Shown here: one piece after another, positions 1-64,000 of the stretch
Numbering within the stretch: the first letter of the stretch is position 1
Layout of the letters: every line of letters begins with the position of its first letter
Source: an uncultured Algibacter sp.
GTDB taxonomy: Bacteria; Bacteroidota; Bacteroidia; Flavobacteriales; Flavobacteriaceae
Direction of reading: 5' to 3'
Assembly (NCBI RefSeq): GCF_947490405.1
Contig: NZ_CANLGU010000001.1
Span: 372,001-436,000, forward strand
DNA length: 64,000 bases
The notes under the pieces: model-generated
Told to the model about the DNA's origin: nothing
Database searches by the model: none
The model's input: the letters and a program-made list of their open reading frames with translations, nothing else
Made by a program: the position numbers and the translations under genes

Positions 1-423
1 AGGTGTTGCCGGTAAAAAACTTGGTAAATCCAATGCCATTTTACCAACATTAGTTGGATGAAAACCATCTACATCCTTATCTGGATCTACAGCCATTAAA
101 ACTTTTTGCTCTTCAATTTGTTCTGGCAAAGGCAGTTGTACTATAAAACCATCTATAGCATCGTTGTTATTTAACTCGTGAATTTTTTCTAGTAACTCTT
201 CCTCTGAGGTATACTCAGGCATTTCAATAAGTGTAGACTCAAATCCTATTTTTTCGCAGGCTTTTACTTTGGCGTTTACATAAGTCATACTAGCACCGTC
301 TGATCCCACTAAAATAGCGGCTAAGTGAGGTACTTTCTCGCCTTTAGAAATCATTGACTTTACATGATCTGCGATTTCTTCTTTAATATCGTTACTTACT
401 TTTTTACCATCAAGTATGGTCAT
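1..423 (-). CDS. folD: Bifunctional methylenetetrahydrofolate dehydrogenase/cyclohydrolase, 5' part only
   Basis: The first 141 codons of FolD, whose 3' end lies outside the window. FolD interconverts 5,10-methylene-THF and 10-formyl-THF in the cytoplasm, feeding purine and formyl-Met synthesis. The translation starts [14 protein letters not shown] and contains the substrate-site stretch [16 protein letters not shown] (family Y-x3-K pair), followed by [10 protein letters not shown] and the [15 protein letters not shown] signature. The start is the ATG at 423. It lies just downstream of ffh on the same strand, separated by 73 bp that carry an interspersed repeat motif. Identification is firm. 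Confidence 0.97.
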
Positions 424-448
424 ATCTATATGTTTTTGTAATTATAAA

Positions 449-477
449 GATGCTTCGACTGCGCTCAGCATGACAAA
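449..477. repeat. Interspersed GCTTCGACTGCGCTCAGC motif
   Basis: The folD-ffh gap holds ATGCTTCGACTGCGCTCAGC followed by ATGACA. The ATGCT/AGCAT ends can pair as a small hairpin. From memory, this type of sequence recurs in intergenic regions of many Bacteroidota genomes, but only one copy is seen in this window, so its repeat status rests on prior knowledge. Confidence 0.5.
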
Positions 478-496
478 CTTCAAACTTCTAGCAAAA

Positions 497-1825
497 CTAG
501 CGCATATTTTTCATCATCTGCATCATCTTTTTACCGCCACCACCTTGCATCATCTTCATCATTTTGCTCATTTGGTTAAATTGCTTTAAAAGCTGGTTGA
601 CTTCTTGAACTGATGTTCCTGAGCCTTTGGCTACACGTTTTTTTCTGCTAGCATTCAAAACAGATGGGTTTGTACGTTCTTTTGGTGTCATGGAATGAAT
701 AATAGCCTCAATACCTTTAAAAGCATCATCATCTATATCTACATCTTTTAGCATTTTTCCTGCTCCTGGAATCATACCCATAAGATCTTTCATGTTACCC
801 ATTTTCTTGATTTGCTGAATCTGTTTTAAGAAATCATCAAACCCAAATTGGTTTTTGGCTATTTTCTTTTGAAGCTTTCTAGCTTCTTCTTCATCAAATT
901 GTTCTTGTGCACGTTCAACTAAAGACACTACATCTCCCATACCAAGGATACGATCTGCCATACGCGACGGATAGAACACATCTATAGCTTCCATTTTCTC
1001 ACCTGTACCAATAAACTTAATAGGTTTATTAACTACAGATTTAATTGAAATGGCTGCCCCACCTCGTGTATCACCATCTAATTTGGTAAGGATAACACCA
1101 TCAAAATTCAAGACATCGTTAAAGGCTTTTGCAGTATTTACTGCATCTTGCCCTGTCATAGAATCTACAACAAATAAAGTTTCTTGTGGTTGAATGGCTT
1201 TGTGGATGTTTGATATCTCGGTCATCATCGCCTCATCAACAGCTAAACGACCAGCGGTATCTATAATAACCACGTTATGCCCGTTGGCTTTAGCGTGTGC
1301 TAATGCCGCTTGGGAAATGGCAACTGGATCGTTATTTCCTTTATCACTAAAAACCTCAACACCAATTTGGTCTCCAACAACGTGTAATTGATCTATTGCA
1401 GCTGGACGATACACATCACAGGCTACTAGTAGTGGTTTTTTTGTTTTTTTGTTTTTAAGATAATTAGCAAGCTTCCCAGAAAAGGTTGTTTTACCAGAAC
1501 CTTGTAAACCAGACATTAAAATAATGCTTGGTGTTCCAGATAGGTTAAGACCTTCTGCATCGCCTCCCATAAGTTCGGTTAACTCGTCTTTCACGATTTT
1601 AACCATGAGTTGCCCAGGTTGTAACGTTGTTAATACGTTTTGACCTAGTGCTTTCTCTTTTACTTTGTTAGTAAACTCTTTGGCTATTTTAAAGTTAACA
1701 TCGGCATCTAGTAATGCGCGCCTAACTTCTTTTAGAGTTTCGGCTACGTTTACTTCTGTGATGCTTCCATGTCCTTTAAGAACGTGGAGTGCTTTATCTA
1801 GTTTATCGCTTAAATTATTAAACAT
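497..1825 (-). CDS. ffh: Signal recognition particle GTPase Ffh (SRP54)
   Basis: 442 aa, full length. Ffh binds 4.5S RNA and signal sequences of nascent chains and delivers ribosomes to FtsY and the Sec translocon. The N domain (about residues 1-90) precedes the G domain, with the P-loop GLQGSGKTT at about 106-114, DTAGR near 190 and TKLDGDTRGG near 250. The methionine-rich M domain at the C-terminus ends in MSKMMKMMQGGGGKK and further Met pairs. It is codirectional with folD downstream. The upstream region (1826-2030) holds no gene. Identification is firm. Confidence 0.98.
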   Translation of the reverse strand: MFNNLSDKLDKALHVLKGHGSITEVNVAETLKEVRRALLDADVNFKIAKEFTNKVKEKALGQNVLTTLQPGQLMVKIVKDELTELMGGDAEGLNLSGTPSIILMSGLQGSGKTTFSGKLANYLKNKKTKKPLLVACDVYRPAAIDQLHVVGDQIGVEVFSDKGNNDPVAISQAALAHAKANGHNVVIIDTAGRLAVDEAMMTEISNIHKAIQPQETLFVVDSMTGQDAVNTAKAFNDVLNFDGVILTKLDGDTRGGAAISIKSVVNKPIKFIGTGEKMEAIDVFYPSRMADRILGMGDVVSLVERAQEQFDEEEARKLQKKIAKNQFGFDDFLKQIQQIKKMGNMKDLMGMIPGAGKMLKDVDIDDDAFKGIEAIIHSMTPKERTNPSVLNASRKKRVAKGSGTSVQEVNQLLKQFNQMSKMMKMMQGGGGKKMMQMMKNMR

Positions 1826-1948
1826 AATTTTATGTTTTCTGAAAGCAGTTTATTGTAATGCTTACTGCTGTTTATGATTGCTTTTGAAGATGCAAAAATA
1901 ACTAAATATTTTGTTTTTATGAGGTTGATTTTAGGTTTTACCAAAAAC

Positions 1949-1969
1949 ATATTTTGTTATGCAAAATAT
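1949..1969. other. 8-bp inverted repeat upstream of ffh
   Basis: ATATTTTG, five bases, CAAAATAT: a perfect small dyad in the AT-rich gap between the ffh start (1825) and the cassette-like gene. It could be an operator or chance symmetry in AT-rich DNA. No promoter could be firmly assigned here. Confidence 0.35.
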
Positions 1970-2040
1970 ATTGATTTGACATATTACAATATAAAACATG
2001 CCTTGATTTTGTAAAATTTTTCCGCTACCTTCGTTTACTG

Positions 2041-2111
2041 GCGGATATAAAACCACCTGTGCTGAACTTGTTTCAGTATTAAAACGATTTCATATCCGCG
2101 AAACATTAGGT
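2041..2111 (+). repeat. attC-like inverted structure, upstream side of a possible gene cassette
   Basis: GCGGATAT (2041-2048) and ATATCCGC (2092-2099) form a perfect 8-bp inverted repeat around a 43-nt spacer. Five bases later comes ATTAGGT (2105-2111), one mismatch from the integron R'' core GTTRRRY. The matching left-hand R' box is weak (ACCTTCG near 2027). The layout resembles an integron attC site, but no integrase is in view and no covariance search was possible. Confidence 0.4.
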
Positions 2112-2127
2112 GCAAGTTGAAAAAAAT

Positions 2128-2703
2128 ATGAAGGAAATAAGACAAAGAAAAGGATTTGAAACCCGGTCTTATAAAATAGACTCGGATTCTGAATTTGTAG
2201 AAGTTGAATACAATTCAATTAAGGACAAATTAAAATATAAAATTCATCTGACCGAAGTCGGAAACGAAATTCAGTACGAAGCGGACAACATAATCGTGGG
2301 GAAAATATTTGTTGGAATTACAAGTATCATAACTTTAATCTGTGTCGGAATTTATTTTTTAGGAAATCCAGAAAAACCTGGAACATACGTTGCCAATGCA
2401 ATAATTTGGGGAGCACTATCAATTTTTGGATTTTTAAAACCACACAAGGATGACATTTTAATTGCGAATGGGAATAAACTAATAAGACTATTTCGAACTA
2501 AACCAAACGAAGAAAAAGTTACAGAATTTGCTAAAAATTTAATCAAAATAGCAAATAATAAAAAGAAAGAAATGCTCATCAATTTTGACTTGGAGGAAGA
2601 ACAATTTATGGGAAATATGCAATGGCTAATGAATATGAAAATGATTGGCAAATCGGAATTAGAAGAATTAAAATCGGAATACAAACTAAAAAAACTGATA
2701 TAA
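2128..2703 (+). CDS. Hypothetical membrane protein in a cassette-like setting
   Basis: 191 aa from the ATG at 2128, preceded by an A-rich stretch; an upstream in-frame GTG at 2110 lies inside the flanking repeat and is less likely. I do not recognise a family. The protein has a hydrophilic N-terminal region, two predicted membrane segments (about residues 57-76 and 84-102, the second following a GNPEKPGTY linker), and a lysine/glutamate-rich cytoplasmic-type C-terminal half. It stands alone on the plus strand between ffh and an oppositely oriented lipoprotein gene. A perfect 9-bp inverted repeat (TTAGGTGCA at 2106-2114, TGCACCTAA at 2709-2717) brackets it. It is probably accessory DNA; function unknown. 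Confidence 0.75.
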   Translation: MKEIRQRKGFETRSYKIDSDSEFVEVEYNSIKDKLKYKIHLTEVGNEIQYEADNIIVGKIFVGITSIITLICVGIYFLGNPEKPGTYVANAIIWGALSIFGFLKPHKDDILIANGNKLIRLFRTKPNEEKVTEFAKNLIKIANNKKKEMLINFDLEEEQFMGNMQWLMNMKMIGKSELEELKSEYKLKKLI

Positions 2704-2708
2704 AAACC

Positions 2709-2842
2709 TGCACCTAACATTGGCTATAAACAATTGCTATTACAGGCTTATCCTGAAAATTCCTGCGGAATTTTCAGCTTGCTGTATATTTGCAAAAGTC
2801 CGAACTAACCCACGCAACTATCCATAGCCGAGACCGGTAAAC
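2709..2842 (+). repeat. attC-like structure downstream of the 2128-2703 gene
   Basis: ACCTAAC (2712-2718) fits the integron R' consensus RYYYAAC. It is followed by GGCTAT (2722-2727), which pairs with ATAGCC (2824-2829) in an imperfect outer stem. GGTAAAC (2836-2842) is one mismatch from R'' (GTTRRRY). Inside is a perfect 11-bp hairpin, CTGAAAATTCC/GGAATTTTCAG with a 3-nt loop (2753-2777). The total of about 130 bp is within the size range of long attC sites. The hairpin could alternatively be a plain terminator. Confidence 0.45.
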
Positions 2843-2900
2843 GAACCTCTTCAAAAACAAAAACCACACTCAATTAAAAACTAAGCTAGCAGACTTGCCC

Positions 2901-3051
2901 GCGTTAGGGATAGTAGTGGAAATCCTTTTTAAACCTGAATAACATTAATTTTAAGGCTAACTAAATTTTGACAGATAGTTACGTCGCTTGCTCCTCACTA
3001 TGACGTTTTAAAAAGATTGTAACGAATAGCCCGACCCTTGTGGTAACGCCC
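2901..3051 (+). repeat. GCGTTAGGGAT...GGTAACGCC interspersed repeat, copy 1
   Basis: It begins GCGTTAGGGAT, has AATCCTTTTTAA near the left end and AAAAAGATTGT near the right, and ends AGCCCGACCC, TTGTGGTAACGCC. The ends form a GCGTTA/TAACGC inverted repeat. The middle carries extra sequence (TTGCTCCTCACTATGACG, about 2989-3006) that looks like a second, nested repeat type. Three related copies lie at 17388, 54166 and 60982. It sits between convergent genes. Confidence 0.8.
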
Positions 3052-3064
3052 AAATAATAAACAT

Positions 3065-3098
3065 AAAAAAGGCTGCCATTTGGGGAATGACAGCCTTT
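3065..3098 (-). terminator. Intrinsic terminator of the lipoprotein gene
   Basis: On the minus strand, AAAGGCTGTCATT and AATGGCAGCCTTT pair (one mismatch in 13) around a 5-nt C-rich loop and run into a T tract. It lies 70 bp after the stop of the lipoprotein gene at 3169. Confidence 0.85.
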
Positions 3099-3168
3099 GA
3101 AAAGGAAACTTAAAATTAATTAACCTAACCAACCAAAAAGTAAGTTTCGCTTCTACCAAACATGTGTT

Positions 3169-4920
3169 TTAGTTTTTTTCTAGCACTAGGATACGCTCTA
3201 TTTCTCCGTTTGAGTTGTAGTCTTTTAACTCAATTCTATTAGGTGTAATTTCTACAATTTTCCATCTGTGCCTTAACTCGCTAAATGGTTCGTTTTGTGT
3301 TCTGAAATTTAAACCTAAGTATAAACCGTTGTTTCTGTACGCTAACCAAGAGCCTATGTAGTTGTTGCCATCGCCCTCGGCAAATAACCTACCGTTTTCA
3401 TTAAATCCAACAACATAATCGTTATAGTTTTCAGTTTCATTTACACCTTGGTCTAGATAAGAAGCTACTACCCACTCGCCGTTTGACAATACATCGCTTA
3501 TGTAGTCTATGTCTTCATCCTCATCTGGACAGTGTCTTCTTAAAATTAATTTACTATTTTCATTGGTTAACTTTATTAATCCTGGTTCTAAGAAATTGAT
3601 TACCCATATTAACTTTAAATCTGGCCTACCTTCTAAATCTATTTTTAAGGTAATTTTATCGTCTCTTAAACCAATATCATAAGTCCCTTCAATTAACTCG
3701 CCTTCAACTCTTAGTTTTACAACATCATCATCATAGAATTTTAAAGGTGTACCTATGTAATCTATTCTTTTACTTATATTATTAATTCTTATGCTATCTA
3801 CTCTCCATAAGCATTCTTTTAAGTAATTTTTTACTCTTTCTTTTGTAATGGTGTTTATGACAACATCACAATTTCTCTTCATGATGATTCTATTTCCTCC
3901 TGCTTCGTATAGTTTAATTTTACCTTCTTCAATATCATAAACAATCCATTCTAGAGTAAAATCTGCTAAGGTGTCAAATTCTAATTTTAAAAGTGCTCCT
4001 CTTTCTGTTACGCGAGTACTCCAAGTTCCTGTTAACACATCTCCTCCTCTTGCACGCATTGTTACAGTATCGTTTTCTTTAAAGTTTAATGCGTACTCTT
4101 TGTATTGTGCTGTGTTATCTTGATTGTTTCTTTTAAACTCATACACTACCCATGGGCATTTTTTTAAGTACTCGTCTAAACGTTCTTTTGTAAAATCGTC
4201 ATCTCCATAATCGTTATCATCATCTTCATCACAAAGATCTCTAGCTTCTTTAATTGTTCTTGCTAATTCTTGATTGTTATTAACATCTACAGTTGTTCCG
4301 TCTGCATACTTTAAAGTAATTGGAAAATTAAGACTTGCTATAACTTCTTTGTTTTTAACACGCTTTAAAAAACGGTATAATTGTCTGTCGTTTTCAATAG
4401 TTACAACATCTATAATTTGAAAATCTGTATTGAATACTGAAAAAGAAATTGGGTATTGAAAATCGATACACTCAATATCGTCATCTTCTTCGTTTTCTTC
4501 TTGACATTCTTCTATAAGCTCTTCTAACTCATCACGATTATTAAGCACTATTTCTTCATGATCTGATAAAATAATAGTTATTGGAAAAATGATTTCTAGT
4601 TCATCTTCATCATCTTCAAACTGATCAAAAATGGCTTCAATAACATCGAAATCTTCTTCAGAATCAATAATAATTTCTAATCCATTAACTTTTACGGTAA
4701 TTGGTAATTTTACTGATGTACAACTAGCGTTATCAATAATATTATCCGAAGATCCGTCCATAATAGATGTTGAGAACAGTAAGCCTGTAAGCTCAGACTC
4801 AGCTGCAAGCGCTTCACTTTCTTCTTGAGGAGTAATATCTGTTTCTTCATCTTGACAAGAAGAAAACAATAAAAGGGCAAAAAAAGGAATTAGTAATAAT
4901 GTTTTTAAATTAGTTTTCAT
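3169..4920 (-). CDS. Large acidic multi-module surface lipoprotein, predicted ECF-sigma target
   Basis: 583 aa from the ATG at 4920. The signal peptide ends in a lipobox (LLFSSC, Cys22) followed by QDEETD, an acidic stretch like Bacteroidota lipoprotein surface-export signals. Residues of about 55-240 contain four similar modules, each starting PIT or PIS (PITVKVNG, PITIILSD, PISFSVFN, PITLKYAD) with an acidic helix after it. About 245-583 contains three roughly 110-residue modules that each open with a W-V motif (CPWVVYEF, CLWRVDSI, GEWVVASY) and look lipocalin-like. The function is not known. It is transcribed divergently from the sigma factor gene and has a promoter matching the one before fecR, so it is probably controlled by that sigma factor. 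Confidence 0.85.
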   Translation of the reverse strand: MKTNLKTLLLIPFFALLLFSSCQDEETDITPQEESEALAAESELTGLLFSTSIMDGSSDNIIDNASCTSVKLPITVKVNGLEIIIDSEEDFDVIEAIFDQFEDDEDELEIIFPITIILSDHEEIVLNNRDELEELIEECQEENEEDDDIECIDFQYPISFSVFNTDFQIIDVVTIENDRQLYRFLKRVKNKEVIASLNFPITLKYADGTTVDVNNNQELARTIKEARDLCDEDDDNDYGDDDFTKERLDEYLKKCPWVVYEFKRNNQDNTAQYKEYALNFKENDTVTMRARGGDVLTGTWSTRVTERGALLKLEFDTLADFTLEWIVYDIEEGKIKLYEAGGNRIIMKRNCDVVINTITKERVKNYLKECLWRVDSIRINNISKRIDYIGTPLKFYDDDVVKLRVEGELIEGTYDIGLRDDKITLKIDLEGRPDLKLIWVINFLEPGLIKLTNENSKLILRRHCPDEDEDIDYISDVLSNGEWVVASYLDQGVNETENYNDYVVGFNENGRLFAEGDGNNYIGSWLAYRNNGLYLGLNFRTQNEPFSELRHRWKIVEITPNRIELKDYNSNGEIERILVLEKN

Positions 4921-4955
4921 AGTATGTGATTTTGGGTTAAACATAGCGTTTTGAT

Positions 4956-4989
4956 TATAAAACAGGATAACTTTAAAAATTCCTACCCT
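4956..4989 (-). promoter_or_regulatory. Predicted ECF-sigma promoter of the lipoprotein gene
   Basis: On the minus strand, AGGGTAGGAA (4989-4980), 14 bp, CTGTTTTATA (4965-4956). The same two blocks with identical spacing precede fecR at 5725-5758. It ends 35 bp before the lipoprotein ATG. Assignment to the adjacent sigma factor is inference from this duplication. Confidence 0.7.
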
Positions 4990-5067
4990 AGATTCTAAAA
5001 AAATTCAAAAAAAATTAAATACTGAGCTCCAAAAAGCTTTATTTTAGTGGCATAACTACTAATATTA

Positions 5068-5583
5068 ATGGGAAAACAATTGCATGAAAATATTTGTGAA
5101 GAGCATTTATTTTCTACTATTTTTAACAAACACGCTAAAGATTTACACAACTTTTTATACTATAAGTTTGGAGATTTATTAAATCCGAAAGATAAAGTAC
5201 AGGAAGCTTTTATTAAATTATGGGAGAATTGTGCTAAAGTTTCTCCTGATAAAGCAAAGAGTTTTGTGTTTACTACAGCCAATAATTTAATGTTGAATGA
5301 AGCAGCGCATCAAAAAGTGGTTTTAAAACATCAGCAAACTAAACCGAAAATGTCTACTAATGAAAGTCCTGAATTTTTAATGCAGGAGGCTGAGTACAAT
5401 GATAAATTACAAAGAGCACTTTCTAATTTAACAGATGCGCAACGCGAAGCTTTTATGATGAACCGTGTTGAAGGTAAACGCTTTAAAGAAATTGCAGAAA
5501 CTTTAGGAGTTTCAACTAAAGCGGTTGAGAAACGTATTTATGGAGCTTTGACAAAGTTGAGGAAGGATATTAAGGAGTTGTAA
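5068..5583 (+). CDS. ECF RNA polymerase sigma factor (FecI-like)
   Basis: 171 aa, the usual ECF size. Region sigma2 lies around residues 18-75 (LHNFLYYKFGD to VQEAFIKLWEN). Region sigma4 lies around 110-168, with LTDAQREAFMMNRVEGK and the helix-turn-helix FKEIAETLGVSTKAVEKRI. It directs RNA polymerase to a small regulon and is normally held by the FecR protein encoded next. The start is the ATG at 5068; no AGGGTAGG motif precedes it, so its own transcription probably uses another promoter. It is followed by a heptamer array, an A18 tract and then fecR, making a FecI-FecR-TonB receptor cascade. Confidence 0.95.
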   Translation: MGKQLHENICEEHLFSTIFNKHAKDLHNFLYYKFGDLLNPKDKVQEAFIKLWENCAKVSPDKAKSFVFTTANNLMLNEAAHQKVVLKHQQTKPKMSTNESPEFLMQEAEYNDKLQRALSNLTDAQREAFMMNRVEGKRFKEIAETLGVSTKAVEKRIYGALTKLRKDIKEL

Positions 5584-5584
5584 G

Positions 5585-5661
5585 TTGTTGGTTGTTGGTT
5601 GTTGGTTGTTGGTTGTTGGTTGTTGGTTGTTGGTTGTTGGTTGTTGGTTGTTGGTTGTTGG
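5585..5661 (+). repeat. Heptanucleotide tandem array, 11 x TTGTTGG
   Basis: Eleven exact copies of TTGTTGG begin 2 bp after the sigma factor stop codon. The G pairs recur every few bases on the sense strand, compatible with two-tier G-quadruplexes in the RNA. Exact identity of all copies suggests recent slippage, so copy number probably varies between isolates. Confidence 0.97.
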
Positions 5662-5704
5662 AAAACTATATTTTTAAACTGAATACTGAAAATTTAAGTT
5701 TTTG

Positions 5705-5722
5705 AAAAAAAAAAAAAAAAAA
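5705..5722 (+). repeat. A18 homopolymer tract
   Basis: Eighteen consecutive A residues end 2 bp before the AGGGTAGGAA block of the fecR promoter. Tracts of this length slip readily; at this position it would act like a variable upstream element. Confidence 0.95.
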
Positions 5723-5724
5723 TA

Positions 5725-5758
5725 AGGGTAGGAAAAAATAAAAGTTAACTGTTATATA
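5725..5758 (+). promoter_or_regulatory. Predicted ECF-sigma promoter of fecR
   Basis: AGGGTAGGAA (5725-5734), 14 bp, CTGTTATATA (5749-5758), ending 14 bp before the fecR ATG. It matches the element on the minus strand at 4989-4956 in both blocks and in spacing, which suggests autoregulation of the anti-sigma/receptor genes. Confidence 0.7.
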
Positions 5759-5772
5759 GTTGTATAGAAATT

Positions 5773-6669
5773 ATGAAACGAGAAGAACTCATATCGAAAT
5801 GGTTAGATAACAACCTAAATAATCAAGAGTTTGAAGCTTTTAAAAAGCTTGAAGACTACGATGATTTGGCAAAGTTAAATACCAACTTGCAAGCTTTTAA
5901 AGCTGATGACTATAATACATCTTTTGAATTAGAAAATGTATTATCTGCTATTAAAAGTAAAAAGCAAGTACCAACTCATTGGTTAAAACCATTTATGCGT
6001 GTTGCTGCTATACTTGCAGTTTGTTTTAGCTTGTATTATTTTACCACTACTATAGACACGACTATTTCTACTGAGTATGCTCAAAAAACAACCATAGAAT
6101 TACCAGATGCATCTAGTGTTTCCCTCAACGCAAAATCAAACTTAGTTTTCAATAAGAAAGACTGGAAGCAAGACCGCGAAGTTACACTTCAAGGAGAAGC
6201 CTTTTTTAAAGTAGCTAAAGGATCATCATTTAAAGTAAAAACAACATCAGGAACCGTTACGGTTTATGGTACTCAATTTAATGTAAAACAACGGGACAAT
6301 TATTTTGAGGTTATTTGCTACGAAGGATTAGTTGGGGTGACTTATAACTCCCAAGAAACAAAATTAAAACCTGGAAACAGCTTTTTAATTATTGATGGGA
6401 AAACAATTGCTAAAGAAAAAGAAAACCGCACAATGCCTTCGTGGTTAAATAACGCTAGTACGTTTAGAAGCTTACCTTACAAAACTGTTATTGCAGAATT
6501 TGAGAGACAATACAATGTTCAGGTTACGTTATTAGGTATAGACTCAAATCAGCTTTTTAGCGGTAGTTTTGCTCATGACAATATAGAACTAGCTTTAAAA
6601 TCAATTACCTTACCTTTACATGCAACGTATAGCAAATCAAACAATACGATTACATTAAGAGGTGAATAA
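5773..6669 (+). CDS. FecR-family anti-sigma factor
   Basis: 298 aa inner-membrane protein. A cytoplasmic N-terminal domain (residues 1-70), one membrane segment (about 75-91, MRVAAILAVCFSLYYF), then a periplasmic FecR domain (TTIELPDASSVSLNAKS, then GEAFFKVAKG and VYGTQFNVK at about 108-200). The C-terminal domain (about 225-298, LPYKTVIAEFERQYNV) is typical of Bacteroidota members. It should hold the sigma factor encoded at 5068 until the TonB receptor signals. It overlaps the receptor gene by 8 bp, pointing to translational coupling. Confidence 0.95.
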   Translation: MKREELISKWLDNNLNNQEFEAFKKLEDYDDLAKLNTNLQAFKADDYNTSFELENVLSAIKSKKQVPTHWLKPFMRVAAILAVCFSLYYFTTTIDTTISTEYAQKTTIELPDASSVSLNAKSNLVFNKKDWKQDREVTLQGEAFFKVAKGSSFKVKTTSGTVTVYGTQFNVKQRDNYFEVICYEGLVGVTYNSQETKLKPGNSFLIIDGKTIAKEKENRTMPSWLNNASTFRSLPYKTVIAEFERQYNVQVTLLGIDSNQLFSGSFAHDNIELALKSITLPLHATYSKSNNTITLRGE

Positions 6670-9013
6670 AGGCTTTATTCTTTCTATTTTTTTATCTGTA
6701 TTTTTTTTGAATGTTGCTTCCTTTAAAGCGCAAACCACTCAAAAAGAAAAGCAACCTCTTATTGCTATTTTAAAAATACTTTCTGAAAAATATGATGTTA
6801 GCTTTTCTTATGTTGATGCCATAATTAAGAATAAAGATGCTACGACTCCAGAGGTTAACTTATCATTAAATGAAGCTATAGAATTTCTTCGATTAGAAAC
6901 ACAATTAGATTTTGAACTTCTTGATAATGGTTTTATAGTTATAAAATTAAAGAAACAAGAGGCATCAAGTTTTAAAATACAAAACCTTGATGAAGTTGTT
7001 GTTACTAATTATTTAACCTCTGGTTTAACGAAACTCAATGACGGCTCTTTAACCATAAAACCTAAAACCTTTGGCATTTTACCTGGGCTTATTGAGCCTG
7101 ATATTTTACAAACCATACAAGCAATTCCTGGAGTTTTAAGCACAGATGAAACCGTTTCAAACATTAATATTAGAGGTGGTACTCATGATCAAAATTTATT
7201 GCTTTGGGATGGTATTAAAATGTACCAGTCTGGTCATTTTTTTGGCTTAATTTCAGCGTTTAACCCGTATACTACAAAACATGTTAATGTATATAAAAAT
7301 GGAACACGAGCTAAATATGGTGATGGTATTTCAAGTATTATTGATATGCATTTACCAGATGAAATAGATAATGAGTTTGAAGCAGGCTTAGGATTTAATT
7401 TAATTAATGCAGACGGTTATGTTAAAGTACCATTATCAAGAAATACCGAACTCCAATTATCTACACGTCGCTCTATAACAGACTTGATAAACACCTCAAC
7501 CTACGACCAGTATTTTAAACGTGTTTTTCAAGATTCAGACTTTACTAAAGCCAAAGAAAACAACAATACAGTATCGCAAAACGAAACGTTTTATTTTTAT
7601 GATATTGCTGCAAAATTTCTTTATGATATTTCTAAAAAAGATAAAGTAAGATTTCATTTTTTAAATGTGAACAACAATTTAAATTACGATGAGCAATCAA
7701 CAATCAACAACAGAAATGAAGCTCTAAACAGTAAATTATTACAACAAAATCTAGCACTAGGAGTAACCTATACCAGAGATTGGAATAAACACCTCGCTAC
7801 TACAGCACAGGTTTATGTTTCCCATTACGACTTAGATGCTACAAATTTTGATGTAATTAACGACCAGCGGTTAATTCAAGAAAACGAAGTTTATGATGGT
7901 TCTGCAAAATTTGATATTAATTACTTCAAAAACCAGTTAAAAATAAATAGCGGCTACCAGTTTACAGAGGTTGGTATTAGTAATTTAGAAGATGTTAACA
8001 ACCCTAATTTTAGGAGTTTTATTAGAAACGTTTTAAGATCTCACGCTATTTATGGAGAAACAGGGTTTCTTTCTAAGAATGCAAAATCCAAATTAACTTT
8101 AGGGGGGCGGTTAAATTATATTGAAAAATTCAATATGTTATTTGCCGAACCTCGATTAAGCTTTTCTCAGCGGTTTCTAAACCATTTTAGGTTTGAGGTT
8201 TTGGGCGAGTTTAAAAGTCAAACCACATCTCAAATTATCGATTTACAAAACGATTTTTTAGGCATTGAAAAACGCCGTTGGGTTTTATCTAACAACAACA
8301 AGGAAGTTATAAGGAATGATATTCAAACCATATACCCTATTCCAGTATTAAAAAGCAAACAACTTTCAGCAGGTATACATTACAACAAAAACAAGTTATT
8401 GATTAGTGCTGAAACCTATATAAAAAAAGTTAATGGTATAACTACACGCAGTCAAGGATTTCAAAACCAATATCAATTTAGAAACGAGGTTGGCAGCTAT
8501 GAAATTAAAGGTTTAGATGTTTTGCTTAATAAACAATTTAGCGATATTATTAGTAGCTGGATTTCATATTCGTACAGTAAAAATGAATATACATTCGATA
8601 ATTTAAATGATGGTAATCCCTTCCCAAATAATACTGACATTACTCATGCCATAACCTTTGCAGGAACCTATACAAATAAAAATATCAAATTTGCTGCTGG
8701 TTTAAATTGGCATTCGGGACTACCAAATACTGAACCTGATATTAACCAAAACCCTTCAAACAGCGATATTGAATATCAAGCACCAAATAGTAGCCGATTA
8801 AAAGAGTATTTAAGAATAGATTGCTCTGCAACATATGCTTTTAACATCTCAGATTCAGCAAAAGCTAGTATTGGTGCATCAGTATGGAATGTGCTAAATA
8901 AAAACAACATAATCAACACCTATTATGCTTTAAATGAAGATGATGAGATTGTACCAATTGAAAACAGATCATTAGGTATAACTCCAAATGTAAGTTTTAG
9001 AGTTAGTTTTTAA
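6662..9013 (+). CDS. TonB-dependent outer-membrane receptor with STN signalling domain
   Basis: 783 aa, starting with GTG at 6662 inside the end of fecR. The signal peptide ends near FKAQ. The STN domain (about residues 30-95, LSEKYDVSFSY to DNGFIVIKLKK) is the periplasmic piece that contacts FecR. Then come a TonB box (LDEVVVT), a plug domain (IQAIPGVLSTDETVSNINIR, with RGGTHDQNLLLWDGI) and the 22-stranded beta-barrel, ending in F (VSFRVSF). There is no carboxypeptidase-like SusC domain and no SusD partner, so this is a FecA-type signalling transporter. The ligand is unknown. T7 and T8 runs lie in the signal peptide coding region. Confidence 0.95.
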   Translation: MNKGFILSIFLSVFFLNVASFKAQTTQKEKQPLIAILKILSEKYDVSFSYVDAIIKNKDATTPEVNLSLNEAIEFLRLETQLDFELLDNGFIVIKLKKQEASSFKIQNLDEVVVTNYLTSGLTKLNDGSLTIKPKTFGILPGLIEPDILQTIQAIPGVLSTDETVSNINIRGGTHDQNLLLWDGIKMYQSGHFFGLISAFNPYTTKHVNVYKNGTRAKYGDGISSIIDMHLPDEIDNEFEAGLGFNLINADGYVKVPLSRNTELQLSTRRSITDLINTSTYDQYFKRVFQDSDFTKAKENNNTVSQNETFYFYDIAAKFLYDISKKDKVRFHFLNVNNNLNYDEQSTINNRNEALNSKLLQQNLALGVTYTRDWNKHLATTAQVYVSHYDLDATNFDVINDQRLIQENEVYDGSAKFDINYFKNQLKINSGYQFTEVGISNLEDVNNPNFRSFIRNVLRSHAIYGETGFLSKNAKSKLTLGGRLNYIEKFNMLFAEPRLSFSQRFLNHFRFEVLGEFKSQTTSQIIDLQNDFLGIEKRRWVLSNNNKEVIRNDIQTIYPIPVLKSKQLSAGIHYNKNKLLISAETYIKKVNGITTRSQGFQNQYQFRNEVGSYEIKGLDVLLNKQFSDIISSWISYSYSKNEYTFDNLNDGNPFPNNTDITHAITFAGTYTNKNIKFAAGLNWHSGLPNTEPDINQNPSNSDIEYQAPNSSRLKEYLRIDCSATYAFNISDSAKASIGASVWNVLNKNNIINTYYALNEDDEIVPIENRSLGITPNVSFRVSF

Positions 9014-9075
9014 AAAAACACCCTTTCAACCATTTAACTAACTGAATTTCAACGAATAATTAAAATTCCACATAC

Positions 9076-9117
9076 AACTAATTAAAATTTTGAGTAATTT
9101 TCAAAAAATAATTAGTT
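9076..9117 (+). promoter_or_regulatory. Hairpin ending 1 bp before the DUF1800 start codon
   Basis: AACTAATTA (9076-9084) pairs with TAATTAGTT (9109-9117), and inside it TTTTGA can pair with TCAAAA. The ATG of the next gene is at 9119. The structure could mask translation initiation or be a protein-binding dyad; it lacks the T tract expected of a terminator. Confidence 0.5.
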
Positions 9118-9118
9118 A

Positions 9119-10762
9119 ATGGCATCACTTAATCCACTTGGAGGTACTCTAGATTTGCGTAAAGCTAAACATCTACTTAGAAGATCTACCTTTAATTATA
9201 GCAAGGAGCAATTAGATATTTTTGTTGGTATTACAGCCACTGATGCTGTGAATAGTTTAACCACTGCATCAACCAATACGTTACCTGAACCCTATGACCC
9301 ACTACCTAATGAGGCACCAGACGGTTACTGGACTTCATCAACAGAACTTCCAAATTCTTTTGATGGACAAACACGAAAGCGTGCTATAGTTACGGCTTGG
9401 TGGTGGCATAATGCTATGAGTCAGATAAGTTTAAAACACAAACTATCGTTTTTTCTTCATACTTGCTTTACCGTTGGAAAAGATTCAGGAGTTGGAGCTG
9501 CAACTTATTTTTATGACCACATTAGACTATTAGACTATTATGCTCTTGGCAACATAAAAACATTAGCAAAAAAAATTACTTTAGATAATGGGATGCTAGA
9601 TTATCTGGACAATACCCAAAATAACGATAATAACCCTAATGAAAATTATGCACGAGAATACTTAGAATTATTTACAATACTTAAAGGTGAGCAAATTGGA
9701 GAAGGGAATTATACCAATTACACCGAATACGATATCCAACAAGCTGCAAAAGTGTTTTCTGGATTTAAAAAACGTGCAGATAGAAGTGATATCGATCCAG
9801 ACACAAACATTCCTACTGGTTACAACAATTACAATAGACACGATAAAACAAATAAAACCTTTAGTCCTGCCTTTGGCAGCCAAGTAATAAACGCTGCTAC
9901 TAATGCCGCTGATATGACTCGAGAACTTAACGATTTTGTAGATATGGTTTTTGCGCAGCAAGAAACTGCAAAAGCATATTGCAGAAAGTTATATCGCTAT
10001 TTTGTAAAAAGTGAATGGAATGATGCTGTTGAAACGGATATTATTACACCTCTATCTCAAATTTTAATTGATAACGATTTTGAAATTCTACCCGTGGTAA
10101 CTACGCTGCTGTCTAGCGAACATTTTTATGATGCAGATGATGCTGATGCTACTGATAATATAATCGGGAGTATTATAAAAAGTCCTCTGCAACAATTATC
10201 TGAAATATGCTCTATGTTTAGCGTAACATATCCAGATCCAACAACAGATGCATATAGATATTATAATAACTTCTTTTTAAGATTTATTCATAATACTTAT
10301 ACGAAAGCAGCTGGGATGGAATTATATAATCCTGATTCGGTTGCTGGTTATCCTGCTTATTACCAAGAACCCAATTTTGATAGAATTTGGTTTTCATCTA
10401 ATACTTTAATAGGTCGTTATAAACTTATAGAGAGTCTTATAATAGGAAGGAACACTATAATACCAAATGCGCAAATTTATGCTAAATTAGATACTGTTGC
10501 CTTTACTAATAATAAAATATCCAACCCTTCTAATCCTGTAATGCTAATTACTGAAATTTCAGACTTACTATACCCTGAATCAATTGATAGTAATAGAATT
10601 AACTATTTCAAAACATTTTTAGTTGATGAAGGATTCCCTAATTATTATTGGACGGATTTATGGAATCAATATATAAATGATAATGATGACACCTCTGTAA
10701 AAGTTAGATTAAATGCGCTTATTACTGCCATGGTTAATGCTGCAGAATTTCAATTAATGTAA
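9119..10762 (+). CDS. DUF1800 family protein
   Basis: 547 aa, the standard length for DUF1800. The N-terminus has the family motif KAKHLLRRSTF (about residues 15-25). Further hallmarks are TAWWWHNAM, the LSFFLHTCFTVG stretch, NYAREYLELFT and the KLYRYFV region. The biochemical role of DUF1800 is unknown; the gene is nearly always paired with a DUF1501 gene, as here (3-bp gap). No clear signal peptide is visible. It lies 105 bp after the TonB receptor with a hairpin in between, so co-transcription with the sigma/FecR/receptor genes is possible but not shown. Confidence 0.9.
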   Translation: MASLNPLGGTLDLRKAKHLLRRSTFNYSKEQLDIFVGITATDAVNSLTTASTNTLPEPYDPLPNEAPDGYWTSSTELPNSFDGQTRKRAIVTAWWWHNAMSQISLKHKLSFFLHTCFTVGKDSGVGAATYFYDHIRLLDYYALGNIKTLAKKITLDNGMLDYLDNTQNNDNNPNENYAREYLELFTILKGEQIGEGNYTNYTEYDIQQAAKVFSGFKKRADRSDIDPDTNIPTGYNNYNRHDKTNKTFSPAFGSQVINAATNAADMTRELNDFVDMVFAQQETAKAYCRKLYRYFVKSEWNDAVETDIITPLSQILIDNDFEILPVVTTLLSSEHFYDADDADATDNIIGSIIKSPLQQLSEICSMFSVTYPDPTTDAYRYYNNFFLRFIHNTYTKAAGMELYNPDSVAGYPAYYQEPNFDRIWFSSNTLIGRYKLIESLIIGRNTIIPNAQIYAKLDTVAFTNNKISNPSNPVMLITEISDLLYPESIDSNRINYFKTFLVDEGFPNYYWTDLWNQYINDNDDTSVKVRLNALITAMVNAAEFQLM

Positions 10763-10765
10763 ATT

Positions 10766-12400
10766 ATGAAAAGAAGAAATTTTATAAAGCTTTCGGCATC
10801 AGCTTCTGTTATCGGTTTAACACCCTTTGAATTACAAGCGGCTATAAAATCGTTTATGCCATATGTATCTTGCCCCGATATTTCTAATAGAAAATTAGTT
10901 TTAATAAATCTAGCAGGTGCTAATGATGGTTTAAATACAATTATCCCATTAAATCAGTACGATACTTATAGCAATTTAAGACCTACAATTAAAGTACCTG
11001 AGTCTGGAGCTAATCAATATATTTCTTTAGACGCAACACTCCCAGACAACCAACAAGTGGGTCTAAATCCAGCTTTAACTGGTTTTAAATCACTTTATGA
11101 CAAAGGTTGGTTACGTATACTTCAATCTGTTGGCTATCCTTCTCAAAACAAAAGTCATTTTAAATCTACCGATTTATATTTAACAGGGAATGATGGTAAC
11201 AGTCTATTGAACGGACCCGACACGGGTTGGATAGGGCGTTTTATGGAATTATACTACGCAGATTTAGTTGTTGAAACTTTTCCTTTAGCAGTGGAAATAG
11301 GCTCTAATAAAACCTCGCTTGGTTTTCATGGTGAGGAAGCACATGGCTTATCGTTAAATATTACAGGTCAAGACCCTTCTGGCTTTTACTCTATATTAAA
11401 TGGGCTAGGTGGCGCACCACCAACTAATATTCCAGATTCGGATTTTGGAAAACAATTAGAATATATAAACAATACAGATTCACTTTCAAACACCTATGCT
11501 GAATCTATCTCTAAAGCCTTTAATTCAGGTCAAAATGATGTGAGCTATCCAGATACTGATTTAGCAGACCAATTAAAAACAGTAGCGCGTTTAATTAGTG
11601 GCGATTTAGGGTCAAAAGTGTATATGGTTCGGATTTCTGGTTTTGATACACATAATTTGCAAGTACAAGGAGCAGGCGATCTTTTGGGAAGACATCACGA
11701 ATTATTAGCCGAATTATCTGGAGCTTTGAAGGCTTTTATGAATGATATTGACAACCAAAATATAGCTGATGATATTGTTGGTATTACCTTTTCTGAATTT
11801 GGAAGAAAAGCTAGAGAAAACGGGAGTTTCGGAACAGATCATGGAGAAATAGCTCCTATGTTTGTTTTTGGAAAACCAATAGCAGGAGGTGTTTCTGGAA
11901 TAAATCCAGATTTAACAGAAGCATCAGAGAGCAACAATTGGCAAATACAAACAGTACAATATGACTATAGACAAACCTTTGCAACATTGCTTCAAAACTT
12001 TTTAGGAGCAGACAATACGATTATAGATGCCACTTTTTTCAATCATACAATAAATGATAGTTTTTCAAACCTTAAATTAGATGATTTATTAAAAGCTGAA
12101 TTTAAACTAGATAACGAGTGTTTTGGTTCTGCCTTATCCACTAATACCGCAGAGGATGTTAAAAATTGGTTAGTTTATCCAAATCCTTTTAGAAATACTA
12201 TCAACATTTCTGGGATAGAAGATATAAGTTCTCTTAAATATAGAATTTATAATAGCTCTGGTGTTTTAATTATTAATAATAGTGGTGACATCTCTAATGG
12301 AAAATTAAGCTTAAATTTAAGACGTCTTCCAAACGGGATTTATTTAATTGAAATTTTAACTGGAGGTAAAAAAGAAATTCATAAAGTGATTAAAATTTAA
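10766..12400 (+). CDS. DUF1501 family exported protein with T9SS sorting domain
   Basis: 544 aa. The N-terminus MKRRNFIKLSASASVIG looks like a twin-arginine-type signal. The core (about residues 40-440) is DUF1501, a relative of the sulfatase/alkaline-phosphatase fold, with LVLINLAGANDGLNTI, SGFDTHNLQ and TFSEFGRKARENGSFGTDHG. The last 75 or so residues (VYPNPFRNTINISG to IYLIEILTGGKKEIHKVIKI in two pieces) are a type A T9SS C-terminal sorting domain, so the protein is expected at the cell surface or outside the cell. Substrate unknown. Confidence 0.93.
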   Translation: MKRRNFIKLSASASVIGLTPFELQAAIKSFMPYVSCPDISNRKLVLINLAGANDGLNTIIPLNQYDTYSNLRPTIKVPESGANQYISLDATLPDNQQVGLNPALTGFKSLYDKGWLRILQSVGYPSQNKSHFKSTDLYLTGNDGNSLLNGPDTGWIGRFMELYYADLVVETFPLAVEIGSNKTSLGFHGEEAHGLSLNITGQDPSGFYSILNGLGGAPPTNIPDSDFGKQLEYINNTDSLSNTYAESISKAFNSGQNDVSYPDTDLADQLKTVARLISGDLGSKVYMVRISGFDTHNLQVQGAGDLLGRHHELLAELSGALKAFMNDIDNQNIADDIVGITFSEFGRKARENGSFGTDHGEIAPMFVFGKPIAGGVSGINPDLTEASESNNWQIQTVQYDYRQTFATLLQNFLGADNTIIDATFFNHTINDSFSNLKLDDLLKAEFKLDNECFGSALSTNTAEDVKNWLVYPNPFRNTINISGIEDISSLKYRIYNSSGVLIINNSGDISNGKLSLNLRRLPNGIYLIEILTGGKKEIHKVIKI

Positions 12401-12401
12401 T

Positions 12402-12785
12402 ATGAATAGAAATATTTACAGAAAGATCAAACAACTTTTTGCTTTCTTAATATTGATGCTTAGTCTAGCATCTGTTTCTGGATTTACAAGTATTTCAATT
12501 AACTTAGAAAAACCTAAAACAGAGCTTGTTTCCTCCCAAAGAAGAAATGTTTCTGATGTTACTAAATACAAAAATATCCCTAGTAATCATCTAGCTATAA
12601 CTCATAGCAATTTTACTCATTTTAATTTCAAATTATTACTTAACACACATAAAATCAATACCTTAAATACTCTAAAATCTCAAAAAAGAGCTACAATACA
12701 ATTTCTAAAACCCCAGTTTTTAGAGCAAAACCTAATTGCTAAAATAAATACTGGAAACTACAAAGTCTACTTCATAAAGCAATAG
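12402..12785 (+). CDS. Small exported protein downstream of DUF1501
   Basis: 127 aa with no recognised family. The N-terminus has a positively charged stretch and a hydrophobic segment (about residues 12-30, LFAFLILMLSLASVSGF), so it is probably secreted or membrane-anchored. The rest is basic and serine/asparagine-rich. It starts 1 bp after the DUF1501 stop, so it very likely belongs to the same transcript. Its N-terminus resembles that of the 59-aa peptide at 12876. Confidence 0.7.
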   Translation: MNRNIYRKIKQLFAFLILMLSLASVSGFTSISINLEKPKTELVSSQRRNVSDVTKYKNIPSNHLAITHSNFTHFNFKLLLNTHKINTLNTLKSQKRATIQFLKPQFLEQNLIAKINTGNYKVYFIKQ

Positions 12786-12875
12786 TAATTCCTATTTGCT
12801 AGAAACTAGCAAAACAAACTACATGTTTAATTTTTTAACATCAATGCTATTGATGTTATAACACTAGTTATATTT

Positions 12876-13055
12876 ATGAAGACTCTTAAAAAAACATTAA
12901 GGCTTTTTGCTTTAGTAATAATGATAGCTTTAGCATCTATATTACCTGTACCCGTAACTTTTTACAGAAAAGATAATCTACCTAAGTTTAAAATTGAGCA
13001 AATTGATAAAAAGCGAGATGATAAAACTCAAGAAGACATAAAAGAGATTAATTAA
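12876..13055 (+). CDS. Small exported or membrane peptide
   Basis: 59 aa beginning MKTLKKTLRLFALVIMIALA, with one hydrophobic segment (about residues 9-29), then a short charged tail rich in K, D and E. No family recognised. The layout of lysines followed by LFA-LxxMxxLAS is like the preceding 127-aa protein, suggesting paralogues. It lies 90 bp downstream of that gene and ends 24 bp before the convergent argS stop. Confidence 0.55.
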   Translation: MKTLKKTLRLFALVIMIALASILPVPVTFYRKDNLPKFKIEQIDKKRDDKTQEDIKEIN

Positions 13056-13078
13056 AATTTAATAAAAACTCTATTAAC

Positions 13079-14857
13079 TTACATACGATCGGGAACCTGA
13101 ATACCTAATAACCCAAAACTATTTTTAATAGTATTTGCAACTACTTGAGATAATTGTACTCTAAATGCTTTTTCAGTATCGTTATCTGCTCCTAAAATAG
13201 ACACATTCTGGTAAAATGAATTGAATTCTTTAACCAAATCGTAGGTGTAATTAGCAATTAAAGCTGGACTATGGTTTTCAGCGGCATTTTGAATGACTTC
13301 TGTGAATAACTGTATCTGTTTGATTAATTCGCGCTCTTTATCATGAAGCGATAATGTTTTAATACTAGTATTAAAATTAATATCAGCTTTACGTAAAATA
13401 GATTGAATTCTAGCATAAGTATACTGAATAAACGGCCCCGTATTTCCTTGAAAGTCTATAGACTCCTTTGGATCAAATAAAATACGTTTCTTAGGATCAA
13501 CTTTTAATATATAATACTTTAAAGCACCTAAACCAATGGTTTTATAAAGTTCTTTTTTCTCTTCATTTGAATAACCATCGAGTTTACCTAACTCTTCTGA
13601 AATCTCTTCAGCAGTTTGTGCCATATCCAAAATCAAATCATCTGCATCAACAACAGTACCTTCTCTACTCTTCATCTTTCCGCTAGGTAAATCTACCATC
13701 CCGTAGCTTAAATGATATAGATTCTTAGCCCATTCAAAACCCAATTTTTTTAGAATCAAAAACAGGACTTGAAAATGATAATCTTGCTCATTTCCAACAG
13801 TATAAACCATACCTCCAACATCTGGAAAATCTTTTATACGTTGAATCGCTGTACCAATATCTTGAGTCATATAAACTGCAGTTCCATCGGCACGTTGTAC
13901 TATTTTTTTATCAAGCCCCTCATCGGTTAAATCACACCAAACCGAGCCATCACTTTCTTTGTAGAACACACCATTTTTCAAACCTTCACTAACAAACTCT
14001 TTTCCTAATAGGTAGGTCTTACTTTCATAGTAAAGTGTATCAAAATCAACACCTAAATTTTTGTATGTAATATCGAATCCATTGTAAACCCAACCGTTCA
14101 TTTTCTTCCACAATGCTACGGTTTCTTCATCTCCAGACTCCCATTTTCGCAACATATCCTGAGCCTCTAAAAGAATCGGAGCATTCTTTTTTGCTTCTTC
14201 TTCAGACTGACCAGAACCTATTAAATTTTGAATATCCTTTTTATACTCTTGATCAAACTTCACATAATAATTACCTACAAGTTTATCTCCTTTTAAACCT
14301 GTACTTTGTGGTGTTTCGTCATTCCCAAAGTGCTTCCAAGCTATCATACTTTTACAAATATGAATCCCTCTATCATTTATAATCTGAGTTTTATAAACTT
14401 TCTTTCCTGAAGCTTTCAAAATTTCAGCAACACTGTAGCCTAAAAGGTTGTTTCTAATATGCCCTAAATGCAATGGTTTATTAGTGTTAGGAGAGGAATA
14501 CTCAACCATAATAGCCTTTTCATCTGGTTTTGGTGATACAAAACCATATGTTTCATTATTTTTAATACCATCAAAAAAATCAAGATAATATAAATCGTTA
14601 ATTTCAATATTTAAAAACCCTTTTACAACATTAAATCCTTTAACATCCTCAGCATTTTCAACTAAATAATTCCCTATGCGTTCCCCTATTTGCACAGGAT
14701 TACCTTTTACATAACGCAACATTGGAAAAACCACCACAGTTATATCTCCTGAAAACTCTTTCCTTGTGGCTTGGAATTCAACAGTTTCTAATTCAATATT
14801 AAAATCAGATTTTACGGCTTGTTTTACGTAATTCTCTAAGGTTTCTTGAAGGTTCAT
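13079..14857 (-). CDS. argS: Arginyl-tRNA synthetase
   Basis: 592 aa from the ATG at 14857 (MNLQETLENYV); an upstream in-frame start is possible but lies in the leader. Class I synthetase that charges tRNA-Arg. The N-terminal additional domain spans about residues 1-110. The HIGH motif is HLGH (130-133) in SSPNTNKPLHLGHIRNNL, and the KMSKS-type loop is GKMKSREGTVVDADD. The C-terminal anticodon-binding helical domain ends LLGIQVPDRM. A CAAAGATA (TATCTTTG on the minus strand, 14884-14877) upstream fits the Bacteroidota -7 box, but no good -33 box is seen. Confidence 0.98.
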   Translation of the reverse strand: MNLQETLENYVKQAVKSDFNIELETVEFQATRKEFSGDITVVVFPMLRYVKGNPVQIGERIGNYLVENAEDVKGFNVVKGFLNIEINDLYYLDFFDGIKNNETYGFVSPKPDEKAIMVEYSSPNTNKPLHLGHIRNNLLGYSVAEILKASGKKVYKTQIINDRGIHICKSMIAWKHFGNDETPQSTGLKGDKLVGNYYVKFDQEYKKDIQNLIGSGQSEEEAKKNAPILLEAQDMLRKWESGDEETVALWKKMNGWVYNGFDITYKNLGVDFDTLYYESKTYLLGKEFVSEGLKNGVFYKESDGSVWCDLTDEGLDKKIVQRADGTAVYMTQDIGTAIQRIKDFPDVGGMVYTVGNEQDYHFQVLFLILKKLGFEWAKNLYHLSYGMVDLPSGKMKSREGTVVDADDLILDMAQTAEEISEELGKLDGYSNEEKKELYKTIGLGALKYYILKVDPKKRILFDPKESIDFQGNTGPFIQYTYARIQSILRKADINFNTSIKTLSLHDKERELIKQIQLFTEVIQNAAENHSPALIANYTYDLVKEFNSFYQNVSILGADNDTEKAFRVQLSQVVANTIKNSFGLLGIQVPDRM

Positions 14858-14952
14858 TTTACTGGTATTAAGGCTGCAAAGATAGAAAGTTTTTAATGTT
14901 ATTTCTAGCAATAACAAAAAAGCTAAGACACATTGATTCTATCAGTTAAAAA

Positions 14953-15079
14953 TTACCGAATACTATAAAAAAAAAGCGGATGCATTTCATCGGTAAAAGT
15001 GCTCTTTTTCTATGATTTTTACCGTTTGTCTATTCGTCGATTTTTAAGCTATTTTTCTGGTGTCCTTTCGTCTAATTTT
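14953..15079 (+). promoter_or_regulatory. Dyad and direct repeats upstream of the histidine kinase
   Basis: The 418-bp gap between the argS and kinase starts contains a 7-bp dyad TTACCGA (14953-14959)/TCGGTAA (14990-14996). A third TTACCG (15019-15024) continues into ACCGTTTGT, which fits the LytTR-type half-site WMCGTTNRK. Two imperfect direct repeats of the form GTC-WTTCGTC-ATTTTT start at 15028 and 15062, 34 bp apart. These look like regulator-binding sites for the kinase gene; the binding protein is unknown. Nothing else is evident in the gap. Confidence 0.4.
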
Positions 15080-15275
15080 TTGGTATTAAAACGCAGAAAT
15101 TAGATTTTAAATATCCTTTTTTCAACTTTTGCGTGGTAATGCTATTAATTCGAACTTTTTCGGATAAAAATTTTAACGCTAACAAATAATTACAGCTAAA
15201 AAGGTAATCTTATTTTCCCTCAAAATTTAAGACCCCTTTACATTGCCTGATTCTAGATGTGATTTAAATGTTATA

Positions 15276-17348
15276 ATGAGGAGAATAATTACTTTACTGA
15301 TTATGTTGTCTACTTCTGTGGGTTTTTCGCAAACCTATGATATAGATAAACTTGCCTTAGAACTAGCATTCCAAGAACAAGACTCCTTAAAAGTTGAAAC
15401 GTCTCTGAAACTCATCAAAGCGCTTTATGAGGCTGATGATTATGAAAGAGCCTTGGAGTACATTTTAAAAAGCGAAAAACTCTCCAACAATTTAAACTAC
15501 AAAAAAGGCATTGCAGAAATAGCCTATTACAAATCTTTAATTTACGCTCAGAAAAACGACTATATTAATGCAATAAGTGGTTACAACAAATCAAAGGCCC
15601 TGTTTAATACTCTAAAAGACACATTAAGTGTTGCCAAAGTAAATAATAGCATTGGTTTGATAGAGATTAAACGCGGAAACTATAACAAAGGTTTAGACTT
15701 CTCTTTAGCTGCAATAAAGGAACTTGAAAAAAGAAACCTTGTTAAGGACCTTAACTTGGCCTATAGTAATTTAGCCAATGCTTATTATAATATAAACCTT
15801 TATGAAAAAGCCATTGAATTTTACTTAAAAGCACTTGATGTACAATTAAAACTTAATGACACTAAGGGCATAAACGAATCGCATAGTAAATTAGCTGAAC
15901 TTTATTCTAATAAAAAAGAGCATCGAAGAGCTATTGAATATTATGAGAAATTATTAGAAAACACAGCACCAAATAACGATTCAATAAGAGGACAAATATT
16001 TCCTAAATTAGGTGGTGAGTACTTAAAGTTTAACGACTATAATAAGGCCACAAAATATCTTATTACTGGATACAATATAAATATCAGAACAAAAAATCAA
16101 GCTGGATTACTTCTTGCTTTAAATAATTTAGGAGATTTAAACTTAAAACAAGGCCGCTTACAAACCGCTGAAAAGCAACTTTTAGATGCTGGTACAATTG
16201 CTAAAAAACTTAATAACAAAACAGAATTACTAAGGCATTACAAACTCATGAAGTCTTTGGATTCTACAAGGCGTCGTTTTGATAGAGCTTTTGTATGGCA
16301 ACGTGAGTATTACGAGCTCAACAATATACTTAAAAAGGAAACAAAGATAGTATCTCCTATCATTACCGAAACTCAAAAATCAGTTAAAGCAATAGATTCT
16401 GAGACGAATAACATTATTCAAGATGTTAATCCTACAAATAATCTTTCTTTAGAAGAAAAGGCACAAATTGATAAAAAACTAGATAAGTACAAACTTTTAC
16501 TCTATGCATTGCTTGCAGCACTCATTGTAGTTTCAGCTTTACTAGTGTTAGTTTACTTAAAACGCAATAGTAATATCAAGTACATGCAAGAGCTTGAAGA
16601 AAAAAACATCAAAATTGAGCTTGAAAATGAAGCTTTTTCAGAACAAACCAAGCATCTTGAAAATGTCAACAATGTTAAAGACAAACTATTTTCAATTGTA
16701 TCTCATGATTTAAAAGATTCCCTCTCTTCAATTAATGGTTTTATAGATTTACTCAAAGATGGTTCCTTATCGCGAGAAGAGTTTGATAATTTAATACCAG
16801 AGTTAAGCGAAAATGCTAACAATGCTTCGTTATTACTTTTCAATTTACTTAACTGGTCCAAATCTCAAATGCAATCTTTAGAGCCAAAACCAAGTTTATT
16901 TGATATTCAAGAGGTTTTTGAAAGTAAAGTAAAACTTATAGATCAGCGTGTGGAAAATAAAGGTATTAACCTAGTAGACCACTCTCTAAGAGATTTTGCT
17001 TACGCAGATAGAAGCATGTTCGAAATCGTTGTACAAAACTTATTAGCCAACGCTCTTAAATTTTGTAAAAGCGGTGATACTATTACAGTTTCCAATCACA
17101 TTAGTAATGGTAGTTGTATCGTCAGTATTGCAGATACAGGTGTGGGTATTTCTGAAGCAAATCAAAAAAAGTTATTCAAAAGTAGTTCTTTCACCACTAT
17201 GGGAACCGATAATGAAAAAGGCACTGGTCTTGGTCTATCAATCTGTAAAGAATTGGTTGAACTCAACAATGGTAAAATTTGGGTAGAAAGCACTCAAGGA
17301 GTAGGCAGCACATTCTATGTACAGTTGCCTAAATCCAGACCATCATAA
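15276..17348 (+). CDS. TPR-containing sensor histidine kinase
   Basis: 690 aa from the ATG at 15276 (MRRIITLLIM signal peptide). About residues 25-350 form a periplasmic array of tetratricopeptide repeats (ALEYILKSEKL, NLANAYYNINLYEKAI). One membrane segment lies near 407-427, then a short coiled coil, the HisKA dimerisation domain with phospho-acceptor His477 in SIVSHDLKDSL, and the HATPase domain with N box NLLANALKF, G1 DTGVGIS and G2 GTGLGLSICKEL. No receiver domain and no response regulator gene is adjacent, so its partner is elsewhere. The upstream region has repeated candidate operator sites. Confidence 0.94.
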   Translation: MRRIITLLIMLSTSVGFSQTYDIDKLALELAFQEQDSLKVETSLKLIKALYEADDYERALEYILKSEKLSNNLNYKKGIAEIAYYKSLIYAQKNDYINAISGYNKSKALFNTLKDTLSVAKVNNSIGLIEIKRGNYNKGLDFSLAAIKELEKRNLVKDLNLAYSNLANAYYNINLYEKAIEFYLKALDVQLKLNDTKGINESHSKLAELYSNKKEHRRAIEYYEKLLENTAPNNDSIRGQIFPKLGGEYLKFNDYNKATKYLITGYNINIRTKNQAGLLLALNNLGDLNLKQGRLQTAEKQLLDAGTIAKKLNNKTELLRHYKLMKSLDSTRRRFDRAFVWQREYYELNNILKKETKIVSPIITETQKSVKAIDSETNNIIQDVNPTNNLSLEEKAQIDKKLDKYKLLLYALLAALIVVSALLVLVYLKRNSNIKYMQELEEKNIKIELENEAFSEQTKHLENVNNVKDKLFSIVSHDLKDSLSSINGFIDLLKDGSLSREEFDNLIPELSENANNASLLLFNLLNWSKSQMQSLEPKPSLFDIQEVFESKVKLIDQRVENKGINLVDHSLRDFAYADRSMFEIVVQNLLANALKFCKSGDTITVSNHISNGSCIVSIADTGVGISEANQKKLFKSSSFTTMGTDNEKGTGLGLSICKELVELNNGKIWVESTQGVGSTFYVQLPKSRPS

Positions 17349-17387
17349 AATTTAAGTAATCTAATTTATTTTTTTGAGCGTTCCTCC

Positions 17388-17479
17388 CGCTTAGGCGGAG
17401 TCGGGCTTTCACTACTCAATCCTTCACCCGATAGCTATCGGGATCAGGGATTTCAAACATACCGTTCAATCCCTAACGC
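17388..17479 (-). repeat. GCGTTAGGGAT...AACGC interspersed repeat, copy 2
   Basis: Read on the minus strand it begins GCGTTAGGGATTGAACGG, carries TGAAAGCCCGACT and ends GGAACGC. It contains the perfect 16-bp palindrome CCCGATAGCTATCGGG (17427-17442) and a second hairpin, CTCCGC/GCGGGAG type, near the right end. It fills the gap between the convergent kinase and ctlX genes and probably terminates transcription from both sides. Confidence 0.75.
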
Positions 17480-17493
17480 ACCTATCTGCCAAA

Positions 17494-18429
17494 TTAATTT
17501 TTTGGTAAAAACACCTCTGCCATCATACAACGAGCACTTCCACCACCACAAGTTTCAATAGTCTCTAAAGAACTCGATACTATTTTGGTATGCGTTTCAA
17601 GTGTTTCTATTTGAGAAAGCGTTAAACAATCATAAGCCGCTTGACTCATAATTAAAAAGCGTTCATCATTAGCACCTTTAACCTGCAACATATTTCCAGC
17701 AAAATTAGTCACTTGCTTTTCAGATATATCTATGATAATTTTATCATCTTCCTTCAAGTGTTTAATCACATTTTTACGTTCTTTCTTGTCATCAATACTA
17801 CTTAAACAAATTACAGCGAAGGTTTCCCCTATACACATCATTACATTAGTATGATAAATTGGTTTTCGCTCTTCATTAACGGTTTGATAAGATGTGAAAA
17901 TTACAGGAGTAAACTCAAAATCTTCACAAAACTCTATAAACAAATCTTCATCAGCACGAGGTGACAAAGCACAATAAGCTTTCCTATTTACCCGATCAAG
18001 TATTACACTACCCGTACCTTCCAAAAACACGTGTTCTTCTTCAGCACTTGTATAATCAATAATATTGTTAATGTAAAACCCTTTTTCTTCTAGAGTTTCA
18101 AGAACATCTTCTCGTCGTTCTAAACGTCTATTTTTTGCAAACATTGGATACAATCCAACATCACCATTCTCATGAAAAGAGACCCAATTGTTAGGAAAGA
18201 TTGAATCTGGTGTATCGTAGTCTAATCTATCATCTACCACTATCACATCAACACCTATATCTCTTAATTTTTCAACATAAGTATCAAACTCTTTTTGCGC
18301 TCTAACGTTAATAGTTTCAGGTAGAACACCATCAATAGACTCTTGATAATAATTATTTACAGCCGTTTGTTCATTCATCCTAAAGTTTACAGGACGAATC
18401 ATCAAAATAGAGTTTGTTGTCTGTTCCAT
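17494..18429 (-). CDS. ctlX: CtlX-type guanidino/citrulline hydrolase (amidinotransferase fold)
   Basis: 311 aa from the ATG at 18429 (MEQTTNSILMIRPVNFRMNE). It belongs to the pentein superfamily that includes arginine deiminase and DDAH. Visible hallmarks are FPNNWVSFH, EGTGSVILDR, the catalytic-histidine region YHTNVMMCIGE and the C-terminal catalytic cysteine in CGGGSARCMMAE. The family is annotated as a citrulline-utilisation hydrolase; the exact substrate here is unproven. It begins 2 bp after the stop of another pentein gene on the same strand, so the two form an operon. Confidence 0.85.
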   Translation of the reverse strand: MEQTTNSILMIRPVNFRMNEQTAVNNYYQESIDGVLPETINVRAQKEFDTYVEKLRDIGVDVIVVDDRLDYDTPDSIFPNNWVSFHENGDVGLYPMFAKNRRLERREDVLETLEEKGFYINNIIDYTSAEEEHVFLEGTGSVILDRVNRKAYCALSPRADEDLFIEFCEDFEFTPVIFTSYQTVNEERKPIYHTNVMMCIGETFAVICLSSIDDKKERKNVIKHLKEDDKIIIDISEKQVTNFAGNMLQVKGANDERFLIMSQAAYDCLTLSQIETLETHTKIVSSSLETIETCGGGSARCMMAEVFLPKN

Positions 18430-18431
18430 AA

Positions 18432-19346
18432 TTAGTCTCGTATTAAAGGCATAGTTGTACATCTCAACAAACCTTCTTGTTTGCCAATTTCAGAAAAAGG
18501 CACTTCTTCAACAGTAAAATCTTGATTTCTTAACCAATTATTGAGTCTGGTAAAGTTTTGTTCAGAAATAATGACATCTTCAGAAATAGAAAATACATTA
18601 CTACACATTTGATACATTTCTTCTTTTGTGATTTCAAAAACGTTTTCTTTTCCAAAAAAATCAACCAACCATTCATATTCCTTCTCAACTAAAAACCCAT
18701 TTTTATGAATAATAGCTTTCCCTTTTCCTAATGGATTAAAGCAACAATCTAAATGTAATGCATTCTCTTTGGGGTTTGTATTAGACTTTCTTAGTTCGAA
18801 TGATTTTACGGTTTTATTCGGAAACAACTCCTGTATTGCAATTACTGCATCTATATTTGTTCTGGCTGTAATTAAATCTGAATAGTCTTCACCAGAATAA
18901 GTACCGACAAAAATATAATCATTCCATGGCATTACATCCCCACCTTCTACATGGCATGCTTCCGGCAAAATGATACGTTTATCTTCAGCAACCTGATTCC
19001 ATATATAATCTATAGCATGAACCTCATCTTCCCTGTGAGGTAAAATATTAGCTTCTATCATAATATCTTCAATTACAAAAGCAATATCGCGTGCAAATAT
19101 TTGATTGCAATCTTTTATAACTTGAGGTCTGTAAACCTTAACATCATATTTTTCAAAAACTTTAGCAACGGCATTCAACTCCTTAATCATGTCTGATTCC
19201 GTTGGGTATGTTCCAGCTAGAATATGTTCAATACTCTTAGGATCGTAACAATCTTCAATTTTAGGTGTCCGCCCATTACTCTCTGCTGTTCCTAAAACCA
19301 CCGATTTTAACCTTGAAGTTTCATTTTTTACATTTAATTTAAGCAT
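18432..19346 (-). CDS. Arginine deiminase/DDAH-related amidinohydrolase
   Basis: 304 aa. Pentein-fold guanidine-modifying hydrolase: VVLGTAESNGR near the N-terminus, IFARDIAFVIED, the acidic motif HVEGGDVMPWND, the histidine motif ALHLDCCFNPLG, and the C-terminal nucleophile cysteine in LLRCTTMPL. The likely substrate is arginine or a methylarginine, but this cannot be told from the sequence. It is the first gene of a two-gene unit with ctlX and follows gltA, from which a terminator at 19433-19470 separates it. Confidence 0.85.
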   Translation of the reverse strand: MLKLNVKNETSRLKSVVLGTAESNGRTPKIEDCYDPKSIEHILAGTYPTESDMIKELNAVAKVFEKYDVKVYRPQVIKDCNQIFARDIAFVIEDIMIEANILPHREDEVHAIDYIWNQVAEDKRIILPEACHVEGGDVMPWNDYIFVGTYSGEDYSDLITARTNIDAVIAIQELFPNKTVKSFELRKSNTNPKENALHLDCCFNPLGKGKAIIHKNGFLVEKEYEWLVDFFGKENVFEITKEEMYQMCSNVFSISEDVIISEQNFTRLNNWLRNQDFTVEEVPFSEIGKQEGLLRCTTMPLIRD

Positions 19347-19432
19347 ACAATATTCAAAATATGTTAAGAAACGAAAGCATCAAAGCTAATAATTATTAAG
19401 GAGAAATTACGTAATTACTAAAATTTACTCTT

Positions 19433-19470
19433 AAAAAAAGAAAAAGCTTCATAGAAAAACTATGAAGCTT
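19433..19470 (-). terminator. Intrinsic terminator after gltA
   Basis: AAGCTTCATAG, 5-nt loop, CTATGAAGCTT: a perfect 11-bp stem running into a T-rich tract on the minus strand, 26 bp after the gltA stop. Confidence 0.9.
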
Positions 19471-19495
19471 AAGAATTATTTAAAAAAACAATTAT

Positions 19496-20782
19496 CTATC
19501 TTTTATTAATTGGAATAAAATCTCTGTTAGTTTCTCCAATATAGAGTTGTCTTGGTCTACCAATTGGTTCCTTACGCAAACGCATCTCTCTCCATTGTGC
19601 AATCCAACCTGGTAAACGACCTATTGCAAACATAACAGTAAACATTTCAATTGGAATACCCATAGCACGATAGATAATTCCAGAATAGAAGTCTACATTA
19701 GGATATAATTTTCTATCTACGAAATACGGATCTTCTAATGCTTCCTTTTCCAATCCTTTTGCTATTTCTAAAATAGGATCTTCAACACCTAAATCATGTA
19801 AAACTTGGTCCGCAGCCTTCTTTATAATTTTAGCTCGCGGATCAAAATTCTTATATACTCGATGACCAAAGCCCATTAACCTAAATGGATCGCTTTTATC
19901 CTTAGCTTTTGCCATATACTTCTTTGTATCTCCACCATCTTCTTGAATAGCCTCTAGCATTTCAAGTACAGCTTGGTTAGCCCCACCATGAAGCGGACCC
20001 CAAAGCGCTGATATTCCAGCAGAAAGAGATGCAAATAAGCCTGCATGGGATGAGCCAGTAATTCTTACTGTTGAAGTCGAACAGTTTTGCTCATGATCTG
20101 CATGTAATATCAATAACTTATCCAAAGCATCAACTAAAACTGGGTTTTGAACATAGCAGCTATTTGGTCTTGAAAACATCATTTTTAAAAGATTTTCAAC
20201 ATAGCCTAGTGAATTATCACCGTAATCTAATGGCTGACCTTGCTTTTTTCGCATCGTCCAAGCTACTAGAACAGGCATTTTTCCCAATATCCTTACGACA
20301 GACTTATACATATCCTCTTCAGAATCCACATTAACTGAAGAAGGGTTAAACGCAGTTAAAGCACTGGTTAAAGAAGAAATTACCCCCATTGGGTGTGCTG
20401 CTTTTGGAAAAGCATCTAATATTTTCTTTATATCCTCATCTACAGCTGACTCAGCCTTAATATCATCATGAAATTTATCATTCTGCTCTTTAGTTGGCAA
20501 TTCTCCAAAAATCAATAAGTAGGCTACCTCTAAAAAATCCGCTTTTTCAGCTAATTCTTCAATTGAATATCCTCTATATCTTAAAATTCCTTTCTCTCCA
20601 TCTAAAAAAGTAATTGCACTTTCACATGAACCTGTATTCTTATAACCAGAATCTAAAGTAATTACACCACCTGTACTTGCTCTTAATTTAGAAATATCAA
20701 TTGCAACTTCATTTTCTGTCCCTTTAACCAAAGGGAATTCATACTTTTTATTATCAATCTCAATTGTAGCTTTATTTGACAT
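19496..20782 (-). CDS. gltA: Citrate synthase
   Basis: 428 aa, the hexameric type II length. It condenses acetyl-CoA and oxaloacetate, opening the TCA cycle. An N-terminal beta domain (DNKKYEFPLVKGTENEVAI) precedes the catalytic core with the active-site histidines in HADHEQNCSTS and GFGHRVYKNFDPRAK and the catalytic aspartate in VDFYSGIIYRAMG. The C-terminus ends GETNRDFIPINKR. Its start at 20782 is 178 bp from the eno stop with the eno terminator between, so it is probably transcribed on its own. Confidence 0.98.
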   Translation of the reverse strand: MSNKATIEIDNKKYEFPLVKGTENEVAIDISKLRASTGGVITLDSGYKNTGSCESAITFLDGEKGILRYRGYSIEELAEKADFLEVAYLLIFGELPTKEQNDKFHDDIKAESAVDEDIKKILDAFPKAAHPMGVISSLTSALTAFNPSSVNVDSEEDMYKSVVRILGKMPVLVAWTMRKKQGQPLDYGDNSLGYVENLLKMMFSRPNSCYVQNPVLVDALDKLLILHADHEQNCSTSTVRITGSSHAGLFASLSAGISALWGPLHGGANQAVLEMLEAIQEDGGDTKKYMAKAKDKSDPFRLMGFGHRVYKNFDPRAKIIKKAADQVLHDLGVEDPILEIAKGLEKEALEDPYFVDRKLYPNVDFYSGIIYRAMGIPIEMFTVMFAIGRLPGWIAQWREMRLRKEPIGRPRQLYIGETNRDFIPINKR

Positions 20783-20904
20783 ATGTTTTTAGCGAGTTTT
20801 GTTTTGTTTTTTGCGGAGTGCTAAATTACGAAATCTAAGCCTATTTTTAAAGATTATTAAGAATGATTTAACCAATTAACATATTGTTAAAATTGATACC
20901 AAAT

Positions 20905-20938
20905 AAAAAAGCGATTATCAAAAAATAATCGCTTTTTT
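20905..20938 (-). terminator. Intrinsic terminator after eno
   Basis: AAAAAAGCGATTAT and ATAATCGCTTTTTT pair perfectly (14 bp) around a 6-nt loop, 22 bp beyond the eno stop. The run of T/A on both sides makes it potentially bidirectional. Confidence 0.9.
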
Positions 20939-20959
20939 TTTATATTATAAAATATATAG

Positions 20960-22273
<1,314 letters not shown>

Positions 22274-22366
22274 TTAATTGCTTCAAATTTACGGTTAAAT
22301 CTTGTTTATTTTTAGATGTTTTTGAAGAATTTCAGAAATTAACATCTATAACGTTTTAGTAAAATC

Positions 22367-22400
22367 AAACCCCAAAAATAGATGTCTTTTTTTGAGGTTT
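22367..22400 (-). terminator. Probable terminator after carA
   Basis: On the minus strand AAACCTCAAAAA pairs with TTTTTGGGGTTT (one mismatch or wobble), around a 10-nt loop, followed by GATTTT. It starts 9 bp after the carA stop. Confidence 0.6.
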
Positions 22401-22408
22401 TACAACTA

Positions 22409-23512
22409 TTATTTCTTTAAATTTTCGATAAATTGATCAAAAAGATAAACCGAATCGTTTGGTCCAGGACTAGCTTCTGGATGATACTGCACAGAAAACA
22501 CATTTTTGTTTTTCATCTTTAAACCTGCAACTGTATTATCATTTAAATGAACATGCGTAATCTCCAAATCGCTATTTGCTTCAGCTTCTTCTCTATTTAC
22601 AGCAAAACCATGATTTTGTGAAGTAATTTCACCCTTTCCTGTAATTAAGTTTTTTACTGGATGATTTATTCCTCTGTGCCCATTATGCATTTTATAGGTA
22701 GAAACGCCATTTGCTTGCGCTATAACTTGATGTCCTAGACAAATCCCAAATAGGGGCAAATCTCTTTTGATAATCTCTTTAGCAACTTCTTGTGCTTCAA
22801 CCAGAGGCTCAGGATCTCCTGGTCCGTTTGACAAGAAATATCCATCAGGTTTGAATGCTTCTAAATCTTCAAATTTAGCATTATATGGAAACACTTTTAT
22901 ATAAGCATCTCTACCCGCAATATTTCTTAAAATATTCTTTTTAATACCTATATCTAAAGCTGCAACTTTATAAGTAGCATTTTCATCACCAAAATAGTAT
23001 GGTTCTTTGGTTGATACTTTTGAGGCTAACTCTAAACCTTCCATATTTGGTACTTTAGCCAACTGTTTTTTTAGGCCTTCTATATTATCTACTTCTGTTG
23101 AAATAACAGCATTCATCGCGCCATTATCTCTTATATAGCTTACAAGAGCTCTTGTATCAACATCTGAAATAGCTAGTAAGTTGTTTTTATCTAAAAAATC
23201 TTCTAAAGACTCATCTGCTGCATCTCTAGAATATTCATAACTAAAATTCTTTACTATCAAGCCAGAAATCTTTACAGACTCAGATTCGACTTCATCATTA
23301 TTAGCACCATAATTGCCAATATGTGCATTAGTTGCTACCATGATTTGCCCATAATAAGAAGGGTCTGTAAAAATTTCTTGATAACCTGTCATACCTGTGT
23401 TAAAACAAACTTCACCAAACGAAGTACCTTGTTTACCACCTACTGCTTTACCGTGAAAAATAGTACCATCTGCTAGAAGTACGATGGCTTTTTGTCTTTT
23501 TTGATATTTCAT
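22409..23512 (-). CDS. carA: Carbamoyl-phosphate synthase small (glutaminase) subunit
   Basis: 367 aa from the ATG at 23512 (MKYQKRQKAIVLLADG). It hydrolyses glutamine and channels ammonia to CarB for carbamoyl phosphate, the precursor of pyrimidines and arginine. The N-terminal CPSase small domain contains FGEVCFNTGMTGYQEIFTD, and the class I amidotransferase domain contains the nucleophile in FGICLGHQ and the His/Glu pair in QYHPEASPGP. carB is not in the window. It is separated from rplQ by a strong terminator, so it has its own promoter. Confidence 0.97.
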   Translation of the reverse strand: MKYQKRQKAIVLLADGTIFHGKAVGGKQGTSFGEVCFNTGMTGYQEIFTDPSYYGQIMVATNAHIGNYGANNDEVESESVKISGLIVKNFSYEYSRDAADESLEDFLDKNNLLAISDVDTRALVSYIRDNGAMNAVISTEVDNIEGLKKQLAKVPNMEGLELASKVSTKEPYYFGDENATYKVAALDIGIKKNILRNIAGRDAYIKVFPYNAKFEDLEAFKPDGYFLSNGPGDPEPLVEAQEVAKEIIKRDLPLFGICLGHQVIAQANGVSTYKMHNGHRGINHPVKNLITGKGEITSQNHGFAVNREEAEANSDLEITHVHLNDNTVAGLKMKNKNVFSVQYHPEASPGPNDSVYLFDQFIENLKK

Positions 23513-23543
23513 ATTTATTTTGAAAGTTTTGCAAAATTGCATA

Positions 23544-23576
23544 AAAAAAAGGATAAACTAAAATAGTTTATCCTTT
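23544..23576 (-). terminator. Terminator at the end of the ribosomal protein cluster
   Basis: A perfect 13-bp stem (AAAGGATAAACTA/TAGTTTATCCTTT, 3-nt loop) with a T tract on the minus strand, 23 bp past the rplQ stop. It marks the end of the alpha operon. Confidence 0.92.
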
Positions 23577-23598
23577 ATATATTAAATGCTTATTAACA

Positions 23599-24075
23599 TT
23601 ATTCTTCTTCGTTAGATGATTTAGTATCAACTGGAGGAATAGATGTAGTAGGCTTAGCACCTCCTCTTCTACTTCTTCTTGTTGTTTTCTTCTTAGCTTT
23701 ATCAGCATTATAGATTTCGTTATAATCAACTAATTCTATCATAGCCATGTCTGCGTTATCACCCAAACGATTTCCTAATTTGATAATTCTTGTATAACCT
23801 CCTGGTCTATCACCAATTTTAGCAGCTACATCTCTAAACAATTCTGCAACGGCTTCTTTTTGTCTTAATTTTGCCATTACTAAACGTCTATTGTGCGTCG
23901 TATCTGATTTAGATTTTGTAATCATTGGCTCAACAAACTGTTTTAAAGCTTTAGCTTTAGCAACTGTTGTGTTAATTCGCTTGTGCTCTATTAAAGAACA
24001 AGCCATATTTGCTAACATAGCTTTTCTATGCGCTGTTTGTCTACCTAGGTGGTTTACTTTTTTTCCGTGTCTCAT
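23599..24075 (-). CDS. rplQ: 50S ribosomal protein L17
   Basis: 158 aa. L17 binds 23S rRNA near the exit tunnel. The N-terminus [20 protein letters not shown] and the [19 protein letters not shown] block are diagnostic. A C-terminal extension of about 40 residues (basic [12 protein letters not shown], then an acidic end) makes it longer than the roughly 120-aa core, as is usual in Bacteroidota. Last gene of the cluster after rpoA, 61 bp downstream of it; that gap holds a small CCACG/CGTGG hairpin (24103-24117). Confidence 0.97.
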
Positions 24076-24136
24076 GACATTTGTTTTATCATCTTGCTAC
24101 CAAACCACGTTATTCGTGGGAGCAAAATATGATTAA

Positions 24137-25129
24137 TTAATCTTTATCTAATTTATATTTGCTTAAATCCATTCCGAAGTTTAAACCTTTAACATTAACT
24201 AGCTCTTCTAGCTCTGTTAAAGATTTTTTACCGAAGTTACGGAACTTCATTAAATCGTTTTTGTTAAATGATACTAAATCTCCTAAAGTATCAACTTCTG
24301 CAGCTTTTAAACAATTAAGCGCACGTACAGATAAATCCATATCGATAAGCTTTGTTTTAAGCAACTGACGCATATGAAGTGATTCTTCATCATAAGTTTC
24401 AGTTTGTGCAATTTCATCAGCTTCTAAAGTAATACGCTCATCAGAGAATAACATGAAGTGATGAATTAATGTTTTAGCAGCTTCGGTTAAAGCATCTTGT
24501 GGTGTTATTGAACCATCAGTAATGATTTCAAAAACTAATTTTTCGTAATCTGTTTTTTGTTCAACACGATAGTTTTCAATGCTGTACTTAACATTTTTGA
24601 TTGGTGTATAAACCGAATCAGTAAAAATAGTTCCTATAGGTGCAGAAGCTTTTTTGTTTTCTTCAGCAGGTACGTAACCTCTTCCCTTTTCAATAGTAAT
24701 TTCCATATTTAAATTCACTTTAGGATCTAAATTACAGATTACTAATTCTGTATTCAAAACTTGAAATCCTGAAATAAACTTTTGAAAATCACCAGCTGTT
24801 ATTCTATCTTGTCCAGAAATTGATATTGATATTGATTCATTATCAATATCTTCAATTTGTCTTTTAAAACGAACTTGCTTTAAGTTTAAGATAATTTCTG
24901 TTACATCTTCTACAACACCTGCTATAGATGAAAATTCGTGATCTACACCTTCAATCCTAACTGATGTAATTGCAAAACCTTCTAAAGAAGATAATAAAAC
25001 TCTTCTAAGTGCATTTCCAACTGTTAGTCCGTAACCTGGTTCTAGTGGTCTGAATTCGAATTTACCTTCGAAATCAGTAGAATCAATCATGATTACTTTA
25101 TCGGGCTTTTGAAAATTAAATACTGCCAT
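24137..25129 (-). CDS. rpoA: DNA-directed RNA polymerase alpha subunit
   Basis: 330 aa. The N-terminal domain (about residues 1-235) dimerises and nucleates core polymerase assembly: [19 protein letters not shown] is the signature. After a linker, the C-terminal domain (about 255-320, [35 protein letters not shown]) carries the helix-hairpin-helix that contacts UP-element DNA and activators. It sits between rpsD and rplQ, the conserved alpha-operon position. Confidence 0.98.
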
Positions 25130-25224
25130 TTTTTTCTTCGTTTTAATTGTTATTTAGTTGCGCGGTTTTTAAGTTTGAAGAAGACAAATAAACCCTTTGG
25201 CTAAATACCAATATGATTAAATTA

Positions 25225-25830
25225 TTATTTAGAATATAATTCGACTATGAATTGCTCGTTTATATTTTCTGGGATTTGAATTCTTTCAGGAACAGAAACG
25301 TAAGTACCAGACTTTGTATCGTTATTCCAAGTAATCCATTCATAAACATTACTTGAATTTGAAAGTGATCTATCAATAGCTTCAAGTGATTTTGATTTCT
25401 CTCTTACAGCTACAACATCCCCTGCTTTTAAAGAGTAAGAAGGTATATTTACTAATTCACCATTTACAGTGATGTGCCTGTGAGATACTAATTGTCTTGC
25501 TCCACTTCTAGTTGGTGCAATTCCCATTCTGAATACCACGTTATCCAATCTAGATTCACATAATTGTAGTAAAACCTCACCAGTAATTCCTTGTGCAGCT
25601 CTTGCTTTTTTAAATAATCCTCTAAATTGACGTTCTAAGATACCGTAAGTATACTTAGCTTTTTGTTTTTCTTGTAGTTGAATTGCGTACTCAGATTTTT
25701 TCCCACGTCTTCTGTTATTTCCATGTTGACCTGGAGGGTAATTTCTTTTTTCGAACGATTTATCATCTCCGAAGATAGCTTCGCCAAATTTACGAGCTAT
25801 TTTAGTTTTAGGACCAGTATATCTTGCCAT
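25225..25830 (-). CDS. rpsD: 30S ribosomal protein S4
   Basis: 201 aa. Primary 16S rRNA-binding assembly protein. The N-terminus [17 protein letters not shown] lacks a zinc-binding cysteine cluster; the S4 RNA-binding domain (about residues 90-155) reads [20 protein letters not shown] and [21 protein letters not shown]4 is a feedback regulator in enteric bacteria. A perfect 38-bp palindrome lies upstream, between rpsK and rpsD, where a regulatory structure could act. Confidence 0.98.
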
Positions 25831-25943
25831 TTTAAATTTGTTTTGAGAGTGATTATGAATTAAGGTCTTAATCTTATCCTTCGATAATCGCCAATCTCTC
25901 GTTAATACTTGTTAATTATTTTTTCGGTCTGCAAATTTACACA

Positions 25944-25981
25944 AAAATTAATATCATCTGATATCAGATGATATTAATTTT
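25944..25981. other. Perfect 38-bp palindrome between rpsK and rpsD
   Basis: The 38 bases at 25944-25981 are identical to their own reverse complement, centred on GATATC, with AAAATTAATATCATCT as the left arm. As RNA it would form a long hairpin ending in U4-5 on the minus strand. It sits within the 190-bp rpsK-rpsD spacer, inside the ribosomal protein cluster. It may be an attenuator or terminator, or a protein-binding site. Confidence 0.9.
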
Positions 25982-26020
25982 CTATTTGCCTTAATTTAAT
26001 TCTCGCTAGCTAGAACGAGA

Positions 26021-26404
26021 TTAAACTCTTCTTCTTTTTGGTGGACGACATCCATTATGTGGTAATGGTGTAACATCAATAATTTCTGTTACTTCAATTC
26101 CAGCATTGTGGATAGAACGGATAGCAGATTCTCTTCCATTTCCTGGACCTTTAACATAAACCTTTACTTTTTTCAAACCAGCTTCTTGTGCTACAGCAGC
26201 AGCATCTTCAGCAGCTAATTGAGCAGCATAAGGTGTGTTTTTTTTAGACCCTCTAAATCCCATTTTACCAGCTGAAGACCATGAGATTACATCGCCTTTT
26301 TTGTTGGTAAGTGAAATAATGATGTTATTAAAAGAAGCTGTTACGTGAGCTTCTCCAACTGCATCCACTATTACTTTACGTTTTTTTGTGCTTGTTTTTG
26401 CCAT
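26021..26404 (-). CDS. rpsK: 30S ribosomal protein S11
   Basis: 127 aa. Platform protein of the small subunit that contacts the Shine-Dalgarno/anti-SD region. Signature blocks: [54 protein letters not shown] and the C-terminal [18 protein letters not shown]. Preceded by a repeat-bearing 116-bp spacer after rpsM. Confidence 0.98.
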
Positions 26405-26411
26405 ATTCTTT

Positions 26412-26506
26412 TAGTTTTTAGTTGCTAGTTTTTAGTTATTGGAATCCTAAACTTTAACATTTCAAACAGATTCTTCTAACGTCCAAATACTAATGACTAA
26501 TGACTA
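26412..26506. repeat. Heptamer-periodic repeats in the rpsM-rpsK spacer
   Basis: Four consecutive 7-mers of form TAGTTNN (TAGTTTT, TAGTTGC, TAGTTTT, TAGTTAT; 26412-26439) and, further on, ACTAATG ACTAATG ACTA (26489-26506, TAGTCAT on the minus strand). Both have a 7-bp period, like the TTGTTGG array at 5585. They lie in the transcribed spacer of the ribosomal cluster. Confidence 0.75.
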
Positions 26507-26520
26507 TTTTTAATTATTAA

Positions 26521-26889
26521 TTATGCTTTCTTCTTATTAGCAACAGTTTTTCTTCTACCTTTTCTGGTTCTAGAGTTGTTCTTAGTACGTTGTCCTCTTA
26601 ATGGTAAACCAGCTCTGTGACGAATTCCTCTGAAACACCCAATATCCATTAAACGCTTAATATTTAATTGAGTTTCAGAACGTAATTCACCCTCTATAGT
26701 GTAAGTTCCAACTGCTTCACGAATTCCACTGATGTCATCATCAGTCCAATCCTGAACTTTTGTACTTTCATCAACCTTAGCAGTTGTTAAAATTTCTTTC
26801 GCTCTACTTCTACCTATTCCATAGATATAAGTTAAAGAGATAACTCCTCTCTTATTTTTTGGTATGTCTACACCTGCAATTCTTGCCAT
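26521..26889 (-). CDS. rpsM: 30S ribosomal protein S13
   Basis: 122 aa. Head protein that contacts P-site tRNA and bridges to the 50S subunit. It begins [20 protein letters not shown] and has [15 protein letters not shown], the [20 protein letters not shown] block and a lysine-rich tail ([13 protein letters not shown]). It follows rpmJ by 3 bp, so translation is probably coupled. Confidence 0.98.
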
Positions 26890-26892
26890 AGC

Positions 26893-27009
26893 TTATCCTT
26901 GTCTTTGTTTGAATCTAGGATTCTTTTTGTTAATGACGTAAAGTCTTCCTTTTCTACGCACAATTTTACAATCTGCGCTTCTTTTTTTAACTGATGCTCT
27001 TACTTTCAT
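26893..27009 (-). CDS. rpmJ: 50S ribosomal protein L36, zinc-independent form
   Basis: 38 aa ([20 protein letters not shown], then a stretch ending in NPRFKQRQG). Very small, but sequence and position between infA and rpsM are diagnostic. It has a single cysteine and lacks the C-x2-C...C...H zinc ribbon of the classical form, so it is the zinc-independent type. It starts 4 bp after the infA stop. Confidence 0.95.
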
Positions 27010-27013
27010 CTTG

Positions 27014-27229
27014 TTAGTATCTATAAGTTATACGAGCCTTAGTTAAATCATAAGGACTCATTTCTAATTTTACTTTATCTCCTGGTAACAACTTGATGTA
27101 ATGCATACGCATCTTACCAGAAATATGTGCTGTCACAATGTGACCATTTTCTAATTCTACACGGAACATCGCATTAGATAATGCTTCTATAATTGTCCCA
27201 TCCTGCTCTATTGCTGCTTGTTTTGCCAT
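27014..27229 (-). CDS. infA: Translation initiation factor IF-1
   Basis: 71 aa OB-fold protein that binds the ribosomal A site during initiation. Signatures: [40 protein letters not shown] and [19 protein letters not shown]. It lies between secY (10-bp gap) and rpmJ, the normal Bacteroidota order. Confidence 0.98.
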
Positions 27230-27239
27230 AGTATAATAA

Positions 27240-28598
27240 TTAAGCTACTGCTTTTCTATTTTTACCTGTCTTCATCAAACCATCATAATGTCTATTCAAC
27301 AAATACGAATTGATTTGTTGCATTGTATCAATGGCTACACCTACCATAATTAATAAAGAAGTGCCTCCGAAAAATAAAGCCCATCCTTGTTGTACTCCCA
27401 TTAGTTTAACAACTACTGCTGGCAAAATAGCTATAAGCGCTAAAAAGATTGAACCAGGTAAGGTTATTTGAGACATTATTTTGTCTAAATACTCAGAGGT
27501 TTCTGAACCTGGACGAATACCAGGAATAAAACCACCACTGCGTTTTAAATCATCTGCCATTTTATTGGTAGGCACAGTAATTGCTGTATAAAAGTACGTA
27601 AATACTATGATTAATAAAGCAAATGTAATATTGTAAACTAACCCAAAAATATCAGAATAATTAGTTTGCAACCATGCTCCAAAAGCGGTTTCTTTTAAAA
27701 ACGAAGACCCTCCAATTAAACTAGGAACAAACATAATAGCTTGTGCAAATATAATTGGCATCACACCAGATGCATTTAACTTTAATGGTATATACTGTCT
27801 TGATCCAGCCATGGCACTCTTCTCATAACCTCCAGAAGCAGTCCTTCTTGCATATTGCACGGCAATTTTTCTAACACCCATTACTAACATGATTGATGCC
27901 AAAATAATAACAAACCAAATTACCAACTCAATCAATACCATCATTAAACCTCCGTTTCCTCCACCCTCTAATCTGGTAGCTGAATTTTGTAAAAATGACT
28001 GTGGCAAAGTTGCTATAATACCCACCATAATCAATAATGAAATACCGTTACCAATACCTTTATCAGTGATTTTTTCTCCTAACCACATAGCAAAAATACA
28101 GCCTGTTACTAATATTGTAACCGAAGAGAAATAAAACAAAGGCCCTGTTCCTAGCAAGAAAGCTGTTGTTGGGATACCTAAAGCAGGTAAGCTTGCCAAA
28201 TAACCCGGAGCTTGTAATAAACAGATAGCAATAGTTAACCAACGCGTGATTTGAGTAATTTTCTTTTGTCCACTAGCTCCTTCCTTTTGCAATTTTTGCA
28301 AGTAAGGAATAGCTATACCCATTAATTGTACAACAATAGAAGCAGAAATGTAAGGCATAATACCTAATGCAAATACAGAAGCTCTTGCTAAAGCCCCACC
28401 AGTAAACATATTAAGGATAGTTCCTAAACCACCTCCATCAAAATTACCTGCATAATCAGTGAGTTGAGCAGCATCAATACCTGGTAATGTTACTTGCGCA
28501 CCAAAACGATAAACCAATAACAGTCCCAATGTAACTATGATTCTGTTTCTTAGTTCCTCTATTTTCCAAACATTTTTTATTGATTCTATAAATTTCAT
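27240..28598 (-). CDS. secY: Preprotein translocase subunit SecY
   Basis: 452 aa integral membrane protein with ten hydrophobic segments; the channel of the Sec translocon. Signatures: [20 protein letters not shown] in the first membrane segment, the plug-region [33 protein letters not shown], and the cytosolic loops [13 protein letters not shown] and [17 protein letters not shown] that contact the ribosome and SecA. It follows rplO by 14 bp in the spc operon. Confidence 0.98.
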
Positions 28599-28612
28599 AC
28601 TTATAATAAGTC

Positions 28613-29065
28613 TTAGATAGTTACGGCTTCTCCTCCAGCAGCTTCAATAGCAGCTTTTGCTGAAGCAGAAAACTTGTGAGCAGATACTTTTAATTTTGCT
28701 TTTAACTCACCTCTTCCTAAAATTTTAACTAGATCATTTTTTCCAGCTAATCTATTAGAAAACAGAGTTTCAAAATTCACAGTGTCTTTTACTTTTTTAT
28801 CATCTACTAACGCTTGTAAAGTATCTAAGTTTATACCTTGATACTCGACACGATTAATATTTGTAAAACCAAACTTTGGCACACGTCTTTGTAATGGCAT
28901 TTGCCCTCCTTCAAATCCTAATTTCTTAGAATATCCAGAACGAGACTTAGCTCCTTTGTGACCACGCGTAGCTGTACCACCTTTTCCTGAACCTTGTCCG
29001 CGACCTACTCGCTTGCCTTGTGTTTTTACCGATCCTTTTGCCGGTTGTAAGTTACTTAAATTCAT
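28613..29065 (-). CDS. rplO: 50S ribosomal protein L15
   Basis: 150 aa. Late-assembly 23S rRNA-binding protein. The glycine/basic N-terminus (LQPAKGSVKTQGKRVGRGQG, GTATRGHKGAKSRSGY) and the VPKFGFTN block identify it. The globular C-terminal part ends KVSAHKFSASAKAAIEAAGG. Located between rpmD and secY. Confidence 0.98.
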   Translation of the reverse strand: MNLSNLQPAKGSVKTQGKRVGRGQGSGKGGTATRGHKGAKSRSGYSKKLGFEGGQMPLQRRVPKFGFTNINRVEYQGINLDTLQALVDDKKVKDTVNFETLFSNRLAGKNDLVKILGRGELKAKLKVSAHKFSASAKAAIEAAGGEAVTI

Positions 29066-29082
29066 TTTTTTAGTTATATATT

Positions 29083-29262
29083 TTAAGCTTCTTGTACAGA
29101 AACTAAATGTGAAACTTTAGCAACCATACCAAGAATGTTTGGTGTAGCCTCATGCTCTTTTACTTGACCAATCTTTTTAAGACCTAGAGCTTCTAAAGTT
29201 CTTTTTTGTCTTTGCGTACGATTGATTGCGCTTTTAACTTTTGTTACTTTAATCTTTGCCAT
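29083..29262 (-). CDS. rpmD: 50S ribosomal protein L30
   Basis: 59 aa: MAKIKVTKVKSAINRTQRQK then RTLEALGLKKIGQVKEHEAT and a short end. The L30 ferredoxin-like core and the position between rpsE and rplO make it secure despite its size. The gap to rpsE is 11 bp and to rplO 17 bp. Confidence 0.96.
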   Translation of the reverse strand: MAKIKVTKVKSAINRTQRQKRTLEALGLKKIGQVKEHEATPNILGMVAKVSHLVSVQEA

Positions 29263-29273
29263 CTCAGTATATA

Positions 29274-29798
29274 TTAAGCGTTAAAAACTTTTTCAAGTGA
29301 AATACCTCTATCTCTTGCAATAGTATTTGCGTCTCTTAACTGTAATAAAGCATCAAAAGTTGCTTTCACTACGTTATGAGGATTTGAAGATCCTTGAGAT
29401 TTTGATAATACATCGTGTACACCAACTGCTTCAAGCACTGTTCTAACAGCACCACCAGCAATAACACCTGTACCAGGAGCAGCTGGAATAATATTTACTC
29501 TTGCTCCACCGTATTTACCTTTTTGCTCATGTGGTAATGTTCCTTTGATAATTGGAATTCTAACTAAGTTTTTCTTAGCATCTTCAACAGCTTTTGCTAT
29601 CGCACTAGCTACATCTTTAGATTTCCCTAAACCTTGTCCTACAACACCAGCTTCATCACCAACTACAACAATAGCCGAAAAACCAAATGCTCTACCACCC
29701 TTAGTTACTTTAGTTACCCTTTGTACACCAACTAAACGATCTTTAAGATCTAATCCACCTGGTTTTACTAATTCTGCACTTTTATATTTTTGAAACAT
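29274..29798 (-). CDS. rpsE: 30S ribosomal protein S5
   Basis: 174 aa. Protein important for decoding fidelity. The S5 double-stranded RNA-binding domain reads [20 protein letters not shown] and [20 protein letters not shown]; the C-terminal domain has [20 protein letters not shown] and the [19 protein letters not shown] block. Spc-operon order rplR-rpsE-rpmD. Confidence 0.98.
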
Positions 29799-29807
29799 AA
29801 TAATATC

Positions 29808-30164
29808 TTAAAATTTTAGTCCTGCTTCTCTAGCTCCTTCAGCTAATTGTTTAACTCTACCGTGGTATAAATAACCACCTCTATCAAAAGAGACAGTTTC
29901 TACACCAGCTTTTAAAGCTTTTTCAGCAAGTGCTTTACCTACTAATTTAGCTACCTCAGATTTAGTTGCTTTTGCAGCACTAATATTTTTATCTCTTGAA
30001 GATGCTGCACTTATAGTTTTACCAGTAACATCATCTACTAATTGAGCATAAATTTCTTTATTACTTCTGTAAACAGCTAACCTAGGTCTTGCTTCTGTAC
30101 CAGAAACAACCTTACGGATTCTGTTTTTTATCCTTAATCTTCTATCGTTCTTTGTCAATGCCAT
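29808..30164 (-). CDS. rplR: 50S ribosomal protein L18
   Basis: 118 aa. Binds 5S rRNA in the central protuberance. Recognised by the basic N-terminus ([19 protein letters not shown]), [20 protein letters not shown] and the C-terminal [20 protein letters not shown]. It follows rplF by 11 bp. Confidence 0.98.
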
Positions 30165-30175
30165 AACCTTAATTA

Positions 30176-30718
30176 TTAAGCTGATTTACCTGCTTTTCTT
30201 CTTAATTCTTCACCAACAAACTTGATTCCTTTTCCTTTGTATGGTTCAGGCTTTCTAAATCCTCTAATTTTAGCAGCCACTTGACCAACAAGTTGTTTAT
30301 CAAATGATGTTAGTTTAACTATTGGATTTTTTCCTTTTTCTGATATTGTTTCAACTTTTACTTCAGGAGCAATATTTAAAACAATATTATGAGAATATCC
30401 TAAGGCTAAATCTAATTTTTGTCCTTGGTTTGATGCTCTGTAACCTACACCTACCAATTCTAATTCTTTAGTCCACCCTTTAGATACTCCTTCAATCATA
30501 TTATGCATTAATGATCTGTATAAACCATGTTTTGCTTTCTGATCTTTAGTATCAGAAGATCGTGTTACCATAACATTTCCTTCTTCTACTTTAATTTCAA
30601 TAGAGTCGTAATTTTGTGTTAACTCTCCTAATTTTCCTTTTACAGTTACTACGTTATCTTTAACATCAACTGTTACACCTTCTGGAATGGCTACTGGATT
30701 ATTTCCTATTCTTGACAT
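30176..30718 (-). CDS. rplF: 50S ribosomal protein L6
   Basis: 180 aa with two repeated L6 folds, located near the factor-binding site. [20 protein letters not shown] opens it; [20 protein letters not shown] and the C-terminal [20 protein letters not shown] signature are clear. 18 bp after rpsH. Confidence 0.98.
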
Positions 30719-30736
30719 TTCTTTCTGGCTTTAAAA

Positions 30737-31135
30737 TTAGTAAACGTAACATAAAACTTCACCACCTACATTATCTCTTTTAGCTTGCTTGCCTGTCATA
30801 ACTCCATGAGAAGTTGAAACAATAGCAATACCTAAACCGTTTAAGATACGTGGTAAATCATTAGCACCAGCATACTTACGTAAACCTGGTGTACTAATAC
30901 GTTGAAGTTTCTTGATTACTGGTTCTTTTGTTTCTTTATTGTATTTAAGAGCTATTTTAATAGTCCCTTGTACAGAAGAATCATCAAACTTGTAACTTAA
31001 AATATATCCTTGTTCGAATAATATTTTAGTAATGTCTTTTTTAAGATTAGACGCAGGAATCTCTACCACTCTGTGGTTAGCACGCACTGCATTTCTAATT
31101 CTTGTCAAAAAATCCGCAATTGGATCTGAGTACAT
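30737..31135 (-). CDS. rpsH: 30S ribosomal protein S8
   Basis: 132 aa. Central-domain 16S rRNA-binding protein; S8 represses the spc operon in enteric bacteria. Signatures: SDPIADFLTRIRNAVRANHR, KPVIKKLQRIS-like PVIKKLQRISTPGLR, and the C-terminal GIAIVSTSHGVMTGKQAKRD with VGGEVLCYVY. A 68-bp spacer separates it from rpsN. Confidence 0.98.
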   Translation of the reverse strand: MYSDPIADFLTRIRNAVRANHRVVEIPASNLKKDITKILFEQGYILSYKFDDSSVQGTIKIALKYNKETKEPVIKKLQRISTPGLRKYAGANDLPRILNGLGIAIVSTSHGVMTGKQAKRDNVGGEVLCYVY

Positions 31136-31203
31136 AATGAATTGATTTTGTGGTCTTGGTTTTCGAACTATTTCGAACCTTAAACCTGATTATTTAAATA
31201 ATA

Positions 31204-31473
31204 TTACCAACTAGCTTTTTTAACTCCGGGAATAAGACCTTGATTAGCCATTTCTCTAAAAGTTACACGAGAGATTCCGAAAGTTCTCATATACCCTTTT
31301 GGTCTCCCTGTTAATTTACATCTATTATGCTGACGTATAGGAGATGCGTTTTTTGGCAGCTTTTGTAATGCTTCATAATCTCCAGCTTCTTTTAAAGCTT
31401 TACGTTTGGCTGCATACTTAGCTACTGTTTTAGCTCTTTTTACCTCACGGGCTTTCATTGATTCTTTAGCCAT
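31204..31473 (-). CDS. rpsN: 30S ribosomal protein S14, zinc-independent form
   Basis: 89 aa. The length and the lack of a C-x2-C pair mark the long zinc-free type. Basic N-terminus ([20 protein letters not shown]) and the [20 protein letters not shown] signature with ending [11 protein letters not shown]. It follows rplE by 3 bp. Confidence 0.98.
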
Positions 31474-31476
31474 ATC

Positions 31477-32028
31477 TTAGTTCTTTTTAAAAGGTAACCC
31501 TAATTCAGTTAATAATGATTTTGCTTCTTTATCGGTGTCTGCGGTAGTTACAAAAGTAATATCCATACCAGAAATCTTATTCACTTTGTCAATATTTATT
31601 TCTGGAAAGATAATTTGCTCGGTAATACCTAAATTGTAATTACCTCTACCATCAAATCCTGTAGCTTTTATTCCATTAAAATCTCTAACACGTGGTAGTG
31701 CAGAAGTTACTAAACGATCTAAAAACTCATACATTCTTTCACCACGTAAAGTTACTTTTGCACCAATTGGCATACCCTTACGTAATTTAAAAGATGCAAC
31801 ATCTTTTTTAGATAATGTAGATATCGCTTTCTGTCCAGAAATAGTAGTTAATTCCTCAACAGCATAGTCAATTAACTTTTTGTCTGCAACTGCTGCTCCA
31901 ACCCCTTTAGATATTACTATCTTAGAAAGCTTAGGAACTTGCATTACATTTTTATATCCAAATTCGTCTGTAAGAGCTGCAATTACTCTGCTTTTATACT
32001 CTTCTTTAAGTCTTGGTAAATATGCCAT
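31477..32028 (-). CDS. rplE: 50S ribosomal protein L5
   Basis: 183 aa. Binds 5S rRNA and contacts S13 and P-site tRNA. Blocks: [59 protein letters not shown] and the C-terminal [20 protein letters not shown]. It follows rplX by 2 bp. Confidence 0.98.
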
Positions 32029-32030
32029 AA

Positions 32031-32342
32031 CTATATTACTTCGTTAGATTTTGTTGAAAATCTTTCTTTTTTATCACCTTCTATTCTATAACCAACTCTA
32101 GTTGTTTCTCCTTTAGAAGTCAACAATGATAAGTTAGAAATATGAATAGCAGCTTCTTTCTCTACGATTCCGCCTTGTGGGTTTTGTGCACTTGGTTTAG
32201 TATGTTTCTTAACCATGTTAACACCCTCAACGATCGCTTTGTTCTTTGCTATTAATACTTTTTGTACTTTACCTTCGGAACCTTTATGGTCTCCAGCAAT
32301 TACTTTTACAGTATCTCCAGTTTTTATTTTAAGCTTTGTCAT
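32031..32342 (-). CDS. rplX: 50S ribosomal protein L24
   Basis: 103 aa. Assembly initiator protein with a KOW motif at the N-terminus ([20 protein letters not shown]) and [20 protein letters not shown], the family signature. Located between rplN and rplE. Confidence 0.98.
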
Positions 32343-32357
32343 CTTACAAATAATGTA

Positions 32358-32726
32358 TTAAAGCACCTCTGGCGCTAATGATACAATCTTCATGAATTGT
32401 TTATCACGAAGTTCTCTAGCAACAGGACCAAAAACACGTGTTCCTCTCATTTCACCCGTTGGGTTTAATAAAACACAAGCATTATCATCAAATCTTATAT
32501 AAGATCCGTCTGGTCTTCTTACTTCTTTCTTGGTACGAACAACTACTGCTGTAGAAACCGCTTTTTTCTTAATATTTCCATTAGGAGTTGCATCCTTTAC
32601 AGAAACAACTATTTTGTCTCCAACAGAAGCATATCTTCTTTTAGTACCACCCAAAACACGGATAACTAAAACCTCTTTTGCTCCAGTATTGTCTGCTACT
32701 TTTATTCTTGATTCTTGCTGTAACAT
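32358..32726 (-). CDS. rplN: 50S ribosomal protein L14
   Basis: 122 aa. Beta-barrel protein forming an intersubunit bridge. [20 protein letters not shown] is the hallmark N-terminus, with [20 protein letters not shown] and [20 protein letters not shown] at the end. 2 bp after rpsQ. Confidence 0.98.
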
Positions 32727-32728
32727 AA

Positions 32729-32986
32729 TTATTTAGCTCTTTCTAGGATTTCTACTAATCTCCAACATTTAGATTTACTCATAGGTCTTGTTTCCATGAT
32801 TCTAACAGTATCACCTTCGTTGCAGTCATTTGTTTCGTCGTGTGCTACGTACTTTTTTGTTTTTAGTACGAACTTACCATACATAGGATGCTTTACTTTT
32901 TTCACCTCAGAAACCACAATAGATTTCTGCATTTTGTTACTTGTAACAACTCCTATACGTTCTTTTCTTAAATTTCTTGTTTCCAT
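32729..32986 (-). CDS. rpsQ: 30S ribosomal protein S17
   Basis: 85 aa OB-fold assembly protein. [39 protein letters not shown] and [20 protein letters not shown] are the family blocks. 12 bp after rpmC. Confidence 0.98.
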
Positions 32987-32998
32987 CTTTAAGCAGAA

Positions 32999-33190
32999 TT
33001 ATTGTGAATCTCTTTTAGTTAATTCAGTCGCAATTCTAGCTACAGTTCTTCTAATTGAACGTAACTGAATTGGGTTTTCTAAAGGAGATATAGCATGAGC
33101 CAATTTTAGGTCTGAATAACTCTTTTTTGTTTCACTAAGTTTTTCTTGTAACTCAGCTACCGATAATTCTTTAATTTCTGATTGTTTCAT
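32999..33190 (-). CDS. rpmC: 50S ribosomal protein L29
   Basis: 63 aa from the second of two adjacent ATG codons (MKQSEIKELSV); the first, at 33193, would add one Met. Two-helix protein near the exit tunnel. ELQEKLSETKKSYSDLKLAH and PIQLRSIRRTVARIATELTK are diagnostic. Between rplP and rpsQ. Confidence 0.96.
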   Translation of the reverse strand: MKQSEIKELSVAELQEKLSETKKSYSDLKLAHAISPLENPIQLRSIRRTVARIATELTKRDSQ

Positions 33191-33202
33191 CATCTTAAAT
33201 TA

Positions 33203-33622
33203 TTATGCTTCGTAATCTCGAGCAATTATAAACTTAGTTTTAACTGGTAGTTTTTGTGCTGCTAAACGCAATGCTTCACGAGCAACGTCTAATGGCACAC
33301 CACCTACTTCAAATAAAACACGACCTGGTCTACATACAGCTACCCATAATTCAACAGCTCCTTTACCTTTACCCATACGTACTTCAAGAGGCTTTTTTGT
33401 GATAGGCTTGTCTGGAAATATTTTAATCCAAAGTTGACCTTCTCTTTTCATGTAACGTGTAGCGGCAATACGTGCTGCTTCAATTTGACGTGCAGTAATA
33501 AACGTAGCGTCTAATGCTTTTATTCCAAAAGTACCGCTTGAAAGTTGATGTCCTCTACCAGAGAGACCTTTCATACGTCCTTTTTGTTGTTTACGAAATT
33601 TTGTTCTTTTAGGCTGTAACAT
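33203..33622 (-). CDS. rplP: 50S ribosomal protein L16
   Basis: 139 aa. Organises the tRNA-binding region of the 50S subunit. [40 protein letters not shown] and the [20 protein letters not shown] signature are all present. 21 bp after rpsC. Confidence 0.98.
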
Positions 33623-33643
33623 TTTTCTTTACTTTATAAAAAA

Positions 33644-34360
33644 TTACTTTCTACGACGAGGTCCTTTGTTTCCTCTTCCTGCTCCACCTTTTCCACCTTT
33701 TTTGGATAAACCAACCAGCGGAGAAAGCTCTCTTTTACCATATACTTCACCTTTCATGATCCATACTTTAACACCTAATCTACCGTAAGTAGTATGTGCT
33801 TCTACTAAAGCATAATCAATATCGGCTCTAAAAGTTGATAAAGGAATACGTCCTTCTTTGTAGTGCTCAGAACGTGCCATTTCAGCTCCGTTTAAACGCC
33901 CACTAATCTGAATTTTAATTCCTTCTGCGTTCATACGCATAGTAGCAGCAATAGCCATTTTGATAGCACGACGGTAAGAGATACGATTCTCTATTTGACG
34001 TGCAATACTTGATCCTACTAAAAATGCGTCAAGTTCAGGTCTTTTAATTTCAAAGATGTTAATCTGAACTTCTTTTCCAGTAATTTTTTTAAGCTCTTCT
34101 TTTAACTTGTCTACCTCTTGACCACCTTTTCCGATAATAATACCAGGTCTAGCAGTAGTGATAGTAACGGTTACAAGTTTCAAAGTTCTTTCAATAATTA
34201 CTCTACTTACACTAGCTTTAGATAAACGCGCGTGAACGTATTTTCTAATCTTATCGTCTTCGGCAAGTTTATCACCATAATCGTTTCCTCCGTACCAGTT
34301 TGATTCCCATCCTCTGATAATTCCTAAGCGATTTCCGATTGGATTTGTTTTTTGTCCCAT
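33644..34360 (-). CDS. rpsC: 30S ribosomal protein S3
   Basis: 238 aa from the ATG at 34360 ([20 protein letters not shown]). Lines the mRNA entry tunnel. The KH domain has [20 protein letters not shown]; the C-terminal domain has [20 protein letters not shown] and [15 protein letters not shown], with a basic [16 protein letters not shown] tail. It begins 7 bp after rplV. Confidence 0.98.
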
Positions 34361-34367
34361 ACTCTTA

Positions 34368-34775
34368 TTAAGCTTGTGTGTTATTGTTAGCTCCAACCAC
34401 TAATGTTACATGGTTTGAACGTTTTCTAATTCTGTGTGCACGACCTTGTGGTGCTGGACGTAATCTTTTTAACATAGATCCGCTATCCACTTTAATCTCT
34501 TTTACAAATAATTCTGCAGTTTCAACATCAGCATCTTCATTTTTTGATTGCCAGTTAGCGATAGCTGATAATAACAACTTCTCTAAACGACCTGATGCTT
34601 CTTTATTATTGAACTTTAAGATATTTAGTGCATTTTCTACCTTTTCGCCTCTTACTAAATCAGCTACTAAGCGCATTTTTCTTGGTGATGTAGGACAATT
34701 ATTAAGTTTTGCAAAAGCAATTTGTTTTTTTGCTTCCTTAATAGCGTCTGCCATTTGTTTTTTACGACTTCCCAT
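34368..34775 (-). CDS. rplV: 50S ribosomal protein L22
   Basis: 135 aa. Its beta-hairpin lines the exit tunnel at the macrolide-relevant constriction. [20 protein letters not shown], the [20 protein letters not shown] hairpin and [11 protein letters not shown] identify it. 6 bp after rpsS. Confidence 0.98.
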
Positions 34776-34781
34776 AGCTTA

Positions 34782-35060
34782 CTACTTTTTACCTTTATTT
34801 TTAGCACCGGCATGTCCACGGAATGAACGTGTTGGTGAAAATTCTCCTAATTTATGACCTACCATGTTTTCAGTTACATAAACTGGCACAAATTGACGGC
34901 CATTGTGTACTGCTATAGTTTGTCCAACAAAATCTGGAGTAATCATACTAGCACGAGACCAAGTCTTGATTACTGTTTTTTTGTTAGCCTCGACATTAGC
35001 CGCAACTTTTCTTTCTAATTTATAATGAACGTAAGGTCCTTTTTTTAATGATCTTGCCAT
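34782..35060 (-). CDS. rpsS: 30S ribosomal protein S19
   Basis: 92 aa. Head protein that pairs with S13. [39 protein letters not shown] and [20 protein letters not shown] are standard. 3 bp after rplB. Confidence 0.98.
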
Positions 35061-35063
35061 GTC

Positions 35064-35891
35064 TTATTTCTTTCTACGTTCTACAATATATTTATTACTT
35101 GCTTTAGTCTTAGAACGGGTTCTGTAACCTTTAGCTGGAATACCGTTTCTAGAACGAGGATGTCCACCTGCAGATTTACCTTCACCACCACCCATTGGAT
35201 GATCCACCGGATTCATTACAACTGGTCTTGTTCTTGGACGTCTTCCTAACCATCTTGTTCTACCTGCTTTTCCACCAACAAGTAACTGGTGATCTGAGTT
35301 AGAAATAACACCTATAGTAGCCATACAGTTAGCAAGAATTAATCTTGTTTCACCTGATGGTAATTTTATAGTTGCAAACTTACCATCTCTTGCCATTAAC
35401 TGAGCAAATGCACCTGCACTACGTGCCATAACAGCACCTTGACCAGGGCGTAACTCAACACATGAAATGATAGTTCCTAATGGAATTTCACTTAATGGCA
35501 TTGCATTTCCAATTTCTGGCGCAACACCTTCTTTACCTGATACTACATTTTGCCCAACCTGTAAACCATTTTGTGCAATAATGTATCTTTTTTCGCCATC
35601 TTGATAGTTCAATAGTGCAATAAAAGCAGTTCTGTTTGGATCATATTCTATCGATTTAACTTCACCAGGAATTCCAGCTTTGTCTCTTTTAAAATCGATA
35701 ATACGATACTTTTTCTTATGACCTCCACCAATGTAGCGCATGGTCATTTTTCCTCGATTGTTTCTACCACCAGACCTTTTGTTCGGAACGAGTAAACTCT
35801 TTTCCGGCTTATCAGTAGTAATGGCATCGTAACCGTTTACTACTCTAAATCGCTGTCCTGGTGTGATTGGTTTTAATTTTCTTACTGACAT
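35064..35891 (-). CDS. rplB: 50S ribosomal protein L2
   Basis: 275 aa. Essential for peptidyl-transferase centre assembly. Blocks: [40 protein letters not shown], and the C-terminal [20 protein letters not shown] containing the conserved histidine. 10 bp after rplW. Confidence 0.98.
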
Positions 35892-35901
35892 TGTTGTCTA
35901 A

Positions 35902-36192
35902 TTACATGTTACTGTATAAATCAATCATTTCACCTTCCGCCAGTTGTACAACTGCCTTTTTAACAGCATTTGTTTTACCATGTTGAATACCAGTTTTTGT
36001 ATACTTGGTACTTCTATCTGGACGGACATTTATAGTACGAACTTTTTCAACAGAAACTCCGTAAGTGGCTTCTACCGCTTTCTTGATTTCTACCTTGTTC
36101 GCCTTTGTATTCACTGAGAACCAATAGCAGTTTTTTAACTCACTATCAGCTGTCGCTTTTTCTGTGATTATAGGTTTAATTAAGATACTCAT
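35902..36192 (-). CDS. rplW: 50S ribosomal protein L23
   Basis: 96 aa. Docking site for trigger factor and SRP at the tunnel exit. SILIKPIITEKATADSELKN, YWFSVNTKANKVEIKKAVEA and the VEKVRTINVRPDRS region are typical. 7 bp after rplD. Confidence 0.98.
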   Translation of the reverse strand: MSILIKPIITEKATADSELKNCYWFSVNTKANKVEIKKAVEATYGVSVEKVRTINVRPDRSTKYTKTGIQHGKTNAVKKAVVQLAEGEMIDLYSNM

Positions 36193-36199
36193 CTGTTTC

Positions 36200-36829
36200 T
36201 TATTTACTTAAGTTTGTTTTTATTCCTTCTAAGGCACCTTCCAAAAGCACTACTTGATTAGCATTTAGTATCTTGTAAGTGCTTAATTCTGAAGAAGTTA
36301 TAACCTCAGAACCTTTTAAATTGCGCGATGACAAATATACGTTATTATTTGACCCACCCAACACAAACAGCGTTTTTTTGTTTTCTAGCTCTAAAGCCTT
36401 TAAAACCGCTGTAAAGTTTTTAGTTTTTGGAGCATCAAAATTAAAGTCCTCTAGAACTGTAATTGACTTCTCTCCTGCTTTGATACTTAATGCAGATTTA
36501 CGTGCTAAACGCTTTAAGTTTTTATTAAGTTTAAAACTGTAATTTCTTGGTCTTGGACCGAACATACGACCTCCACCTTTAAATACACCAGACTTAATAC
36601 TACCTGCTCTTGCAGTACCTGTTCCTTTTTGTTTTTTAATCTTACGTGTTGATCCAGCAATCTCTCCTCTTTCTTTAGATTTGTGAGTACCTTGTCTTTG
36701 GTTGGCTAAATATTGCTTAACATCCAAATACACTGCATGATTATTAGGTTCAATAGCAAACACATCTTTAGAAAGGTCTGCCTTTCTACCTGTGTCTTTT
36801 CCGTTTATATCTAAAACTGCTACTTTCAT
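36200..36829 (-). CDS. rplD: 50S ribosomal protein L4
   Basis: 209 aa from the ATG at 36829, which overlaps the rplC stop in a TAATG junction. Part of the exit tunnel constriction; L4 represses the S10 operon in enteric bacteria. [20 protein letters not shown], the loop [20 protein letters not shown] and [19 protein letters not shown] are diagnostic. Confidence 0.98.
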
Positions 36830-37446
36830 TACTTCTGAATTGTTACATAAGCGTTTTTGTGTCCTGGTACGCAACCTTTAACAACAAGTATATTCTTTTC
36901 AGAAACTACTTTTAAAACTCTTAAATTTTGAACTTTCACTTTTTCTCCTCCCATTCTTCCGGCCATTTTCATGCCTTTGAATACTCTTGCAGGATAAGAT
37001 GCAGCTCCAATAGAACCTGGTGCTCTTAAACGGTTATGTTGACCGTGAGTAGCTTGACCTACACCACCAAAACCATGACGTTTTACAACACCTTGAAACC
37101 CCTTACCTTTTGATGTACCTGCTATATCAACAAACTCACCTTCAGCGAAATGTTCTACAGTGATAGCATCCCCTAATTTGTACTCCGCATCAAAACCTTT
37201 GAATTCAACAACTTTGCGTTTTACAGAAGTACCCGCTTTTTTAGCATGACCTAAGTCTGCTTTAGTAGCGCTTTTTTCTGTCGCGTCATCGAAACCTAAT
37301 TGAATAGCTTTATAACCATCAACTTCTTCAGTTCTGACTTGGGTAACGATACATGGTCCAGCTTCGATTACTGTGCAAGGAATGTTCTTCCCATTTTCAT
37401 CAAAGATGCTGGTCATACCGATTTTTTTTCCAATTAACCCAGACAT
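36829..37446 (-). CDS. rplC: 50S ribosomal protein L3
   Basis: 205 aa. Early assembly protein reaching to the peptidyl-transferase centre. [40 protein letters not shown] and [20 protein letters not shown] mark it. It follows rpsJ after a 142-bp gap with a hairpin, unlike the tight spacing elsewhere, and ends in a TAATG overlap with rplD. Confidence 0.98.
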
Positions 37447-37486
37447 ATTTATTAAATTTAATTTATTATTATTTGTTATTTAAAAC

Positions 37487-37515
37487 TCAAGGCTGAAAAT
37501 ACACTTCAGCCTTGA
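37487..37515 (-). terminator. Hairpin between rpsJ and rplC
   Basis: An 11-bp perfect stem (TCAAGGCTGAA/TTCAGCCTTGA) with a 7-nt loop, followed on the minus strand by GTTTTAAATAA. It may end the rpsL-rpsG-fusA-rpsJ transcript, or act as an attenuator or leader element for rplC. The 142-bp gap is the longest between the first eleven genes of the cluster. Confidence 0.6.
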
Positions 37516-37588
37516 ATTGTATTTTGCCGTTTTTCCCGCGACCGCATCGGTGGGACATGTGTTACGGTATTTACTACCGAAAATATAC

Positions 37589-37894
37589 TTATACTTTAAT
37601 CTCTACTTCAACACCACTAGGTAACTCGAGTTTCATCAATGCATCAATAGTTTTTGACGAAGAAGAGTAGATATCTAATAATCTTTTATAAGAAGATAAT
37701 TGAAACTGTTCTCTTGATTTCTTGTTTACGTGTGGAGAACGTAATACAGTGAAAATTTTCTTGTGCGTTGGTAATGGAATTGGTCCCGTTACTACAGCTC
37801 CAGTACTTTTTACTGTTTTTACAATCTTATCAGCAGATTTGTCTACTAAATTATGATCGTAAGACTTAAGTTTTATTCTGATTTTTTGACTCAT
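37589..37894 (-). CDS. rpsJ: 30S ribosomal protein S10
   Basis: 101 aa. Head protein and partner of NusB in antitermination. [40 protein letters not shown] and [20 protein letters not shown] are standard. 11 bp after fusA and followed by a hairpin, so it may close the str-type operon. Confidence 0.98.
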
Positions 37895-37905
37895 TTTCTT
37901 AAATT

Positions 37906-40032
37906 TTAAGCTTCAACGCCTTTAGCTGCTTTAATTACTTCTTCAGATATGTTAGAAGGAGTTTCAGCATAATGTGAAAATTCCATTGTTGATGTCGCAC
38001 GACCTGATGACAATGTTCTTAATGTAGTTACATATCCAAACATTTCAGATAATGGTACAGTAGCTTTAACAGTTTTTGCACCAGCTCTGTCACCCATGTC
38101 GCTTACTTGACCTCTTCTTCTATTTAAATCACCTACAATATCACCCATATTTTCTTCAGGAGTAATTACCTCAAGCTTCATGATAGGCTCCATTATTACA
38201 GCTTTTGCAGCTTTAGCTGAGTTTTTAAATCCAAGTTTTGCAGCCAATTCGAATGATAATTGATCGGAATCCACATCATGGTAAGACCCATCCTTCAATG
38301 TTACTTTCATAGAATCAACTTCATATCCAGCTAATGGTCCATTAACCATCGCCATTTTGAATCCTTTCTCAATAGAAGGTATAAATTCTTTAGGAACGTT
38401 ACCACCTTTTATTATAGATTCAAATTGAAGACCTACTACACCTTCGTCTGCTGGTTCAATTGTAAATACAATATCAGCAAACTTACCACGACCACCAGAT
38501 TGCTTCTTGTAAACTTCTCTATGATCTGCAGATTGAGTTATAGCTTCTTTATACTCTACTTGTGGCTGACCTTGATTTACTTCAACCTTAAACTCACGTT
38601 TTAAACGGTCAACAATAATATCTAAGTGAAGCTCACCCATTCCAGAAATAATTGTCTGTCCTGAAGCTTCATCAGTTCTTGCTGTAAATGTTGGATCTTC
38701 CTCAGATAACTTAGATAAAGCCATACCTAATTTATCAACATCTGCTTTAGTCTTAGGCTCAACCGCAATACCAATTACTGGATCTGGGAAGTCCATAGAT
38801 TCTAAAACAATTGGATTTTTTTCATCAGACATAGTATCACCAGTCTTGATATCCTTAAATCCTACCGCTGCTCCAATATCTCCTGCTTCAATAAAATCGA
38901 TAGCATTTTGTTTATTAGAGTGCATTTGGTAAATACGAGAGATACGTTCTTTTTTACCTGAACGATTGTTCAAAATATAAGAACCCGCATCTAAACGACC
39001 AGAATACGCTCTAAAAAATGCTAAACGCCCTACGAAAGGATCTGTAGCAATTTTAAATGCTAAAGCTGAAAATGGCTCACTAGCACTAGGCTTACGTATA
39101 GCTTCTTCACCAGTATCTGGATTTGTACCAATAATATTATCTCTATCAGTTGGAGATGGTAAGTAACGGCAAACAGCATCTAATAAAAACTGTACACCTT
39201 TATTTTTGAAAGCAGAACCACATATCATTGGAATGATAGCCATATCCATTACAGCAGCTCTAAGTGCAGCATGCACCTCTTCTTCAGTAATAGAATCTTC
39301 ATCTTCCATGAACTTTTCTAGTAAGTTCTCATCGTAAGTTGCCACCTCTTCAATTAAAAGTGCTCTATACTTACGCGCTTCTTCTTTTAAATCTTCTGGA
39401 ATATCAATAACATCAAAAGTTGCCCCTTGAGTTTCATCATGCCAAACAATAGCACGATTTTTTACTAAATCGATAATTCCTTTAAAGTCTGCTTCATCAC
39501 CAATGTTTAAAACGATTGGCACTGCGTTAGACTTTAACATGTCTTTCACCTGTTGACAAACACCTAAAAAGTTAGATCCTTGACGGTCCATTTTATTAAC
39601 GAAACCAATACGAGGTACCTTGTAGTTATCAGCAAGTCTCCAGTTAGTTTCAGATTGAGGCTCAACACCATCAACGGCACTAAACAAGAATACTAAACCA
39701 TCAAGTACACGTAATGAACGATTTACTTCAACTGTAAAATCTACGTGACCTGGTGTATCAATTATATTAAAGTGATACCCTTTAGTTTCCGAAGTTGGTT
39801 GCCCGTTCTCAATAGGGAACTTCCATTCACAAGTTGTAGCTGCAGAAGTAATTGTAATACCTCTTTCTTGCTCTTGTTCCATCCAGTCCATTGTTGCAGC
39901 ACCATCATGTACTTCACCAATTTTATGAGAAACGCCTGTGTAATAAAGAATACGCTCTGTAGTAGTAGTTTTTCCTGCATCAATGTGAGCAGCAATACCT
40001 ATATTTCTAGTATATTTTAAATCTCTTGCCAT
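37906..40032 (-). CDS. fusA: Elongation factor G
   Basis: 708 aa GTPase that drives ribosomal translocation and, with RRF, recycling. G1 [19 protein letters not shown] at about residue 14, G2 [15 protein letters not shown]3 [10 protein letters not shown]4 NKMDR; domains II-V follow with [18 protein letters not shown] in domain III and [20 protein letters not shown] in IV. 3 bp after rpsG. Confidence 0.98.
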
Positions 40033-40035
40033 GTC

Positions 40036-40512
40036 TTAAAATCTAAAGTGAGAGAATGCTTTGTTTGCTTCTGCCATTTTATGCGTATCAACTCTTTTCT
40101 TAACCGCTGCACCCTCTTCTTTAGCTGCTGCTAAAATTTCAGACGCTAAACGCAAAGCCATAGACTTTTCATTACGTTTTCTAGCATAACCAATCAACCA
40201 TTTCATAGCTGTTGACACTTTTCTATCTGGACGAATTTGCATTGGAATTTGGAATGTTGCACCACCAACACGACGACTACGCACTTCTACGTGAGGCATC
40301 ACATTTGACAAGGCATCTTTCCAGATTTCTAAAGCTGTTTTTTCTTCATCTGTTTTCTTTGAATCTACAATATCTATAGCATCGTAGAATACTTTAAAAG
40401 CCACGGACTTCTTACCATCCCACATCATCATGTTAACAAAACGTGTTACTAACTGATCATTAAAACGCGGATCTGGTAAAAGCGGTCTCTTTTTTGCTGC
40501 TCTTTTTCTCAT
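40036..40512 (-). CDS. rpsG: 30S ribosomal protein S7
   Basis: 158 aa. Primary binder of the 16S 3' major domain. [40 protein letters not shown] and the [21 protein letters not shown]-terminus identify it. 21 bp after rpsL. Confidence 0.98.
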
Positions 40513-40533
40513 GTCTTCTTCTTAAAGTTTTAA

Positions 40534-40908
40534 TTACTTTTTAGGGCGTTTAGCACCATACTTAGATCTACGTTGCGTTCTACCTGAAACACCTGCTGTA
40601 TCCAAAGCACCACGAACAATGTGATATCTAACTCCTGGCAAATCTTTTACCCTTCCACCTCTAACCAATACTATCGAGTGCTCTTGTAGATTATGTCCTT
40701 CACCACCGATGTATGCATTAACCTCGTTTCCGTTTGTTAAACGCACCCTTGCAACCTTACGCATCGCTGAGTTTGGTTTTTTAGGCGTTGTTGTATAAAC
40801 ACGAGTACACACACCACGTCTTTGCGGACAAGAATCTAAAGCAGCCGATTTACTCTTCTTGGTTATTTTGGCTCTTCCTTTTCTTACTAATTGCGAAATT
40901 GTTGGCAT
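40534..40908 (-). CDS. rpsL: 30S ribosomal protein S12
   Basis: 124 aa. Decoding-centre protein and classical streptomycin-resistance locus; the key lysines are wild type in [20 protein letters not shown] and [19 protein letters not shown]. First gene of the cluster, with a promoter at 40952-40982 and a CCTCTT/AAGAGG hairpin in its short leader. Confidence 0.98.
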
Positions 40909-40951
40909 ATATATTAATATAAAATTTATTATCCTCTTTTTAAGAGGGGTG

Positions 40952-40982
40952 CAAATGTAGAAATTAAAATTTGAAATTCAAA
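40952..40982 (-). promoter_or_regulatory. Bacteroidota-type promoter of the rpsL operon
   Basis: On the minus strand TTTG (40982-40979), 19 bp, TACATTTG (40959-40952), an exact fit to the TTTG/TAnnTTTG consensus of the Bacteroidota housekeeping sigma factor. Transcription would begin near 40945. The leader carries a CCTCTT/AAGAGG hairpin (40933-40947). Confidence 0.8.
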
Positions 40983-41084
40983 TCCTAAATGATTAATTTT
41001 TAAGAGTTTTCAAAAATAATATACCTAACCATATTAAATACTTAGATTTTGCGTTAGATTTACATCAAAATTAGCCGACTAAGC

Positions 41085-42779
41085 GTGCAAAGAACACTTC
41101 TATTACTCTTTATTATCTATACACTTTTTTCTTTTGAAGGATTTTGCCAAAATTTAAACTTAATTATTAATGGTAAAACGAATGAAGAAACGAAAATAAT
41201 TGATTCTTTACAGTACAATAAAATTCATACTGATTTTAATTCGATAAAAAATGAAGTTAATACGATACAAAACCAACTTTTTAAACTTGGTTATATCGAA
41301 AATGAAATAAAACAGACAAAAAAAATTAATGACTCTTCTTTTCTATCTAAAGTATTACTCAAGAAGAAATTCAACACTATTACCATTTCTTACAACAAAA
41401 ATGATATTGATTTATCGACTTTAGAATTAGTATCTAAAGATGTTTTTGAGAACAACTTCAAATTAGATTTTTCAAAAACAGAAAATGCCCTGAACATTAT
41501 TAATTCTGAAATTTCAAAAAAAGGGTTTCCATTTTCAAAGCTTAAATTATCAAATATTACAATTGAAGGCTCAAACTTGAGGGCTTCACTAATAATTGAT
41601 TCTTACAAAGAGAAGAGAAAAATAAATGATATCATAATAAAAGGTTATGAAAAATTTCCTCGATCCTACTTGAAACACTTTTTAAAAATTAAAACTAATC
41701 AAGTTTTTGATCTAGATGTTATAAAAAGCAAGACCGAAGCGTTAAATAATTTGAATTTTACAAATCAAATAAAATCCCCAGAGGTTTTATTTACCAAAGA
41801 CTCCACTACTCTTTATTTATACCTTAACAAAGCAAATAGTAATACATTTGACGGTTTTTTGGGTTTTGGAACTAATGAAGACACCAATAAAATAGAGCTT
41901 GATGGATACCTAAACTTAAATTTAACCAATAATTTAAACTTTGGTGAATCATTTAGGCTATTATATAAGAGTGATGAAATTGATCAGCAAACTTTTGAAG
42001 TAGACGTCTCACTACCATACTTATTTAATACACCTATTGGAGCAGATTTACTATTAAGAATTTTCAAAAAAGACACAACTTTTACTACAGTTAACCAATC
42101 TGCTAGGTTACATTATCAAATCAATTCAAACCATAAAGTTTATGGTGGCATCATATCAACTGAATCGAATAACCTCCTTTCTGAAGCTAATATTACTTCG
42201 ATAATCTCAGACTATAAAACACAATACTTAACATTAGCTTATCAATTTTTAAAGCCGCAATCAAATAATTTTCTATTCCCAATAAAATCTAAATTGTATT
42301 TTGAAACTGGTTTTGGAACAAGAGAATCAGCTTCTAGTAATGAAAAACAATCTCAATATACAATTGATGCCCTAAAAATCTTCACTTTAAACAAGAAAAA
42401 CAGTTTATATATTAGAATGAACGGTTCTAGTTTAATTTCTGACACTTATTTTGAAAATGAACTTGTAAGATTTGGCGGAATAAACTCCATTAGAGGATTT
42501 GAAGAAAATAGTTTATTCGCATCCCTTTTTGGTACTATTAATACAGAATATAGATTTCAAGTTAATAACAGCATATACATACATTCTATTTTTGACGCAG
42601 GCTATTTTGAAAACAAAATAATAAGCACCAAAGAAAAATTGTTTGGTTATGGTTTTGGTTTCGGAATATTAACTAAATCGGGGTTACTAAGATTTAACTA
42701 TGCTAACGGTAAAAATGAGAATACCAAATTTAAACTCTCAAATTCTAAAATACACCTCAGTTTGGTAGCTAATTTTTAG
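41085..42779 (+). CDS. Omp85/BamA-like outer-membrane protein with POTRA region
   Basis: 564 aa starting with GTG at 41085; the following hydrophobic stretch to GFCQ is a good signal peptide. Residues of about 25-240 look like POTRA-type folds (KKINDIIIKGYEKFPRSYLK). The C-terminal half is a beta-barrel with the Omp85 lid-loop signature FGGINSIRGFEEN (about residue 460), and it ends in F. It is shorter than BamA or TamA, so probably a Flavobacteriia-specific surface-antigen relative. It is 117 bp upstream of susC on the same strand, divergent from rpsL. Role in assembly or export is inferred. Confidence 0.85.
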   Translation: MQRTLLLLFIIYTLFSFEGFCQNLNLIINGKTNEETKIIDSLQYNKIHTDFNSIKNEVNTIQNQLFKLGYIENEIKQTKKINDSSFLSKVLLKKKFNTITISYNKNDIDLSTLELVSKDVFENNFKLDFSKTENALNIINSEISKKGFPFSKLKLSNITIEGSNLRASLIIDSYKEKRKINDIIIKGYEKFPRSYLKHFLKIKTNQVFDLDVIKSKTEALNNLNFTNQIKSPEVLFTKDSTTLYLYLNKANSNTFDGFLGFGTNEDTNKIELDGYLNLNLTNNLNFGESFRLLYKSDEIDQQTFEVDVSLPYLFNTPIGADLLLRIFKKDTTFTTVNQSARLHYQINSNHKVYGGIISTESNNLLSEANITSIISDYKTQYLTLAYQFLKPQSNNFLFPIKSKLYFETGFGTRESASSNEKQSQYTIDALKIFTLNKKNSLYIRMNGSSLISDTYFENELVRFGGINSIRGFEENSLFASLFGTINTEYRFQVNNSIYIHSIFDAGYFENKIISTKEKLFGYGFGFGILTKSGLLRFNYANGKNENTKFKLSNSKIHLSLVANF

Positions 42780-42801
42780 TATAGAATTATCATTTTCTTA
42801 A

Positions 42802-42827
42802 AAATTTGGGCTTTTTGCCAAATTTTA
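42802..42827 (+). terminator. Hairpin after the Omp85-like gene
   Basis: AAAATTTGG (42802-42810) and CCAAATTTT (42819-42827) form a 9-bp stem with an 8-nt loop, 22 bp after the stop codon. The stem is AT-rich and the 3' tract short; terminator or operator. Confidence 0.5.
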
Positions 42828-42838
42828 ACCATTATTTA

Positions 42839-42869
42839 TTGTTTTATTAACTTTATTTTATGATTTTTG
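42839..42869 (+). promoter_or_regulatory. Candidate promoter of the SusC/D operon
   Basis: TTG (42839-42841), 20 bp, GATTTTTG (42862-42869): an approximate match to the TTTG/TAnnTTTG consensus with G in place of T in the -7 box, 27 bp before the susC ATG. Confidence 0.4.
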
Positions 42870-42896
42870 GCATTGACTAATTCAAATAATTATAAA

Positions 42897-45800
42897 ATGA
42901 AAACAAAGTTTAGTGGAATTCTAACGCTATTACTAGCGTTTGTTGTGCAACTAACGTTTGCACAAGAAAAGACAATTTCAGGTACAGTATCAGATGGTTC
43001 TGGTCTGCCTTTACCTGGAGCAACTGTCTTAGTTAAAGGTACTTCTTCTGGTACATCTTCAGATTTTGATGGTAATTATTCTATAAAAGCTAATCAGGGT
43101 TCAACCCTTGTATTTAGTTTTGTAGGATACACCACAAAAGAAGTTTCAGTTGGTGCCTCAAACACAATTAATGTTACATTACAAGAAGATGCTCAAGCTC
43201 TTGAGGAGGTAATCGTTACTGCATTTGGTATTGAGCGAAAGCCAAAAGAGTTAGCTTACTCTACAGTTGAACTTGATGAAGAAATTTTAGTTCAAGCAGC
43301 TCCTGTTTCAATTGAATCTGCCCTTATAGGTAAATCAACAGGTTTAAATATCAACTTCAACAATAATGGTGTTAACCCTACAACTACTGTTAGACTTAGA
43401 GCTAACAACTCTTTGAGTCAAAATAACAATGCTTTAATTGTTGTTGATGGTGTACCGCAATCTGATAGTTCTCTTGGAGATTTAAACCCTCAGGACATCG
43501 CTAATGTAACGATACTAAAGGGTGCCACTTCTGTAACACTTTATGGATCTAAAGGTGCTAATGGTGCAATTATCGTAACAACTAAAAGAGGTAAGAATAG
43601 TGAAAAAATTAATGTTAGCATTAACTCTGCTGTAACTTTCACAGAGGTTAAGTTTTTTCCTGAAACGCAATCAGAGTTTGGTAGTGGCTCTTCTAATGTT
43701 TTTGATTACAACCCTATTGAAAACGAAAGCTGGGGTCCTAGATATGATGGGACTTTAAGACAAGTAGGACCTACTCTTCCAGACGGAACATTTCAAGTCT
43801 TACCTTATGCTCCCGTTAAAGAAGGCAGACAAAGTTTTTTTGAAACTGGTATAACCACGCAAAATGGAATATCTTTAAGTGGAGGGAATGAAAATGCTAC
43901 GTATTTCTTTTCAGCGCAAAGAGTTGACACTAAAGGTGTTACGCCAGGGGACAAATATACCAAAGACAATTTTAGGTTTAACGGTAGTATGAAGTCTGGT
44001 AAACTAGAAACATCAACTAACATTTCCTTTTTTCAAGACAAAACTAATGTAGCTGGGGCAAGTCCAAGTGATGGTAGTTTTTACAGAATACTTCTTAATA
44101 CACCTGCACATTATAGATTGAGTGATTATAGAAACTGGAGAACTGATCTTTACTCTACTCCAGAGACATATTTTAATGCATTCTTCAAAAATCCTTATCA
44201 AATAGTTGATCAAAATAGAGACAACTCTAGAACAAATCGATTACAAGGTGTTGTTAATTTGAAATACAATTTCAACGATTGGTTATCCGCTAGTTACACT
44301 TTGGGTGGTACTTGGTTCAATAGTGAATTCAAAAACACTAATGAAGCATATACTTATGCTCCTACTACTTACACTAGACCTGATGATGAGGTTAATGCCG
44401 TAAGAGACGGTATGCGAAATGATTTTAGATTAAATTCAGATTTATTTCTAACTCTAGAGAAGGATTTAAATGAAGATTTCAGTTTGAGATTTTTGGTTGG
44501 TACTCACGTGGAGAGCAGAAGAAATAACCAAATTAACATATCTTCTAATAACTTATTCACCAATGTTATCTACAATGCTAATGTAAGAACAGGTAACCTT
44601 GACTTTGATAATGTTAATTTCAATTCTCCTCAAGGTGTCTTTATGAAAAGGCTTTATTCATACATGGCAGATACAACAGTAGGATTCAGAGATTTCCTTT
44701 TTTTAAGCGGTTCTTGGAGACAAGATACATCATCAACATTACCAGTTGAAAACAACACTTATTCTTATTTTAGTGGAGGTTTATCATTTGTTGCTACAGA
44801 TGCTTTTCCTTCAATTAAAAGCGACGTATTAAGTTTTTTAAAATTCAATGCAAGTTATGCTAAAGTAGGTAATGATGCAGGTATCGGTCTAACAAATGAA
44901 AACTTTATAACACCAACTGGCTTTCCATTTGGTACAACTCCAGGTTTGAGAAATACAACAAGAGCTGTAGATCCGAACTTAAGTCCTGAATTTTCTTATT
45001 CTACAGAATTCGGGTTAAGAGCTGAATTTTTTAAAAGCAGAGTGAGATTAGAGGCTAACTATTATGATGTAGAGTCTGAAGATCAAATTAACAATTCAAC
45101 AATTTCTGCAACTTCTGGGGCTTTAACTTTCCTCACGAATTTAGGTGTGATATCTAATAAAGGTATAGAAATAGATTTTGGTTTTACTCCAATACAGACA
45201 GAAGATTTTGAATGGGATGTTAACTTCAATTACAGTTTTAATGATTCTAATGTTGAATCATTGGCTGATGGAACATTAGCGCAAGGAGTACAGACTTCTT
45301 TCCAAAATACTGCAGCTCTTGAAGCTCAAGTTGGAAATCCATTCCCTCAACTAACTGCGCCAGGTTATACCAGAGATGCTCAAGGAAGAATTGTTGTAAA
45401 TGAAAATGGAGATCCATTTGCTACAAATGAATTTGTTAATCTTGGGTCTACTGTTCCCGACGTAATAATGGGTTTAAATACTAAGATTCGATATAAAAAT
45501 TTATCTTTGAGGGCTGTTGCTGATTATAAAACTGGTCATGTTTTCTACAGTACTTTAGTAGAAGCTCTAGAATTTGCTGGATTAACAACTCAGAGTGCTT
45601 CTACAAACAGACAACCATTTATTTTCCCAAATTCTGTTTATGAAACCGCTCCTGGTTCAGGTGTGTTTGTTGAAAACACCGACAGACCTACATCTGGTGG
45701 TACCAGACAGTTTTGGCAGAATGCATACAATAACATAAAAGAAAATTATGTTGTTGATGCTACAGCTTTAAAAATTAGAGAAATTGCTTTAGATTACAAC

Positions 45801-46013
45801 TTTCCTAGTAAACTTTTGAAAAACACTTCTATCGAAGCTATTACAGTAGGGCTTATAGCAAATAACCTGTTTATGTTCAGACCAGATGAAAACAGGTATA
45901 CTGACCCTGAATTTTCAATCAATACTACTGGATCTGGTACTACTGGTATTGGTTCTTCTGCTCAAGCTCCACCAACAGGATCATACGGTATGAAAGTAAA
46001 CATTAAATTTTAA
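42897..46013 (+). CDS. SusC/RagA-family TonB-linked outer-membrane transporter
   Basis: 1038 aa from the ATG at 42897 (MKTKFSGILTLLLAFVVQLT, signal peptide to FAQ). The N-terminal carboxypeptidase-regulatory-like domain (ISGTVSDGSGLPLPGATVLV, FDGNYSIKA) precedes a TonB box (LEEVIVTAFGIERK), a plug with NALIVVDGVPQ and TLYGSKGANGAIIVTTKRG, and a large barrel ending MKVNIKF. It forms the channel of a SusCD complex with the lipoprotein encoded 4 bp downstream. No glycoside hydrolase or protease is nearby, so the imported ligand is unknown. Confidence 0.97.
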   Translation: MKTKFSGILTLLLAFVVQLTFAQEKTISGTVSDGSGLPLPGATVLVKGTSSGTSSDFDGNYSIKANQGSTLVFSFVGYTTKEVSVGASNTINVTLQEDAQALEEVIVTAFGIERKPKELAYSTVELDEEILVQAAPVSIESALIGKSTGLNINFNNNGVNPTTTVRLRANNSLSQNNNALIVVDGVPQSDSSLGDLNPQDIANVTILKGATSVTLYGSKGANGAIIVTTKRGKNSEKINVSINSAVTFTEVKFFPETQSEFGSGSSNVFDYNPIENESWGPRYDGTLRQVGPTLPDGTFQVLPYAPVKEGRQSFFETGITTQNGISLSGGNENATYFFSAQRVDTKGVTPGDKYTKDNFRFNGSMKSGKLETSTNISFFQDKTNVAGASPSDGSFYRILLNTPAHYRLSDYRNWRTDLYSTPETYFNAFFKNPYQIVDQNRDNSRTNRLQGVVNLKYNFNDWLSASYTLGGTWFNSEFKNTNEAYTYAPTTYTRPDDEVNAVRDGMRNDFRLNSDLFLTLEKDLNEDFSLRFLVGTHVESRRNNQINISSNNLFTNVIYNANVRTGNLDFDNVNFNSPQGVFMKRLYSYMADTTVGFRDFLFLSGSWRQDTSSTLPVENNTYSYFSGGLSFVATDAFPSIKSDVLSFLKFNASYAKVGNDAGIGLTNENFITPTGFPFGTTPGLRNTTRAVDPNLSPEFSYSTEFGLRAEFFKSRVRLEANYYDVESEDQINNSTISATSGALTFLTNLGVISNKGIEIDFGFTPIQTEDFEWDVNFNYSFNDSNVESLADGTLAQGVQTSFQNTAALEAQVGNPFPQLTAPGYTRDAQGRIVVNENGDPFATNEFVNLGSTVPDVIMGLNTKIRYKNLSLRAVADYKTGHVFYSTLVEALEFAGLTTQSASTNRQPFIFPNSVYETAPGSGVFVENTDRPTSGGTRQFWQNAYNNIKENYVVDATALKIREIALDYNFPSKLLKNTSIEAITVGLIANNLFMFRPDENRYTDPEFSINTTGSGTTGIGSSAQAPPTGSYGMKVNIKF

Positions 46014-46017
46014 ACGA

Positions 46018-47529
46018 ATGAAAATGAAAAATTTTAAATATTACTCAATTTTACTACTATTTATGACAATGATAATGTCATACTCTTGTAGTGACAGTTA
46101 TATAGATGTAAATGATAGTACAACTAATCCTCCATCATCTACACCTGACCTTACTCTAGTTGTTGCTCAAAAGCAAACAGCAGATATGTTTTACAATGCT
46201 AATAATGCTGGTAATGCCTTTCACCTTTTAGGAGGTATATATGCTGGTGTAATTTCAGATTCTGGAGACAGAGTATGGTATGACACTGAACAACAATATT
46301 TTATTAATACAGACACTTACCAATCATTATGGAATAACACTTACACTCTACCTTTATCTAACTATGATTATGTAGAAAATTTTGAAGGTATTGAGTTCGA
46401 TAATTACAAGGCTGTTGCTAAAATCATGAAAGCATATCACTTTGCAACATTAGTTGATCAATATGGAGATATACCTTATTCTGAAGCTTTTGCTAGAGGT
46501 CTTAATCCAAGGCCTACCTATGACGATGATGAGGCTATTTATGATGATTTATACAATGAACTTAATATAGCCATAGCAATGATCAATAATGCTCCACCTG
46601 AGACCACAGCCATAGCAAACGATGCCATAATGGGGGGCAACATGCAAAGGTGGCAGCAGTTTGCAAATACTCTAAAATTAAGAATATTAATTAAGCAAGC
46701 TAATCTAAGTAAAGACCTTAGTGCTGAATATTCGGAAATAATGAATAATGGTATCGGATTCATAACTAGCACTGTTGCTGTAAATCCGGGTTATGCAGAC
46801 CAAGTTAATCAACAAAATCCATTTTGGTCTTTGCATGGTTTCACTCCAGGAAGCACAACTGCACCTCAAAGAAATGGTGGTGCTACAAGAGGAAGCGAAA
46901 CATACATTAACTTTATGACAGACAACTTAGACCCTAGAGTATCTAGATTATTTTTACCTGCTTCTTCGGATGGAGAGTTACGTGGTGTTCCTCAAAACGT
47001 ATACGAAACACAATTTGACACATCAAATACGTCTGAACTAGGTCCTGCTTTACTTAATTCACCAGATCAAGATGCTCAATTGATGTTAGGTTCTGAGGCT
47101 TTATTTTTACAAGCTGAAGCTGTTCACAGAGGTTTGATGCCAGGTAATGCTGGTGATTTGTACAGATCTGGAATCGAAGCTTCATTTACAGAAATGGGAG
47201 TAGCAGCTCCTGCCACAGCCGCCGCTGCTTATGAACTAAACTCTAATAATATTATAAATTGGGATCTCGCTGTAGCCAATGGAAATGAGTTAGAAGCAAT
47301 AATAACTCAAAAATGGGTAGCTGGAGGATTTATAACTGGTTTTGAAGTATGGATGGATCGAGTTAGAACTAATTTCCCTTCTTTTATACCATTACCTGTG
47401 GATGCAGTTTCTCCAATATTTCCATCGAACTTGTTGTATCCTACTAGAGAATTCTCAACAAATTCTGATAATGTACCTGAACAAGGAACAAATGCCGCAT
47501 TTGATAGACGAACGTTCTGGATGCAATAA
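46018..47529 (+). CDS. SusD/RagB-family ligand-binding surface lipoprotein
   Basis: 503 aa. Lipobox MSYSC (Cys24) followed by SDSYIDVND. The SusD-like TPR-helical fold is seen in TTNPPSSTPDLTLVVAQKQT, LVDQYGDIPYSEAF and the EALFLQAEAVHRG helix near residue 360. It acts as the lid over the SusC channel and binds ligand at the surface. Its length and pattern fit the SusD-like type 2 group. It is followed after 18 bp by a further surface lipoprotein. Confidence 0.93.
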   Translation: MKMKNFKYYSILLLFMTMIMSYSCSDSYIDVNDSTTNPPSSTPDLTLVVAQKQTADMFYNANNAGNAFHLLGGIYAGVISDSGDRVWYDTEQQYFINTDTYQSLWNNTYTLPLSNYDYVENFEGIEFDNYKAVAKIMKAYHFATLVDQYGDIPYSEAFARGLNPRPTYDDDEAIYDDLYNELNIAIAMINNAPPETTAIANDAIMGGNMQRWQQFANTLKLRILIKQANLSKDLSAEYSEIMNNGIGFITSTVAVNPGYADQVNQQNPFWSLHGFTPGSTTAPQRNGGATRGSETYINFMTDNLDPRVSRLFLPASSDGELRGVPQNVYETQFDTSNTSELGPALLNSPDQDAQLMLGSEALFLQAEAVHRGLMPGNAGDLYRSGIEASFTEMGVAAPATAAAAYELNSNNIINWDLAVANGNELEAIITQKWVAGGFITGFEVWMDRVRTNFPSFIPLPVDAVSPIFPSNLLYPTREFSTNSDNVPEQGTNAAFDRRTFWMQ

Positions 47530-47547
47530 TAATTTAAAATAAAAAAA

Positions 47548-48396
47548 ATGAAAAAAATAATAAAAAATCCAGTTATATTGTTATCTATGGTGATGTTAAC
47601 AATTACATCTTGTCTTTTAGATGATGATAGTTTAACAAAAACTTTTGATGATGGTCCAAATTTTACTAGTTTTTCAACTTTAAACCAAACAGTAAGTGCA
47701 GTAGCTGATGGTGAAGAAAAAACAGCAAATGTAACTGTAGAGCTTCAAGGTCCAAATCTTGTAGGCTATACTGAAGATGTGGCAGTATCAATATCGGTTG
47801 ACGCTGATAATACAACAGCCATTGAAAATGTTCATTATAGAATTAATTCTAGCACTGTAATGTTGTTAGCGAGTCAAAACTACATAGCTACATTACCAAT
47901 AACTATTATAACAGATGGTATAGAACCTCCGTTGGATGTAGCTCCAATATTGACTTTAACATTAACTGATCCTTCAGGTAATAATGTCATAGCTAGTAGT
48001 AAGCAAACTACTTTATCATTGATTTATCAATGTTTTGCTGACTTGTCAGGAACTTATACTGTAACTAATGACTGGTGTCCAGGAAGTTTACGTCAAAATA
48101 CTACTACAATTACGAAAAACGCAGATGGTTCTTGGAGATTTGGAACTGCCGATGGATATTGGTTAGATTCTTGTACAGGTAATGCAGGCCTATTTAATGG
48201 AGGTAATGTCGTTGAGCTTTGTGGGGAAATTCTACCAACAGGTGATTTAGACTATGGAACTGGTGGTGGATTTGGTATTGGTGATATTTTAGGAGGCACT
48301 TGGGATGCCGAAAATGGTATTATTACAATGCAGCATAGAGAGACGTTCTTTAATGGTGGGCCAAGGGAATGGACAACAACTTATACCAGACAATAA
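47548..48396 (+). CDS. SusCD-associated surface lipoprotein with beta-sandwich domain
   Basis: 282 aa. Lipobox ITSC (Cys22), then LLDDDS, an acid-rich stretch like a surface-export signal. Residues of about 35-155 look like an Ig/Calx-beta-type sandwich (ANVTVELQGPNLVGYTEDVA, LPITIITDGIEPP). The C-terminal part (160-282) has four cysteines (YQCFADLSGTYTVTNDWCPG, DSCTGNAG, VELCGE) and probably binds ligand. Not assignable to a named enzyme. Third gene of the SusCD unit. Confidence 0.8.
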   Translation: MKKIIKNPVILLSMVMLTITSCLLDDDSLTKTFDDGPNFTSFSTLNQTVSAVADGEEKTANVTVELQGPNLVGYTEDVAVSISVDADNTTAIENVHYRINSSTVMLLASQNYIATLPITIITDGIEPPLDVAPILTLTLTDPSGNNVIASSKQTTLSLIYQCFADLSGTYTVTNDWCPGSLRQNTTTITKNADGSWRFGTADGYWLDSCTGNAGLFNGGNVVELCGEILPTGDLDYGTGGGFGIGDILGGTWDAENGIITMQHRETFFNGGPREWTTTYTRQ

Positions 48397-48418
48397 TTTT
48401 AATTAAATAATTGAAAAA

Positions 48419-49306
48419 ATGAAAAAAATAAAATATATAATTTTCTTAATTGCTATTGTCGGAACAGTTATTAGTTGTGACGATACTGATGTATCTTCTG
48501 TGATTAGTGAAGATGCTAAACCAGTCGTTTCGGCTACCATATCATCATCATCATTGAGTGAATCTGATTCACCAACTGTGAACATTATGATTACCATGGA
48601 TAAGCCAATTAAAACTACTACAACTTTTATTGCAAACCAAGTAGGTGGAAATGCTTCTGAAGCTGACTTTGTTGTTGGCTCTGCTGTTGTTCCTGCTTTT
48701 CAAACATCAACCATTTTAGAAGTTGCAATTAATGATGACATATTACCTGAGGGAACTGAAACTTTGGAATTACAAATAACACCTGCTGGTGTACCAGATA
48801 TTTATGAGGTTTTAGAAACTCCTGTTGTTAGTCTCAGTATAACAAATTCAACCTCAGATGACTTTGTTTTCAATATGGACTGGGATGCTTTGTATTTAGA
48901 TGCTGATGGTGGTGAACATCATCTATGTGATTATGATTTTGATATAGAAATTTATAATGCAGATTTTTCTGGTCCTATAGCTGCTAGTTACAGTGATTGT
49001 CCTGAGGAAATAAGATTATCTCCTGGAGATTTACCAGACGGAAACTATTGGTTAGCTCCTACTTTCTGGACTAACACTACTGCTGTTCCTCCAGCAGATC
49101 CAATTGATGTGCCTGTAATCTTAACATTTGCAAAACCTGGTTTATCTTTGGATACTGTTGATTTAACTGGACTATGGAATACCGAAGTTGGTGGAGTTGT
49201 TCAAGGCAATCCTGATTCAACTTTATTCAAGTATATATTAACAATATCTGGATCAACTTATACTGTAACCGATTCGGATACAGGCACTGTTGTTTTTCAA
49301 GGTTAA
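48419..49306 (+). CDS. SusCD-associated lipoprotein with Calx-beta-like domain
   Basis: 295 aa. Lipobox TVISC (Cys20) followed by DDTDVSS. Residues of about 38-145 resemble a Calx-beta repeat (LSESDSPTVNIMITMDKPIK, VAINDDILPEGTETLELQI). The rest is acidic and aromatic, with an HHLCDYDFDIEIYN segment that looks like a pre-peptidase or beta-jelly-roll type domain. Function unknown. Last gene of the four-gene SusCD unit, followed by a strong terminator at 49338. Confidence 0.8.
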   Translation: MKKIKYIIFLIAIVGTVISCDDTDVSSVISEDAKPVVSATISSSSLSESDSPTVNIMITMDKPIKTTTTFIANQVGGNASEADFVVGSAVVPAFQTSTILEVAINDDILPEGTETLELQITPAGVPDIYEVLETPVVSLSITNSTSDDFVFNMDWDALYLDADGGEHHLCDYDFDIEIYNADFSGPIAASYSDCPEEIRLSPGDLPDGNYWLAPTFWTNTTAVPPADPIDVPVILTFAKPGLSLDTVDLTGLWNTEVGGVVQGNPDSTLFKYILTISGSTYTVTDSDTGTVVFQG

Positions 49307-49337
49307 AAATTACTTACAAAAAAGGTATGATTTAAAT

Positions 49338-49369
49338 AAAAAAACCACTTCTAAAGAAGTGGTTTTTTT
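49338..49369 (+). terminator. Terminator of the SusCD operon
   Basis: ACCACTTC, loop TAAA, GAAGTGGT, flanked by A6 on the 5' side and T7 on the 3' side, 36 bp after the last stop codon. Confidence 0.92.
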
Positions 49370-49474
49370 ATTTCTTTTAAATTAAAAGAAATAAAAAATT
49401 AAACTTCAATTCTTAATCTCATATGGTTTCCTTTAAAGCCTTATATGACTAATCTAATAGTAAAATTATATCAT

Positions 49475-51133
49475 ATGAAATACTTTAGCCTACTGCTTTT
49501 TTTTAGTTTGTACCTAAACTCACAAAATACCGTAGGTGTAATTACTAATGAAAGTGGTGTTTTTAATGGATATACTTTGTTTACACCCAATACATCAAAA
49601 AAAACTTATTTAATTAATAATTGTGGTGAAATTGTACATCAATGGAATAGTACTAGTAATCCTGGTAATTCTGTTTATTTACTAGAATCTGGTAACTTAT
49701 TGAGGGCAGGCAAAGTGAGTAATCCAGATATTTCATTTGGTGGTGTTGGTGGCAAAGTTGAAATTTTAGACTGGAATAGTAATGTTATTTGGGAATACAT
49801 TTATTCTACACCTCAAGTTTCTCAACATCACGATATATTTCCACTACCTAATGGTAACGTTTTAATGCTTGCTGTATCAACATTAAATGAAGCTGAAGCT
49901 ATTCAAGCTGGTAGAAACCCTTCTTTAATTAATCAGGGAAAATTGTTTAATGAACAAATCCTAGAACTTAAACCTAATTTGACCAGCGGAAGTACAGAAA
50001 TAGTTTGGGAATGGCACATAAAAGATCATTTAGTTCAAGACTTTGATAGTACTAAAAGTAATTTTGGAGTTATAGCTGATAATGAGCAGCTTTTAGACAT
50101 TAACTATTTAAATAACAACCCAAATGGAGGTAGTGCTAATTGGTTACACTTCAATTCCATTCAATATAATTCTAATCTGGACCAAATTATAATTAGCTCC
50201 AGACTAATGAACGAAATATATATTATAGATCATTCTACTACAACAAATGAAGCATCTTCAAATTCTGGAGGAACTTATGGTAAAGGGGGAGATTTTCTTT
50301 ATCGTTGGGGAAATCCTGAAGCTTATGATCATGGAGATATTGATGACACAAAACTATTCGGTCAGCATTTCGCACATTGGATACCTGATGGGTTCTCTGA
50401 TGCTGGTAAGGTTATCATTTTCAATAATGGTGGTGCCAGAAATATAGACATGAATAATCTACCAATAAATTATTCTTCCATAGATATTATAGATCCTCCT
50501 CAATCTTCAAATGGGGTTTATATATATGATGAGAATAATATTAATGGTTATGGACCAATTGATAGTGAGTGGAATTACGTAAATCCAGTAGACCCTAAAA
50601 ACTTCTATTCACCTATATTATCAGGCGCTCAAAGATTATCTAATGGAAACACTTTAATATGTTCTGGTTCTTTAGGTTATTTTTTTGAAATCGATTCAAA
50701 CAACGATATAGTATGGGAATATATCAATCCTGATTCTAGCAACGGAATTATAGCTCAAGGAGATATACCATCAGCAAACCCTGTTTTTAGAGCAACAAAA
50801 TTACCTTTTGATTATCCAGCTTTTACAGGTAAAGATCTAACTCCTCGTAAAACAATAGAATCAGGTACTAGTTCTCAACCATGTTCTCTTTTAACTAATA
50901 ATTCCTTAACATTTAATAAATCCCATATATTTCCCAACCCTACTTCTAACATATTAAATATCCAAATAAATAAAAAAATAAAAAAATTAGAAGTATATAG
51001 TACATTAGGTGAAATCCTTATAAAAAATTACAATGAAAACAGAATCAATTTAAGTCAATTACCTAATGGGTTATATATTATTAAAATATTTACTGACAAT
51101 AGTTCTTTCAGTCAAAAAATCTTAAAACACTAA
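49475..51133 (+). CDS. Secreted arylsulfotransferase-like beta-propeller protein with T9SS tail
   Basis: 552 aa from the ATG at 49475 (MKYFSLLLFFSLYLNSQ signal peptide). The core resembles the ASST (aryl-sulfate sulfotransferase) family of beta-propellers: GYTLFTPNTSKKTYLINNCG, repeated W-E-Y strands (NVIWEYIYS, DIVWEYINP), QHHDIFPLPNGNVLML and NWLHFNSIQYN. The C-terminal 75 residues (from about 484, IFPNPTSNILNIQ, LPNGLYIIKIF) form a T9SS sorting domain, so it is exported to the surface or medium. Catalytic activity is not proven. It has its own unit between two terminators. Confidence 0.85.
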   Translation: MKYFSLLLFFSLYLNSQNTVGVITNESGVFNGYTLFTPNTSKKTYLINNCGEIVHQWNSTSNPGNSVYLLESGNLLRAGKVSNPDISFGGVGGKVEILDWNSNVIWEYIYSTPQVSQHHDIFPLPNGNVLMLAVSTLNEAEAIQAGRNPSLINQGKLFNEQILELKPNLTSGSTEIVWEWHIKDHLVQDFDSTKSNFGVIADNEQLLDINYLNNNPNGGSANWLHFNSIQYNSNLDQIIISSRLMNEIYIIDHSTTTNEASSNSGGTYGKGGDFLYRWGNPEAYDHGDIDDTKLFGQHFAHWIPDGFSDAGKVIIFNNGGARNIDMNNLPINYSSIDIIDPPQSSNGVYIYDENNINGYGPIDSEWNYVNPVDPKNFYSPILSGAQRLSNGNTLICSGSLGYFFEIDSNNDIVWEYINPDSSNGIIAQGDIPSANPVFRATKLPFDYPAFTGKDLTPRKTIESGTSSQPCSLLTNNSLTFNKSHIFPNPTSNILNIQINKKIKKLEVYSTLGEILIKNYNENRINLSQLPNGLYIIKIFTDNSSFSQKILKH

Positions 51134-51137
51134 ATTA

Positions 51138-51186
51138 AAAGGTATTAAAAACTACTCTTTAAAAAAGAGTAGTTTTTAATACCTTT
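51138..51186. terminator. 23-bp perfect hairpin between the ASST-like gene and rlmB
   Basis: The arms 51138-51160 and 51164-51186 are fully complementary with a 3-nt loop; AAAGGTATTAAAAACTACTC opens the left arm. It lacks a separate T tract but ends in UUU. It ends only 6 bp before the rlmB ATG, so it both closes the upstream gene and overlaps the ribosome-binding region of rlmB. Confidence 0.85.
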
Positions 51187-51192
51187 ACCCCA

Positions 51193-51927
51193 ATGGAAAA
51201 CCAAACTCAGATATTCGGAATACGAGCTATTATAGAAGCTATAAATGCTGGGGAAACTATTGATAAAGTATTTCTACAGAAAGGAGAACGAGGCGAGCTA
51301 TTCAGTGAGCTAGAATCGCTTTTAAACAAAAAGTCTATAAATAGATCATACGTACCAGTTGAAAAACTTAATAGACTCACTAAAAAGAATCATCAAGGTG
51401 CTGTAGCTCAAATTTCACCCATAGAATTTCATGACATTGAAAACCTTGTTATGAATGTAATGGAGTCTGGTAAAACACCTCTTTTTCTTTTACTAGACCA
51501 ACTAAGTGATGTTAGAAATTTTGGTGCTATTATTAGAACTGCTGAATGTACTGGTGTTGATGGAATAATCATCCAGAAAAAAGGTGGTGCACCAGTTAAT
51601 GGAGACACCATAAAAACAAGTGCTGGTGCTGTTTTTAAAATTCCTATTTGTAAAGTAGACCATATTAAAGATGCTGTGTTTTATATGCAAGCTTCTGGTA
51701 TAAAAGTTATTGCTGCTACTGAAAAAACAAATGATACCTTATACGATGTTTCGTTTATAGAACCTTGCGCCATCATTATGGGATCAGAAGGCAGAGGTAT
51801 TAACCCCTCTACTTTAAAAGTTGTTGATGCTAAAGCCAAACTCCCTTTATTTGGCGAGATAGAATCTTTAAATGTATCTGTAGCCTGTGGTGCTTTTTTA
51901 TATGAAGTTATAAGACAACGTCGTTAA
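51193..51927 (+). CDS. rlmB: 23S rRNA 2'-O-ribose methyltransferase, TrmH family
   Basis: 244 aa. An N-terminal substrate-binding domain (IFGIRAIIEAINAGETIDKV, KGERGELFSELESLL) and the SPOUT knot with motif 1 LLLDQLSDVRNFGAIIRTAE, motif 2 IIMGSEGRGI and motif 3 LNVSVACGAFLYEVI. SAM-dependent methylation of G2251-type sites is the family role; it could be another SpoU-type methyltransferase. The 3' end overlaps the convergent rhomboid gene by 4 bp. Confidence 0.93.
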   Translation: MENQTQIFGIRAIIEAINAGETIDKVFLQKGERGELFSELESLLNKKSINRSYVPVEKLNRLTKKNHQGAVAQISPIEFHDIENLVMNVMESGKTPLFLLLDQLSDVRNFGAIIRTAECTGVDGIIIQKKGGAPVNGDTIKTSAGAVFKIPICKVDHIKDAVFYMQASGIKVIAATEKTNDTLYDVSFIEPCAIIMGSEGRGINPSTLKVVDAKAKLPLFGEIESLNVSVACGAFLYEVIRQRR

Positions 51928-52652
51928 TCCAATTTGTTATCCTTAAAAGTATAGTTAACAGTAGGTAGCTTCTCCTCCATTTCTGGCTCTAGGGTTTCTA
52001 TAAAATTTCCATCTTCATCAAAATGCTTAAGGAACGGATCATCATCTTCATTAAAATGTTCTTCTTCCCAAACATATTTTTTGGGTTTTGCTATTTCTTT
52101 TCTAAAAAATAGTGCAAATAATAACCCAGTAATTAAACCTGCTAAATGTCCTTCCCAAGAAACACCCTTTTCTATGGGTAACGTATACCAAATCATACTT
52201 CCATAAAGAAATATTACCATTAAAGATAAAGCTATAAGCCTGTAATGCTTTGCAATGACACCTTTAAAAAACGTAAAGCTTACCAATACATATATAAGCC
52301 CACTTGCTCCTATGTGGTATGATGGTCTGCCAATACACCAAGTTAAGAGACCAGACAATAGAATACCAAATAAAATAACTCTCCATGCTATGTGCCTGTA
52401 AAAATAAAATAATGCTGTTGAAAGCACGAATAATGGTACTGTATTATGGTATATATGCTTAATATCTCCATGTAGAAACGGACTTAGCAAAACACCTCGC
52501 AATCCTTTTAATGTTTGTGGGTAAACACCATATTTACTAAAGTTGTAACCAAAACGTACCTCAAACCAAAACACTAACCAAATAGTTAATACAAAAAATA
52601 TAGGGTATGCAATTACACCTGTGGAAAATTTAAAATGTTCTTTTTTACTCAT
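51924..52652 (-). CDS. Rhomboid-family intramembrane serine protease
   Basis: 242 aa with about six membrane segments. The catalytic dyad is Ser in YHIGASGLIY and His in WEGHLAGLITG; HIYHNTVPLF carries the conserved HxxxN of the second membrane helix. A cytosolic acidic tail (HFNEDDDPFLKHFDEDG) follows. Substrates unknown. It runs convergent to rlmB, overlapping its end by 4 bp, and the 223-bp gap to rarA upstream contains no gene. Confidence 0.93.
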   Translation of the reverse strand: MSKKEHFKFSTGVIAYPIFFVLTIWLVFWFEVRFGYNFSKYGVYPQTLKGLRGVLLSPFLHGDIKHIYHNTVPLFVLSTALFYFYRHIAWRVILFGILLSGLLTWCIGRPSYHIGASGLIYVLVSFTFFKGVIAKHYRLIALSLMVIFLYGSMIWYTLPIEKGVSWEGHLAGLITGLLFALFFRKEIAKPKKYVWEEEHFNEDDDPFLKHFDEDGNFIETLEPEMEEKLPTVNYTFKDNKLD

Positions 52653-52875
52653 TGAAATAAAGGTAGCAAATAGTTATCCAACTTCATATTATGTGCTAAA
52701 TTGGCAGATAAACCCAGCGAGAGAGATTTTCGTGAATAGTTCACAACCAAGCATTAAATATGAAAAGTTACTACAAAATATTCATGTTTACGAATTTAAA
52801 AATAAAAGCACGACTCCCAATTTTTCTTAGGGAGACACTCCCAAAAAATTAATAAATTACTGTAATTTTACAATT

Positions 52876-54159
52876 ATGAATGCAAATGTGCCACTAGCAG
52901 AACGATTACGCCCTAAAACCTTGACAGACTACGTTAGCCAAACGCACTTGGTAGGCGAAGGCGGTACATTAACTCAACACATAAAACAAGGCTTAATACC
53001 TTCTATGATTTTTTGGGGCCCTCCAGGAACAGGAAAAACCACACTTGCAAATATAATTGCTACAGAATCTGGCAGACCTTTTTACACTTTAAGTGCCATA
53101 AATTCTGGAGTTAAAGACATTAGGGAAGTCATTGACAAGGCAAAACAAAGTGGCGGCTTGTTTACCACTAAAAACCCAATTTTATTTATTGATGAAATTC
53201 ATAGATTTAGTAAGTCTCAACAAGACTCCTTACTTCAGGCTGTTGAAAAAGGGTGGATAACACTTATTGGTGCCACTACCGAAAATCCAAGTTTTGAAGT
53301 AATTTCAGCACTTTTATCACGTTGTCAAGTTTATATTTTAAATGCTTTTGACAAAACCGATTTGGAAACCCTTTTAAACCGTGCTATTCAATCGGATGAG
53401 CATATTTCAAAAAAAAGTATAACCTTAAAAGAGACCAATGCACTCCTCAGGTTATCTGGAGGGGATGCAAGAAAATTGCTTAATATTTTTGAACTTTTAG
53501 TGAATTCTTACGATACCGAAGAGATAGTAATTAGTGATGAGGAAGTGCTAGAACGGATTCAAAATAATACGGTTCGATACGATAAAACAGGTGAGCAACA
53601 TTATGATATTATTTCAGCATTTATTAAGTCTATAAGAGGTAGCGATCCTAATGGAGCTGTATATTGGTTGGCTCGCATGATTGAAGGTGGCGAAGACGTA
53701 AAATTTATTGCGCGTCGTTTACTAATTTCAGCAAGTGAGGACATAGGAAACGCCAACCCAACTGCACTAGTAATTGCAAACAACACCTTTCAAGCAGTAT
53801 CTACTATTGGTTATCCTGAATCTCGTATTATTTTAAGCCAGTGCGCCACATATTTAGCATGCTCGCCCAAAAGTAATGCTGCGTATATGGCTATTGGCAA
53901 AGCGCAACAACTAGTTAAGCAAACTGGAGATTTAAGTGTGCCTTTAGCTATTAGAAATGCACCTACAAAACTCATGAAAGAATTAGGCTATGGTGATAAT
54001 TACAAGTACGCACATAATTACAACAATAACTTTACAGAACAAGAATTTTTACCAGACGAGATTAAAAACGAAACCTTGTATGAACCTGGAAATAATGCCC
54101 GTGAAAATGTACAACGCGAGTTTTTAAAACAACGTTGGAAAGATAAATACAAGTATTAG
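52876..54159 (+). CDS. rarA: Replication-associated recombination protein A (AAA+ ATPase)
   Basis: 427 aa. Clamp-loader-related ATPase that acts at stalled forks. Walker A GPPGTGKTTLANIIA (about residues 49-63), Walker B ILFIDEIHRFSKSQQD, sensor 1 IGATTENPSFEV and the C-terminal tetramerisation region (GSDPNGAVYWLARMIEGGED, YGDNYKYAHNY). The start at 52876 gives MNANVPLAERLRPKTLTDYV, the usual N-terminus. It is followed by an interspersed repeat. Confidence 0.97.
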   Translation: MNANVPLAERLRPKTLTDYVSQTHLVGEGGTLTQHIKQGLIPSMIFWGPPGTGKTTLANIIATESGRPFYTLSAINSGVKDIREVIDKAKQSGGLFTTKNPILFIDEIHRFSKSQQDSLLQAVEKGWITLIGATTENPSFEVISALLSRCQVYILNAFDKTDLETLLNRAIQSDEHISKKSITLKETNALLRLSGGDARKLLNIFELLVNSYDTEEIVISDEEVLERIQNNTVRYDKTGEQHYDIISAFIKSIRGSDPNGAVYWLARMIEGGEDVKFIARRLLISASEDIGNANPTALVIANNTFQAVSTIGYPESRIILSQCATYLACSPKSNAAYMAIGKAQQLVKQTGDLSVPLAIRNAPTKLMKELGYGDNYKYAHNYNNNFTEQEFLPDEIKNETLYEPGNNARENVQREFLKQRWKDKYKY

Positions 54160-54165
54160 TTTTTT

Positions 54166-54313
54166 GGCGTTACCCAAGAGGTCGGGCTTTCCACTATATC
54201 TTTTTAAAATACTATTCTAAAGTTACAATAACCTCAACAATTTGTAAAAAACGGGTTCAAATAAAAACACAGTTTATAAACTTTAAAAAGGATGCCGTTA
54301 CAATCCCTAACGC
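54166..54313 (-). repeat. GCGTTAGGGAT...GGTAACGCC interspersed repeat, copy 3
   Basis: On the minus strand it starts GCGTTAGGGATTGTAACGGC, then ATCCTTTTTAAAG, and near the other end AAAAAGATATAGTGGAAAGC, CCGACC, and GGGTAACGCC. It fills the gap between rarA and the convergent gene at 54338. The middle (about 85 bp) is not shared with the other copies. Confidence 0.8.
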
Positions 54314-54337
54314 AGTTCTCGTTTCAATTTAAAAGCC

Positions 54338-55201
54338 TTAAAATTTTATATTAAGTGTATCTTGCATCAAAGTACTTCCAGTGTAATACTCAATAACCCA
54401 CACATCGCCTTTTTTATAAACCAAAGCACTACTACCCTCAACTAAAAAAGCATCTTTTAAATTAGTGTTCTTTATTCTATACACTACTTTTGGTGAGCTG
54501 TCCACTAACTGAAACCCATTTTCAATAGCTTGAGCATACAAAACATCAGATACAGCTTTTTCAATATCTTTGGCTTCAACAACTTGCTTAGGCTCTTGTT
54601 TTGCCATTTTAGGCAAACCTACTTTAGGTCTATCTGTAGTAACAGGTTCTGCCTTTTTCTCCTGTTTTAAATTAGCAATCTCTTGCTTTAATTCTTGAAT
54701 TTCTTTTGAAACTTCAGTTTTAGCAGCTGTAGATGTATTAGTAATAACAGAGGTTATTCTATCACTAGGCTCATATTTATAGTTTAGAGCTTCTATAAAT
54801 TTAAAAGCATCACGCAAAGCAAAATTATAAGCTGTTTTAAATTCTTTCTCTCTAGACTCTCCCATCTTTGAAGTAAAAACCACCTTATCATCACAGTCTT
54901 TTAATTCTATTTTTAGCTTTGTTTTAAACATCCCAGAATCCTTTAAAACATCAGATTTCAAGGCTAAACACCTATTAGCTGTTAAATCTTCTGGGTAATC
55001 TGAACCTTCCATAAGAGCCTCAAAACCATACTTTTCAAATAAAAATTCTGCTAAAGCATTTAATTGATATTGATTTTTTTCCTTTAAAAAATCAAATTTA
55101 TTAGGCACAATAACATATTTATAATTATTGATGCTTTTCTGAGAAAATACAGATGTAATTAAAAAACAGGTAAGAACAATGGAAAAAATATTTGCTTTCA
55201 T
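54338..55201 (-). CDS. Exported protein of unknown function with coiled coil
   Basis: 287 aa from the ATG at 55201 (MKANIFSIVLTCFLITSVFS signal peptide). The N-terminal domain (residues 20-150, YKYVIVPNKFDFLKEKNQYQ, EKYGFEALMEGSDYP) resembles periplasmic TolB-like or LptE-like binding folds; a short coiled coil (about 165-190, VSKEIQELKQEIANLKQEKK) leads to a basic linker and a C-terminal domain (GFQLVDSSPKVVYRIKNTN). No named family assigned. It is 60 bp downstream of the HAD gene on the same strand. Confidence 0.8.
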   Translation of the reverse strand: MKANIFSIVLTCFLITSVFSQKSINNYKYVIVPNKFDFLKEKNQYQLNALAEFLFEKYGFEALMEGSDYPEDLTANRCLALKSDVLKDSGMFKTKLKIELKDCDDKVVFTSKMGESREKEFKTAYNFALRDAFKFIEALNYKYEPSDRITSVITNTSTAAKTEVSKEIQELKQEIANLKQEKKAEPVTTDRPKVGLPKMAKQEPKQVVEAKDIEKAVSDVLYAQAIENGFQLVDSSPKVVYRIKNTNLKDAFLVEGSSALVYKKGDVWVIEYYTGSTLMQDTLNIKF

Positions 55202-55261
55202 ATTCAATTAATTTATTCTATTTGTAAATATACACTTTGCTAACTTAGATTAATAATAAAA

Positions 55262-55951
55262 TTAAAGGTACTGTTTTATATGTATCAAGTTATCAATTTG
55301 TATAACGTCTCGATTTATTGATGTTTGGTTTACATCAAAATGTATAACATCCATACCAATATTTATAGCTCCTATAATATCTGCTTCATAGCTATCCCCT
55401 ATCATAACACTTGTATTTGCTCTAGTATTTGCAAGATTTAAAGCATAATTAAATATAATAGGATTTGGTTTTTTCACACCAGCATTTTCAGAATTAGTAA
55501 CAGTTTCAAAATAATGAACAATATTAGAATTAGTCATTTTCTTATGCTGCACTTCATTAAATCCATTGGTTATAATATGTAATCTATAGTTTTCACTTAA
55601 ATAATCTAATATTTCAAAAGTGTTTTCAAACAAATTATTAAATGAACTTAAATGCGTGATATAATCATCAGCTAATTTGTAAACTAAATCATCTTTAACC
55701 TTAACATTAATCGCTTTAAAAGTTTCATTTAGTCTAGCATAACGCAAATCTTCCTTGGCTATTTTATCTTCCCTATACAACCTCCAATATTTTAAATTTA
55801 TTGGCACATAATGCTCTAAAAAATTATCAACATTAGCTGCTACACTATTAGCTTCAAAAATCTTTCTGAATGTTAATGCAGAGTTTTTTTCAAAATCCCA
55901 TAGCGTATGGTCTAAATCAAAAAATATATCTGTGATTCCTTTAAACTTCAT
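55262..55951 (-). CDS. HAD-family hydrolase, YjjG-like pyrimidine nucleotidase
   Basis: 229 aa. The motif I aspartates are in FFDLDHTLWDFEKNS (about residues 10-24), motif II in IITNGFNE, and motif III/IV in KKPNPIIFN and MIGDSYEADIIGA. The WDFEKNSALT stretch is characteristic of YjjG, which dephosphorylates non-canonical pyrimidine nucleotides. Its start overlaps the end of the NodB-like gene by 11 bp, so the radC/NodB-like/HAD genes form one unit. Confidence 0.9.
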   Translation of the reverse strand: MKFKGITDIFFDLDHTLWDFEKNSALTFRKIFEANSVAANVDNFLEHYVPINLKYWRLYREDKIAKEDLRYARLNETFKAINVKVKDDLVYKLADDYITHLSSFNNLFENTFEILDYLSENYRLHIITNGFNEVQHKKMTNSNIVHYFETVTNSENAGVKKPNPIIFNYALNLANTRANTSVMIGDSYEADIIGAINIGMDVIHFDVNQTSINRDVIQIDNLIHIKQYL

Positions 55952-57242
55952 TTGGCGATTCTAAAATTAAATTAAATAAGTCTTTGTAGCCCTCCCACCT
56001 CTTGGCATCACCAAATGTATAATTATGAAATACTGGAACAAATTCACCATCAACCTGTTTCACCGCATCAATTATCCCATTTAAGACCTTCTTCTTATCC
56101 AGCAAAGATCTTTGCTTTAGTAAGGCATAATCCATCAAATGATAAGGTACAATCTTTAATGGTGTTTGCACTTCATAATCCAAATCGTAAAATAAAAAAG
56201 GAGTACAAGAACCTGCTCTAAAACCAATGTGGTTAACATATCCCATGGTATAATCTTCTTTAATCTCTAATGCAATTAAATTTCTGTAAGTCTCAGGTAA
56301 ATTTAGCTTAGAAAAAGACTGTCTAGATGCTATTAAATTCGTATTTAAAATTTCTTCCATACGTTGCTTTTCTTTTTTTAGAAGAACATCATCTTCAAGA
56401 GCGAAATACGATATTTTAAGTCCTATTCTACAATAATCGCCAACATGTTTTATAAGCGACACAAATTTCTTTTTGTTTGGATTAATACCTTTATCATAGG
56501 TTGAGTAATCTCCTATCAAGAAAAAGAATAGAAACTTAAACTCTGAAGTTTTTTGTCTATTTATTAAATATTTAAACGTGTCATATGGGTCGTGTCTAAA
56601 TCCAAGTAGCACCATAAATCTGGTATACAAACTTTTAAGTCTTAATCTCACAAAGTCTTTAAGAGACCCTCCCATGGTTCGCATAATGCCTTTTAGCTTA
56701 TAGTTATATGCGCTGGGTACATCTATTAAAGGTTTAATTTTATAAGTTCTCTCTGGAAACTTAAACTCTGGAAATTGTTTTTGTAAGGCTTCTCTAAACT
56801 TATACGCCCAAATATCAACTACCGGTTGATGTAAAAAACCTGCTTTAAACGCTAAACTTTCAGTAGCTGTAAAACGTCCATACTCGTCTTTAACGTGTGG
56901 CAAATACTCTTCATATCTTGATAGTAAATAGAAGGATGCTGAAAAGATATCAAAAGGCATAGAGCTTTTCTCTCCAAGATAGAAAAAGCATTTTGTGTTT
57001 TCCCAATCTTGGATATGGATATCAATATCATTTAAACCTTGCTCAAATAAAATCTCATGGCTTTTTATAAAAAACTCATTACCTAATTGTTGCTTGGTAT
57101 AAGACATTTTTAAATCACCATGTGCTATAAACACTTCTATTTTAGTAGTAAAATCAACCTTTACACCTAGAATTCTGGTGCAAATATGCTTAAAAATATA
57201 GTTTAGTCTTGGTGATATTTTATGTGTATAAACTAAAAGCAT
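55941..57242 (-). CDS. NodB-like/polysaccharide-deacetylase-fold protein
   Basis: 433 aa. A long N-terminal domain (about residues 1-150) is followed by a NodB-like region (about 160-400). Family landmarks are DIFSASFYLLSRYEEYLPHV, HVGDYCRIGLKISY, MEEILNTNLIASRQSFSKL, DYTMGYVNHIGFRAGSCTP and FLFYDLDYEVQTPLKIVPY. The position where homologues usually have GLHPS reads GLKIS, so a metal ligand may be lost. It is probably a cell-envelope carbohydrate protein; activity uncertain. A TAATG junction couples it to radC upstream. Confidence 0.8.
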   Translation of the reverse strand: MLLVYTHKISPRLNYIFKHICTRILGVKVDFTTKIEVFIAHGDLKMSYTKQQLGNEFFIKSHEILFEQGLNDIDIHIQDWENTKCFFYLGEKSSMPFDIFSASFYLLSRYEEYLPHVKDEYGRFTATESLAFKAGFLHQPVVDIWAYKFREALQKQFPEFKFPERTYKIKPLIDVPSAYNYKLKGIMRTMGGSLKDFVRLRLKSLYTRFMVLLGFRHDPYDTFKYLINRQKTSEFKFLFFFLIGDYSTYDKGINPNKKKFVSLIKHVGDYCRIGLKISYFALEDDVLLKKEKQRMEEILNTNLIASRQSFSKLNLPETYRNLIALEIKEDYTMGYVNHIGFRAGSCTPFLFYDLDYEVQTPLKIVPYHLMDYALLKQRSLLDKKKVLNGIIDAVKQVDGEFVPVFHNYTFGDAKRWEGYKDLFNLILESPNEV

Positions 57243-57940
57243 TATAAGAGGGTTTCATCAGCAAAACTAAAGTATGCTTTTTCGGTTATAATAAGATGAT
57301 CTAATACTTTTATATCCAAACTTTGCGCAGCGATTTTTAATTTCTGCGTTATCTGTTTATCAGCTTCACTTGGCTTTAAGGTTCCAGATGGATGATTATG
57401 GGCAAGAATTAATCCTGTAGCACCAACCTCTAGAGCATTTTTGAGTACTAACCGCACATCTACTAAAGTACCAGTAATACCACCTTTATTCAACTGATTT
57501 TTTTGAATCACTTTATTGGAGTTATTTAAATAAATAATCCAAAACTCTTCATGCTGTAGCTCGCCAATAATAGGCTGCATCAATTCAAAAACCGATTTAC
57601 TGGACGTTATTTTTTTCTTATCTAAAGCTTCTTCTCCTCTACGGCGGCGTCCTAATTCTAAGGCAGCTACTATGGTTATGGCTTTCGCTTCTCCAATACC
57701 TTTAAATTCCATGAGTTGCTTTATAGAACGCTTTCCTAAATCGCTTAAATTATTATCAGTGCTTGCCAAAATACGTTTGCTTAAAGCTACGGCACTTTCA
57801 TCACGATTACCAGAACCAATTAGTATTGCTACCAGTTCAGCATCGCTTAAAACGGCTTTACCTTTATAAAGTAATTTTTCACGGGGTTGATCGTCTTGAC
57901 TCCAGTTCTTTATTGAAAATGACGATGGTTTTTCTTGCAT
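57242..57940 (-). CDS. radC: RadC-family JAB-domain protein
   Basis: 232 aa. N-terminal helix-hairpin-helix (LMEFKGIGEAKAITIVAALE), then the JAMM metalloprotease-like domain with the conserved E (IYLNNSNKVI region) and LILAHNHPSGTLKPSEAD, the H-x-H-P-S-G...D metal site (about residues 175-190). The physiological role is uncertain; the old DNA-repair name is doubtful. First of a three-gene minus-strand unit, divergent from the PaiB-like gene. Confidence 0.93.
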   Translation of the reverse strand: MQEKPSSFSIKNWSQDDQPREKLLYKGKAVLSDAELVAILIGSGNRDESAVALSKRILASTDNNLSDLGKRSIKQLMEFKGIGEAKAITIVAALELGRRRRGEEALDKKKITSSKSVFELMQPIIGELQHEEFWIIYLNNSNKVIQKNQLNKGGITGTLVDVRLVLKNALEVGATGLILAHNHPSGTLKPSEADKQITQKLKIAAQSLDIKVLDHLIITEKAYFSFADETLL

Positions 57941-58026
57941 TGGTTAAAGATAAATATTGTAAATTTCAGAAGCAATAGAATTAATAACTAAAATAGACTC
58001 ACGCTTTCGCGGAAAGAACCAATAAT

Positions 58027-58626
58027 TTGAAATACCCTCCAAAACACCATCAAGACAACGATATTAATCACATGATTGAAGTGATTAAAACCTATCCCTT
58101 GGCTACATTAATTTCTGTAAAAAATAACACACCCCTGATAACTCACTTGCCTTTAATTTATAATGAAACTGGTAAGCTTATTGGGCATATTGATATTTAC
58201 AACCCGCAAGCAGAACTTATGAAAGATGATAATGATATCACCATCATTTTTTCTGGTCCGCAATGTTATATTTCTCCAAGCATTTATGCTTCAAGACAGC
58301 TACCAACTTGGAATTATATTAAGGTGCACTTAAAAGGAAAAGTAAAAGCTATTGAAAGTAAAGAAGCTTTAAAACAATCGTTAATTACCATGACAGAGTT
58401 TTTGGAAGCTCCAGACCATAAGTATGTGTTAGAACCCGATAATCGTGCAATGAATGGTTATTTGGAATATATAAACATGTTTGAAATTACTATAGATAGT
58501 TGGGAAGGTAAATTTAAACTCTCTCAGGATAAAAACCTTAAAGATACTGAGTTTGCAAGAGCAGAATTGATTCGTGCTAATCAGGCTAGTGTTGAGGCAT
58601 TTTTAGAAAAGTGTTTTAAAATTTAG
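58027..58626 (+). CDS. PaiB-like FMN-binding protein
   Basis: 199 aa starting with TTG at 58027 (MKYPPKHHQDND); the N-terminus matches the usual PaiB start and no in-frame ATG precedes it. PaiB/FMN-binding split-barrel domain: YPLATLISVKNNTPLITHLP, LIGHIDIYNPQAELM, IIFSGPQCYISPSIY and RQLPTWNYIKVHLKGKV. The family binds FMN and has been called a negative transcriptional regulator, though oxidoreductase roles fit better. A CTTTC-GCG-GAAAG hairpin (58004-58016) sits just before the start. A decayed copy of its 3' end lies at 58899. Confidence 0.9.
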   Translation: MKYPPKHHQDNDINHMIEVIKTYPLATLISVKNNTPLITHLPLIYNETGKLIGHIDIYNPQAELMKDDNDITIIFSGPQCYISPSIYASRQLPTWNYIKVHLKGKVKAIESKEALKQSLITMTEFLEAPDHKYVLEPDNRAMNGYLEYINMFEITIDSWEGKFKLSQDKNLKDTEFARAELIRANQASVEAFLEKCFKI

Positions 58627-58690
58627 ATATGTAAGAATAATATGTTATATTTATGTTTAAATTCTTATAATATATTAATCATATTTACAA

Positions 58691-58855
58691 TTGATTGAAT
58701 ACATAAAAAGACCGAAAAACATTATCTATTTTATATTTCTATTTAGTGGGTTTATAGGTGGAGTATATACATATGGGTTTTCTTCAACCTTTTTAGCTTT
58801 TCGGGATTATCATATTATTCACTTCTATCACAAGTTTATTAATACGCCTTATTAA
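58691..58855 (+). CDS. Possible 54-aa membrane peptide
   Basis: From a TTG at 58691: IEYIKRPKNIIYFIFLFSG, one hydrophobic segment (about residues 11-32), then an aromatic- and histidine-rich tail (FRDYHIIHFYHKFINTPY). No family recognised and the start codon is weak. It lies in the 345-bp segment separating the PaiB-like gene from the remnant of its 3' end; it could be a random open frame in AT-rich DNA. Confidence 0.3.
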   Translation: MIEYIKRPKNIIYFIFLFSGFIGGVYTYGFSSTFLAFRDYHIIHFYHKFINTPY

Positions 58856-58898
58856 AAATATTAAGCAAAACTGAATAAAATTGAAAACTTTAGATTTA

Positions 58899-58961
58899 GG
58901 ATTGACTATTACTAATTAGGTTATTATTGAGGCTTTTTTGGAGAAGTGTTTTATGATTTAA
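58899..58961 (+). pseudogene. Decayed duplicate of the 3' end of the PaiB-like gene
   Basis: The last 14 codons read VIIEAFLEKCFMI-stop versus ASVEAFLEKCFKI-stop in the intact gene at 58585-58626. Alignment extends about 7 codons further upstream (GLTITN against ELIRANQ), with a CAG-to-TAG stop. 24 of 33 bases match in the upstream part. Nothing of the rest of the gene is seen. It is the scar of a duplication, gene replacement or insertion. Confidence 0.75.
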
Positions 58962-58971
58962 AAATACATTA

Positions 58972-59508
58972 ATGAAAATATTTTTTGCTTATTTACTAGT
59001 TGCAATATTTATTTCAAGTTGTTCTAAAAACGATTTTAGTGACACAAAAAGAGTATTAGAAACAGATAAAAAGTATTATTTAATTAACGATGATTTCGAA
59101 ATAACAGTTTTAATATATCCTAAAAAAGAAGATAAAACAATACGCTTTTTTAAGGATTATAGTAATCTAAATATTTGTTTTTCAATTAAACAAGGGGAGA
59201 ATGTCTTTCATCAAGAATTAAAAAAACGATTCATAGAAGGTCCAAGTTTATTTGGAAATAGCAATGATAACATTAATGAGTATTCAATTACAAATACGCA
59301 TCCATTTGAAAAAAAATTTAAAGGACAAATTTCTGAACTGAATGGAAAAATTATTTTTGTTATTCCTAAATTAAATTTGATTGATAGTTTAGACAAAACT
59401 TTAATTAACAAAAATTCGATAATTAGAATTAACGCTTATTGTGAAACTATTTACAGTGCATATCAAGAATATTTTATTCCAAAAGACATCAAAATTAAAA
59501 TTAAATAA
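58972..59508 (+). CDS. Lipoprotein of unknown function
   Basis: 178 aa. Signal peptide with lipobox FISSC (Cys17), followed by SKNDFSDTK. The remainder is a mostly beta, lysine-rich single domain (YYLINDDFEITVLIYPKKED, FEKKFKGQISELNGKIIFV) like other small Bacteroidota surface or periplasmic lipoproteins. No family recognised. It starts 10 bp after the PaiB-like remnant, and its stop is 2 bp from the convergent mpl stop. Confidence 0.8.
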   Translation: MKIFFAYLLVAIFISSCSKNDFSDTKRVLETDKKYYLINDDFEITVLIYPKKEDKTIRFFKDYSNLNICFSIKQGENVFHQELKKRFIEGPSLFGNSNDNINEYSITNTHPFEKKFKGQISELNGKIIFVIPKLNLIDSLDKTLINKNSIIRINAYCETIYSAYQEYFIPKDIKIKIK

Positions 59509-59510
59509 TA

Positions 59511-60866
59511 CTACCCAATCAACCCCTTAACCTCATCAAAATCCAAACCGCCATAATTCCCAGAACTCATTAATAAGAGTGCTTTATCATCAAAATTTTG
59601 TGAGAAGAGAAAGTCTTTAAAATCATCTGGATTGGTATAAATAATTAAATCATCGCGCTGAAACGCATTAGCGATTTGCTCATGTGTAATTTCTTCTAGT
59701 TTTTTAATTTCTACAGCATGTGGCGAATAAAATACCACAGCAACATCAGCAGTATCTAATGCACCTTTATATTCTTTTAAAAATTCTGCATTTAAACTGC
59801 TGTAAGTATGTAATTCTAAACAGGCTACTAAAGTTCTATTTTCGTACTGCTCTTTAACAGCGTTTGTAGTAGCCTCTACTTTACTTGGCGAGTGTGCAAA
59901 ATCTTTATATGCTACACTGTTTTTACTTTCAGCTATTTTTTCTAGACGTTTGCTAGCGCCTTTAAAGGTAGAGATGGCTTCGTAGAAATCGTCTTCATCA
60001 ATGCCCATATGTTGGCAGATCCATTTGGCACCTGCTAAATTGTTTAAGTTGTGTTTACCGAAAACCTCGATTGGTAATTCGCCTTCTGGAGTTTCTAAAA
60101 GCGTTTGCCCATTTTCAACACTGTATTCTGGTGTTTTGTAGGCTATTTTTCTAATGGTATTTTCGCTAGCTTCTACTACACGTTTTACTTCTGGGTCTTC
60201 TTCGTTGTAATTGATGCTTCCGCCTTTTACAATTGAATCTACGAAAATACTAAACTGCTCTACATAATTTTCGTAGGTTGGAAAAACGTTAATATGATCC
60301 CATGCTATACCACTCAATAGCGCAATGTTGGGTTTATATAAATGAAATTTTGGTCGTCTATCAATTGGAGAACTTAAATACTCGTCGCCTTCCAAAACAA
60401 TAAAATCGTTGGTTTCGGTGAGTTTTACCATCACATCAAAACCTTCTAATTGTGCGCCAACCATATAATCTACTTCTCTATCATGATAATGCATCACGTG
60501 GAGAATCATGGATGTTATAGTTGTTTTCCCGTGGCTTCCACCAATAACTACTCGTGTTTTATGTTTGGACTGTTCGTACAAAAACTCTGGATAGCTATAT
60601 ATTTTAAGCCCTAGCTCTTGAGCTTTTAAAAGCTCTGGATTATCTGCTTTGGCGTGCATACCTAGAACAATAGCATCTAAATTAGATGTTATTTTTTCTG
60701 GATACCAGCCAAATGCATCTGGCAGTAAACCTTTAGCTTCTAATCTAGATTTTGAGGGTTCAAAAATAGTATCGTCGCTCCCAGTAACTTGATACCCTTT
60801 ATTGTGTAATGCTAACGCTAAATTGTGCATTGCGGCTCCACCGATGGCTATAAAATGTACGTTCAT
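59511..60866 (-). CDS. mpl: UDP-N-acetylmuramate:tripeptide ligase, Mpl-type (Mur ligase family)
   Basis: 451 aa. Attaches recycled murein tripeptide to UDP-MurNAc. N-terminal Rossmann domain MNVHFIAIGGAAMHNLALAL with GSDDTIFEPSKSRL, P-loop IGGSHGKTTITSM (about residues 108-120), EGDEYLSSPIDRRPKFHLY, and SGIAWDHINVFPTYENYVEQ; the C-terminal Mur domain has YKDFAHSPSKVEATT. MurC is the alternative, but HNLALALHNKGYQVTGSD and the DRRPKF block favour Mpl. Confidence 0.92.
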   Translation of the reverse strand: MNVHFIAIGGAAMHNLALALHNKGYQVTGSDDTIFEPSKSRLEAKGLLPDAFGWYPEKITSNLDAIVLGMHAKADNPELLKAQELGLKIYSYPEFLYEQSKHKTRVVIGGSHGKTTITSMILHVMHYHDREVDYMVGAQLEGFDVMVKLTETNDFIVLEGDEYLSSPIDRRPKFHLYKPNIALLSGIAWDHINVFPTYENYVEQFSIFVDSIVKGGSINYNEEDPEVKRVVEASENTIRKIAYKTPEYSVENGQTLLETPEGELPIEVFGKHNLNNLAGAKWICQHMGIDEDDFYEAISTFKGASKRLEKIAESKNSVAYKDFAHSPSKVEATTNAVKEQYENRTLVACLELHTYSSLNAEFLKEYKGALDTADVAVVFYSPHAVEIKKLEEITHEQIANAFQRDDLIIYTNPDDFKDFLFSQNFDDKALLLMSSGNYGGLDFDEVKGLIG

Positions 60867-60981
60867 ATTTAATTTTTGACTGTATTGAGCAATTCAACTA
60901 ATACTACAGCGCATATTGTATTGCGAAGTAAATATATGAATTGAAGTTGGAAGGATAAAGACGGAATACGGAAGTTTTTTT

Positions 60982-61064
60982 GCGTTAGGGATTGGAATGG
61001 AAATCCTTTTTTGAGGCACGAGAAAAAGATTGTATTGAAAAGCCCGACCCTTGTGGTAACGCCC
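60982..61064 (+). repeat. GCGTTAGGGAT...GGTAACGCC interspersed repeat, copy 4
   Basis: The shortest and most compact copy (83 bp): GCGTTAGGGATTGGAATGGA, AATCCTTTTTTGAGG, AAAAAGATTGTATTGAAAAG, CCCGACCC, TTGTGGTAACGCC. Two ends show the GCGTTA/TAACGC inverted repeat. It lies between mpl and the TPR gene, both minus strand, and is the closest relative of copy 1. Confidence 0.85.
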
Positions 61065-61069
61065 ATATG

Positions 61070-62017
61070 TTAAAGATTTAAAATTTCTTCCTTTTGCTTT
61101 TTAAAAGGTCTAATTTTAGGGAGTTCTGCAATGGCTAAATCTATATATTTTAAGGCTTGAACTTTGTTGTTTTTGTGTGTATGAATTTGCGCCAAACGGT
61201 AATGCGCCCAAGCTTTGGGGACACCATCTTTGGGTGAGTGATTTTTAAGATAGACTTGTAAACATGCTTCACCTTTTTCTAGTTGTGTGTTATACTCTGC
61301 TGCCACCTTACCTATTTGATAATGCAATGCATTACGTTTGTGTTTTTTTTGAGCTTGCTCTATTGTTAAAATAGCTTTCTCGGGTTGTTTCTTATTTTCG
61401 TAAAAGTTGGTAAGTTTACTAAAGCAGGTTAATGAACCTCCAATTTCTATAGCCATCTTATAATGTTTTTCTGCTAATTCTGGCTCATCGTCATACTCAT
61501 AAATATAACCCTTTGCTAAGTGGCCGTCTACCTTAGACAGATTTGCTAATTCGTTGGCATATTTTAAAGATTTAGATTTACTACCACCAAAAATTCCAGG
61601 TAATTGCATATACAATTCTACCAAGGCCCAACGTGTATCTATATGGTTTTTATCTAACTCTGCAGCTTTAGTAAATGCATTTTTAATATCGCCAATTAAA
61701 CCGAGTGCTTTTAGTTTGTTTTGTAGTGCTTTCATACCTAAAACACCTCCGTATTTGTAATGATAATTGGCTACATTTGGTTTAGCATCAAGTAGTTTTT
61801 TGTATTCTGTGACTGCTAAATCCCACTTTTTTTGATACCCATAAGCATCACCTAAAAGCTCAATGGCTTTTAAATGATTTGGATGTTTATTAAGAAAATC
61901 TTCAATTTGAGTTTCTGCTTTCTCAAATTGTCTTTTTTTAAGAAGCTTCTCAACCTCATCAAGACTCGCTTGCGAGAAACATAGGATAGGAACAAAAATT
62001 AGGAGCCACTTTTTCAT
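61070..62017 (-). CDS. Exported tetratricopeptide-repeat protein
   Basis: 315 aa from the ATG at 62017 (MKKWLLIFVPILCFSQ signal peptide). About five TPR units follow (LLKKRQFEKAETQIEDFLNK, AIELLGDAYGYQKKWDLAVT, YKMAIEIGGSLTCFSKLTNF, HYRLAQIHTHKNNKVQALKY). It is probably a periplasmic scaffold; partner unknown. It lies downstream of nothing on its strand and is divergent from the alpha-2-macroglobulin-like gene. Confidence 0.85.
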   Translation of the reverse strand: MKKWLLIFVPILCFSQASLDEVEKLLKKRQFEKAETQIEDFLNKHPNHLKAIELLGDAYGYQKKWDLAVTEYKKLLDAKPNVANYHYKYGGVLGMKALQNKLKALGLIGDIKNAFTKAAELDKNHIDTRWALVELYMQLPGIFGGSKSKSLKYANELANLSKVDGHLAKGYIYEYDDEPELAEKHYKMAIEIGGSLTCFSKLTNFYENKKQPEKAILTIEQAQKKHKRNALHYQIGKVAAEYNTQLEKGEACLQVYLKNHSPKDGVPKAWAHYRLAQIHTHKNNKVQALKYIDLAIAELPKIRPFKKQKEEILNL

Positions 62018-62186
62018 TATAACAATTAAATGGAAAACACAAAAATAAGCTTTCTGCAAGTACTTTGTTTTTCGATTAAGATAATCTTAAGATTTTATGC
62101 TTTGATACTATTTGTAAAGTTATTTTTACCATGAAAATGCTTAACTTCACTCATCCAACGCCACCATTTGCGAATTTATTGTTTTT

Positions 62187-62202
62187 TGGAACGGCTTTTG
62201 AA
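62187..62202 (+). promoter_or_regulatory. Possible sigma-54 promoter of the alpha-2-macroglobulin-like gene
   Basis: TGGAACGGCTTTTGAA differs from the sigma-54 consensus TGGCACG-N4-TTGCA at two positions and has the right GG-to-GA spacing. It ends 18 bp before the ATG at 62221. No enhancer site was found. Confidence 0.4.
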
Positions 62203-62220
62203 CTTAGATTTATAGATAAA

Positions 62221-64000
62221 ATGAAACCTATGAAACGTTCTCTATTCTTATATATGATTATATTATTTTCAACCTTTTCTGCAGCACAAAATCTGAATTA
62301 TCAAGATTTATGGACAAAAGTTGAGACATTTGAGATTGATGGATTGCCTAAATCTGCACTTAAACTTGTAAATACTATTGAGAAACAAGCTTTAAAAGAT
62401 GGTAACCATCCGCAACTCATAAAAACCATGCTTTTTAAAAGTAAGTATGCTTTGGTTTTAGAAGAAGATGCGCAACTGAGCATTATAAATGATTTTAAAA
62501 CTAAAATTGAAGCTAGCCCGTTTCCTGTTAAAAACATTCTAGAAAACATATTGGCTAATTTGTATTGGCAATATTTTAATCAACATAGATGGCAATTTTA
62601 TAACCGAACTAAAACATCTGAAAAAGTAGACACTGAAGACTTTAGAACTTGGGATTTACAAACGCTTTTTGATGAAATTCATGTACACTATCAAAAATCT
62701 TTAGAAAATGGTTTGATGTTACAGCAGGAACCTTTAAAGACCTATAATGTTTTATTGAATGAACAGAAAGGGTCTAAAATTTATCGTCCCTCGTTGTTTG
62801 ATTTTTTAAGCCATAATGCGTTAGTATTTTATAAGACGAACGAAACACAAATTACCAAACCTGCTTATAAGTTTGAGATTGATAATGTTGATTTTTTAGC
62901 TGATGCTGAAACGTTTTCGGTTTTAAAAATTGAATCTAAGGATAACACATCATTACAATTAAATGCTTTAAAGATTTACAAAGATTTGATTCGTTTTCAT
63001 TTAAAAGATGAATCGCCTTTTGCTTTAGCTGATGTTAATATTGAACGTTTAAAATTTGTTAATCAATATGCTACGTTTTCTAACAAACAGAATATTCTTT
63101 TAACAGCTTTAACTGCTGAAAGCAAAAAGAATAAAGCACATGAAGTTTCTGGTTTATATGATTTTGAAATAGCTTCTATTTACAATCAAAAGAGTCAATC
63201 TTATCAACCAAAAACTAATGAAGAACAGCGATGGAAAGCTAAAGAAGCTATAGACATCTGCAATCAAGTTATTTCTAAATTTCCAAAAAGTAAAGCTGCT
63301 GAAAAGTGCACCATATTAAAGTCTCAAATTGAACAATTAACGCTACAAATAATTACTGAACAGTTTTTACCAGTACAAAAAGATGCTCGATTATTAGTTA
63401 GACATAAAAATTTAGATAATTTAAAACTCAATGTTTATAAAATTTCTAGAAATCAACATGAAAAATTCATAAAGACATACAGAAAAGATGAACAACTAAA
63501 GTTTATTAAAAATTTAGACACTTATGAAACTTGGAATTCCAGTATAAAAAACGAAAAAGACTACCAAATACATAGTACTGAAGTTCTATTACCAAAACTT
63601 AACAATGGCAGGTATTTGGTAGTGGCTTTTGTAGAAAATGAACAAGACACTTTTGCTTTTTCTCACCTACAAGTTACTAATATGGCTTTGGTTGAAACTG
63701 ATGATCCCAAACATAAAATTTTCCAAATTATAGATAGAAATAATGGTAACCCTATTACTAGTGCAAAAATTGAAGTCTCTTATAATTCTAGAAATGTAAA
63801 AAAGAGATTTTCTAAAAGTTATACCACTAATCAGTTAGGTGAAATAAAAATTGAAAAAGACAAGAATTGGTATAACGACATAAACCTTAAAGTAGAACAC
63901 AATAATGAAATAGCATACTTTGGCGACTTCTACATCAATCAAAAACGCAATCAACCTGAAGAAAGTGTTAGTTATAAATCCTTTTTATTTACTGACAGAA
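62221..64000 (+). CDS. Alpha-2-macroglobulin-like large exported protein, 5' part
   Basis: At least 593 codons, open to the end of the window. MKPMKRSLFLYMIILFSTFS is a signal peptide (ATG also at 62230; another in-frame ATG at 62131 is less likely). The N-terminal helical region is followed by beta-rich MG-type domains (LPKLNNGRYLVVAFVENEQD, FQIIDRNNGNPITSAKIEVS with the MG2-style YNSRNVKKRFSK). This fits Bacteroidota A2M-family proteins of about 1900 aa, which may trap proteases at the envelope. The thioester region lies outside the window. Confidence 0.75.
   Translation, partial: MKPMKRSLFLYMIILFSTFSAAQNLNYQDLWTKVETFEIDGLPKSALKLVNTIEKQALKDGNHPQLIKTMLFKSKYALVLEEDAQLSIINDFKTKIEASPFPVKNILENILANLYWQYFNQHRWQFYNRTKTSEKVDTEDFRTWDLQTLFDEIHVHYQKSLENGLMLQQEPLKTYNVLLNEQKGSKIYRPSLFDFLSHNALVFYKTNETQITKPAYKFEIDNVDFLADAETFSVLKIESKDNTSLQLNALKIYKDLIRFHLKDESPFALADVNIERLKFVNQYATFSNKQNILLTALTAESKKNKAHEVSGLYDFEIASIYNQKSQSYQPKTNEEQRWKAKEAIDICNQVISKFPKSKAAEKCTILKSQIEQLTLQIITEQFLPVQKDARLLVRHKNLDNLKLNVYKISRNQHEKFIKTYRKDEQLKFIKNLDTYETWNSSIKNEKDYQIHSTEVLLPKLNNGRYLVVAFVENEQDTFAFSHLQVTNMALVETDDPKHKIFQIIDRNNGNPITSAKIEVSYNSRNVKKRFSKSYTTNQLGEIKIEKDKNWYNDINLKVEHNNEIAYFGDFYINQKRNQPEESVSYKSFLFTDR

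Follow-up and report, generated by a model that had tools for sequence, protein, structure and literature searches.

Paired candidate ECF sigma factor promoters in a lipoprotein–FecR–TonB receptor cassette of Flavobacteriaceae

In a 64,000-nt stretch of DNA from an uncultured Algibacter sp. (the whole stretch analysed, referred to below as the window), an ECF sigma factor gene is flanked by two copies of the motif AGGGTAGGAA-N14-CTGTTnTATA. This arrangement raises the question of whether the two sites are promoters, which sigma factor would recognize them, and which genes of the locus they would serve. An earlier note on this DNA had placed the motif, with equal 14-nt spacing, on the minus strand before a lipoprotein gene and on the plus strand before fecR, and both copies were located as described. 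The first, a predicted promoter at 4961..4989 (−), reads AGGGTAGGAA-TTTTTAAAGTTATC-CTGTT(TTATA) and stands just before the lipoprotein ORF. The second predicted promoter, 5725..5753 (+), reads AGGGTAGGAA-AAAATAAAAGTTAA-CTGTT(ATATA) and lies between the sigma gene and fecR. A perfect tandem array of the 7-base unit GTTGTTG (11.1 copies, 5584-5661) follows the stop codon of the sigma gene, and a run of 18 A residues (5705-5722) comes just before the fecR site.

The divergent gene (ORF at 3169..4944 on the minus strand, with an alternative possible start at 4920, at the signal peptide MKTN) codes for an acidic, multi-module lipoprotein of 591 aa. Searches with its product found no family in Pfam at E <= 0.001 or in NCBIfam at E <= 0.01; at E <= 1, matches to PB1 and META alone were seen, both sub-threshold. 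An AF2 model (mean pLDDT 77.7) contains four strand-rich repeats, each closed by a helix, followed by three barrel-like modules, and its pTM of 0.37 restricts the reading to single modules. One module is matched in length by the solved lipocalin-like protein 4qrl (Foldseek; TM 0.58 by target length, E 0.0017); Foldseek matches with low TM scores, the top-ranked ones among them, were set aside. Between ffh and the lipoprotein gene there is a 197-aa ORF (2110-2703, plus strand) that had no Pfam match at E <= 1.

The remaining genes of the locus are on the plus strand. The 171-aa sigma factor (5068..5583) contains Pfam domains Sigma70_r2 and Sigma70_r4_2, both above cut-off; it scored 105.1 bits against NCBIfam TIGR02985 (Sig70_bacteroi1), which is under the curated cut-off of 126.4, and 51.4 bits against the model of the ferric citrate FecI itself (NCBIfam NF041727, cut-off 260). 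It is followed by a FecR-type anti-sigma/regulator of 298 aa (5773..6669; Pfam FecR, 71.4 bits, and FecR_C, 38.8 bits, both above cut-off) and by a TonB-dependent receptor of 783 aa (6662..9013) with a Plug domain. The N-terminal domain of the receptor resembles FecR_C (22.6 bits in the window against a cut-off of 24.4, 26.2 bits in L018, and 27.6 bits in L026) and gave no match to the STN family. No SusD family member was found among the eight window proteins scanned, which included the receptor and the downstream genes to 12785. Two of these downstream genes, coding for a DUF1800 protein (9119..10762; Pfam) and for a DUF1501 protein with a type IX secretion tail (10766..12400; Pfam), may belong to the same transcription unit. 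They are present in four of the five congeners with the locus and absent from the region examined in G008, and are thus an optional part.

Two similar sites could arise by chance or by recent copying of a short stretch, and be functionless. The two spacers, 14 nt each, are partly common to both sites, as copying would have it, and a looser form of the motif, GTAGGR-N16-TGTTNTA, has three sites in the Algibacter genome (the third within a 548-aa ORF) against two for the reversed control, so that this form is not specific by itself and little weight can be placed on loose matches alone. Relaxing it further, to YAGGR-N16-TGTYNTA with an ATG after it, gave 17 matches against 6 in the control, many of them inside ORFs. 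The specific motif behaves differently. In the window, AGGGTAGG-N14..18-CTGTT had two matches, and 100 dinucleotide shuffles had none, in agreement with the earlier claim that the window contains no further copy. A scan of the complete 3.69-Mb genome with AGGGTAGG-N14..17-CTGTT also returned two matches, and none with the reversed pattern; both are intergenic, so that the specific motif does not recur in coding sequence. Finally, AGGGTAGGR-N16-TGTTNTA was found at 74 sites in 51 of 149 family genomes, while the reversed control was found at none.

The same two intergenic gaps were next compared in relatives. Ten genomes of the genus, including the source genome, were searched; eight matched the lipoprotein, and five besides the source genome carry a full-length orthologue (71-92% identity). 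In all five, the order of the lipoprotein, sigma, fecR, and receptor genes is identical, and both sites are present upstream of the orthologous genes with small changes at most: the fecR copies of G009 and G004 have G as the first motif base, and G007 has GGGA in place of GGAA in its copy before the lipoprotein gene. When the divergent gaps of seven genomes are aligned, both boxes of the lipoprotein promoter contain runs of invariant bases. More distant copies in the genus, whose lipoproteins are 26-39% identical, keep the layout unchanged, with the lipoprotein gene divergent from sigma, fecR, and the TonB receptor gene.

Cassettes like that of the window form a family, to which the window locus belongs. 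A lipoprotein profile had matches in 271 of 397 Flavobacteriaceae genomes. A first set of 173 loci was composed of 7 paralogue and 5 orthologue regions of the genus, 80 family regions picked from among the best matches listed, 80 named contigs, and the window. The cassette, i.e., a lipoprotein gene divergent from an ECF sigma–fecR–TonB receptor gene series, was present at 169 of these loci (the exceptions being L123, L162, L171, and L185), a count that gives no rate for all 271 genomes, since the loci were selected by high lipoprotein similarity. One locus contained two cassettes, and the resulting 170 cassettes were reduced to 147 once same-sequence repeats were removed. Cultured carriers of the cassette include Algibacter luteus, Flaviramulus basaltis, and Seonamhaeicola algicola.

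The unit conserved across the cassettes is YAGGR-N16-TGTY, and the window motif is a clade-specific version of it. This core was recognized by eye and searched for in the 220 nt preceding the lipoprotein gene and the 110 nt preceding fecR. It was found in 130 of 147 lipoprotein upstreams and in 140 of 147 fecR upstreams, with both sites present in 125 cassettes; the shuffle expectation is about 1.0 and 0.5 upstreams, respectively. The strict core is absent from the remaining 17 lipoprotein and 7 fecR upstreams. On the reverse strand, the core was found in none of the 147 upstreams of either gene. Other gaps between the boxes, from 10 to 23 nt, gave 0-2 sequences each, except for 21 nt (29 and 27), an excess consistent with the internal repeat of GGGTAGG. 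Although the sigma–fecR gap is highly variable (32 to 1107 nt), the distance from the fecR site to the estimated start stays within 13-30 nt.

Because the core was derived from the same 147 cassettes, the pattern was fixed and then tried on 40 further loci, of which 39 contain a cassette (L247 does not) and 32 are new and non-redundant. The core was present in 26 of the 32 lipoprotein upstreams and in the same number of fecR upstreams (both in 22), and was again absent from the reverse strand. Among the 10 fresh cassettes with a miss, nine have a one-base variant with unchanged spacing, and in the tenth, L267, the start is seemingly misplaced. With the core in most cassettes of both sets, the pair kept in every congener with a full-length orthologue, and the genome controls described above, we reject chance or recent copying as the origin of the two sites and consider it extremely improbable.

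The core is nearly absent upstream of the sigma gene itself: within 200 nt, it was found in 1 of 147 cassettes (L136, 178 nt away) and in none of the 32 fresh ones. The predicted targets are thus the lipoprotein gene and the fecR–receptor unit, with sigma excluded, and since the second promoter separates sigma from fecR, sigma apparently stands outside its own feedback. Judging from these sequence comparisons, we consider it very probable that the two sites are promoters read by the ECF sigma factor whose gene lies between them, and that they serve the lipoprotein and fecR/receptor genes and not the sigma gene. YAGGR would be the −35 element and TGTY the −10 element, held at a fixed gap of 16 nt. 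For sigma binding, transcription, the signaling chain, and the part played by the lipoprotein, we infer the following scheme. An extracellular cue at the TonB-dependent receptor would act through FecR to release or activate sigma. Active sigma would then transcribe the divergent lipoprotein gene as well as fecR and the receptor gene, and perhaps the genes of the DUF1800 and DUF1501 proteins. Activation would raise the amounts of receptor and regulator, and not that of sigma. Such a feedback layout, with an induced anti-sigma factor and receptor and a non-induced sigma factor, is what the promoter positions predict.

This predicted wiring can be compared with that of known systems. In E. coli, FecI directs transcription of the receptor gene, and fecIR is not driven by FecI (PMC9249621). 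The FecI/FecR/FecA system for ferric citrate is similar to the locus studied here in that an ECF sigma factor, a FecR regulator, and a TonB-dependent receptor with an N-terminal extension are encoded together (PMC9249621). It differs in that here a predicted promoter stands between sigma and fecR, which would make fecR a target, and in that the account of Fec in the same part of PMC9249621 includes no counterpart to the divergent lipoprotein and its matched promoter. In haem signaling by HasI/HasS/HasR, sigma is not autoregulated, yet drives the anti-sigma gene, i.e., the wiring is as predicted here; unlike the cassettes, this system belongs to another phylum and has a known ligand, and no divergent lipoprotein family appears in the part of PMC9249621 that describes it.

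An alternative is that both genes are controlled by a separate transcription factor that binds the motif, or by another sigma factor that uses it as a promoter. The Algibacter genome has three FecR genes (E <= 0.001) with the core upstream of all three, including the third, which has a different sigma factor. In other genomes, sites are found before genes for which the 6 kb examined contains no sigma gene, as in L228. The core as such is, therefore, not private to one sigma factor. On the other hand, across the 147 cassettes the two boxes stand at a fixed 16-nt gap and point toward the gene in every case, with none on the reverse strand, and the distance to the start is short and narrow. Moreover, a TGGGA variant is present in both promoters of the same cassette in L261 and L273 (fresh set) and in L020 (first set). 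These features fit a promoter for the cassette sigma factor better. We thus regard control by a separate factor or another sigma factor as unlikely, and prefer recognition by the sigma factor of the cassette.

The latter reading was examined further using the sequences that surround the core, which fall into several types. The window type is GGGTAGGAA ... CTGTTnTATA; the second type, found in L018, L019, and L021, is CAGGAnTTTTAAAG ... GTTGTTATAT; further types are GTAGGGT ... TTGTT and GTAGGGTAAA ... GTCTTA. In 22 genomes in which at least two cassettes were examined, the two promoters of one cassette were more alike than promoters of different cassettes in 57 of 58 within-genome comparisons (core positions included), a clear result; one comparison gave the opposite outcome, and six were skipped because a site was missing. 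Outside the core, mean similarity within own promoter pairs was 0.54 (135 of 147 cassettes usable), compared with 0.39-0.42 for foreign pairs when the sigma factors are less than 60% identical and 0.51-0.54 when they are more than 60% identical. In a core-anchored comparison, an own pair exceeded on average 83% of the foreign pairs with sigma factors less than 60% identical, a moderate result. Own pairs were barely above pairs from cassettes whose sigma factors are more than 90% identical (0.541 vs 0.538 outside the core), and shared ancestry accounts for part of the signal. A ranking of the 147 cassettes by raw 36-mer similarity was a weak test, with the own fecR upstream placed first in 14 cases and at a median rank of 28; in our opinion, AT-rich spacers and related cassettes blur this comparison. 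When sigma factors were clustered at 60% identity, two promoter types fell into one cluster, and the sigma residues that emerged are therefore not proposed as specificity determinants.

That promoters match within cassettes speaks for direct recognition by the sigma factor of the same cassette. The conserved sites and this matching also support the view of the earlier note that the lipoprotein gene is a direct member of the sigma regulon, as far as sequence comparison can indicate. The two outcomes that the note had named as refuting it, a lack of the motif before orthologues in relatives and an equally frequent random occurrence in coding sequence, are both contradicted by the results above. 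It is quite possible, and we propose it tentatively, that the cassettes, of which there are often several per Flavobacteriaceae genome, are insulated units in which sigma has co-evolved with a private promoter pair, with little cross-talk to paralogues. If so, nature would have provided a large collection of sigma factors matched to their promoters, and by comparing them a specificity code for Bacteroidota ECF sigma factors could be deduced. In any case, the matched pairs of promoters allow the specificity of sigma for its promoters to be tested directly.

Promoters of Bacteroidota ECF sigma factors appear to be little mapped, judging from a limited literature. In Bacteroides thetaiotaomicron, ECF sigma factors have been linked to a TGTT box near −10, in the setting of non-canonical promoters and a polysaccharide locus (PMC12596196), and the TGTT box near −10 is as in the cassette core. 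A study of F. psychrophilum describes, for SM6, a CGT box in the −10 region that its authors link to ECF sigma factors, with type IX secretion and other genes (PMC9723704). In both sources, as far as their available parts go, the target genes are different and there is no paired lipoprotein/fecR layout (PMC12596196, PMC9723704). A literature search covering titles and the beginnings of abstracts, with most subscription papers outside its scope, yielded no paper that we recognized as dealing with the cassette or its promoter pair. The present analysis adds the core common to the cassettes, the recurrence of their layout in the family, the match between promoters of one cassette, and the apparent absence of sigma from its own feedback. 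For a sensor cassette that is widespread, the comparison provides a concrete promoter model, with the lipoprotein family named as its main predicted target.

The earlier note had also offered the motif as a concrete target for this sigma factor. That proposal is supported by the sequence evidence, with the addition that the motif is one version of a family core and that the set of targets is not always two. Twenty of the AGGGTAGGR-N16-TGTTNTA sites that lie outside the previously sampled loci were examined. Eighteen are outside long ORFs, and two (L226 and L233) overlap an opposite ORF. Of the 18, five are in further cassettes (L232 and L234-L237), and three precede genes for proteins with modules common to the lipoprotein (L227, L228, and L229). 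Eight of the remaining 10 have a gene within 90 nt downstream, and the products of seven of these eight genes look secreted or lipid-anchored (by inspection, not by profile). Some of the non-cassette genes behind window-type sites in L218-L231 code for long proteins that we take to resemble CotH or VTC relatives, and others for proteins with what are presumably GYYGDGYY-like repeats. Sites before such further genes indicate that the targets of the motif in other genera can number more than two.

A comparable case exists in the Algibacter genome, where a second-type site, CAGGA...TTGTT, precedes the gene of a 166-aa lipoprotein located far from any cassette (C4:325952-326449; L214:3450-3950, minus strand). 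This lipoprotein was found in two other genomes among the 10 genus genomes searched, and the site is kept in both orthologues. The gene is likely a distant target of the paralogous sigma factor. The third FecR locus of the same genome (L213, C4:242500-256000) has SusC/SusD-type genes and a divergent sigma gene, with the core before fecR. In L018, the region downstream of the paralogous lipoprotein gene and on the same strand (8463-11636, plus strand) codes for a tRNA_anti-like protein, a CBM96 protein with a type IX secretion tail, a DUF5777 barrel, a YceI protein, and a cytochrome-like protein, the last identified by a sub-cut-off match only.
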